Positions 1-34,753 of a stretch of 34,753 nucleotides of DNA are shown here, one piece after another; position 1 is the stretch's first letter, and every line of letters begins with the position of its first letter. A program made the translations under genes and the position numbers. The notes below the pieces were generated by a model. That model had not been told where the DNA came from. It saw nothing but the letters and a program-made list of their open reading frames with translations, and did not search any database. Origin of the DNA: an uncultured Clostridia bacterium (GTDB lineage: Bacteria; Bacillota; Clostridia; Oscillospirales; Acutalibacteraceae); contig CAMVQZ010000014.1 of the NCBI GenBank assembly GCA_947169745.1, positions 1-34,753 of the forward strand, given 5' to 3'.

Positions 1-55
1 GAGAAGTCGGGATAATGAACGCTTTGAAATTGCTTGATCATTGAGCAGACACTAA

Positions 56-508
56 TTACTCTGATTTGACTTTGTCGTTAATCTCCTGAATCCTTTTCTT
101 CATAGCGAAATACTGGCTGAACCAGATGAAGAAATAAATGAAGAAGAAAATTGCGATGTAGCCCGCGATACCCCAAAAGCTATGTGGCATCCAGTACATA
201 CAGTAAGCGATCGGCAGCATTGATACGGAGATAACAATGCAGTGAATAACTGTCTGCTTCAGAAGGCTCCAGTTTTCAATTTCCCAGATAACCGATGCTC
301 CTCCGAACGCGGCTCCGTAAATTAAAGAGCATATCATCTGAATTACGACGGCGTTCAGCTCATTGCCGCAAAGAGCAGTCAGCTGCGGTACAACGGGATA
401 ATACTCACCCTTGTTGATTATTACCGAAATGATAAGTGTGATGATAAAGCTGATGCTTAAACCGATAGGCGCACCGATCAGGCTGCGCAGAATAACTTTC
501 TTTTTCAT
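56..508 (-). CDS. DUF3021 family membrane protein
   Basis: A 150-residue protein with four predicted hydrophobic membrane segments (about residues 8-30, 50-75, 85-105 and 112-135) and a basic, charged C-terminus, the usual size and shape of the DUF3021 family. It starts 10 nt after the stop of a LytTR-type regulator and has its own GGAGGT site in the gap, so the two are almost certainly co-transcribed. In streptococci, paired membrane proteins encoded next to LytTR regulators act as inhibitors of the regulator; a similar membrane-sequestration role here is inference from that pairing. No catalytic motif is visible. What follows on the minus strand is outside the window. Confidence 0.85.
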   Translation of the reverse strand: MKKKVILRSLIGAPIGLSISFIITLIISVIINKGEYYPVVPQLTALCGNELNAVVIQMICSLIYGAAFGGASVIWEIENWSLLKQTVIHCIVISVSMLPIAYCMYWMPHSFWGIAGYIAIFFFIYFFIWFSQYFAMKKRIQEINDKVKSE

Positions 509-518
509 AATTTACCTC

Positions 519-959
519 CTATAAACCTAAAACCTGTTTGATTTTTGACACATAGCGTCTTGAAACATATGTTGCCGTACCATCGGACAGCGTTACGCAA
601 ATCGTACCCGATAAGCTCAAATCGAAGTTGCGCACCTTTTTCAGATTGATGATCTCCGAATTGGAGATGCGGACAAAACTGTGCTTAGTCAGCTGTTCCT
701 CCAGCTCGTATAATCTCTGCCTGAGGATGTATTCTTTCTTGCTGACCGAAGCAAAGGTCTTGCCGCCCGCCGCGTAGATGCGGATAATGTCCTCGGGTGA
801 TAAGATTTCCGCCAGATCATTGTAAAAGCCCGTGATAACCTCAGGCGTTTTAGATGAAAGCGTATTGAGTATGTCGTTGATTTCATCATTTACTTTATCG
901 GTAATGATAATCACTCTCGGCTCAATACAGCTGTCGTCGATTTTGATTTCTACCTGCAT
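519..959 (-). CDS. LytTR-type DNA-binding transcriptional regulator
   Basis: A 146-residue protein. The last ~95 residues form a LytTR DNA-binding domain: a helical lead-in (YILRQRLYELEEQL), the FVRISNSEIINLKKV strand-helix block, and the terminal ATYVSRRYVSKIKQVLG helix. There is no receiver domain; the N-terminal ~50 residues are a short predicted alpha/beta stretch. This architecture is typical of stand-alone LytTR regulators paired with DUF3021 membrane proteins, as here. The start has a good AGGAGG site. Two exact 11-bp direct repeats 21 bp apart lie upstream, matching how LytTR proteins bind DNA, so autoregulation is likely. Confidence 0.9.
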   Translation of the reverse strand: MQVEIKIDDSCIEPRVIIITDKVNDEINDILNTLSSKTPEVITGFYNDLAEILSPEDIIRIYAAGGKTFASVSKKEYILRQRLYELEEQLTKHSFVRISNSEIINLKKVRNFDLSLSGTICVTLSDGTATYVSRRYVSKIKQVLGL

Positions 960-983
960 TGTTTTTCCTCCTTTCTTGACAAC

Positions 984-1053
984 AGTATATCACGCTTGGA
1001 GAATCAAATCCACCGTTTTACGATAAGTGGTTGGTTTTGGGAGATAAGTGGTT
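984..1053 (-). promoter_or_regulatory. LytTR operator and promoter of the LytTR/DUF3021 operon
   Basis: GATAAGTGGTT occurs at 1022-1032 and again at 1043-1053, exactly 21 bp (two helical turns) apart; on the coding strand each reads AACCACTTATC. LytTR proteins bind paired direct repeats with this spacing. A -10 box TATACT (minus strand, 984-989) lies downstream, but no good -35 is seen at 17 bp, as expected for a promoter that needs an activator. The -10 and regulator assignment are inference; the repeats are seen directly. Confidence 0.7.
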
Positions 1054-1070
1054 ATTATACAAAATAATAT

Positions 1071-1105
1071 AGCCGCCAAGCAGGAGACTATCCCACTTGG
1101 CGGCT
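1071..1105 (-). terminator. Rho-independent terminator of the TnpV transcript
   Basis: A perfect 10-bp stem (AGCCGCCAAG at 1071-1080 with CTTGGCGGCT at 1096-1105), followed on the minus strand by the T-rich stretch ATATTATTTTG. It sits 8 nt beyond the tnpV stop and separates this unit from the LytTR promoter. Confidence 0.8.
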
Positions 1106-1112
1106 GTGCTTA

Positions 1113-1469
1113 TCAGGTGTAAATTAGCTCTGCATTTACAATCTCCGTCGCGCGGTTACGAATATTATTCATCCGCTGTACCCACAAAATTTGATTGTCT
1201 GCTTTAAGCTGTTCAGTTACTCCTTCCTTTTCGGCAAGTTGTTTCACTAGCCGAAAAAACATATTCTCTGCTTGCTTATCAATATCAGCAAGATAGGCAG
1301 TGAGCTTGCAGCTCGTCAGAAGGTTAGTGTATATAATAGGATGGTGGTTTTTGATATATCGCAAATGCCGTTTACCCCAAATACCAATTTCAACCTTTGG
1401 TTGTTCGGGGAGTTTCAGATTGGGCAGTAAATAATCGCCCTGCTGTGTGTATGTAATCTTTGTTGCCAT
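1113..1469 (-). CDS. tnpV: TnpV family transposon-encoded protein
   Basis: A 118-residue protein matching the TnpV family known from Tn4451-type clostridial mobilizable transposons: an N-terminal Y-T-x-x-G-D-Y-L-L-P-N-L block, the GIWGKRHLRYIKNHHPIIYTNLLTSCKL central motif (residues ~29-56), and a helical C-terminus ending in a conserved-looking RNRATEIVNAELIYT stretch. The molecular function of TnpV is not known. It is full length for the family. It lies 3 nt after a 59-residue ORF and is followed by a terminator. No recombinase or relaxase gene is present nearby, so this is a remnant or a cargo module and not an intact transposon. Confidence 0.85.
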   Translation of the reverse strand: MATKITYTQQGDYLLPNLKLPEQPKVEIGIWGKRHLRYIKNHHPIIYTNLLTSCKLTAYLADIDKQAENMFFRLVKQLAEKEGVTEQLKADNQILWVQRMNNIRNRATEIVNAELIYT

Positions 1470-1472
1470 AGT

Positions 1473-1652
1473 TCAAACCTCCTTTACCTTGATTCTTTTG
1501 ACTTTAGCTTTTGTAAGTTTAACAACCAATTCGTCAATAACGTCGGTGTACTTACCTTCCGAAATAAGACGGTTTCTTAATTCAATAAGGCTTCCTACAA
1601 TCATTCTGCGTTCATCTTGTGTCAAATAAAGATGATATTTTGGGTTTCTCAC
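1473..1652 (-). CDS. Small hypothetical protein of the TnpV gene cluster
   Basis: A 59-residue ORF with a GTG start, beginning VRNPKYHLYLTQDERRMIVG and ending in a basic KLTKAKVKRIKVKEV tail. The GTG overlaps the TGA of the upstream gene (GTGA), a translational-coupling arrangement, and a GGAGGAG site precedes it by 4 nt. It ends 3 nt before tnpV and supplies that gene's Shine-Dalgarno within its last codons. The sequence resembles small proteins often seen beside TnpV in gut clostridia; the function is unknown. I know the resemblance from memory only. Confidence 0.7.
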   Translation of the reverse strand: MRNPKYHLYLTQDERRMIVGSLIELRNRLISEGKYTDVIDELVVKLTKAKVKRIKVKEV

Positions 1653-1956
1653 TCAAACTCCTCCTTCAGAAAGTCACAGTACGGCGAGCTGTTGTCCACA
1701 AAGGTATCATAGGCAAATCTCGCTCCGAGCCTGAATCCGACAAGAAAACTGTCAAGCTCTGATTCTCCCAAAACGATGTTGGATGCATTGGCAAAAGCTA
1801 AAAATGCTTTCTTTTCATCGCCCGTCAGTTTATCTGTTAGCATAGCTTCGTTTTCAGAAATGATGGTCATTTGCTTTTTCAGATAGCTGCCGTTTTTGAA
1901 GCCTCGTGCCTGCGGATCAATGTTGCCGTAATATAACTCCTTAATAATGTTTTCAT
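1649..1956 (-). pseudogene. DUF6809-like gene with a 5' frameshift
   Basis: The intact frame gives 73 residues from an internal ATG at 1870, including the ELDSFLVGFRLGARF motif typical of DUF6809. Upstream in the same frame the sequence still encodes DENIIKELYYGNIDPQARGF, which is the family's conserved N-terminus, but that frame has no start codon. The only well-placed ATG (1956, behind a GGAGG site) is one base out of frame and reaches a stop after 25 codons. A single missing base right after the ATG would explain this. Either the gene is broken at its second codon, there is a base-call error, or translation begins at the internal ATG, which would lose the conserved start. Confidence 0.65.
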
Positions 1957-1981
1957 CTGTAATTCCTCCGATTACACTATT

Positions 1982-2010
1982 ATTTTACGGAGAAATAAAA
2001 TAAATCACAA
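1982..2010 (-). promoter_or_regulatory. Promoter of the DUF6809/59-aa/tnpV unit
   Basis: On the minus strand TTGTGA (2010-2005), 17 nt, then TAAAAT (1987-1982): four and five of six consensus positions with ideal spacing, about 25 nt before the ATG at 1956. Confidence 0.6.
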
Positions 2011-2089
2011 ATGTGCGAGCGAGAAATGTGTGTGACTGTCGATAAAATCTATATTTTCATAAATCCGTTATGAACACTCGTACCACTAA

Positions 2090-2129
2090 AAACCTTGTAA
2101 ACATCAGTGTTTGCAAGGTTTATTTTTTT
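2090..2129 (+). terminator. Strong orphan terminator-like hairpin
   Basis: AAACCTTGTAAACA (2090-2103), loop TCAG, TGTTTGCAAGGTTT (2108-2121): 14 pairs with one wobble, then ATTTTTTT (2122-2129). It is an excellent intrinsic terminator on the plus strand and a weaker one on the minus strand. No plus-strand gene lies upstream within the window, so its gene appears to have been lost. Confidence 0.7.
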
Positions 2130-2229
2130 GCTTTGTGATTGAAAATAGTTCAAATTCTAATGCGGAAGATTTGTTTTTCAGGCAATGGTTTTCTGCGTAT
2201 TTGGTCTGTTCTTTCGGGGCGATAGTCTC

Positions 2230-2427
2230 TGCGGTGCAAAACGAGCACGCACATAATCAGTGTACAATAATTCCGGGAGAAACAGGCGCTCAGTGCCGGG
2301 AAAGTGAAATACCGGAAGTCGGTAAAGCCAGCCCCGGAAAGCAGCCTGTAAGGGGTGCGGCGGCGGAAGGAATGAGTATTAGCTAAGAAGACGAGCAATT
2401 ACGCGGAATAGAGAGCACAGGCACTGT
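2230..2427 (+). repeat. Dispersed intergenic repeat, copy A (divergent)
   Basis: Core at about 2284-2367, recognised by GGCGCTCAGTGCCGGG, then GGAAGTCGGTAAAG, then GCAGCCTGTAAGGGGTGC and GGCGGC. The core hairpin pairs GCA with TGC and CCT with GGG around a GTAA loop; relative to copies B and D one C-G pair has become U-G. The tail at 2388-2427 (ACGAGCAATTACGCGGAAT) is a degraded form of the end block. A further tail-like piece, GTGCAAAACGAGCACGCAC, lies before the core at about 2235-2253, so this locus may be a composite of two copies. It ends 16 bp before a -35 box. No protein is supported here. Confidence 0.65.
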
Positions 2428-2443
2428 GTCAGAAAGAATAGTC

Positions 2444-2500
2444 TTGATAAATGATTTTTTTGTGATATAATATGGATGTAGTGATTTTTTTAGATATAAT
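2444..2500 (+). promoter_or_regulatory. Tandem promoters for the secreted transglutaminase gene
   Basis: P1 is TTGATA (2444-2449), 16 nt, TATAAT (2466-2471). A second TATAAT is at 2495-2500, within a near-duplicate of about 30 bp (TGATTTTTTT..GATATAATAT..GAT at 2452 and again at 2482). The second copy lacks a convincing -35. The 5' leader from P1 would be about 135 nt. Confidence 0.7.
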
Positions 2501-2611
2501 ATCGATATGGTGGGATCTGTGAAAAAATATCGGGTATATATGTAAATATTTTTGCCGGAATTACATTGTGTTATGCAGTGTTCACCTGATAATAATTTTA
2601 GGAGGGAAAAT

Positions 2612-5323
2612 ATGAAGTCACTAAAAATTTTTGGTGCGCTTGCCGCATCAGCTGTCCTGACGGTGTCAGCCGGATTATCGGTAAATGCAGCATCATACAG
2701 TTCTTCTGATATAAAAAGCAGAACATCTGTTGTTGCCGCTGATTCTCTTGGTGTAAGTATTGAGATCGAGCCTGAGGAATGCTATGAGGGAGAGCCTGTT
2801 TTTGTCAATCTGAAAACAAGCGGAGGTTCAGGAAATTATAGATATTCTTTCCGGGTAACAGACAGCATCGGAACAGTCGTGAAAAGTTCAGAATCGGACA
2901 AGCCGTCACTGGAGCTTGATCTCAGGGAAGGTACATACAGTATATCCGCAAATGTCAGCGATGACCAGCAGCGGACAGGCTTTGATACTGTCGGACTGAC
3001 AGTAAAGAAAAGAAATCCCCTGGAGGATGACGGAACCGGGCTGAGTAAGGATGTTTTAGCTCCTGGCGATAATCTGAAAATCTCAGCATCATTCAAGGGA
3101 GGAAAACAGCCATATACATATCAGTATTCATATTACAATAAGTATTCCGGTTCAAATAGCAGTACGGATTTTATCAGCAAAAATTCGTTTACTTATTCAA
3201 TGCCGAAAACGGCCGGGTTTTACAGCTTTTCTGTGACAGCAAAGGACGCACTCGGTCAGACTAAAACTGTATCAATGGACGCAGCGGTCGTAAAGGATAC
3301 GGGAATGAAACTTGATCTGAGCGGCAGCAGCGTTGATAAGACAAGCATTGCTCCGGGTGAGGTCATAACGACAAAAAATGTTGCAGCCGGCGGAACTGCA
3401 CCGTATAAATTCCATATTTCTTATATGGCTGCAGACGGCAAGTGGGTGTATACTGATACGGAGTATATCTACGGCGCTGAAAGAAAATTCAGTATTCCGA
3501 AGGTTTCCGGGAAATATACTGTCAGGATCGCTGCTAAGGATTATGAGGGTACTTATGCTGAAAAGCGATTTGGTGTTGAGGTGCTGCCTTTCAGCGTGGA
3601 TACTTCAAAGATAAGTGAAGAAGTTGTGGATACAGATAAGCAGCTGACTGTTACAGCAAATAGTCAGAATAATGTCGGCAGGGTCAGATATCGTTATTCA
3701 TATCATTATCAGAACAGCGCATGGACGTATATGGGTGATTACACCTCATCAGCAACCGGAAGGTTCAGCTTCAGTACACCGGGCGTTGTTTATGTGAGAG
3801 TTGGGGCAAAGGACGGCGCAGAAACATATAGTGAAAAACAGTTCCGCGTTATTGTCAGAAATCCCAGGCCTATGGATTTATCCGGTACAAATGTAAGCAG
3901 CACAGTTGTTGCGGCCGGAGCAAAAATCAGACTGGATTCCAGGGTCTCCGATGCAAACGGAAATGTAAAATACCACTATTCGTATCATACTGAGGGAAAG
4001 AACTGGACATACCTCGGAAATTATACCACAGCTCCGGCAAAGGATTTCTGTTTCAAATGGAGCAATGTATATTATATAAGAGTCGGGGTAAAGGATGAAA
4101 GCGGTCAGTACAAGGAAAAGCAGTTCCGCGTCATTGTCAAAAATCCCAAGCCGATGGATGTATCCGGTACAAATGTAAGCAGCACAGTTGTTGCGGCAGG
4201 CGCAAAGTTCAGACTGAATACAAAAGTCTCCGGAGCAAACGGAAAGGTTAAGTATCACTATTCATATCATACAGAGGGAAAGAACTGGACATATCTGGGA
4301 GATTATATCACAGCTTCTGAAAAGGACTTTTGTTTTAAGTGGAGTAACGTATACTATGTGAGAGTCGGAGTAAAGGATGAGACCGGTCAGTACAAGGAGA
4401 AGCAGTTCCGGATCATTGTCAAAAATCCTAAGCCGATGGATGTGTCCGGTACAAATATAAGCAGCACAGTTGTTGCGGCGGGCACAAATTTCAGACTGAA
4501 TTCAAAGGTCTCAAGGGCAAACGGAAAGGTCAGGTATCACTATTCATATCATACCGAGGGGAATGACTGGGTATTCCTTGGCGATTACACTACAGCAGCT
4601 GTAAAAGATTTCTGCTTTAAGTGGAATAACGTATATTATGTAAGAGTCGGAATAAAGGATGAGACCGGTCAGTACAAGGAAAAACAGTTCAGGGTCTGTG
4701 TTTATTCAGATAAAGTCCGGACTACTGTAGAAGGAACAACTCTTCAGAGCGGTGCAAGCTGGAAAAGCAAATCATTGCTTGATCTGGGATGGGGCACCAA
4801 GGTCAACCTCATCAGAGAAAACGGCAGATGGATACTGGTGAGGTACGGCGACAAGACAGGTTATATTTATAATCTTGCATTTGGAGGATCAAGAAATTAC
4901 AGTTATATCTCAACCTCAACACTTCCGGTGATTGCGGATGATATCATCTACAGCAGAGGAAAGAGCATTTATAACCTTTATTGTTATGTAAACTCAATGG
5001 GCTATGTTTCTGCCCGGAATGACAGCCTGGAAAATCTCTGTGTTTATATTCTCAGATACCGCAGAGGCGCTTGCTATCACAGAGCTGCACTGTTGTATTA
5101 TCTTCTTGACAGAGCAGGCTATGAGGTAGTAAGAGTATATGACGGCAGAGACGACTATACCGGCGGAAGCCCCCATAACTGGTGTATAATCAAAACATCA
5201 CAGGGCTGGCGTCATATTGATCCTACACCGATCATCGGACTGAGCAAGGTTTATCTTGATACTGATTCAAGAGTAGGACGGATCTTCAGCTGGGACAGAA
5301 ATAAATATCCGAAATGCAACTGA
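2612..5323 (+). CDS. Secreted multi-repeat protein with SH3-like and transglutaminase-like domains
   Basis: A 903-residue exported protein. The ATG at 2612 follows an AGGAGGG site and begins a Sec signal peptide (MKSLKIFGALAASAVLTV..NAA). Residues ~45-700 are seven repeats of about 94 residues, each ending in a Y-x-x-R-V-x-x-K-D..E-K-Q-F-R-V strand pattern, predicted Ig-like beta modules; the last three are nearly identical. An SH3-like domain follows (~702-760, with WGTKVNLIRENGRWILVRYG and TGYIY). The C-terminal ~140 residues are a transglutaminase/cysteine-protease core with C821 (GACYH), H855 (SPHNW) and D870 (HIDPTP) as the likely triad. No sortase motif is seen; the SH3-like region may hold it to the wall. 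The substrate is unknown: it could crosslink or cleave surface proteins or peptidoglycan peptides. Confidence 0.85.
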   Translation: MKSLKIFGALAASAVLTVSAGLSVNAASYSSSDIKSRTSVVAADSLGVSIEIEPEECYEGEPVFVNLKTSGGSGNYRYSFRVTDSIGTVVKSSESDKPSLELDLREGTYSISANVSDDQQRTGFDTVGLTVKKRNPLEDDGTGLSKDVLAPGDNLKISASFKGGKQPYTYQYSYYNKYSGSNSSTDFISKNSFTYSMPKTAGFYSFSVTAKDALGQTKTVSMDAAVVKDTGMKLDLSGSSVDKTSIAPGEVITTKNVAAGGTAPYKFHISYMAADGKWVYTDTEYIYGAERKFSIPKVSGKYTVRIAAKDYEGTYAEKRFGVEVLPFSVDTSKISEEVVDTDKQLTVTANSQNNVGRVRYRYSYHYQNSAWTYMGDYTSSATGRFSFSTPGVVYVRVGAKDGAETYSEKQFRVIVRNPRPMDLSGTNVSSTVVAAGAKIRLDSRVSDANGNVKYHYSYHTEGKNWTYLGNYTTAPAKDFCFKWSNVYYIRVGVKDESGQYKEKQFRVIVKNPKPMDVSGTNVSSTVVAAGAKFRLNTKVSGANGKVKYHYSYHTEGKNWTYLGDYITASEKDFCFKWSNVYYVRVGVKDETGQYKEKQFRIIVKNPKPMDVSGTNISSTVVAAGTNFRLNSKVSRANGKVRYHYSYHTEGNDWVFLGDYTTAAVKDFCFKWNNVYYVRVGIKDETGQYKEKQFRVCVYSDKVRTTVEGTTLQSGASWKSKSLLDLGWGTKVNLIRENGRWILVRYGDKTGYIYNLAFGGSRNYSYISTSTLPVIADDIIYSRGKSIYNLYCYVNSMGYVSARNDSLENLCVYILRYRRGACYHRAALLYYLLDRAGYEVVRVYDGRDDYTGGSPHNWCIIKTSQGWRHIDPTPIIGLSKVYLDTDSRVGRIFSWDRNKYPKCN
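3872..4697 (+). repeat. Tandem 282-bp coding repeats
   Basis: Three successive units begin at 3872, 4154 and 4436 (each ATGGAT.T.TCCGGTACAAAT), exactly 282 bp = 94 codons apart. They are close at the DNA level, including stretches such as AGCAGCACAGTTGTTGCGGC, which indicates recent duplication. The four earlier protein repeats are much more diverged. Confidence 0.85.
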
Positions 5324-5429
5324 TATCCATATCTGAAATGGAATAAGTGCCGGATTATTGCAACAGGGAAAATGCCATCTTGTGTGGTGTTTTCTCCGTT
5401 TGCGTTATATACGGAAGTTTTTAAGAATA

Positions 5430-5482
5430 CAGCTGCCCCGGTGGATTTTTTCCAGGACGCAGATAATTTCCCGGGGCAGCTG
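5430..5482. other. Long perfect inverted repeat in the 5324-5538 gap
   Basis: CAGCTGCCCCGG (5430-5441) and CCGGGGCAGCTG (5471-5482) are perfect 12-bp complements around a 29-nt loop. No T-run follows on the plus strand, so a standard terminator is doubtful. It lies between the transglutaminase gene and the MBOAT operon and could be an mRNA leader structure or a processing or partial termination site. TTGACA at 5489-5494 directly after it might be a -35, but no good -10 follows at the right distance. Confidence 0.6.
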
Positions 5483-5538
5483 CGTCACTTGACAGATTGC
5501 CGGTAATATATCGGTTCTGAGTAATAACGGAGGTCAGA

Positions 5539-6963
5539 ATGGTTTTCAGTTCAACGGTTTTTCTGTTTATTTTTCTTCCTGTTACATACATACTGTATCT
5601 TGTATGCAGGAATATAAAGGTGAGGAATATTATTCTGATAATTGCCAGCCTTTTCTTTTATGCCTACGGCGAACCCAGAGCAGTTTTTCTGATGATATTG
5701 TCGATAATAGTGAATTATTTCTTTGGTCTGGGAATGACCGGCAGATATAAAAAGGCGCTGCTTATCATTTCGATCATATTCAATCTTCTGATGCTGTACG
5801 TTTTCAAATACCTGAGCTTCAGCGCACAGCTTCTGAATGATATCACAGGCCTTGGCATACCTGTGCCGGCAATAACACTGCCTGTGGGTATTTCGTTTTT
5901 TACCTTCCAGGCTATGTCATATGTGATAGATGTCTATAAGCAGCCCGGCCTTAAGGAAAGAAATATCCTCAATATCTTTTTGTATATATCCCTTTTTCCG
6001 CAGCTTATTGCAGGCCCGATAGTAAAATATTCTGATATAGCTTTGCAGATAAATAACAGAAGCATAACAATAGAGAAAACTACCCTTGGTATCAGACGGT
6101 TTATTTACGGTCTCTCTAAAAAAATGCTAATTGCAAATACAATGGGGCAAATAGCAGATGCGGCATTCAACTCGCCCTCTGCGGAGCTTAGCGCAGGCGC
6201 TCTCTGGATAGGCGCAGCGGCGTATATGCTTCAGATATTCTTTGATTTCAGCGGATACAGCGATATGGCAATCGGTCTGGGTAAAATGTTCGGCTTTGAA
6301 TTCAAGGAAAATTTCAATTATCCCTATGCTTCGTCTTCTATGCAGATGTTCTGGAGAAGATGGAATATTTCTGTATCAACCTGGTTCAAGGAATATGTGT
6401 ACATTCCCCTTGGCGGAAACAGAAAGGGAAAGCTCAGGACTGGTATCAATAAATGCATTGTGTTTTTTCTGACCGGCCTGTGGCATGGGGCTAATCTTAC
6501 ATTCATTATATGGGGTATGATACACGGCCTTTTCCTTATGCTGGAGCAGTATGGAGTTCTTTTCTTTGTAAAGGACAAATACAGAAAAAATATTCTGGTC
6601 AGTATTTTATCCCACATATATGTTATTCTTGTTGCGATGTTTGCGTTCGTGTTCTTCAGGGCAGACAGTCCGGGCGCTGCCTGCAGCTATATTGCCGGGA
6701 TGTTTACAGGGTTCGGCGACGGATTTATTCTGAGCAGTAATGTTTATGCTCTCGCATTCACGCCGTATACTGCTGTCACACTTGTTTTTGCAGTGATTTT
6801 TTCTACAGATATTGTCAGACGTATAAGCGGGAAGCTCAATGCGGTGAATAAGGCTGAGCTAAGCGAATACATAGGTTCAGTGGCTACCCTGTGCCTGTTC
6901 GGGTTGAGCGTAATGAATCTTTTCACCGCAAGCTACAATCCTTTTATTTATTTCAGGTTCTGA
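5539..6963 (+). CDS. MBOAT family O-acyltransferase (AlgI/DltB-like)
   Basis: A 474-residue polytopic membrane protein with about 10-12 hydrophobic segments. It opens with the VFSSTVFLFIFLPVTYILY and LIIASLFFYAYGEP blocks typical of the AlgI branch of MBOAT proteins, has the MFWRRWNISVSTWFKEYVYIPLGGNRKG motif (~270-297), and carries the invariant membrane histidine H316 in GLWHGANLTFIIWG. These enzymes pass acyl groups, usually acetyl, across the membrane to extracytoplasmic polymers. It is full length, with a GGAGG site before the ATG. The next gene, 15 nt downstream, encodes a DHHW/AlgX-like protein, the standard partner. The polymer is not indicated; wall polysaccharide, teichoic acid or exopolysaccharide are all possible. 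Confidence 0.93.
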   Translation: MVFSSTVFLFIFLPVTYILYLVCRNIKVRNIILIIASLFFYAYGEPRAVFLMILSIIVNYFFGLGMTGRYKKALLIISIIFNLLMLYVFKYLSFSAQLLNDITGLGIPVPAITLPVGISFFTFQAMSYVIDVYKQPGLKERNILNIFLYISLFPQLIAGPIVKYSDIALQINNRSITIEKTTLGIRRFIYGLSKKMLIANTMGQIADAAFNSPSAELSAGALWIGAAAYMLQIFFDFSGYSDMAIGLGKMFGFEFKENFNYPYASSSMQMFWRRWNISVSTWFKEYVYIPLGGNRKGKLRTGINKCIVFFLTGLWHGANLTFIIWGMIHGLFLMLEQYGVLFFVKDKYRKNILVSILSHIYVILVAMFAFVFFRADSPGAACSYIAGMFTGFGDGFILSSNVYALAFTPYTAVTLVFAVIFSTDIVRRISGKLNAVNKAELSEYIGSVATLCLFGLSVMNLFTASYNPFIYFRF

Positions 6964-6978
6964 GAAAGGAGCAGCAGA

Positions 6979-8400
6979 ATGAAAAAAACAGTTGGAATCA
7001 TTTATACAGCAGTTTTTATTGCAGCTTGCTGCGTGCCTCTTGCAGCAACTCTGATATCTCCTTCCTCCGGGACCACCGGAAAGGAGGATGAGGCGAAAGC
7101 ACCTCAGCTTTTTTCTGACGGCAGACTCAATGACAGCATCGGTACTCAGTTCAATGATTTTTTCACTAAGTCAATACCTTTCCGCTCGCAGGTAATTACT
7201 GCACAAAATACCCTTTCGGGTGCGTTTCTCGGAAAGGAAAACAATAATGTAATAACAGGGAAAAACGGCTGGCTTTATACAAAAGAAAGTACGGATGAAT
7301 TTATCGGTGTCAGAAAAAGCAGCCGGGCATTACATAATGCATCGGAAACTATCAGGATAATGCAGGAATGTGTTACAGCAAAAGGAATGAATTTTGTCTT
7401 TACTGTTGCACCTGATAAAAACCAGATCTATCCTGAGTATATGCCGGCAGGGTACATTAAATCAGATACAAATAATCTTACCGTGCTTGAGAAATATCTA
7501 AGGGCGGATAAGGTAAACTATGTGAGCCTTAAGGATGAACTGCTGGGGCTCAGGAAAAAGAACAAATCATTACTTTATCTGAAGGGTGACACTCACTGGA
7601 ACGGACTGGGGGCTCTCTACGGATATAATGCGATCATGAACGGGCTTGGCGGAGAGCATGAGAGCTTTTCGGGAACAGACTATGTCTACAGTAATGATTG
7701 GTACGGTGATATTGCGAAAATGGCATATCCCGCAGCGCCTCCGGTGTGCAGACAGTACTATTTCGATATAGATTACTCAAGGATACGCTTTATGCAGCCA
7801 AGAACCTCCCAGTCAAATGACAAGCTGATGGAGGATCTGATGAGCGATAAGGAAGAAAACGATACCAACATACGAACGATCAATCCTGCCGGAAAGGACT
7901 CCCTGTACATTTCGAGAGATTCCTTCGGCAGAGCAATGCTGCCGTTTCTTGTCAGCAATTACAAAAGCACATATATTACACGGACAAGAAGCTTTGACCT
8001 CAGAGCAGCAGACAAAAATAAGTATACTGATGTTGTTTATGAAATAGTGGAAAGAAAGCTTGACAGTATTACGGATACTGCGCCGCTGCTGTATGCACCG
8101 GAGGTAAAAAACGTCAGCGGAACAAGGCTTTCAGACGGAGGGAAAAACAAGGTGGCTGTCAGAAATATCGACGGTGCGCTCAAGGTTTACGGTATTCTTG
8201 ACAAATCAAAGGTATCCGATGATTCGAGGATATATGTCAGCGTCAGGATTGACGGAAAAGAGAGGACGTATGAAGCTTTTCCCATAACCGAAAAAGAGCT
8301 TCTGAAAACAGAAGAAAAATCCGAATACGGTTTTACAGCTCTGATAGAAGGGCTTGGAGATATATCCTCTGAAGCAGAGGTAGCTGTAATAGTAAAATAA
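6979..8400 (+). CDS. DHHW family (AlgX/AlgJ-like) exported protein
   Basis: 473 residues with an N-terminal hydrophobic signal-anchor (about 4-27) and an extracytoplasmic domain. The GDTHWNGLGALYGY block (D204, H206) matches the DHHW/AlgX signature, and a downstream SRDSFGRAML block holds the likely nucleophile S315, giving an SGNH-like Ser-His-Asp set. AlgX/AlgJ-type proteins complete the transfer of acetyl groups handed over by an MBOAT partner, consistent with the gene directly upstream. The last ~110 residues, after LLYAPEV, form a separate predicted beta domain. AAAGGAG precedes the start. The target polymer is unknown. Confidence 0.88.
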   Translation: MKKTVGIIYTAVFIAACCVPLAATLISPSSGTTGKEDEAKAPQLFSDGRLNDSIGTQFNDFFTKSIPFRSQVITAQNTLSGAFLGKENNNVITGKNGWLYTKESTDEFIGVRKSSRALHNASETIRIMQECVTAKGMNFVFTVAPDKNQIYPEYMPAGYIKSDTNNLTVLEKYLRADKVNYVSLKDELLGLRKKNKSLLYLKGDTHWNGLGALYGYNAIMNGLGGEHESFSGTDYVYSNDWYGDIAKMAYPAAPPVCRQYYFDIDYSRIRFMQPRTSQSNDKLMEDLMSDKEENDTNIRTINPAGKDSLYISRDSFGRAMLPFLVSNYKSTYITRTRSFDLRAADKNKYTDVVYEIVERKLDSITDTAPLLYAPEVKNVSGTRLSDGGKNKVAVRNIDGALKVYGILDKSKVSDDSRIYVSVRIDGKERTYEAFPITEKELLKTEEKSEYGFTALIEGLGDISSEAEVAVIVK

Positions 8401-8429
8401 GAAAACTATAAAAGAGAGGAAAATTAATT

Positions 8430-9371
8430 ATGAAGAAACTTATTTCAATTGCGATACTTGCATGTATGACACTTACATTTGCCGGCTGCGGCCAGAACAG
8501 TGATTCAAATGAAGAATCAAAGGGAAAGGTTTCTGTGGCTGAAAGCTCTGAGCAGGCAAGCGCCGAATCTTCTGCAAAGGAAAGCTCTGAGCAGGAGAGC
8601 AGCAAGAGTGAATCCTCGGAAAAGTCGGAAGCTTCCGTAAATGACAAGAGCGACGCAGAAAGCTCACAGCAGGAATCAAAAAAGGAAGAGACGAAGGAAG
8701 AAGAATCTGAAAAAGAAGCTTCAAAGAGAGCAGAAAAGGAAGAGTCTGAAAAAGAAGCCTCAAAGAGAGCAGAAAAGGAAAAAGAGGAATCTGAAAGGGA
8801 GGCTTCAAGAAGAGCCGAGAAGGAAAAAGAAGCATCTGAAAAAGAAGCTTCAAGGAGAGCAGAGAAAGAAAAGGAAGAATCCAGGAAGGAGACTTCGGAA
8901 AAATCTGAGAAGGAAAAGGAGGAAACCTCAGAGAAGCCGAGCTCAGACGGAAGCTTTAGTAATGCAGATCTTGTGATGAGCTATAACGGGAAGACGGTAC
9001 AGCTGCTCACGAGTATAAAAAATGCTGTTGCTGCTGTTGGAAAAGCGTCATCAACAGAGAAGCTGCCCAGCTGTCTTTCAAAGGATTCGCCGGATGATGT
9101 ACTCTATACATACAACGGCTTTACACTCCAGACCCTTACAGACAACAGCGGCGAAAAGGTCTATAACATTGATATCAACGGCGGCAAAGCCACAACCTCA
9201 AAGGGAATTGCAGTAGGAAGTACCGAAGCTGATATCAAAAAGGCTTACGGAAAGCCTGCTGAGTCAGATGAATATTTTATCAGGTATACAGTTGACGGCG
9301 GAAAGAATACGCTTGATTTCATGCTTGAAAACGGCAAGGTCGCAGAAATAATCATCGCTTATGCACCGTGA
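8430..9371 (+). CDS. Lipoprotein with a long Glu/Lys/Ser rod and a C-terminal globular domain
   Basis: 313 residues. A lipobox (LTFAGC, lipidated C20) follows a short hydrophobic signal. Residues ~26-175 are almost only E, K, S, A and R, arranged as repeated ESEKEASKRAEKEK units, predicted as a long charged single helix or coiled coil. The last ~135 residues form a compact domain with NGKTVQLLTSIKNAV and IAVGSTEADIKKAYGKP, a pattern seen in small clostridial lipoproteins of unknown function. It is 29 nt after the DHHW gene and is probably the third gene of that operon, so it may act at the membrane-wall interface with the acylation machinery. The rod could span the wall. Function is not known. 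Confidence 0.8.
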   Translation: MKKLISIAILACMTLTFAGCGQNSDSNEESKGKVSVAESSEQASAESSAKESSEQESSKSESSEKSEASVNDKSDAESSQQESKKEETKEEESEKEASKRAEKEESEKEASKRAEKEKEESEREASRRAEKEKEASEKEASRRAEKEKEESRKETSEKSEKEKEETSEKPSSDGSFSNADLVMSYNGKTVQLLTSIKNAVAAVGKASSTEKLPSCLSKDSPDDVLYTYNGFTLQTLTDNSGEKVYNIDINGGKATTSKGIAVGSTEADIKKAYGKPAESDEYFIRYTVDGGKNTLDFMLENGKVAEIIIAYAP

Positions 9372-9467
9372 GAACAGCTGTTATCTCAGCTTTATGCTGC
9401 GAATGTCCGGCAGCCCCGGCGCCTTTGCCGCTGACACTTTGATTTTTTCTCGGATCTAATAAATAAA

Positions 9468-9495
9468 ATGCCCCATCGTGTATGTGACGGGGCAT
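9468..9495 (-). terminator. Terminator of the potassium-channel-like gene
   Basis: On the minus strand ATGCCCC (9495-9489) pairs with GGGGCAT (9474-9468), followed by TTTTATTTATT. It is 35 nt beyond the stop at 9531 and may also stop plus-strand read-through from the lipoprotein gene. Confidence 0.75.
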
Positions 9496-9530
9496 GATCA
9501 TATTTAACGCGAATTATGGTCGTTACGCTA

Positions 9531-10502
9531 TTATTTCTCTGGAGCCGGCGTTGTTGATTTTTCTTCCCCGGAAGCGGGGTCGGCGTTATCATTGATATCA
9601 GGGTCTTTTTCATCCCGGGAGGGTTTTCCGGAGCCCTTTTCCGATTCTTCGTTTTTAAGCTCTGCATAGAAATTGACGATTATTGATGTAACAAGAGCTA
9701 CAACAATTATACCGTATGCCCCCAGAATAAAGGAAAGAAGTCTTCCGACAGTCGTGACTGCTGTGATATCTCCGAATCCGGTAGTCGTGACAAGGGCAAA
9801 GCAATACCACAATGCATCGAAAAAGCTGGTCATACCAGGTTCTATCGAGGTCAGCAGGAGAGAAAACGCAAATACAAGTATCATCAGACCAGAGAGGATC
9901 TCAACAGCCATTGACCGGCTTGCGACCCTTAACAATATATCAAACCTGATATTCCGGAATGCAAGGCCTATTGTTTTTATAAGATAATGTATGACAGCAA
10001 GTCCTGATATGAGCAGTACGCTGAACCGTTCGGCAGGAATATCCGGTGTTGGCGGACGGATAATAAAGGACATAACTCCGAGAAAGCAGAACAGTATTAT
10101 CATGAGTATATTCAGGAGCCGGGACACCCTGCTGGTTGTTTTTATAATCGGATAACACCGGTCGGCTATCAGCGCCAGCAGATATAATATCAGCGCCACC
10201 TGTACAGCCCTCTGACATCCTGCAAATATGAAAGTGATCACAGAATTTGCAAAATATAATACACCCTGGATCATGCAGGTGATCCGTTTCTCTGCTTCTC
10301 CGGATTTTTCCAGCATGATATTTGAAACAACGGATATCACCATTATTAAAAACATACCGCTTATTACCTGATATGTTTTTTTGTCATAGCTCATCCATGC
10401 GGTGGAATTAAGTGCCAGCGCCAGAACGCACAGGGAGGATATAACCTCTGTGATGCGAAGCGAACGTCTCTTTTTCCTGGAAAGAGGTTTTTTACTATTC
10501 AT
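9531..10502 (-). CDS. Potassium-channel-like membrane protein
   Basis: 323 residues with about eight hydrophobic segments. The last two flank a pore loop with the K+ selectivity filter TTTGFGD (about residues 238-244, FDALWYCFALVTTTGFGDI), followed by the inner helix FILGAYGIIVVALVTSIIVNFY. The six preceding segments lack a clear arginine-rich voltage-sensor helix. The C-terminal ~50 residues are hydrophilic and acidic with no RCK/TrkA-N domain, so gating is not evident. It is transcribed alone. A GGAG site lies 14 nt from the ATG, which is far, while a 5-codon ORF (ATG at 10512) sits at a more usual distance and overlaps the gene start. Confidence 0.85.
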   Translation of the reverse strand: MNSKKPLSRKKRRSLRITEVISSLCVLALALNSTAWMSYDKKTYQVISGMFLIMVISVVSNIMLEKSGEAEKRITCMIQGVLYFANSVITFIFAGCQRAVQVALILYLLALIADRCYPIIKTTSRVSRLLNILMIILFCFLGVMSFIIRPPTPDIPAERFSVLLISGLAVIHYLIKTIGLAFRNIRFDILLRVASRSMAVEILSGLMILVFAFSLLLTSIEPGMTSFFDALWYCFALVTTTGFGDITAVTTVGRLLSFILGAYGIIVVALVTSIIVNFYAELKNEESEKGSGKPSRDEKDPDINDNADPASGEEKSTTPAPEK

Positions 10503-10833
10503 CGGTTCTCATTTTTCTCCTTATATTATAGTTTTGTCTCAACGACAGCATATCACATACAGCCCCAAAAGTCCATATGCTTTGAATAAATAATGGGACT
10601 CGGTATTCTTTCAATGCGCTTTCCGGATAATGAAAAAGGTGTATTTTTTCGGGAAATGATCTTGAAAAAGATGCTGTTTCCTGAAATAATATATTCAGAT
10701 ATATATCAGGTCTGGTGTGATGAAACCCGGACATATCCCTGATCGTATATAATTGCAGAATACGAGGATGAAAAAACAGCAACTGAAATTAATGCCTTTA
10801 TGGGATCAAATAATTATTCGGAGTGATGAAAAT
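10503..10833. other. AT-rich divergent intergenic region
   Basis: About 330 bp between the divergent channel gene and the gene at 10834. It must hold both promoters. A TATAAT at 10748-10753 is a possible plus-strand -10, but no convincing -35 is at 17 bp. ATCAGG and CCTGAT at about 10705-10743 could form a loose hairpin. No gene is supported; the reading frame extending upstream from 10834 lacks a good ribosome site. Confidence 0.4.
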
Positions 10834-11892
10834 ATGGAATTATTCTATCTGGCGCTGATTTTTGTACTTGTTCCGGTGGCAGCTGTTATTTTTCTTGCCG
10901 GGATAATTCTCCTTATCATAGGGATAGTGAATAAAGGAAAGCCAAAAAACGCAGGAAGAAAATTTCCGGCGGTCTTGATATCTGTAGGGGTAACACTGCT
11001 TGTCCTGCCTGCTCTGATATTTGCTTTCGGAATAGTTCCCGGTATCAGAAAAACTTTTATCAGCGATAGTGTTCCGGAGCATTGGCAGAATGCCAGGGTC
11101 GGTGACTCTCAGGCAGCCGATGAAGCAATAAAAGCTCTTATGGAAGCCGCAGGAAGCGGCGACCGTAAAGCGCTGGCAAAGAATTTTACTGCTCAGGTAC
11201 GAAACAGTCCTTCGTTTGAAAAAAAACTTGACAGCTTTTTCAGTACATACCCTGCAGCCCTTTCGGGGTGTGAGCTGAAAGGAGGTTCTTCCGGAAGCAG
11301 CGGTTCATATAACTACGGTCATAATGTTCTGACCGGTTCAGCGTCGTATACCTGTGATCTGGAGGGCGAAAGGTATTTTATAAATATCAGCTTCTGCTAT
11401 GAAAATACCGATGAGCCGGATAAGGTGGGGGTGAAGAGCTTTTCTGTAATGAACCTGGGGGCGAGGGCGCTGTATATTCAGGAGTTTAACAAAAGATCAA
11501 TGCAGGGAGACTATGAGAATGATACGGCGCTGATATGCGATATCAAAGGCAGCGACGAGGTGGATGCAAGACTTATAGGCGGATACCCCTTTGTGTGGCA
11601 TTCCACGGACAATAAAAAGCTGACAGCAGACGAAATGAGAACGCTCCTTTCAAAAACGATGGATATGAGATCTTTGATACAGAAAACGGGCGCGCCGAAT
11701 GTTTCTATAAAATACAGTAACTCTACAGGCTATGATTATTATTATGAGCTTGTCCCCGAAAACGGCGAGCCGCGATATGCGTATATTTGTGCGTCCTCTG
11801 TGATGGGAAATATTATAGATGCTTATGTGTATACATCCGAGAAGGGACTATATGATGATCCGCTGAAGGCTTTCAGAAAACAGAATGAATAA
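10834..11892 (+). CDS. Membrane-anchored protein of unknown function
   Basis: 352 residues from the ATG at 10834, chosen because GGAGTGA precedes it and two membrane helices start straight after (about residues 3-27 and 42-65). The rest is predicted extracytoplasmic: an alpha-helical segment (DEAIKALMEAAGSGDRKALAKNFT) then a beta-rich domain, with a layout reminiscent of DUF5104-type proteins (tentative, from memory). The C-terminal ~120 residues (HSTDNKKLTADEMRTLLSKTMDM) may be a second domain. It is a single-gene unit with a strong terminator. No function is assigned. Confidence 0.7.
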   Translation: MELFYLALIFVLVPVAAVIFLAGIILLIIGIVNKGKPKNAGRKFPAVLISVGVTLLVLPALIFAFGIVPGIRKTFISDSVPEHWQNARVGDSQAADEAIKALMEAAGSGDRKALAKNFTAQVRNSPSFEKKLDSFFSTYPAALSGCELKGGSSGSSGSYNYGHNVLTGSASYTCDLEGERYFINISFCYENTDEPDKVGVKSFSVMNLGARALYIQEFNKRSMQGDYENDTALICDIKGSDEVDARLIGGYPFVWHSTDNKKLTADEMRTLLSKTMDMRSLIQKTGAPNVSIKYSNSTGYDYYYELVPENGEPRYAYICASSVMGNIIDAYVYTSEKGLYDDPLKAFRKQNE

Positions 11893-11896
11893 AGGA

Positions 11897-11936
11897 AGCA
11901 CCGCACCGGTCAGAAATGAAGGGTGCGGTGCTTTTT
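11897..11936 (+). terminator. Rho-independent terminator
   Basis: AGCACCGCACC (11897-11907) and GGTGCGGTGCT (11922-11932) form a perfect 11-bp stem followed by TTTTT. It lies 5 nt after the stop of the membrane protein and between convergent genes; the minus-strand side is only moderately T-rich, so it may work both ways. Confidence 0.9.
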
Positions 11937-11947
11937 GAAAAAGCTTG

Positions 11948-12361
11948 TTATTTGTTCTTCAGTCTCTTGATAAGGTCAATGAGCTTTTCCGGCAAAGGTA
12001 TCCCGATCCGGGAGAGATTTTCCAGTATGCTTATAAGCTCATTTATTATTAGCCACATAGCAACCATTATTGCTGCGCTGCAGCCGTTGTCATAAACAGA
12101 GCTGAGCCCTGCCGAGGCCAGAACCCAATCTGTCGCTGCTGCTGCTGCAACGGCTCCCAGATAACACAGCTTCTTGATAATACCTTTTATTCCCAGGCGG
12201 GAGCTGAGTTCTTTATTGATATATGCTCCGGCAAGACCGGTGAGATAATCCAGCGCCATAAGAAAAATGAGGACTGTTACCGGCACAGCCATTATTCCGG
12301 CATAATATGCCATTACTGATAAAAAAGCCGCAAAGGTCATTTGTGCAAAGCTTTTTTCCAT
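11948..12361 (-). CDS. Phage-type holin family protein (TcdE-like)
   Basis: 137 residues with three to four hydrophobic helices and the signature MALDYLTGLAGAYINKELSSRLGIKGIIKKL of the phage_holin_4/TcdE family, ending in a short charged tail (KLIDLIKRLKNK). Holins form membrane pores that let endolysins or other leaderless proteins out. There are no other phage genes nearby. It is transcribed away from the Csp/SleC germination cluster, 200 bp upstream. That neighbourhood makes a domesticated role possible, but no direct link is shown. A GGAGG site precedes the start. Confidence 0.88.
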   Translation of the reverse strand: MEKSFAQMTFAAFLSVMAYYAGIMAVPVTVLIFLMALDYLTGLAGAYINKELSSRLGIKGIIKKLCYLGAVAAAAATDWVLASAGLSSVYDNGCSAAIMVAMWLIINELISILENLSRIGIPLPEKLIDLIKRLKNK

Positions 12362-12561
12362 AATATCACCTCCTTGTTTTTTTGTCAGAGAGCCTGACTC
12401 TCTTACAAACAGTACAGGGAGGTCGTTTTTCTGACCTTTTATGGTTAAATTTTTTAAAAATTTTATTCAGTGCTTCCTTAGTATTACTCCGGATATCCCG
12501 TGCATAGAATTACTGAGGTTGATCTATTCTTGGAGGCTTTCGCTTTTTCAGAGGTGGATAT

Positions 12562-14214
12562 ATGGAGGTCATTATCAGGTACAGCTCAGGTGAGGAGGCT
12601 CTTCTTCAGGCTCTGCCGGAGGGCAGCTATGAGTTTTTTGAGGATATAGGCTATGGCTTCGGGATAATCAGTATTCCCGGAGATGATCTTTCCGTGCTTT
12701 ATTCCGTACCCCTTATTGAGGATATAGAGGTGTCAAAGGAGGCTGCGGCAGACAGCCGGGGTGCTATGTCGGCTTCATGCGTTCGTCTGGCTCAGAATGA
12801 AAACGGTTTTTTTCTCACCGGCAAGGGAGTGCTTGTTGGTGTGGTCGATACCGGTATGGATTATACTCATCCGGATTTCCGGACTCCGCAGGGTAATACA
12901 AGGATACTTTATTTCTGGGATCAGCAGGGAACAGGCAGCCCCCCGGAGGGATTTACCTTCGGGGCGGAATATACTGCTGCAGAGCTTGATGCTGCCCTGT
13001 CATCCCCGTCGCCCTTTTCCGTGGTTCCGCCTCTGGACAACAGAGGCCACGGAACTGCTGTTGCCGGAATAGCCGCCGGCAGAGGAAGCGGGGACAGTGC
13101 TGCGAGGGGCGTGGCTCCGGAGGCCGGGCTTATAGGTGTCAGGGTTCGTACAAGAGGGGATGATTTCTCTCTTACTACCGACCTGATGCGGGGGCTCAGA
13201 TATACGATCAATAAAGCACGAAAGCTGAAAATGCCGGTGGCTATAAACCTGAGCTATGGTCTGAATCACGGTTCTCACCGGGGAGATACACTCTTTGAGG
13301 AATATATCGACAGGATCTGTTCGGACTGGAAAAATGCAGTTGCAGTGCCTGCCGGAAATGAGGGAGGGGCAGGGCATCACTTTTCCGGGAATATCAGCTC
13401 CTTTGAAAGTCTGGATATAGACTTTTTTGTTTCTCCGGGGCTTTACCGGGTTTATCTTTGTCTGTATAAGGATTTCTGCGATTCTCTGAGTGCCGGGCTT
13501 ATTTTGCCGGGCGGACTCTCTGCCGGGACAGTGGATATCCGGCTGCCCATCCAGTCCTTCTCAAGGGGAGATATCCGGATAACCTCATCCTGTTCTCTTC
13601 CCACCAGATATTCCCCTCTTCAGGAAATATTTTTTGATATCCGGTCTGTTTCGGGAATGATAACTCCCGGTCTGTGGCGGCTGCGGCTTGTTGCCTCGGA
13701 GGTGGTTGCCGGGCGTTTTGATGTCTGGCTGCCTACAATTGAAGAGGTCAGCGGAGGCACATATTTTGCCTTTGCGGATGAAGAGGTGACGATGACGATC
13801 CCTTCGTGCGCCCGGAAGGTCATCAGCGTTTCCGGATATAATGACAGTATCGGAAGCTTCGGGGATTTTTCCGGCAGGGGAGGAAGTCTGCCGGAAAAGA
13901 CTGTAATACCCGATATTGCCGCTCCTGCAGTGGCAATAACCGCGCCGAGAGCCGGAGGCGGCTACGACAGCTTTACCGGCACCAGCTTTGCAGCTCCCTT
14001 CGTCGCAGGAAGTGCTGCTCTTATGCTGGAGTGGGCTGTCGTGTCGGGAAGAGCGCCCTATCTTTACGGTGAGTCGCTTAAAGCATATCTTCGTCTTGGC
14101 GCCCTGAGGGATGGATTCCGTTCCTATCCTGATCCCCTGTGGGGCTATGGCAGACTGTGTATAGACGCTTCTCTCAGATATATGAGGGATACGATACCCG
14201 AAAGGAGGTCTTGA
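12562..14214 (+). CDS. Csp-like subtilisin family (S8) protease, first copy
   Basis: 550 residues, subtilisin-like serine protease of the clostridial Csp type. The catalytic triad is complete: D96 (GVVDTGMD), H163 (RGHGTAVAG) and S475 (TGTSFAAPF), with the oxyanion asparagine in VPAGNEGG. The N-terminal ~75 residues look like the short prodomain of Csp proteases (YGFGIISIPGDD). A ~130-residue beta insertion lies between the Asn and Ser motifs, as in Csp enzymes. There is no signal peptide, matching proteins made in the developing spore. In Clostridium perfringens and C. difficile, CspB-type proteases cut pro-SleC to activate it at germination; the downstream SleC-like gene supports this role. 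A sporulation-type promoter is not convincingly seen in 12362-12561. Confidence 0.88.
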   Translation: MEVIIRYSSGEEALLQALPEGSYEFFEDIGYGFGIISIPGDDLSVLYSVPLIEDIEVSKEAAADSRGAMSASCVRLAQNENGFFLTGKGVLVGVVDTGMDYTHPDFRTPQGNTRILYFWDQQGTGSPPEGFTFGAEYTAAELDAALSSPSPFSVVPPLDNRGHGTAVAGIAAGRGSGDSAARGVAPEAGLIGVRVRTRGDDFSLTTDLMRGLRYTINKARKLKMPVAINLSYGLNHGSHRGDTLFEEYIDRICSDWKNAVAVPAGNEGGAGHHFSGNISSFESLDIDFFVSPGLYRVYLCLYKDFCDSLSAGLILPGGLSAGTVDIRLPIQSFSRGDIRITSSCSLPTRYSPLQEIFFDIRSVSGMITPGLWRLRLVASEVVAGRFDVWLPTIEEVSGGTYFAFADEEVTMTIPSCARKVISVSGYNDSIGSFGDFSGRGGSLPEKTVIPDIAAPAVAITAPRAGGGYDSFTGTSFAAPFVAGSAALMLEWAVVSGRAPYLYGESLKAYLRLGALRDGFRSYPDPLWGYGRLCIDASLRYMRDTIPERRS

Positions 14215-14217
14215 GAA

Positions 14218-15912
14218 ATGGATGAAAATGTCCTTTCTCTTGAAGAATTTGTAAGGCTTCCCACAACTGTGGATTTTCAGGCGCTTGCCAGCGAATATTT
14301 TCTGGAATATCTAAGAGACCGTCCTTATCTCCGTCCGGGAACAAGACTCGCAAATGACTACATTGTTGTATATACAAATGAAAAAAACATCCCTCAGGTG
14401 TACCGGGAGCTGGGAGGGAATTTTTCTGTATTTTATCCGAAGATTCTTTCACCGGTGGATTTTGCTGCGAACGAAAGCGCCGGAATAACCCGGGTTCTGG
14501 AGCAGCCCTTCCTTGACCTTACCGGCAGCGGCGTTATTATCGGGATAGCGGATACCGGGATAGATATCAGTCTGGAGGATCTGCGGTTTGAGGACGGGTC
14601 AACCAGGCTCCTGGGTCTCTGGGATCAGACACTGGAGGGCAACAGAGAGGAAGGTATATATTTCGGTTCAACCTACAGCCGGGAAGAGATGAACCAGCTT
14701 CTCTCATCCTATGACGGAGCTTCTCCCCTGCCGGGACAGGATGACGACGGTCACGGGACATTTATGGCAACGGTGGCTGCAGGCTCCGAAAAGGGAGACT
14801 ATCTGGGTGCAGCGCCGGGAGCGTCGCTTGTGTGTGTAAAGCTGCGTCGTGCCAGAGAATTTTACGTCAGAAAATTCCTTCTTTCTCCGGAGGATCCGGC
14901 ATTGTATGAGAGCAGCGATCTGATCCTCGGAATAAGGTATATCCTCAGAAAAGCACTCAGTCTCAGGATGCCTGCGGTGATAGTAATTGGTATGGGGACG
15001 AATTTTTCGGCTCATGACGGCAATTCTCTCTTTGAGGATTATATCTCATTTGCCGCCCAGAGAGCAGGCTTCGCTTTTGTTACAGCGGCAGGAAATGAGT
15101 CCGACGCCCGGCACCACACTCAGGGAACAGTACAAAACGGTGAGATACAGAGTATAAATATCCGGGTTGGACGTCAGGGAGTATCCTTCGGGACAATTAT
15201 ATACGGTGCCGCCTTTGACAAGATTTCGGTCGAGGTGAGATCTCCCACAGGAGAGGTTATGTCAAGAAAGCCCTTCCGTCCCGGAGATGAATACAGAGAG
15301 GGACTTGTTCTTGAAAATTCAGTAATAACCCTGAGATATTCCAGCGACAACAGCAATATTATCTGGGTGGGGCTGGAAAACGCTACTGCCGGTATCTGGG
15401 AGATCAATATATACGGAGACAGGGTGATAGACGGAAGGTACTGGGCGTGGCTTCCTCTCACCGGTCAGGTTGATCCTTCGGTGGAATTCTTGAGACCAGT
15501 GCCGGATTATACAATTGTTTTTCCTGCTGCTGCACAGCGGAGCATTACCTGCGGCGCTTATAACAGCTTTGACGACAGCTTGTTTTCCTCTTCTTCGTGG
15601 GGGCCTACCCGTTTGCCGAAGATATCTCCTGATGTGGTTGCTCCGGGTGTGAAAATAGGAGGGATATATCCGGAGGGCGCAGGAACAATGACCGGTACCA
15701 GCGCTGCCGCTGCTGTTACAGCCGGGGCTTCGGCGCTTCTTATGGAATGGGGGATAGTGAAGGGAAACATTCCTGGAATGAACGGGGATATTATCCGGAA
15801 TCTTCTCATAGGCGGAGCGTCCCGTCAGGATAATATGGAATATCCAAATAACAAATGGGGATATGGCAGACTGGATCTTTACGGATCATTCAATTATATA
15901 AGAAATACCTGA
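14218..15912 (+). CDS. Csp-like subtilisin family (S8) protease, second copy
   Basis: 564 residues, paralogous to the gene 3 nt upstream. The triad is intact: D112 (GIADTGID), H179 (DDGHGTFMA) and S495 (TGTSAAAAV), with TAAGNESD as the oxyanion block. It has its own prodomain (about residues 1-90: ANDYIVVYTNEKNIPQVYREL) and no signal peptide. In C. difficile, CspA and CspC are pseudoproteases, whereas here both copies keep all catalytic residues, as in C. perfringens. An AAAGGAGGT site lies inside the end of the first protease gene. It probably shares the germination signalling role; which copy processes the SleC-like protein cannot be told from sequence. Confidence 0.88.
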   Translation: MDENVLSLEEFVRLPTTVDFQALASEYFLEYLRDRPYLRPGTRLANDYIVVYTNEKNIPQVYRELGGNFSVFYPKILSPVDFAANESAGITRVLEQPFLDLTGSGVIIGIADTGIDISLEDLRFEDGSTRLLGLWDQTLEGNREEGIYFGSTYSREEMNQLLSSYDGASPLPGQDDDGHGTFMATVAAGSEKGDYLGAAPGASLVCVKLRRAREFYVRKFLLSPEDPALYESSDLILGIRYILRKALSLRMPAVIVIGMGTNFSAHDGNSLFEDYISFAAQRAGFAFVTAAGNESDARHHTQGTVQNGEIQSINIRVGRQGVSFGTIIYGAAFDKISVEVRSPTGEVMSRKPFRPGDEYREGLVLENSVITLRYSSDNSNIIWVGLENATAGIWEINIYGDRVIDGRYWAWLPLTGQVDPSVEFLRPVPDYTIVFPAAAQRSITCGAYNSFDDSLFSSSSWGPTRLPKISPDVVAPGVKIGGIYPEGAGTMTGTSAAAAVTAGASALLMEWGIVKGNIPGMNGDIIRNLLIGGASRQDNMEYPNNKWGYGRLDLYGSFNYIRNT

Positions 15913-15926
15913 AGGGAGAAGATGTT

Positions 15927-17135
15927 ATGCCACAGGGCACACTGCAGATATCAGCAATAAACCAGGATGCAGTACCGGTCAGAAATGCTTTGGTCTCAGT
16001 CAGGAGGGGAGATCAGCTGATCTTCCGGGGGACTGTTGATGAAAACGGCAGACTTCCGCTGCTCACCCTTCCGGCTCCGCCGGAGGAAATTTCCCTTTCT
16101 CCGGAATTATCGGAAGAAGGAGTTCTGCCCTTTTCTGTTTATGATGTTTCTGCGGAATCGGACAGAGGACTGAGAACGGAGATCAATAATGTCCAGGTTT
16201 ATGCTGACACTCTTTCACTGCAGAGTATAAGCTTTCCGGAAAGAGATACGGAAATAGACATTCCTGATCCGACGATCCTGGGGGGCTTTCCGGAAAAAAT
16301 ACCGGAAGCGGAGACAAAACCAATGCCTCCTCCCGGAGGAACAGTTGTTCTTCCGGAACCGGTGGTGCCGGAATTTATAATAGTTCACGCCGGAGTGCCA
16401 TCTGACAGCAGCGCTCCGGACTATACCGTAGGATATACAGATTATATAAAGAATGTGGCCAGCTCGGAAATATTTGCCACCTGGCCGCGGGAGGCTCTGA
16501 AGGCTAATATCATCGCGATTATTTCATTTACCCTTAACAGAGTATATACTGAATGGTACCGGGGAAAGGGCTATGATTTCACAATAACCAGCTCCACCGC
16601 ATATGATATGGCGTTCACCTATGGAAGAAATGTGTTTTCGGAGATCTCAGATATAGTCGATGAGGTCTTTAATATCTATATAAAAAGACCGGGAATATCC
16701 CAGCCCGTGTTTTCCCAGTTCTGTGACGGAAGAAGGGTGATGAGGAGAGGCTGGCTCAGCCAGTGGGGATCAAAGGAGCTGGCTGATAAAGGGTATTCTG
16801 CCCAGAGAATACTGGAAACCTATTACGGGAGGGATATCTATCTGACACAGGCTGACAGAGTGGAGGGGATACCGTCCTCTTTTCCGGGGGTGCTTTCCAC
16901 AGGCTCCAGAGGAGCAGGGGTACGCACTCTGCAGACCTGGCTCAATGGGATATCCGATAATTTTCCTCTCATACCCAGGCTGGCAGTTGACGGTATATTC
17001 GGAGAGAAAACAAAAGAAGCCGTGCGCGTTTTTCAGAAGATATTCAATATGCCGGTGACGGGTGTGGTGAACTTTGCTGTGTGGTACCGGATATCGGATA
17101 TATACACGGCGGTGAAAAAGCTTGCGGAGCCATAA
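15927..17135 (+). CDS. sleC: SleC-like spore cortex-lytic enzyme precursor
   Basis: 402 residues from the ATG at 15927 (GAAGGGAG site; the longer frame upstream overlaps the protease). Order: an N-terminal propeptide-like beta domain with QGTLQISAINQDAVPVRNALV; a proline-rich linker ending PEPVVPEFIIVHAG; a SpoIID-like domain (~165-310) with DYIKNVASSEI, SFTLNRVYTEWYRGKGYDFT, STAYDMAFTYGR and WLSQWGSKELADKGY; and a C-terminal peptidoglycan-binding domain (GSRGAGVRTLQTWL..VDGIFGEKTKEAVRVFQ). This is the architecture of clostridial SleC, the lytic transglycosylase that degrades spore cortex after Csp cleavage. It is the third gene of the csp unit, with 14 nt spacing. Assignment rests on remembered family sequence features, and the match is strong. 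Confidence 0.88.
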   Translation: MPQGTLQISAINQDAVPVRNALVSVRRGDQLIFRGTVDENGRLPLLTLPAPPEEISLSPELSEEGVLPFSVYDVSAESDRGLRTEINNVQVYADTLSLQSISFPERDTEIDIPDPTILGGFPEKIPEAETKPMPPPGGTVVLPEPVVPEFIIVHAGVPSDSSAPDYTVGYTDYIKNVASSEIFATWPREALKANIIAIISFTLNRVYTEWYRGKGYDFTITSSTAYDMAFTYGRNVFSEISDIVDEVFNIYIKRPGISQPVFSQFCDGRRVMRRGWLSQWGSKELADKGYSAQRILETYYGRDIYLTQADRVEGIPSSFPGVLSTGSRGAGVRTLQTWLNGISDNFPLIPRLAVDGIFGEKTKEAVRVFQKIFNMPVTGVVNFAVWYRISDIYTAVKKLAEP

Positions 17136-17274
17136 AAGAGAGCAGCTAAATGTCATTTTGTTGTAAGATTGTGCGTGTCTGGTTTGTTCTGACGTACCGA
17201 TAGCCTTGTGCAGTGCGTGCCTCCGGCGCTGGGTCAAAGCGGGAACCGGAAATAAATAATGAATAATAATTGTG

Positions 17275-17523
17275 GTTGTTGCCGCGCTTCTTTTGTAGTA
17301 AGCTTGTGTGAAACAGAAGTTATTGTCGGCTTTTGGTTAGTATGTACACAAAACCAGGCGTTCCGTGCCGAGGAAGTGAGATGCCGAAAGTCAGAATATG
17401 ACAGCCGCGAAAATCAGCCCGTAAGGGGTGCGGCAGGCAGCGGCACGAAAGTATTGGTACACACGACCGAGCGAGTGCAAACGAGCGACTACGCGAATCG
17501 TTCAGTGCGAGCACGCACCTGAT
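17275..17523 (+). repeat. Dispersed intergenic repeat, copy B
   Basis: The left end is GTTGTTGCCGCGC at 17275, then TAGTAAGCTTGTGTGA, core at about 17355-17435 (AGGCGTTCCGTGCCGAGG, then CAGCCGCGAAAA, then CAGCCCGTAAGGGGTGCGGC), and tail GTGCAAACGAGCGACTACGC at 17475-17494, ending in TTCAGTGCGAGCACGCAC. The core folds as an outer GCCGC/GCGGC stem around an inner CCC/GGG hairpin with a GTAA loop. It fills most of the 510-bp gap between sleC and serC and ends about 25 bp before the serC -35. The rest of the gap (17136-17274) shows nothing I can assign. Confidence 0.75.
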
Positions 17524-17545
17524 GGAGAAAATTTCGGTGTTGTAA

Positions 17546-17574
17546 TTGACTTATAGCTTTGTTTGCATTATAAT
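17546..17574 (+). promoter_or_regulatory. Promoter of serC
   Basis: TTGACT (17546-17551), 17 nt, TATAAT (17569-17574): near-perfect vegetative promoter about 70 nt before the serC ATG. Confidence 0.85.
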
Positions 17575-17645
17575 TATAGAGTATCATGCAAAAGGGAAAG
17601 TGTAACTTCTTTCTGTTTGCAAAAAAAATTTTGGAGGCAATAAAA

Positions 17646-18731
17646 ATGAAAAGGGTTTACAATTTTTCGGCAGGTCCTTCTATGCTGCCGCAGTCAGTAC
17701 TTGAAAAGGCAGCCGCAGAGATGCTCGACTATGAGGGCAGCGGTCAGTCAGTAATGGAAATGTCTCACCGCAGCAAGATCTATGGAACCATCATTGAGGG
17801 AGCAGAGGCTCTTCTCAGAGAGGTAATGAATATTCCTGATAACTATAAGGTATTATTCCTTCAGGGCGGAGCTTCAACACAGTTTGCAGCTATCCCTATG
17901 AACCTTGGAAACAAGAATAAAAAGGCAGACTATGTTCTCACAGGTCAGTGGGCAACAAAGGCATATAAGGAAGCAGCACGCTATCTTGACGCTAATGTTG
18001 TCGCATCTTCAAAGGACAAGACCTTCTCATATATCCCGAAGCTGGATCCTTCTACCTTCTCAAAGGACGCAGACTATTTCTATATCTGCATGAATAATAC
18101 AATTTACGGCACAGTATATCATGAGCTGCCGGATACAGGGGATATTCCTCTTGTAGCAGATATTTCATCATGCATCCTTTCTGCACCGATTGATGTTTCC
18201 AAATTCGGAATCCTCTATGCAGGCGCACAGAAGAATATGGCTCCGGCAGGTCTTACAATCGTTATTGTTCGTGACGACCTTATCGGAAACGCTATGGATA
18301 TTACCCCCACGATGCTCAACTTCCAGACTCACGCAGATAACGGCTCAATGTTCAATACACCTCCCTGCTATACAATCTATATGGCCAAGCTGGTACTTGA
18401 GTGGATCAAGAACGATATCGGCGGTCTTGAGAAGATGAAGGAGATCAACGAGAAGAAAGCAGCTATTCTTTATAACTTCCTTGATAGCTCAAATATGTTC
18501 AAGGGTACAGTTGTTCCTGAGGATCGTTCTCTTATGAATGTTCCCTTTATCACAGGCAATGACGAGCTTGACGCTAAGTTTGTAAAGGAAGCAACTGAGA
18601 ATGATTTCGTCAATATCAAGGGTCACCGTTCAGTTGGCGGTATGAGAGCTTCCATCTATAACGCAATGCCCATCGAGGGAGTTGAGGCTCTTGTTAAATT
18701 CATGGGTGAGTTTGAAGCCCGCAACTCCTGA
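17646..18731 (+). CDS. serC: Phosphoserine aminotransferase
   Basis: 361 residues from the ATG at 17646 (GGAGGC site; matches the family start KRVYNFSAGPSMLP). A fold-type I PLP enzyme that converts 3-phosphohydroxypyruvate and glutamate to phosphoserine, the second step of serine synthesis. Visible family features are LFLQGGASTQFAAIPMNL, the PLP lysine K196 in YAGAQKNMAPAG, and the C-terminal KGHRSVGGMRASIYNAMP substrate-binding block. It is full length, next to serA and led by a strong promoter. No serB is nearby. Codon use is noticeably more biased than in the csp genes, as expected for a highly expressed gene. Confidence 0.97.
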   Translation: MKRVYNFSAGPSMLPQSVLEKAAAEMLDYEGSGQSVMEMSHRSKIYGTIIEGAEALLREVMNIPDNYKVLFLQGGASTQFAAIPMNLGNKNKKADYVLTGQWATKAYKEAARYLDANVVASSKDKTFSYIPKLDPSTFSKDADYFYICMNNTIYGTVYHELPDTGDIPLVADISSCILSAPIDVSKFGILYAGAQKNMAPAGLTIVIVRDDLIGNAMDITPTMLNFQTHADNGSMFNTPPCYTIYMAKLVLEWIKNDIGGLEKMKEINEKKAAILYNFLDSSNMFKGTVVPEDRSLMNVPFITGNDELDAKFVKEATENDFVNIKGHRSVGGMRASIYNAMPIEGVEALVKFMGEFEARNS

Positions 18732-18778
18732 GTTGTTTTCAGCGAGGATAAAATAATTTATTGATAAGGATGATAAAA

Positions 18779-19942
18779 ATGTATAATATTCAGACACTTA
18801 ACAAGATCTCTGCAGCAGGTCTTTCACGTCTGGGTGATAACTATAATATTGCCGATGATGTCAGGGAGCCCGATGCGATCCTGGTCCGCAGCGCAGCAAT
18901 GCACGATATGGAGATGCCCGGAAGCCTTCTCGCTATTGCAAGAGCAGGCGCAGGCGTTAATAATATCCCTCTGGATAAATGCTCCGAAAAGGGTATCGTT
19001 GTTTTCAATACTCCCGGCGCAAATGCCAATGCTGTAAAGGAGCTGGTTCTCACCGCTCTTCTTATCAGCTCCAGAAAGGTAGTCAACGGCATTGAGTGGG
19101 CAAAGACACTCAAGGGCAACGGCGACGCAGTAGGCAAAATGGTAGAAAAGGGCAAGAGCCAGTTCGTAGGACCTGAGCTCAAGGGCAAGACCCTGGGCGT
19201 TATCGGTCTGGGAGCTATCGGCATACTTGTGGCAAATGCCGCCGTATCCCTTGGTATGGAGGTAGTAGGCTACGATCCCTATCTGTCAGTTGACAACGCT
19301 CTTCGTATCTCACGCAAGGTAAAGCACGTTGTAACTCTTGACGAGGTATTCGCAGAGAGCGATTATATCACAGTTCATGTACCCCTCACACCGGATACAA
19401 AGGGAGTTATCAATGCTGAAAATATCGCAAAGATGAAGGACGGCGTGCGCATCGTCAATTATTCCCGCGCAGATCTGGTCAATTCCGCCGATATACTTGC
19501 CGCTCTCAAGGAGGGCAAGGTAGCCGCATATACCACAGACTTCGCAACAGATGATATCCTGGGCGAGGAGGGTGTTATCGTAACACCTCATCTGGGAGCT
19601 TCAACACCGGAGTCAGAGGATAACTGCGCTCAGATGGCTGCAGAGGAGATCAAGGAATTCCTCGAAAACGGAAATATCGTTAATTCCGTAACTCTTCCCT
19701 CTGTATCAATGGCGCGCACAGGCGCTGAGAGAGTATGCGTTATCCACAAGAATATCCCGAATATCATTTCAACAGTTACTGCTGCCCTTTCTGAGACAGG
19801 CAATAATATCGAGAGCATGGACAGCAAGTCAAGGAAGGATTATGCTTATACTATCCTTGATGTTGCCAATGATGTTGACGAGTCTGCAAAGGACAAGATC
19901 GCCGCTATCGACGGAGTTATCCGTGTAAGAGTGATAAAATAA
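18779..19942 (+). CDS. serA: D-3-phosphoglycerate dehydrogenase
   Basis: 387 residues from the ATG at 18779 (AAGGA site). It oxidises 3-phosphoglycerate to 3-phosphohydroxypyruvate, the first step of serine synthesis. The NAD-binding GLGAIG motif is at 143-148; RAGAGVNNIP and NYSRADLVN (catalytic Arg) precede the histidine block TPHLGASTPESE. A short C-terminal ACT domain (~315-387, VCVIHKNIPNIISTVTAALSETGNNIESM) is present, which in this family binds serine for feedback inhibition; the intervening domain of long SerA forms is absent. It is 47 nt after serC, forming a serC-serA unit. Confidence 0.96.
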   Translation: MYNIQTLNKISAAGLSRLGDNYNIADDVREPDAILVRSAAMHDMEMPGSLLAIARAGAGVNNIPLDKCSEKGIVVFNTPGANANAVKELVLTALLISSRKVVNGIEWAKTLKGNGDAVGKMVEKGKSQFVGPELKGKTLGVIGLGAIGILVANAAVSLGMEVVGYDPYLSVDNALRISRKVKHVVTLDEVFAESDYITVHVPLTPDTKGVINAENIAKMKDGVRIVNYSRADLVNSADILAALKEGKVAAYTTDFATDDILGEEGVIVTPHLGASTPESEDNCAQMAAEEIKEFLENGNIVNSVTLPSVSMARTGAERVCVIHKNIPNIISTVTAALSETGNNIESMDSKSRKDYAYTILDVANDVDESAKDKIAAIDGVIRVRVIK

Positions 19943-19968
19943 AAGCTGGATGAACAGCAGAAAAATCC

Positions 19969-19996
19969 GCACCCGGAGCCTTATCGTTTCGGGTGC
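19969..19996 (+). terminator. Possible weak terminator or leader hairpin between serA and gltX
   Basis: GCACCCG (19969-19975) and CGGGTGC (19990-19996) form a 7-bp stem. Only AACTTATTAG follows, so termination would be partial. It may tune read-through from the serine genes into gltX. Confidence 0.45.
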
Positions 19997-20022
19997 AACT
20001 TATTAGACTGAGGTGTAAGCAT

Positions 20023-21483
20023 ATGGCAGAGAAAAAAGTCAGAACAAGATTTGCGCCCAGCCCTACCGGCTTTATGCATGTGGGCAACCTGAGAACGGCG
20101 CTTTATGAATATCTCATCGCAAAATCTCTGGGAGGAGATTTCGTTCTCCGTATTGAGGATACCGACCAGGACAGAAAGGTCGAGGGTGCAGTTGATATCA
20201 TATATAACACACTGCGCTCAGCAGGACTGGCTCATGATGAGGGACCGGATGTAGGCGGAGAATACGGCCCCTATGTCCAGAGCGAGCGAAAGAGCATCTA
20301 TATGCCCTATGCGCAAAGGCTCATTGACGAGGGTCACGCATACCGCTGCTTCTGCACAAAGGAGAGACTGGATCAGCTCCGGGCAGATTCCGATGATCCG
20401 GGAGCCGGCTATGACAGACACTGCCGTGATCTTTCAGAAGTGGAGATACAGGAGCTTCTTGATAAGGGAACGCCCTTTGTTATCCGCCAGAAAATGCCGC
20501 TTGAGGGCACAACTACATTTGAGGATGCGGTCTACGGAACAATATCTGTGGAGAATTCCGAGCTTCAGGATCAGATACTCATTAAGGCTGACGGATATCC
20601 TACATATAATTTTGCAAATGTGATCGACGACCATACAATGAATATCACTCATGTGGTAAGAGGAAGCGAATATCTTTCATCTACTCCGAAATATAATCTT
20701 CTCTATGAGGCATTTGGCTGGGAAATACCCACATATATCCATCTTCCCCTGATAATGGGAAAGAATGATGACGGTTCCATATCAAAGCTTTCCAAGCGTC
20801 ACGGTGCGACCAGCTTTGAGGATCTTGTGGAGCAGGGCTTTCTCCCGGAGGCTATAATAAATTATATTGCGCTTCTGGGCTGGGCGCCTAAGGATAACCA
20901 GGAAATGTTCACTCTGAAGGAGCTGGTAGAGAATTTCTCTATTGATGGTATCAGCAAATCTCCGGCTGTCTTTGATTATGATAAATTAGAGTGGTTCAAC
21001 GGCGAATATATCAAGAAGATGACCGTTGAGGAATTTGCGGCTGTTTCAGACCCCTATTTCACACAGGCTCTTGGGGATAAGGAGCTGGACAGGCTCAAGC
21101 TTGCCGCTATTCTGCAGCAGAGAACCACAAGACTTACCCAGATACCGGAAAAGATCGCATTTTTTGCAGAGCTTCCCGATTATGACAAGGAGCTTTTTGT
21201 AAACAAGAAGAGCAAGACTACTCTTGAAAATGTGCCGGGGCTTCTCAGCGCAGGGATTAAGGCTCTTGAGGAGCTTCCCTCCTGGGATCACGACAGTCTC
21301 CACGACAGGCTTATTTCCCTGGCTCAGGAGCTGGGCGTAAAAAACGGCACTGCAATGTGGCCGGTGAGAATAGCTGCATCAGGAATGACTGTTACTCCCG
21401 GAGGAGCTATAGAAATATTGGATATACTCGGAAGAGAAGAATCTCTCAAAAGACTGCATACAGGACTTGAAAAGCTGGGATAA
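20023..21483 (+). CDS. gltX: Glutamate--tRNA ligase
   Basis: 486 residues from the ATG at 20023 (GAGGTG site; the family N-terminus KVRTRFAPSPTG follows). It charges tRNA-Glu. The HIGH-class signature is HVGN (19-22) and the KMSKS-class signature is KLSKRHG (from K255). LRIEDTDQDR is the conserved binding block, and the helical anticodon-binding domain covers ~330-486. It is full length. The presence of glnS downstream suggests GluRS need not misacylate tRNA-Gln here. A zinc-type cysteine set is not obvious. Confidence 0.97.
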   Translation: MAEKKVRTRFAPSPTGFMHVGNLRTALYEYLIAKSLGGDFVLRIEDTDQDRKVEGAVDIIYNTLRSAGLAHDEGPDVGGEYGPYVQSERKSIYMPYAQRLIDEGHAYRCFCTKERLDQLRADSDDPGAGYDRHCRDLSEVEIQELLDKGTPFVIRQKMPLEGTTTFEDAVYGTISVENSELQDQILIKADGYPTYNFANVIDDHTMNITHVVRGSEYLSSTPKYNLLYEAFGWEIPTYIHLPLIMGKNDDGSISKLSKRHGATSFEDLVEQGFLPEAIINYIALLGWAPKDNQEMFTLKELVENFSIDGISKSPAVFDYDKLEWFNGEYIKKMTVEEFAAVSDPYFTQALGDKELDRLKLAAILQQRTTRLTQIPEKIAFFAELPDYDKELFVNKKSKTTLENVPGLLSAGIKALEELPSWDHDSLHDRLISLAQELGVKNGTAMWPVRIAASGMTVTPGGAIEILDILGREESLKRLHTGLEKLG

Positions 21484-21511
21484 ACTCCCGGTATTGTAAG
21501 GAGATTTTGAA

Positions 21512-22834
21512 ATGGATGACAGGAACGACGGCTTCTACCACGGATATGATGAAACAGACTGGAGAGAAAGACCGGATAATACACCGGACGCAGATGAGCA
21601 GGCCAGAAGAAAGGCTGAATATGAGGCTAAGGTAGGCGCTCTTATGGGGGAATACTACAGTGAGCATCCTCGTTCGAGACGTCCGGGGAGGACTGAGCCT
21701 GATCCTGCTCCCCGGCAGACTTCTTCCTATGGCTCCACTGACCAGAGACAAAGAGAATATCAGGCGAAAGTTGATATGCTGATGGGTCAGTATAATGCCG
21801 AGAGAAAAAGACGGGATTCAAGGGTAAGCTACAGCCGGGGCAGATCAAGCTTTTCTCACGGCTTTGGCTTCGGCTACGGCAGCAGAAACAGTAATTCCGT
21901 GGATGATATGGATTTTGAGCTGACTGAAGCAAAGAAAGCAGAGCTTCTTGCAAAGGCTGACCAGATACGCTATAACCGCAGTATGGGAAGCGGATACTCA
22001 AACGGAGGCAGCTCACCTACGGATTTTGTGGGCTCGGGAGCCCCACAGGTAAATAATCCACGTCAGCAGGAGCCGATGTTTTACGGGCAGCAGCCGCTCA
22101 CACCCGAAAACACGTTTATGCCGCAGAATACCTGGGACAGCCGTGATGAGGAGAAAACAAACGGAAGCGGATATGATACCTCCCGGGATCGCGACTATGA
22201 CTGGGACAGTCAGGAAAACAGGTACGGATCGGATGTATCAGATAGTGATCCATACGGCTATGAAGATTACGGACGCAGCAGAACTTCATCAAACAGAAAA
22301 GTAGCCACAAAAGAGGACGGAAAAAGAAGATACAGAAGGTCGATATTACTGGGAATACTTATACTTATAGTCGGAATGATCGTTGTATCAATGGCTATCA
22401 GGATCCGGATCAGTGACAGCGCTTTTTTTGATAAAGCAATGTCGGTGCAGGGACAGATTACAGGCAGTCGGGCTATTTCCAGCCGACGAGCCTCCATCAA
22501 TCGGGATCATAGTCTTTATTACAGCTTTACCCTGCCTGACGGGCAGATATACAGGGGTTTGGATGTAGTGGAATCCTCAAGAATGGGTTCAATAGGACTT
22601 TCGGATTCATCAGGTGCAGGCAGTATAGTTACGGTATATTACGATCCGGATAATCCTTCATCTTCAAGGCTCATAAGCAAGGATGTTACAATATCATATG
22701 TTATGGGACTTTTTTCAATACTGGCAAGCGCTTATCTGATATTCAGGGGATACCGGGAAAGATATCGCTTTGCAAACGGGCAGTATTTTGTCGTTGAAGA
22801 AAACGGGAAGAAAAAATTTGAATTGATTAAATAG
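21512..22834 (+). CDS. Membrane protein with disordered N-terminus and DUF3592-like domain
   Basis: 440 residues. The first ~270 are hydrophilic, rich in Arg, Ser, Gly, Tyr and Asp, with a repeated A-R-R-K-A-E-Y-E-A-K-V-x-x-L-M-G-x-Y pattern (about 30-48, then R-E-Y-Q-A-K-V-D-M-L-M-G-Q-Y around 78-94), predicted cytosolic and largely disordered. A membrane helix (~278-297) is followed by an extracytoplasmic beta domain resembling DUF3592 (SVQGQITGSRAI, YSFTLPDGQIYRG, VTVYYDPDNPSSSRL), and then a second membrane helix near 390-408. Function is unknown. It lies between gltX and glnS (28- and 35-nt gaps) with matching strand, so it is probably co-transcribed. Confidence 0.75.
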   Translation: MDDRNDGFYHGYDETDWRERPDNTPDADEQARRKAEYEAKVGALMGEYYSEHPRSRRPGRTEPDPAPRQTSSYGSTDQRQREYQAKVDMLMGQYNAERKRRDSRVSYSRGRSSFSHGFGFGYGSRNSNSVDDMDFELTEAKKAELLAKADQIRYNRSMGSGYSNGGSSPTDFVGSGAPQVNNPRQQEPMFYGQQPLTPENTFMPQNTWDSRDEEKTNGSGYDTSRDRDYDWDSQENRYGSDVSDSDPYGYEDYGRSRTSSNRKVATKEDGKRRYRRSILLGILILIVGMIVVSMAIRIRISDSAFFDKAMSVQGQITGSRAISSRRASINRDHSLYYSFTLPDGQIYRGLDVVESSRMGSIGLSDSSGAGSIVTVYYDPDNPSSSRLISKDVTISYVMGLFSILASAYLIFRGYRERYRFANGQYFVVEENGKKKFELIK

Positions 22835-22869
22835 ATGCTTTTACGAAATGAAAACAGGGAGAGAAAACA

Positions 22870-24549
22870 ATGGCAGATGAGATAATGGCGGCAGAAAACG
22901 CCGGTAATTTTATTGAAGAGTTTATTATGGAAGATATTGCTAAGGGAGGCAGATATGAGGGTCAGAAGGTACATACCCGTTTTCCTCCTGAGCCGAATGG
23001 TTATCTTCATATCGGACATGCAAAGGCTGTCTGTATAGATTTCGGAACTGCAGAGCGGTTTGGCGGAATATGTAACCTCAGAATGGATGATACAAACCCC
23101 ACAAAAGAGGATGTGGAATATGTGGACGCCATTAAGGAGGATATTAAATGGCTGGGCTTTGATTGGGAGGATCGTTTTCATTATGCCTCTGATTATTTTG
23201 ACCAGATGTATGACTTTGCAGTGGAGCTCATAAAAAAGGGTCTCGCATATGTCTGTGAGCTTTCCCCCGAGGAGATGAGAGCCAACAGAGGAGATACCAC
23301 AACCCCTGCTACCAGCCCATACAGGGACAGACCTGTGGAAGAAAGCCTGGAGCTTTTTGAAAGGATGAAAAACGGGGAATTTGAGGACGGCAAAATGACC
23401 CTCAGAGCGAAGATAGACCTTGCAAGCGGAAATTTCAATATGAGAGACCCGGTAATATACAGAATAAACCGTATCCCTCATCACCGCACAGGGGACAAGT
23501 GGTGTATCTATCCCATGTATGATTTTGCTCATCCCATTGAGGATGTTCTGGAGGGAATAACCCATTCCTTCTGTACCCTTGAATTTGAATCCCACAGACC
23601 TCTTTATGACTGGGTGATAGATAATATCACAGCTCCCTGCAAGTCCCGTCAGATAGAGTTTTCAAGGCTTGGTATAAACAACACTGTTATGAGTAAGAGA
23701 AAGCTCCGTCAGCTTGTGGATGAGGGCTATGTGAATGGCTGGGATGACCCCAGGATGCCTACTCTCTGCGGACTGAGAAGAAGAGGCTATACTCCTGCAT
23801 CTATCCGCAGCTTCTGCGAGGGAATAGGCGTTTCAAAGACAAACAGTACTGTGGAATACAGCTTTCTGGAGCACTGCCTGAGAGATGATCTCAATGAGAA
23901 TGCAAAAAGAGTGATGTGTGTTCTGGATCCCGTCAGACTGGTGATAACAAATTATCCCGAGGGAAAGACAGAGACTTTTGAGGTAGAAAACAACCCCAGG
24001 AGACCTGAGGACGGTTCGAGAGAGATCAGCTTCTCAAGAGAGCTGTATATCGAGGCCGGAGATTTCCTGGAGGAGAAGGTCAAGGGATACAACCGGTTCT
24101 ATCCCGGAAACGAGGTCAGACTCAAATCTGCATATATCGTCAGGTGTACCGGCTGCAAAAAGGATGAAAACGGCAAGGTGACTGAGGTCTATGCTGAATA
24201 TGACCCTGAGACCAGGGGAGGAGATACACCGGACGGAAGAAAGGTGAGAGGCACTGTTCACTGGGTGAATGCTGAAAACTGTATTGAAGCCGAGGTCAGG
24301 ATTTACGATAATCTTTTCACGGATCCTGAACCGGATACAGGAGATAAGAATTTTATCGACTATATAAACCCGGAAAGTCTTGTAGTTCTCAAAAACTGCA
24401 AGGTAGAGAAATCTCTGGAGGGAGCAGCCGCACCGGCAAACTTCCAGTTTATGAGACTGGGATACTTCTGCATCGACAAGGATTCCAGGCCGGACGCTCT
24501 TGTATTCAACAGAAGCGTTTCGCTTAAGGACGGCTTTAAAAAGAAATAA
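22870..24549 (+). CDS. glnS: Glutamine--tRNA ligase
   Basis: 559 residues, the usual size for GlnRS. HIGH motif in [15 protein letters not shown] (H47-H50), VMSKRKL (273-279) as the KMSKS-class loop, and the GlnRS-specific blocks [11 protein letters not shown] and [33 protein letters not shown] (in order), then the beta-barrel anticodon-binding domains. It charges tRNA-Gln directly. Most Firmicutes instead make Gln-tRNA via GatCAB amidation; GlnRS in clostridia is usually considered horizontally acquired. GGGAGAG precedes the start. A strong terminator closes the unit. Confidence 0.97.
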
Positions 24550-24561
24550 TATCAATATAAT

Positions 24562-24610
24562 ACCGGCTGTGAAGAAACAATGTGTAAACATCTCTTCACA
24601 GCCGGTTTTT
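24562..24610 (+). terminator. Terminator of the gltX-glnS unit
   Basis: ACCGGCTGTGAAGA (24562-24575) pairs perfectly with TCTTCACAGCCGGT (24593-24606), followed by TTTTT. It lies 13 nt after the glnS stop. Confidence 0.95.
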
Positions 24611-24645
24611 GATATTACTAAGGAACCGCTGTTATCCGGTCAGAT

Positions 24646-24690
24646 AAAAAAATAAAGCTTCGCTCAAGCCATTTTCAAGCGAAACTTTAT
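24646..24690 (-). terminator. Terminator of the miaB-mutS-GNAT operon
   Basis: On the minus strand ATAAAGTTTCGCT (24690-24678) pairs with AGCGAAGCTTTAT (24664-24652), 13 pairs with one wobble, then TTTTTT (24651-24646). It lies 57 nt beyond the GNAT gene stop and faces the glnS terminator. Confidence 0.9.
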
Positions 24691-24746
24691 AAATGCATTG
24701 AATTCAGGATTTTACTTCTGCCCCTGTGGAAATATGCTGTCCGTTT

Positions 24747-25274
24747 TTACGAAAAATAATTATTTTTGTCTATTGAAAGCTCGCATATTTTCCATTTTTC
24801 TCCGAAAAGCTCACAGATGATATCTTTTTCGGTTTCCACATCCCGGAAACCGGCAGCCTTATAGCAGCAGTAAGCAGGCTTGTTGTTTTCAAAAACACCA
24901 ATGGTGACCTGTTCTGCACCGGCAATACGGAAGGCATAATCGACAGCGAGTTTTATCATTTCCTTCCCGTACCCCCGGCCGCGTTTTTTATTATCAAGTA
25001 TAACGAAGCCGATGCGAAGTATATTGTGGTTTCCTCCTGTATATCTCAGGATAAAATGTCCCACCATACCATCCTCATCACAGGCGGTAAAGGGATAGAA
25101 ATTATCCTCCTCGGAACAGTCGCCGTTACATTCTGTATACTTATGATTCATATCTTCTCCGGTTATGGGATAATGGCCATATCTGTCGGATGTCCACTTC
25201 CTGAAGATATCTTCATTTTCACACCAGGAAATGATAGTTTCTGCATCTGATTTTTTGTATGGTCTGAGATACAT
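24747..25274 (-). CDS. GNAT family N-acetyltransferase
   Basis: 175 residues with the GNAT fold: N-terminal YLRPYKKSDAETIISWCENEDIFRKWT, central strand MVGHFILRYT, the acetyl-CoA pyrophosphate-binding loop RGRGYGKEMIKLAVDYAF (Q/RxxGxG/A, about 104-121), and the IGVFENNKPAYCCYKAAGF block (C-terminal strand and helix). The RimJ/RimL or small-molecule subgroup is most likely; the substrate is not indicated. Last gene of the operon, 21 nt after vanZ. Confidence 0.88.
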   Translation of the reverse strand: MYLRPYKKSDAETIISWCENEDIFRKWTSDRYGHYPITGEDMNHKYTECNGDCSEEDNFYPFTACDEDGMVGHFILRYTGGNHNILRIGFVILDNKKRGRGYGKEMIKLAVDYAFRIAGAEQVTIGVFENNKPAYCCYKAAGFRDVETEKDIICELFGEKWKICELSIDKNNYFS

Positions 25275-25295
25275 ATGCTGTTCTCCTTTCGTATA

Positions 25296-25868
25296 TTATT
25301 TTGTTGCCCGGGAGGACAGAGCTTTTCTCTTCTGAAAAAGAGCTGTGGGAACAGCTCCGATAGTGCCCCCCAGAGTATTGAGGATAATGTCGTCCACGTC
25401 TGTGTTTCTGGGAAGGCTCAGCTGTCCTGCCTCCAGCGATAGGGAAAACAGAGCGCACACAGCAATTGTTTTTGGAACAGTCAGCCGGAAACGCCGCTGG
25501 ATGAAAAATCCGAAGGGTATAAAAAGCAGGATATTACCAGTAAGATTATTGATGAAATTTTCTCTCTGATATTCATTTCCGGTGAGATATGACATATCTG
25601 AAAGTATCGTCCTGAAGGGGACAAGCTGCAGGGTGCTGACAGAGGGATGCATTATGAATATCTGAACCAGCAGGACTGTCAGATAGAAATAAAAGGAAAG
25701 TGATATAAATTCCTCTTTGCCGTTATATTTTCCAGCCAGACGATGAGCCTGTATATCTGCAGGATATGTTCCTCTGTATATGACATACAGTGGCAGGAGC
25801 ATAAGAACATAGGGAAGAGCGTCTCTCTCAAGGGTATAAAGGCTGTCTATAATAAAATTCATAATCAT
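25296..25868 (-). CDS. VanZ family membrane protein
   Basis: 190 residues with five hydrophobic segments and the VanZ family signatures NLTGNILLFIPFGFFIQ, SLEAGQL and NTDVDDIILNTLGGTIGA. VanZ homologues include the teicoplanin-resistance accessory protein; most have no defined role. The start ATG overlaps the mutS stop (ATGA), so translation is coupled to mutS. A second in-frame ATG two codons downstream is an alternative start. Confidence 0.9.
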   Translation of the reverse strand: MIMNFIIDSLYTLERDALPYVLMLLPLYVIYRGTYPADIQAHRLAGKYNGKEEFISLSFYFYLTVLLVQIFIMHPSVSTLQLVPFRTILSDMSYLTGNEYQRENFINNLTGNILLFIPFGFFIQRRFRLTVPKTIAVCALFSLSLEAGQLSLPRNTDVDDIILNTLGGTIGAVPTALFQKRKALSSRATK

Positions 25869-28477
25869 TTATCCAGAAGCTTTGTCAGTTCAAACAGGAG
25901 GTTCATTGCTTCCATCGGGGTGAGCTTGTTGACATCTATTTCTCTGAGACGCTTTTCAGCCAGACTTTCCTCCTGTATCATTGAAAGCTGTATATCCTCT
26001 TCTTCATCCTGATCCCTGAGCGCAGGGGTGTGGATTTCTCCCTTTCCTTCCTCCAGCTTTCTGAGTATCTTCTTTGCCCGGGTGATAACGCTTTTCGGAA
26101 GTCCTGCCAGGGAAGCCACTTCAACGCCGTAGCTTTCATCAGCGGCGCCGGGAAGTATTCTTCTCAGGAAGGTTATTTCTCCTCCGTGCTTGACAGCGGC
26201 GATATTATAGTTTCTGACTCCCTCCAGTTCACTTTCCAGAACAGTCAGTTCGTGATAATGAGTGGAGAAGAGAGTCTTTGCTCCCAGTTTTTTTGTATCA
26301 GAAACATATTCCAGAACAGCTCTTGCGATACTCATACCGTCATATGTAGAGGTTCCTCTGCCTATCTCATCAAGGATTATGAGGCTTTTCTTAGTGGCCT
26401 TTTTCAGGATATAAGCCACCTCATTCATTTCCACCATAAAAGTGGACTGTCCTGTAGAAAGGTCGTCGGATGCGCCGATCCTGGTAAAAACTCCGTCTGT
26501 TACAGATATGTCTGCGTTTGAGGCAGGAACAAAGGATCCCATCTGAGCCATGAGAACAATCAGAGCGGTCTGCCGCATATATGTGGATTTACCTGCCATA
26601 TTAGGGCCTGTTATAATGGCTGTTCTGTTTTTTCCGGTATCCAGATAGGTGTCATTCGGGACAAATGATGCGTCTTTCATCAGCTTTTCCACCACCGGGT
26701 GGCGTCCGTTTTTTATATCTATGATACCGCTGTTATTCAGACGGGGACAGCAGTAATCATTTTCGACAGCAACGTGGGCAAGGGAAGCGATTACATCCAG
26801 AGTTGCAGCACAGCCGGCAGTTTTTGATATTCGTTCAGAGGCTGCAGAGACTGTTTCCCTGATTTTGTTATAAAGCTCATATTCCAGGGCATTTGCCCTT
26901 TCCTTAGCACCCAGGAGCCGGCGCTCCAGCTGCTTGAGCTCTTCTGTGATATATCTTTCCCCTCCGGTAAGTGTCTGTTTTCTGATATAATCCTCAGGCA
27001 CCATATTTTTATAGGAATTGGAGACTTCCAGGTAATAACCGAATACCCGGTTATATCCTATTTTCAGTTTTGGAATACCTGTCCTTTCCCGTTCACGGCG
27101 CTCGATACCTGCCATAAGTCCGGAGCTGTTTTCCATATCATATTTAAGCTCGTCCAGTTCCTTTGAAACTCCCGGTCTGATAAGTCCGCCCTCTCTTACG
27201 GTAAAGGGAGGATCATCCTCGATAACGCTGTCAATCAGCCGGACTACGTCCTCCATGTTATCAAGTCCGTCATACATTTCCCGGAGAAGCTGGCTTTCTG
27301 CATCCTTTATGCTGTCCTTTACGATGGGGACACGCTGCAGTGCCTGACAAAGCATCCTCAGTTCTCTTGCTCCGGAATTTCCTCCGATTATACGGGTTAT
27401 CATCCTTTGTATGTCGTGCATACCTGAAAGACCATCTCTCAGCTCGCAGCGCATTCTGGCATTATCGAATAATTCCTGTACGGCATTGAGCCTTCTGGTT
27501 ATCCGTCCGATGCTTATCAGAGGTTTTTCTATATAGCTTTTAAGAAGTCTTTTTCCGAAGGAGGTTTTTGTCGAATCCAGAACTGCAAAAAGGCAGGCTG
27601 AGTGATTTTTACTGTTGAGAGGCTCGGTGAGCTCCAGATTTTTTCTCGTATTATAATCTATATGAACGAAGTTTTCTTCTTCATATAGCTCCAGGTCATT
27701 TATTCTGCCAATGCTTTCTTTACGGTTATCTTTAAGATAGCTTATGAGAGCTCCCAGAGCGCAGACTGTCTGGTTTTTATTTTCCAGTCCCAGCTCCTCC
27801 GGCGTTTTCCCTCCGAAAAGCTGAGAAATAAGGGCTTTGGAGTCTGCATACGAAAAGCTTTCATCCGGAAGCATGGAGACGCAGGCAGACAGCTTGTCTT
27901 TTATAAACGGGGAAATACCTTCAAGCTTTTCTGTATTTCCACCGACTATTATTTCTCTCGGAGAAAACTTTATCAGCTCGTCTTTTAATGCGCTCTCCAG
28001 CTCCGGACTGGTTATAAGGGTAGCAAAAAGCTCGCCTGTGGAGATATCACAAAATGCAACACCGGCTTTATCCCTTAAAATATAAATAACACAGATATAA
28101 TTATTGCTGTCCTCGCTGAGCATACTCTGTTCTGTGACAGTACCGGGGGTCAGCACCCGGATCACTTCTCTGCGCACCAGTTTTTTTGTTTTAGAGGGAT
28201 CCTCAGTCTGCTCGCATATTGCTACCTTATAGCCCTTGGCGATAAGCCGGGCAGCGTAGGTCTCGTAGCTGTGAAAGGGCACTCCGCACATAGGCGCTCT
28301 TTCGCTGAGACCACATTCCTTTCCTGTCAGAGTAAGCTCCAGTTCCCTTGACGCTGTTTTTGCATCGTCAAAGAACATTTCATAAAAATCCCCTACTCTG
28401 AAAAATACTATCGTATTATCCTTATAATTTTCCTTTATGCTGAGATACTGCTGCATCAGCGGCGAAAGCTCCGGCAT
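25865..28477 (-). CDS. mutS: DNA mismatch repair protein MutS
   Basis: 870 residues, full length. The mismatch-binding Phe-x-Glu is at 31-33 (GDFYEMF). The connector and lever domains follow, then the ATPase with Walker A GPNMAGKST from G624, Walker B LIILDEIGRGTSTYDG, and the STHYHELT signature. The C-terminal ~70 residues are the usual helical dimer/tetramer region. It recognises base mismatches and recruits MutL. No mutL follows in this window; vanZ overlaps its end instead, while ylbF and miaB precede it, an arrangement known from clostridia. Confidence 0.98.
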   Translation of the reverse strand: MPELSPLMQQYLSIKENYKDNTIVFFRVGDFYEMFFDDAKTASRELELTLTGKECGLSERAPMCGVPFHSYETYAARLIAKGYKVAICEQTEDPSKTKKLVRREVIRVLTPGTVTEQSMLSEDSNNYICVIYILRDKAGVAFCDISTGELFATLITSPELESALKDELIKFSPREIIVGGNTEKLEGISPFIKDKLSACVSMLPDESFSYADSKALISQLFGGKTPEELGLENKNQTVCALGALISYLKDNRKESIGRINDLELYEEENFVHIDYNTRKNLELTEPLNSKNHSACLFAVLDSTKTSFGKRLLKSYIEKPLISIGRITRRLNAVQELFDNARMRCELRDGLSGMHDIQRMITRIIGGNSGARELRMLCQALQRVPIVKDSIKDAESQLLREMYDGLDNMEDVVRLIDSVIEDDPPFTVREGGLIRPGVSKELDELKYDMENSSGLMAGIERRERERTGIPKLKIGYNRVFGYYLEVSNSYKNMVPEDYIRKQTLTGGERYITEELKQLERRLLGAKERANALEYELYNKIRETVSAASERISKTAGCAATLDVIASLAHVAVENDYCCPRLNNSGIIDIKNGRHPVVEKLMKDASFVPNDTYLDTGKNRTAIITGPNMAGKSTYMRQTALIVLMAQMGSFVPASNADISVTDGVFTRIGASDDLSTGQSTFMVEMNEVAYILKKATKKSLIILDEIGRGTSTYDGMSIARAVLEYVSDTKKLGAKTLFSTHYHELTVLESELEGVRNYNIAAVKHGGEITFLRRILPGAADESYGVEVASLAGLPKSVITRAKKILRKLEEGKGEIHTPALRDQDEEEDIQLSMIQEESLAEKRLREIDVNKLTPMEAMNLLFELTKLLDK

Positions 28478-28515
28478 ATTTATTCACCTCTTTTTCCGGA
28501 TGATTTGTTGTCCGA

Positions 28516-28935
28516 TCAGCATCCGGCGCAGGTAGCGCAGGAGCCGCTGCAACCCTCCGGGATATAATCAGCAGTCTCCGGATCCTCGCCTTCGCCGGAT
28601 TTCTGGATTATTGTTATCACACGGCGGAAAATAACATCGAATTCATCTTTTGCGTCATTATAGCCTATCATTCTTTCGTTTGTCATAACACCGGCATAAG
28701 CCTTCCTCATATCCTCGCTGAGAGCCTTCAGTTTTTCTGTATCCCTTTCATCCTCATCCTTTGAGGTTTCCGCTGAGATAGCGTCTCTTGTGGATGAAAA
28801 CTTTTCTATAGCCTTCTGCAGATCTTCATCCTCGTCTGCAGCTTGTTTTGCAGCCATATATCTGATATATGCTTCTTCCTGCTGAAGAGCCTTTCCCAGT
28901 TCTCTTGCCATTACAATGATATCCTTGTTTTCCAT
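28516..28935 (-). CDS. YlbF/YmcA family protein with C-terminal cysteine cluster
   Basis: 139 residues from the ATG at 28935 (GGAGGAATCAAA before it; the longer frame overlaps the miaB stop and has no better site). It is mainly helical, with the YlbF/YmcA domain at ~3-112 (MARELGKALQQEEAYIRYMAAKQ, NDAKDEFDVIFRRV). It ends with four cysteines in CSGSCATCAGC, a likely metal or Fe-S ligand set. In Bacillus, YlbF, YmcA and YaaT form the Ric complex, which carries Fe-S clusters and affects RNase Y-dependent mRNA processing. A similar role is inference. It lies between miaB (an Fe-S enzyme) and mutS. Confidence 0.88.
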   Translation of the reverse strand: MENKDIIVMARELGKALQQEEAYIRYMAAKQAADEDEDLQKAIEKFSSTRDAISAETSKDEDERDTEKLKALSEDMRKAYAGVMTNERMIGYNDAKDEFDVIFRRVITIIQKSGEGEDPETADYIPEGCSGSCATCAGC

Positions 28936-28954
28936 TTTGATTCCTCCGAATAAT

Positions 28955-30370
28955 TTATTTTGTTTGTTCAAGCTGTCCTCTTAAAATAAAGTTTCTTGCT
29001 TCTGTTATCCTGGCGTCGGCAAAGTGTCCGATCAGCTCTGTTTTTCCCGGAACCTCTACAACAACGCCGTTGTGAGTTCTTGCATTGAGTATGCCTTCCT
29101 TTGCCTCCTCTTCTACAAGCACTCTCATAGTCCTTCCAACCATAGACGCTGTGCGCTTTGCCGATATTTCTTCCTGTAGCTTCAGCAGCTCGCCCATCCA
29201 CAGAGCCTTTTCCTGATGAGTGACGGGATCCTTGAATTTTGCCGCAGGCGTACCGACTCTGGGAGAATAGATGAATGTGAAGAGCGAGGTGAATTCCATC
29301 CTTCGGATAAGCTCCAGAGTTTTCTGGAAATCCTCATATGTTTCGCCCGGAAAGCCTACTATGACGTCACTGGTAAGGGAAAGATCCGGAATACGCTTTT
29401 TTGCATATTCTACTATTTCCATATATTTTTCCACAGTATATCGTCTGTTCATCAGCTTCAGTATACGGTCGCTCCCGCACTGGAAGGGGAGGTGGATGTG
29501 GGGAGATATCTTCGGATTCTCAGCTATAACGTCAATAAGCTCCTTTGAAGCATCCTTGGGGTGGGAGGTCATAAAGCGAACCCAGAAATCTCCGTCTATA
29601 CCGGCAACCTTTTTCAGAAGCTCTGCAAAGCTGATACTCTGGTCAAGACCCTTTCCGTAGGAATTGACATTCTGTCCCAGAAGAGTAATATCCTTGAAGC
29701 CGTTTTCCACCATGCTCCTTGCATCTGACAGGATATTTTCCGGGCAGCGGCTTCTCTCCCTGCCCCTTACATGGGGTACAATACAATAGGTGCAGAAATT
29801 ATCACAGCCATACATTATCGGGAGCCAGCCCTTGAAGGTACCGTCTCTTTTTATCGGGAGGCCTTCATAGATCTTTCCGTCGTCTGTTCCTCTTTCCACC
29901 AGCCTTTTTCCCTCAACTACAGAATTATAAAGCAGCTCCGGGAATTTATGTATCACATGGGTTCCGAATACAAGACCTACATACGGGAAGCTTTTATATA
30001 TCTTTTCCGCAACGTGCTCCTGCTCCATCATACAGCCGCAAAGGGCTATCAACAGTGAGGGCTTTTTCTTTTTAAGAGCCTTCAGAGCGCCTACGTTTCC
30101 ATAAACTCTGTCCTCAGCGTGCTCCCTGACAGCACAGGTATTAAAAAGAATTATATCCGCTTCCTCTTTCTCATCAGTAAGCTCACAGCCCATCTCTGCC
30201 AGCATTCCCTTTATTTTTTCACTGTCTGCAACATTCTGCTGACATCCGTAGGTGCGGACAAATGCCTTCGGCGTTTTTCCTCCTGCACGGATATACAGTA
30301 TATCTCTTAGCTCATACATATATGTTGACTGCTTGTCTGTCTCAAAATCAATTATTTCGCTATCCGTCAT
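28955..30370 (-). CDS. miaB: tRNA-2-methylthio-N6-dimethylallyladenosine synthase
   Basis: 471 residues. A methylthiotransferase of the radical-SAM class that adds the 2-methylthio group to i6A37 of tRNAs. The N-terminal cluster cysteines are C43 (TYGCQQN), C79 (NTCAVRE) and C113 (CGCMMEQ); the radical-SAM CxxxCxxC is C189, C193, C196 (GCDNFCTYC). A C-terminal TRAM domain (~405-468, TMRVLVEEEAKEG..LIGHFADARITEA) binds tRNA. The VRGRERSR motif after the SAM cysteines fits MiaB better than MtaB or RimO. First gene of the minus-strand operon. Confidence 0.96.
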   Translation of the reverse strand: MTDSEIIDFETDKQSTYMYELRDILYIRAGGKTPKAFVRTYGCQQNVADSEKIKGMLAEMGCELTDEKEEADIILFNTCAVREHAEDRVYGNVGALKALKKKKPSLLIALCGCMMEQEHVAEKIYKSFPYVGLVFGTHVIHKFPELLYNSVVEGKRLVERGTDDGKIYEGLPIKRDGTFKGWLPIMYGCDNFCTYCIVPHVRGRERSRCPENILSDARSMVENGFKDITLLGQNVNSYGKGLDQSISFAELLKKVAGIDGDFWVRFMTSHPKDASKELIDVIAENPKISPHIHLPFQCGSDRILKLMNRRYTVEKYMEIVEYAKKRIPDLSLTSDVIVGFPGETYEDFQKTLELIRRMEFTSLFTFIYSPRVGTPAAKFKDPVTHQEKALWMGELLKLQEEISAKRTASMVGRTMRVLVEEEAKEGILNARTHNGVVVEVPGKTELIGHFADARITEARNFILRGQLEQTK

Positions 30371-30438
30371 ATGTTTCCCTCCAGCTGATTATTTTTTAGT
30401 TATATAGTTCTTTGCCGCCGGACAAATCATCCCAGCCT

Positions 30439-30467
30439 ATTTTAACATATTCCCCCCCACAATTCAA
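30439..30467 (-). promoter_or_regulatory. Promoter of the miaB operon
   Basis: On the minus strand TTGAAT (30467-30462), 17 nt including a run of seven G, then TAAAAT (30444-30439). The GGAGG site and ATG follow about 65 nt later. Repeat copy C abuts the -35. Confidence 0.75.
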
Positions 30468-30469
30468 CC

Positions 30470-30690
30470 GTGCAACGGGTGCTCGCACTGAGCGATAAGG
30501 CGAATCGGGTCCAGCGTCACGCTGGCCGCCGCAGCCGTTACGGGCTGCTATACGCGGCTGTTTTTTACTAACTTCTATCATATCACTCTCTCGGCACTGA
30601 GCGCCTGCTTTATGCACAGGTTTAGTGAAGGCTGTAAGTACTTCCGTCACGCATAAGCTTACTATAAATGGAGCGAAGCGACTACAACAA
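30470..30690 (-). repeat. Dispersed intergenic repeat, copy C
   Basis: Read on the minus strand: left end TTGTAGTCGCTTCGCTCC (30687-30670), TATAGTAAGCTTATGCGTGA, core about 30608-30521 with CAGGCGCTCAGTGCCGAG, CAGCCGCG and GCAGCC..GGCTGC, and tail TCAGTGCGAGCAC near 30477. The inner hairpin here pairs GCAGCC with GGCTGC, where copies B and D have a G-G mismatch, so base changes partly restore pairing. An extra CCAGCG/CGCTGG hairpin follows the core. The GAGCGATAAGGCGAATCG block lies in the opposite orientation to that in B and D. Confidence 0.75.
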
Positions 30691-30720
30691 TTATTGTTTT
30701 TTCTTTATTCGGTATTTCCG

Positions 30721-31066
30721 GTCAGGTGAACTGATACGGAGGTTCATATGTAGCCACAGATTATCATACAGACCTGCAGCTTACATATACGGTCTGCCCG
30801 GTTTATATATATCCGCCCTCAGCATAAAGACTTCCGGCTGACACAGCAGGGGTTTAAGGAGGGGTATTTCAAAAGGGGCAACCTCAAAGGGGGTCCGCAA
30901 CCCCATTTGTGGATCCCCGTCTTGTCCCGTGCCGAAGGCACGCCCTGAATAAAACCGGCGGCTCAAAAAACAAACCAGACACACAAAAAACTCATCCTCG
31001 CCGTACAACCATTATAAATTTTTAAGTTTTCAATCTTTACACAAGGCGGCGCTTTCCCAAATAGAA
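30721..31066. other. G-rich, hairpin-rich intergenic stretch of unknown function
   Basis: No convincing gene. On the plus strand four G-runs (30849-30852, 30861-30864, 30875-30878, 30889-30893) occur every 12-14 nt, then GGGGGTCC (30889-30896) can pair with GGATCCCC (30911-30918), and CGTGCC/GGCACG forms a tight hairpin at about 30930-30944. A 75-codon minus-strand frame (30781-31008) crosses the region, but its composition is unlike neighbouring genes. It lies between the prs terminator and repeat copy C. Confidence 0.45.
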
Positions 31067-31069
31067 TAA

Positions 31070-31096
31070 GGCACCTCCGGTGGAGCCGGAAGTGCC
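31070..31096 (-). terminator. Terminator of prs
   Basis: On the minus strand GGCACTTCCGG (31096-31086) pairs with CCGGAGGTGCC (31080-31070), 11 pairs with one wobble and a 5-nt loop, then TTATTCTATTT. It is 20 nt beyond the prs stop. Confidence 0.85.
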
Positions 31097-31116
31097 GATG
31101 TTTATGGGTGGTATTA

Positions 31117-32076
31117 TCAGACTGAAATTGTAGATACGGGCTTGTCCTCGTATATTCTCTCGATAGCCTCTGCGAAAACAGGAGCAACATTAAGAGTTGT
31201 GAATTTGTCCAGGTATTTATCCTGAGGTACTGCGATGGTATCAAGAAGAATAACCTCCTTGATAACGCTGTTCTTGATTCTCTCAATAGCAGGACCGGAA
31301 AGAACAGCATGGGTAGCGCCTGCATAAACCTCAGTAGCGCCGCCTCTCTCAACAACAGCCTGTGCTGCATTGCAGAGTGTGCCTGCTGTATCTATCATAT
31401 CATCAACAAGGATAACCTTCTTGTCCTTGACTTCGCCGATAATATTCATTACTTCGGAAACATTTGCTCTCTGGCGGCGCTTATCGATGATAGCGATGGG
31501 GCAGCCGAGACGTGTAGCAAAATTTCTTGCTCTTGTAACTGAACCCAGATCGGGAGATACAACGACATAATCATCGGTGTTGTCGCCGATTTTCTTCTTG
31601 AAATAATTAGCAAGGATGGGCGCGCCTACAAGGTGATCCACCGGGATATTAAAGAAGCCCTGGATCTGTGCAGCGTGGAGATCCATTGTAAGAACTCTGT
31701 CTGCGCCGGCACTGGTAATAAGATCTGCAACAAGCTTTGCAGAAATCGGATCACGAGCCTTGGCCTTTCTGTCCTGACGGGCATATCCGAAATACGGGAT
31801 AACCGCAGTGATCCTGGCAGCTGATGCACGCTTCATAGCGTCGATCATAATAAGCAGCTCCATGATATTGTCATTTACCGGAGCGCAGGTAGACTGTACG
31901 ATAAAACACTCTGAACCTCTGACCGATTCGTGAAGTGAAACTGCTATCTCTCCGTCACTGAAGCTGGTCACTTCGGATTTTCCCACCGGGATGCCCAGGG
32001 AATCAGCTATCTGCTTGGCAACAGGCTTGTTGGAATTGCAGGTAAAGATCTTTATGTCCTTGCCGTGAAAATTCAT
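31117..32076 (-). CDS. prs: Ribose-phosphate pyrophosphokinase (PRPP synthetase)
   Basis: 319 residues, standard size for class I enzymes. It makes PRPP from ribose 5-phosphate and ATP for purine, pyrimidine, histidine and NAD synthesis. N-terminal Pribosyltran_N domain with [18 protein letters not shown] and [19 protein letters not shown] (ATP/flexible loop), [19 protein letters not shown], and the PRPP-binding loop [14 protein letters not shown]. The C-terminus ([15 protein letters not shown]) is typical. GGGGGAC precedes the start. It is a single-gene unit with its own promoter and terminator. Confidence 0.98.
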
Positions 32077-32139
32077 TTATTCGTCCCCCAATATTTTTTT
32101 TGCGAGATACCATCAATGGTTCTCTTTTCACTCGTTTCT

Positions 32140-32168
32140 ATTTTAATACCAAATCGCCTAAAAATCAA
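32140..32168 (-). promoter_or_regulatory. Promoter of prs
   Basis: On the minus strand TTGATT (32168-32163), 17 nt, TAAAAT (32145-32140), about 60 nt before the prs ATG. The rest of 32077-32356 shows no gene. Confidence 0.75.
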
Positions 32169-32356
32169 GTTTTTATCGAATAAACAGAGGGTTTTGTATA
32201 TTTTTGTGTTATTACTTGGAAAAGTGCCGGTTTTTGTTGAAAATATAATTTGAATTGCACAAAACCAGAAATGGAAGTATTTTCCGTAACCGGAAACAGA
32301 AAACCAAATACAGCTCTGAACAGCAGAAATCTATTTACTTACCCTGTTGTAGTTTT

Positions 32357-32596
32357 TTATCTGGAAGCAGTTTTTCCTTCATCTACAGGGTTGGGGATAT
32401 CGGAGAGCCCAAGAAGATAATCCGAGGAAATATCCAGCGCTCTGCATATCTCAATCAGGGTGCCGATTTTCATTTCGTCTTCGCCGGATTCATATCTGCT
32501 GTACTGTGATTGTTTCATATTAAGAATATTGCAGACATCTTTCTGCCTCATGTTTTTCATCACTCTTACTTCTTTAAGCCTCGGTAAAAAATACAT
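32357..32596 (-). CDS. XRE/Cro-type HTH transcriptional regulator
   Basis: 79 residues, almost entirely one HTH_XRE domain (PRLKEVRVMKNMRQKDVCNI, then MKQSQYSRYESGEDEMKIGTLIEICRALDISSDYLLGL), with a short tail and no sensor domain. Such small proteins act as dimeric repressors. It is divergent from the secreted LRR/Big2 gene across a 148-bp gap holding promoters for both, so it could control itself and that gene; this is inference. AGGA lies before the start. Confidence 0.92.
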   Translation of the reverse strand: MYFLPRLKEVRVMKNMRQKDVCNILNMKQSQYSRYESGEDEMKIGTLIEICRALDISSDYLLGLSDIPNPVDEGKTASR

Positions 32597-32619
32597 AAAA
32601 TCATTCCTGCTTTTGTTGG

Positions 32620-32647
32620 ATTATACAAATTTTATCGCATACAACAA
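32620..32647 (-). promoter_or_regulatory. Promoter of the XRE regulator gene
   Basis: On the minus strand TTGTTG (32647-32642), 16 nt, TATAAT (32625-32620), giving a short leader. TTGT and ACAA half-sites around 32614-32628 flank the -10 and could be an operator (weak). Confidence 0.55.
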
Positions 32648-32655
32648 AAATTATA

Positions 32656-32684
32656 TTTACATCTTAACCCGAAGATTATATAAT
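32656..32684 (+). promoter_or_regulatory. Promoter of the LRR/Big2 gene
   Basis: TTTACA (32656-32661), 17 nt, TATAAT (32679-32684), about 60 nt before the ATG at 32745. Confidence 0.75.
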
Positions 32685-32744
32685 TATTAGCAAAATATAT
32701 TAACCCACAAGTTGTTGAAATTTTATTAAATGGAGGAAAAGAAA

Positions 32745-34334
32745 ATGTCAATCAAAAAAACTGCAAAAAAAATAATATCCTGCGCACTCTCAGCATTTTT
32801 GCTTGCAGGTTCAGCATTAACGGTACTGCCGCAGGTGACAGACAGTTCGACTATTCAGGTACAAGCGGCTACAAGTTTCGAATACCGTGAATGGAACACG
32901 GGCTCCGGAATAGGCTATATTGTTAAATTAAACGGATCAGCGTCTTCACCTGCTTCCGTAACCTATCCTTCCAGTTATAATGGAAAGCCCGTCGTAATGG
33001 TCGACCAGTTCCCGAAGGGTACGCCGAGGAAAAATATAGTTAAGGTAACTGTGCCGGATTCTGTGAAGTATATTACAAGATCTGCATTTGAGGATTTTTG
33101 TGATCTGCAGGAGATCAGGCTTCCGAATAATGTCCACTATGGACACCCGCGTATAGACAATATTAATGAGGGTGCGTTCTTTTACGGCTGCTCAAAACTG
33201 AAAAAAGTAAATATCCCCACAGGCTGGAAGGCATTGCCGACTCAGACTTTTGGAGGCTGCAGCTCCCTGACAAGCATTACACTTCCGCAAAATATCAAGG
33301 AAATAGGCATGGAGGCAATGCGGGATTGCACCTCCCTGAAAAGTCTGGATCTTGGCAAGGTCCAGAAAATAGGTATGGGTGCATTTTCCGGATGTACAAG
33401 CCTTGAAAAGCTTACTATTCCGTCGACCGCTACCTACATTGATTATCAGGTGATCTACAGGTGTAATAATCTTAAGAACATAGTAGTTCTTTCCAAAAAT
33501 GTTACATACCGCTTAGGTGCTTTTAATGTTAATGACAGCCTGCATCCTGAAACAAAAGCTACCATTTACGGATATAAGGGTTCTACAACAGAAGCATTTG
33601 CCAAAGAAAACAAAATGAATTTTGTTCCGCTGCCCAGCAGTATTTCTCTCAGTAAAAGCTCTGTGCCACTTTATCCCGCATGTTCTGCAACACTTACTGC
33701 AAAGGTTTCACCCTCAGGCAGCAATTCTGTGACCTGGGAATCCTCAAACAAAAATGTTGCAACTGTATCCGGCGGCAAGATCACAGCCAAAAAAGCAGGT
33801 ACAGCTACCATAACTGCCAAAACCGTAAACGGAATAAAAGCTACCTGCAAGGTAACTGTAACCAACTACATAAATCTCAACAAGGATTCTCTTTCCCTGG
33901 GCAAGGGCGAAACCTTCAAGCTCACAGCAAACAAAACTGTTAACTGGAGAACATCCAATTCAAAGATCGTTACAGTTGACAAAAACGGCAATATCAAGGC
34001 TGTAGGTCAGGGAAAAGCATGGGTCACAGCAAAGGCTTCAAACGGCGCAGAAAGAGCCTGCACCGTAACAGTGAAGAAGGCTCCTACATGGGTGCTTCTC
34101 AGCAAGGGCATTATGACCATCAAGGTGGGTCAGAAAGCAAGCCTTTCGGCAAACGTTGCAAAGGACGCAGCCTGCGCAACAAGGACATTCCGCACAAGTA
34201 ATTCTTCTGTAGTGAAGATGACAAAGACAAACTGGACAGGCGAATTCGTAGGCGTTAAGCCCGGTGTGGCATATGTGACAGTCCGCACCTACAATGGCAA
34301 GGAGAGAGCCTGCAAGGTGACAGTAACGAAATAA
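32745..34334 (+). CDS. Secreted leucine-rich-repeat (BspA-like) protein with Big2 domains
   Basis: 529 residues from the ATG at 32745 (GGAGGAAAAG site). A Sec signal peptide ends near VQAA (~41). Residues ~60-265 hold BspA/LRR_5-type repeats (AFEDFCDLQEIRLP, AFFYGCSKLKKVNIP, TFGGCSSLTSITLP, AMRDCTSLKSLDL, AFSGCTSLEKLTIP). After a linker come three bacterial Ig-like Big2 modules (~300-372, 375-445, 452-529), each with a W-x-S-S-N/T-S-N..V..V pattern and an A-K-x-x-x-G..C-x-V-T-V end. No anchoring motif or enzymatic domain is visible. A surface or extracellular adhesion role is likely; LRR_5 proteins are common in gut clostridia. Confidence 0.92.
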   Translation: MSIKKTAKKIISCALSAFLLAGSALTVLPQVTDSSTIQVQAATSFEYREWNTGSGIGYIVKLNGSASSPASVTYPSSYNGKPVVMVDQFPKGTPRKNIVKVTVPDSVKYITRSAFEDFCDLQEIRLPNNVHYGHPRIDNINEGAFFYGCSKLKKVNIPTGWKALPTQTFGGCSSLTSITLPQNIKEIGMEAMRDCTSLKSLDLGKVQKIGMGAFSGCTSLEKLTIPSTATYIDYQVIYRCNNLKNIVVLSKNVTYRLGAFNVNDSLHPETKATIYGYKGSTTEAFAKENKMNFVPLPSSISLSKSSVPLYPACSATLTAKVSPSGSNSVTWESSNKNVATVSGGKITAKKAGTATITAKTVNGIKATCKVTVTNYINLNKDSLSLGKGETFKLTANKTVNWRTSNSKIVTVDKNGNIKAVGQGKAWVTAKASNGAERACTVTVKKAPTWVLLSKGIMTIKVGQKASLSANVAKDAACATRTFRTSNSSVVKMTKTNWTGEFVGVKPGVAYVTVRTYNGKERACKVTVTK

Positions 34335-34352
34335 TAATTACATTAAAACAAG

Positions 34353-34374
34353 CCGCAGGCCTTCCGGTCTGCGG
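34353..34374 (+). terminator. Terminator of the LRR/Big2 gene
   Basis: CCGCAGGCC (34353-34361) pairs with GGTCTGCGG (34366-34374) through nine pairs including one G-T, with a TTCC loop, followed by TCTTTG. It is moderate in strength because the T-run is short. Confidence 0.75.
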
Positions 34375-34483
34375 TCTTTGCTGTCTGCTTTATTCTACAG
34401 AAAGCTATTTTGATTTTTTCCAAAAACTCAAAAACCGATTATAAAAAAGCAGAAATAGAATAATGAAAAATGAATACTTACTG

Positions 34484-34753
34484 GTTGTCGCTCCTGTTTA
34501 TAGTAAGTTTATAGTAAACTTATGTGTGACGAAGATTCATACGGCTTTCAATAAACCTGTTCACAAAAGCAGTCGCTTACTATCAGGGAGAAAATATGCC
34601 ACAAGTCAGAGTGAAACAGCCGTAAGAAGCAGCCCGTAAGGGGTGCGGCGGCGAGGGGAGGGGGTATTGTCAGGGGAATTGCGCGCCGGATGTCGCAGCA
34701 CGAGAGTATATGTACGCACGACAGAGCGAGTGCAAACGAGCGATAACGCGAAA
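34484..34753 (+). repeat. Dispersed intergenic repeat, copy D (runs off the window)
   Basis: The left end GTTGTCGCTC (34484-34493) is the inverse of GAGCGATAAC (34738-34747) at nine of ten positions, giving a 264-bp unit with short imperfect terminal inverted repeats. TATAGTAAACTTATGTGTGA and the core (about 34571-34655, CAGCCGTAAGAAG then CAGCCCGTAAGGGGTGCGGC) match the other copies. The last ~57 nt match copy B (about 17440-17500) at roughly 84% by eye. Confidence 0.75.

What the first reader, a model, noticed from the sequence alone, without database searches (positions are those of the whole stretch)
17275..17523. Undescribed dispersed intergenic repeat family, four copies in 35 kb
Copies at about 2230-2427 (+), 17275-17523 (+), 30470-30690 (-) and 34484-34753 (+) share, in order, a GTTGTCGCTC-like left end, a TAGTAAGCTTATGTGTGA block, a GGCGCTCAGTGCCGAG block, a CAGCCCGTAAGGGGTGCGGC stem-loop and a GAGCGATAACGCGAA end block. 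They are 200-270 bp, lie only between genes, and differ by indels that break any shared reading frame. I know no named element with these motifs. The size and the imperfect inverted ends suggest a MITE-like element; the conserved fold suggests a possible RNA.
Basis: partly seen in the sequence, partly recalled or inferred. Interest (0 to 1): 0.8.

Follow-up and report, generated by a model that had tools for sequence, protein, structure and literature searches.

The report
Folded repeats parked before gene promoters
This bacterium carries a large family (195 sites of its core hairpin) of an apparently unnamed 200-300 letter non-coding repeat, shared with some related species, that keeps a conserved fold and often sits, in one direction, just before the start signals of genes, which suggests a mobile element drawn to promoters.

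Summary
They belong to a large family: the core hairpin has 195 sites in this 2.53 Mb genome (reversed-pattern control 0). A structural model finds relatives in 17 of 64 genomes of the genus and in no other genus among 398 family genomes sampled. No Rfam family matches the elements.

Two properties stand out. First, a closing stem and a two-part hairpin are kept between species by paired changes (158 double-change cells, shuffles 33.7), and stems vary less than loops between close copies. Second, the 3' end tends to abut sigma-70-type promoters on the same strand: 40 of 61 tails here (reverse strand 3), 31 of 78 in relatives (reverse 1). One conserved promoter carries the element just upstream in three species and stands without it in others.

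My reading: a non-autonomous mobile element with a conserved single-strand fold that inserts just upstream of -35 boxes. No mobiliser, target duplication or transcript was shown. Main rival: a functional cis module at each promoter. Kind: modular intergenic repeat, new variant.

The parts
2229..2283 (+). Copy 1, left part (no TAGTAAGC head; AATAATTCCGGGAGAAA-type linker as in tandem units)
   Evidence: linker type seen
2284..2399 (+). Copy 1, folded domain (P1-P3)
   Evidence: R2 match E 2.4e-7
2400..2428 (+). Copy 1, end of tail (TACGCGGAA) and terminal hairpin CACAG-GCA-CTGTG (2416-2428)
   Evidence: sequence
2444..2471 (+). Promoter-like TTGATA-16-TATAAT just downstream of copy 1
   Evidence: score 11
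17275..17355 (+). Copy 2, head
17356..17470 (+). Copy 2, folded domain
   Evidence: R2 match E 1.8e-4
17471..17514 (+). Copy 2, tail and terminal hairpin GTGC-GA-GCAC (17505-17514)
   Evidence: sequence
17546..17574 (+). Promoter-like TTGACT-17-TATAAT between copy 2 and the serC-like ORF
   Evidence: score 11.5
30607..30690 (-). Copy 3, head
30497..30606 (-). Copy 3, folded domain, its 3' half replaced by an inverted palindrome unit
   Evidence: R2 match E 2.7e-7; sequence
30479..30488 (-). Copy 3, terminal hairpin GTGC-GA-GCAC
   Evidence: sequence
30439..30467 (-). Promoter-like TTGAAT-17-TAAAAT between copy 3 and the miaB-like ORF
   Evidence: score 9.5, weak
34480..34570 (+). Copy 4, head
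34571..34689 (+). Copy 4, folded domain
   Evidence: R2 match E 1.4e-13
34724..34752 (+). Copy 4, tail GAGCGAGTGCAAACGAGCGATAACGCGAA, cut by the contig end
   Evidence: sequence; contig end

Best explanation
A non-autonomous mobile element of about 200-300 bp, found only in one genus among the genomes searched: a head, a folded domain of about 115-130 nt, a tail, and one or more interchangeable terminal hairpins. Its lineage has kept a single-strand fold (closing stem P1, stem P2, hairpin P3). It lands with its 3' end pointing at, and usually within about 0-30 bp upstream of, the -35 box of an existing sigma-70-type promoter. SHOWN: the family, its size in this genome, its limits in the genomes searched, the covarying fold, the same-strand promoter abutment, and one promoter with the element in three species and without it in others. 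INFERRED: that it moves; that the folded strand is the moving or recognised form; that insertion preference, not only selection, sets the position; that an unknown factor in trans moves it.
For: 195 core sites in the own genome, control 0. R2 hits in 17 of 64 genus genomes, none outside the genus in 398 family genomes. Covariation: A3, 46 sequences of 13 genomes, 96.8% of cells paired against 88.6% shuffled and 30-55% slid, 62 double-change cells against 15.2, 0 of 500 shuffles as high; A5 158 against 33.7. Promoter abutment: 40 of 61 own tails against 3 on the reverse strand, shuffle mean 2.1, upstream flanks 0 of 43; relatives 31 of 78 against 1 reverse and 4 of 60 upstream. Orientation in own co-directional gene pairs 24 with, 1 against (p 1.5e-6). 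ACT-gene promoter: R2 element upstream in G000 and G056 and in G044; 15 loci with the same promoter have no R2 match; the upstream neighbour gene differs between G000 and G056. Near-identical copies at different places.
Against: No mobiliser: no Y1 transposase in G000, and a UG26 reverse transcriptase does not track the family. No target-site duplication and no left boundary could be fixed; the one synteny test failed. The gene-orientation bias is not general: the other eleven genomes have 7 with and 10 against, and G056 has 10 convergent sites. G032 has a promoter in only 1 of 12. Stems vary less than loops even between close copies, which also fits selection at each site. Within G000 the covariation is weak.
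Confidence: 0.55

Rival explanations
1. A host-functional cis module (upstream regulator, insulator or anchoring site) kept by selection at each promoter; the fold is maintained site by site and the past spread is secondary.
For: Stems are more conserved than loops within genomes: minor-letter fraction 0.062 vs 0.227 (G000), 0.016 vs 0.185 (G056); close pairs differ at 27/702 vs 155/1689 and 2/238 vs 93/572 positions. Same-strand promoter abutment. Four probable orthologous genes have the element upstream in two or three species.
Against: Found in only 17 of 64 genus genomes. The ACT promoter stands without it in most loci read. It lies upstream of the promoter, so that promoter does not transcribe it. 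G056 has 10 of 24 sites (both neighbours known) between convergent genes. Downstream genes show no shared function by eye (not tested).
Confidence: 0.25
2. A classical MITE: cut-and-paste by a DDE transposase acting on terminal inverted repeats; the fold is a by-product.
For: Size, dispersal, imperfect inverted ends by eye (GGTTGTCGCT / GAGCGATAACGCG).
Against: P1-P3 are internal and keep pairing by compensatory change, which TIR recognition does not need. No TSD was found. In the R2-defined domain the own copies are not AT-rich. Orientation towards promoters is not expected of it.
Confidence: 0.1
3. A SINE-like retroelement: the folded domain is an RNA copied into DNA by a resident reverse transcriptase (for example UG26).
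For: Covarying fold with a mild + strand wobble bias (G-U 56 vs A-C 31 after leaving out one polymorphic pair). G000 has a UG26 RT with an element 124 bp downstream.
Against: UG26 is in 7 of 17 genomes with the family and 9 of 47 without (p 0.10); G056 and G044 have the family without it. Of 12 RT loci scanned, only the G000 one has an element. No transcript and no retro-signature shown.
Confidence: 0.06

Closest known systems
BOX elements of Streptococcus pneumoniae (PMC3049150: passages, and section 6)
   Same: Modular interspersed intergenic repeat with a predicted fold and variable numbers of inner modules; probably mobile, proposed to be moved in trans
   Different: BOX is enriched between convergent genes and only slightly between divergent ones; here the 3' end abuts promoters on the same strand. 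Convergent shares themselves do not differ significantly (6 of 50 here, 16 of 86 BOX; p 0.35). Sequence and fold were not compared.
REP / GTAG- and CGTC-tagged palindromes with RAYT (PMC3733652: passages)
   Same: Short interchangeable palindromic end units, tandem arrays
   Different: Body with a covarying P1-P3 domain; no Y1/RAYT gene in G000; GTAG/CGTC tags were not systematically searched; Ruminococc and Firmicutes do not occur in that paper's main text
bcr1 repeats of the Bacillus cereus group (recalled; search listing only)
   Same: Group-specific interspersed repeat of similar size with a conserved fold (recalled)
   Different: Not compared here; I know of no promoter abutment for bcr1 (recall)
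omega-RNA / IS605-type and other structured mobile RNAs (recalled)
   Same: Structured nucleic acid spread with a mobile element
   Different: No Rfam match; no TnpB or IscB link was tested beyond one neighbouring TnpB-like ORF

Membership tests
MITE (features as given in PMC3049150) | Terminal inverted repeats | tested here: inconclusive
   Imperfect GGTTGTCGCT / GAGCGATAACGCG seen by eye; ends not fixed; no systematic TIR test
MITE (features as given in PMC3049150) | Target-site duplication | tested here: inconclusive
   Left boundary not definable; only the 3' junction at the ACT promoter is seen; the one synteny comparison failed
MITE (features as given in PMC3049150) | AT-rich | tested here: not met
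   Folded domain G+C 0.49-0.69 in 103 own matches, 0.41-0.62 in 94 matches of relatives; heads and tails not measured
MITE (features as given in PMC3049150) | Highly base-paired structure | tested here: met
BOX element | boxA-boxB-boxC sequence modules | not tested
   No BOX sequence was compared; the modular order is similar only by description
BOX element | Over-represented between convergent genes | tested here: inconclusive
   6 of 50 in G000, against 16 of 86 BOX, p 0.35; genome baseline not measured; G056 10 of 24
REP/REPIN with RAYT | Y1-type (RAYT) transposase in the genome | tested here: not met
   PF01797: none in G000; 5 of 17 family-bearing genomes and 12 of the 47 others
Rfam RNA families | Match to a curated model | tested here: not met
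   Window at gathering threshold: 0. 17150-17600 at E<=10: only TCL6_1, E 0.75, below its gathering score. 20 element loci at E<=1: 3 hits, none on an element
Known insertion sequences (ISfinder) | Match to a listed IS or MITE | not testable with these tools
   ISfinder is not among the libraries

The most novel reading that the evidence does not exclude
A bacterial SINE analogue: a structured RNA with no protein of its own, copied into DNA by a host reverse transcriptase and inserted by recognition of promoters or promoter-bound RNA polymerase, so that it lands in one orientation just upstream of -35 boxes.
Probability: 0.06. Interest if true: 0.95.

Novelty: new variant of a known kind. Interest (0 to 1): 0.72.

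Why it matters
BOX, RUP and SPRITE repeats are over-represented between convergent genes, where insertions should harm least (PMC3049150, section 6). A repeat that sits one way round against promoters, in a family with 195 core sites in one genome and a fold kept across species, would be either a promoter-seeking mobile element (a targeting mode I do not know in bacteria; recall) or a cis module at many transcription units of a bacterial genus. Strain resequencing, RNA-seq and reporter fusions can tell these apart.

Tried and rejected
RNA fold from G000 and G056 copies only: RNAalifold gave 0 of 11 covarying pairs and mutual information showed linkage, not pairs. I first took this as 'no RNA'; the cross-species alignment overturned it.

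Y1/RAYT mobiliser: not in G000. Reverse transcriptase UG26: association not convincing. A TnpB-like ORF beside a tail (L011): L286 (C95:1-5000) shows only the element already known. Empty-site test at prs-element-miaB: the two genes lie on different contigs in nearly all relatives, so it was not usable. Genus-wide gene-orientation rule: not borne out outside G000 and partly G056. Promoter carried inside the element: rejected, because its distance from the last hairpin varies and the ACT promoter stands without the element. Exact core matches in 9 named contigs and one viral contig: R2 finds nothing there but a weak match in L120, E 0.0023, taken as chance. Difference from BOX in convergent share: not significant. 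A by-hand estimate that 1-2 shared orthologous downstream pairs would arise by chance comes from no call.

Full report
OBSERVATION. The four window copies were read and aligned. They share the core CAGCCYGTAAGGGNTGCGGC and neighbouring blocks, but not every block is in every copy: copy 1 has no TAGTAAGCTTATGTGTGA block; copy 3 has an inverted palindrome unit in its 3' half and no GAGCGATAACGCGAA block; copy 4 is cut by the contig end. In the own genome (2,531,013 bases, 177 contigs) the core with up to 2 mismatches has 98 sites on + and 97 on -, the reversed-pattern control 0. These are sites, some of them in tandem, and more diverged copies are missed. A DNA search with copy 2 gave 77 matched pieces from 40 scored of 275 candidates. 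No Rfam family matches the elements.

ANATOMY. In full own copies the order is head (GGTTGTCGCTGCGCTCC...TATAGTAAGCTTATGTGTGAC...; 27 matches, of which at least two, in L011 and L024, lie in ORF-like sequence and are chance), folded domain, tail (...GAGCGAGTGCAAACGAGCGATAACGCGAA) and one or more terminal hairpins. The domain, measured between two anchors, is 131 nt in 48 of 73 copies (62 G000, 11 G056) and 127-134 nt in 72; 10 of the 83 sequences given lacked an anchor. Inner and tail modules can be repeated in tandem. Terminal hairpins differ in sequence but keep pairing, between copies and species. The palindrome part GCCAGCGTGACGCTGGACCCG is matched alone over 23-38 bases in several congeners, and in G048 a tail with hairpin but no R2 domain abuts the ACT promoter. 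So the element is a mosaic of a genus-specific folded domain and REP-like end units.

DISTRIBUTION. A sequence-only model (R1) matched 13 of 64 genus genomes at E<=1e-3 and 3 of 300 family genomes: the own one and two marginal ones outside the genus (3.9e-4, 8.6e-4). A model with structure (R2), from 46 sequences of 13 genomes, matched 17 of 64, adding G001, G020, G040 and G051. Among 398 family genomes of 135 genera only three genomes matched, all of the own genus. Scored candidates were capped (53 and 58 per genome in the genus scans, 11 and 9 in the family scans) with strict filters, so copy numbers are lower bounds and weak members may be missed.

FOLD. With G000 and G056 alone no covariation was seen. 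Across species it is clear. P1 closes the domain as GGCGCA/TGCGCC, GGCACG/CGTGCC, GGCGCT/AGCGCC, GGCACA/TGTGCC or GGTGCGG/CCGCACC in different species; P3 is a hairpin with wholly different sequences (for example GCAGCCC/GGGCTGC, GTGACCGCC/GGCGGTCAC, GCACGCC/GGCGTGC). In one search, 11 of 66 sequences were dropped before counting (unclear core or P1), and for G022, G013, G029 and G019 the 3' strand of P1 was picked by its sequence, which favours P1 there; a CCGCG-type motif that follows in most species supports the choice. A3 used 46 of the remaining 55. On A3 with 17 pairs: 96.8% of cells paired (shuffles 88.6; slid 29.7-54.9), 10 pairs and 62 cells with double changes (shuffles 5.3 and 15.2), 0 of 500 shuffles as high on these. 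RNAalifold on its own predicts P2 and P3, 7 of 11 pairs covarying, but not P1. On A5 (92 distinct rows, fitted to the model and so leaning to it): 97.4% vs 86.6%, 158 vs 33.7 cells. Held-out G051 shows a P1 exchange, GCCGCU/AGCGGC, not in the training set. Within G000 (99 distinct rows) double changes are few (5 vs 1.2) and pairing equals the shuffles (92.2% vs 92.0%); one P3 pair is unpaired in 46 of 99. Yet stems vary less than loops: minor-letter fraction 0.062 vs 0.227 in G000, 0.016 vs 0.185 in G056; differences between independent close pairs 27/702 vs 155/1689 and 2/238 vs 93/572 (p 2.7e-6 and 6.9e-13). So the stems are constrained either at each copy or in a quickly renewed source lineage; these data do not separate the two. 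Wobble counts lean to the + strand: G-U 60 vs A-C 13 in A4 (34 of the 60 from one polymorphic pair), 30 vs 18 in A5; without that pair 56 vs 31, p 0.01.

PLACEMENT. In 96 own-genome clusters (from the loci fetched, about half of the core sites; genes = ORFs of at least 90 aa), the downstream ORF is co-oriented in 62 of the 69 where one was seen. With both neighbours seen: co-directional with the element 24, against it 1, divergent 19, convergent 6. Of 61 tails with a core, the 100 nt after the last recognised terminal hairpin hold a promoter-like site scoring >=10 in 40; reverse strand 3; 20 shuffles mean 2.1, maximum 4; upstream flanks 0 of 43; the -35 starts 0-33 nt after the hairpin. In relatives (82 R2 sites, 4 dropped for short flanks) 31 of 78: G056 14/30, G032 1/12, G022 4/8, twelve other genomes 12/28; reverse strand 1, upstream 4 of 60. 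Two of the 31 (L271, L274, both G051) look like one repeated flank with a poor -35. Gene orientation in relatives is less one-sided: G056 ++7, --1, divergent 6, convergent 10; the other eleven genomes ++7, --10, divergent 6, convergent 4. So same-strand promoter abutment is widespread, G032 excepted, while the strict gene-orientation bias is seen in G000.

ONE PROMOTER WITH AND WITHOUT IT. Among 136 downstream ORFs, four probable orthologues recur across species: an ACT-domain-like protein (G000, G056, G044; 82-91% identical), a NUDIX-like protein (G000, G020; 79%), a maltose-acetyltransferase-like protein (G032, G044; 76%) and an epimerase-like protein (G000, G056; 52%) (names are mine, from the sequences, untested). 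The ACT gene is found in 56 of 64 genomes. Of 30 loci read, 19 show TTGACA...GGATAAT-type promoters by eye. R2 matches lie upstream in G056 and G000 and, in the opposite orientation, in G019; G048 has tail and hairpin only; the other 15 have no R2 match. G044 (L156, outside the 30) also has the element there. The last hairpin ends 1 base (G056), 6 bases (G044) and 18 bases (G000, by the measure) before TTGACA. The gene upstream differs between G000 and G056. So the promoter exists without the element, and the 3' junction is at its edge. This favours separate insertions but does not prove them: old insertion with loss, or homogenisation within species, could look alike.

MOBILISER. Not found. 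Y1 transposase: none in G000, 17 of 64 in the genus, 5 of the 17 family-bearing genomes. Reverse transcriptase (PF00078): 33 of 64. The own one is of unknown group UG26 (padloc E 2.4e-167), with an element 124 bp downstream; 11 other RT loci have none. UG26 relatives of at least 50% identity are in 16 of 64 genomes: 7 of 17 with the family, 9 of 47 without, p 0.10.

LITERATURE. BOX (PMC3049150; passages, section 6) is modular and folded, enriched between convergent genes. REP families (PMC3733652; passages) carry GTAG or CGTC tags and RAYTs. Searches listed no paper on this family (listings only; most subscription journals and all supplements are outside).

VERDICT. A real, large family with a conserved single-strand fold and a promoter-abutting position, in one genus as far as searched. 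Mobile element with promoter-proximal insertion 0.55; host cis module 0.25; classical MITE 0.1; RNA-copied element 0.06.

Noticed in passing
L304:2804-4003 (G000:C88) and R2 match 4127-4245: Single reverse transcriptase of unknown group UG26, with one element 124 bp downstream; UG26 occurs in 16 of 64 genus genomes.
   Followed up: partly
L011 about 550-1793 (G000:C95): TnpB-like ORF starting beside an element tail and a tRNA-Arg-like gene; family membership not tested.
   Followed up: partly
L131, L132, L136, L137 (G056), upstream of the elements: A second, unrelated-looking interspersed repeat (GTGACCGCACTGGACGACTTAGAACGCATC...CGTCCGCGTCGTGCTC) lies upstream of several G056 elements.
   Followed up: no
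ACT-domain gene, loci L318-L347: Its promoter TTGACA...GGATAAT is recognisable in 19 of 30 loci read across the genus.
   Followed up: partly
L333 (G048): Tail plus terminal hairpin without the folded domain abuts a -35 box in a genome with no R2 match, so the end unit may be more widespread than the domain.
   Followed up: no
window 34753 and other contig ends such as C19:59, C32:31, C118:19: Several core sites lie within 60 bases of contig ends: assemblies seem to break at copies, so counts are probably low.
   Followed up: no
spacers of promoters next to elements, several species: Many -35/-10 spacers carry a GGG or GGGG run a few bases after TTGACA; not compared with promoters lacking the element.
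   Followed up: no
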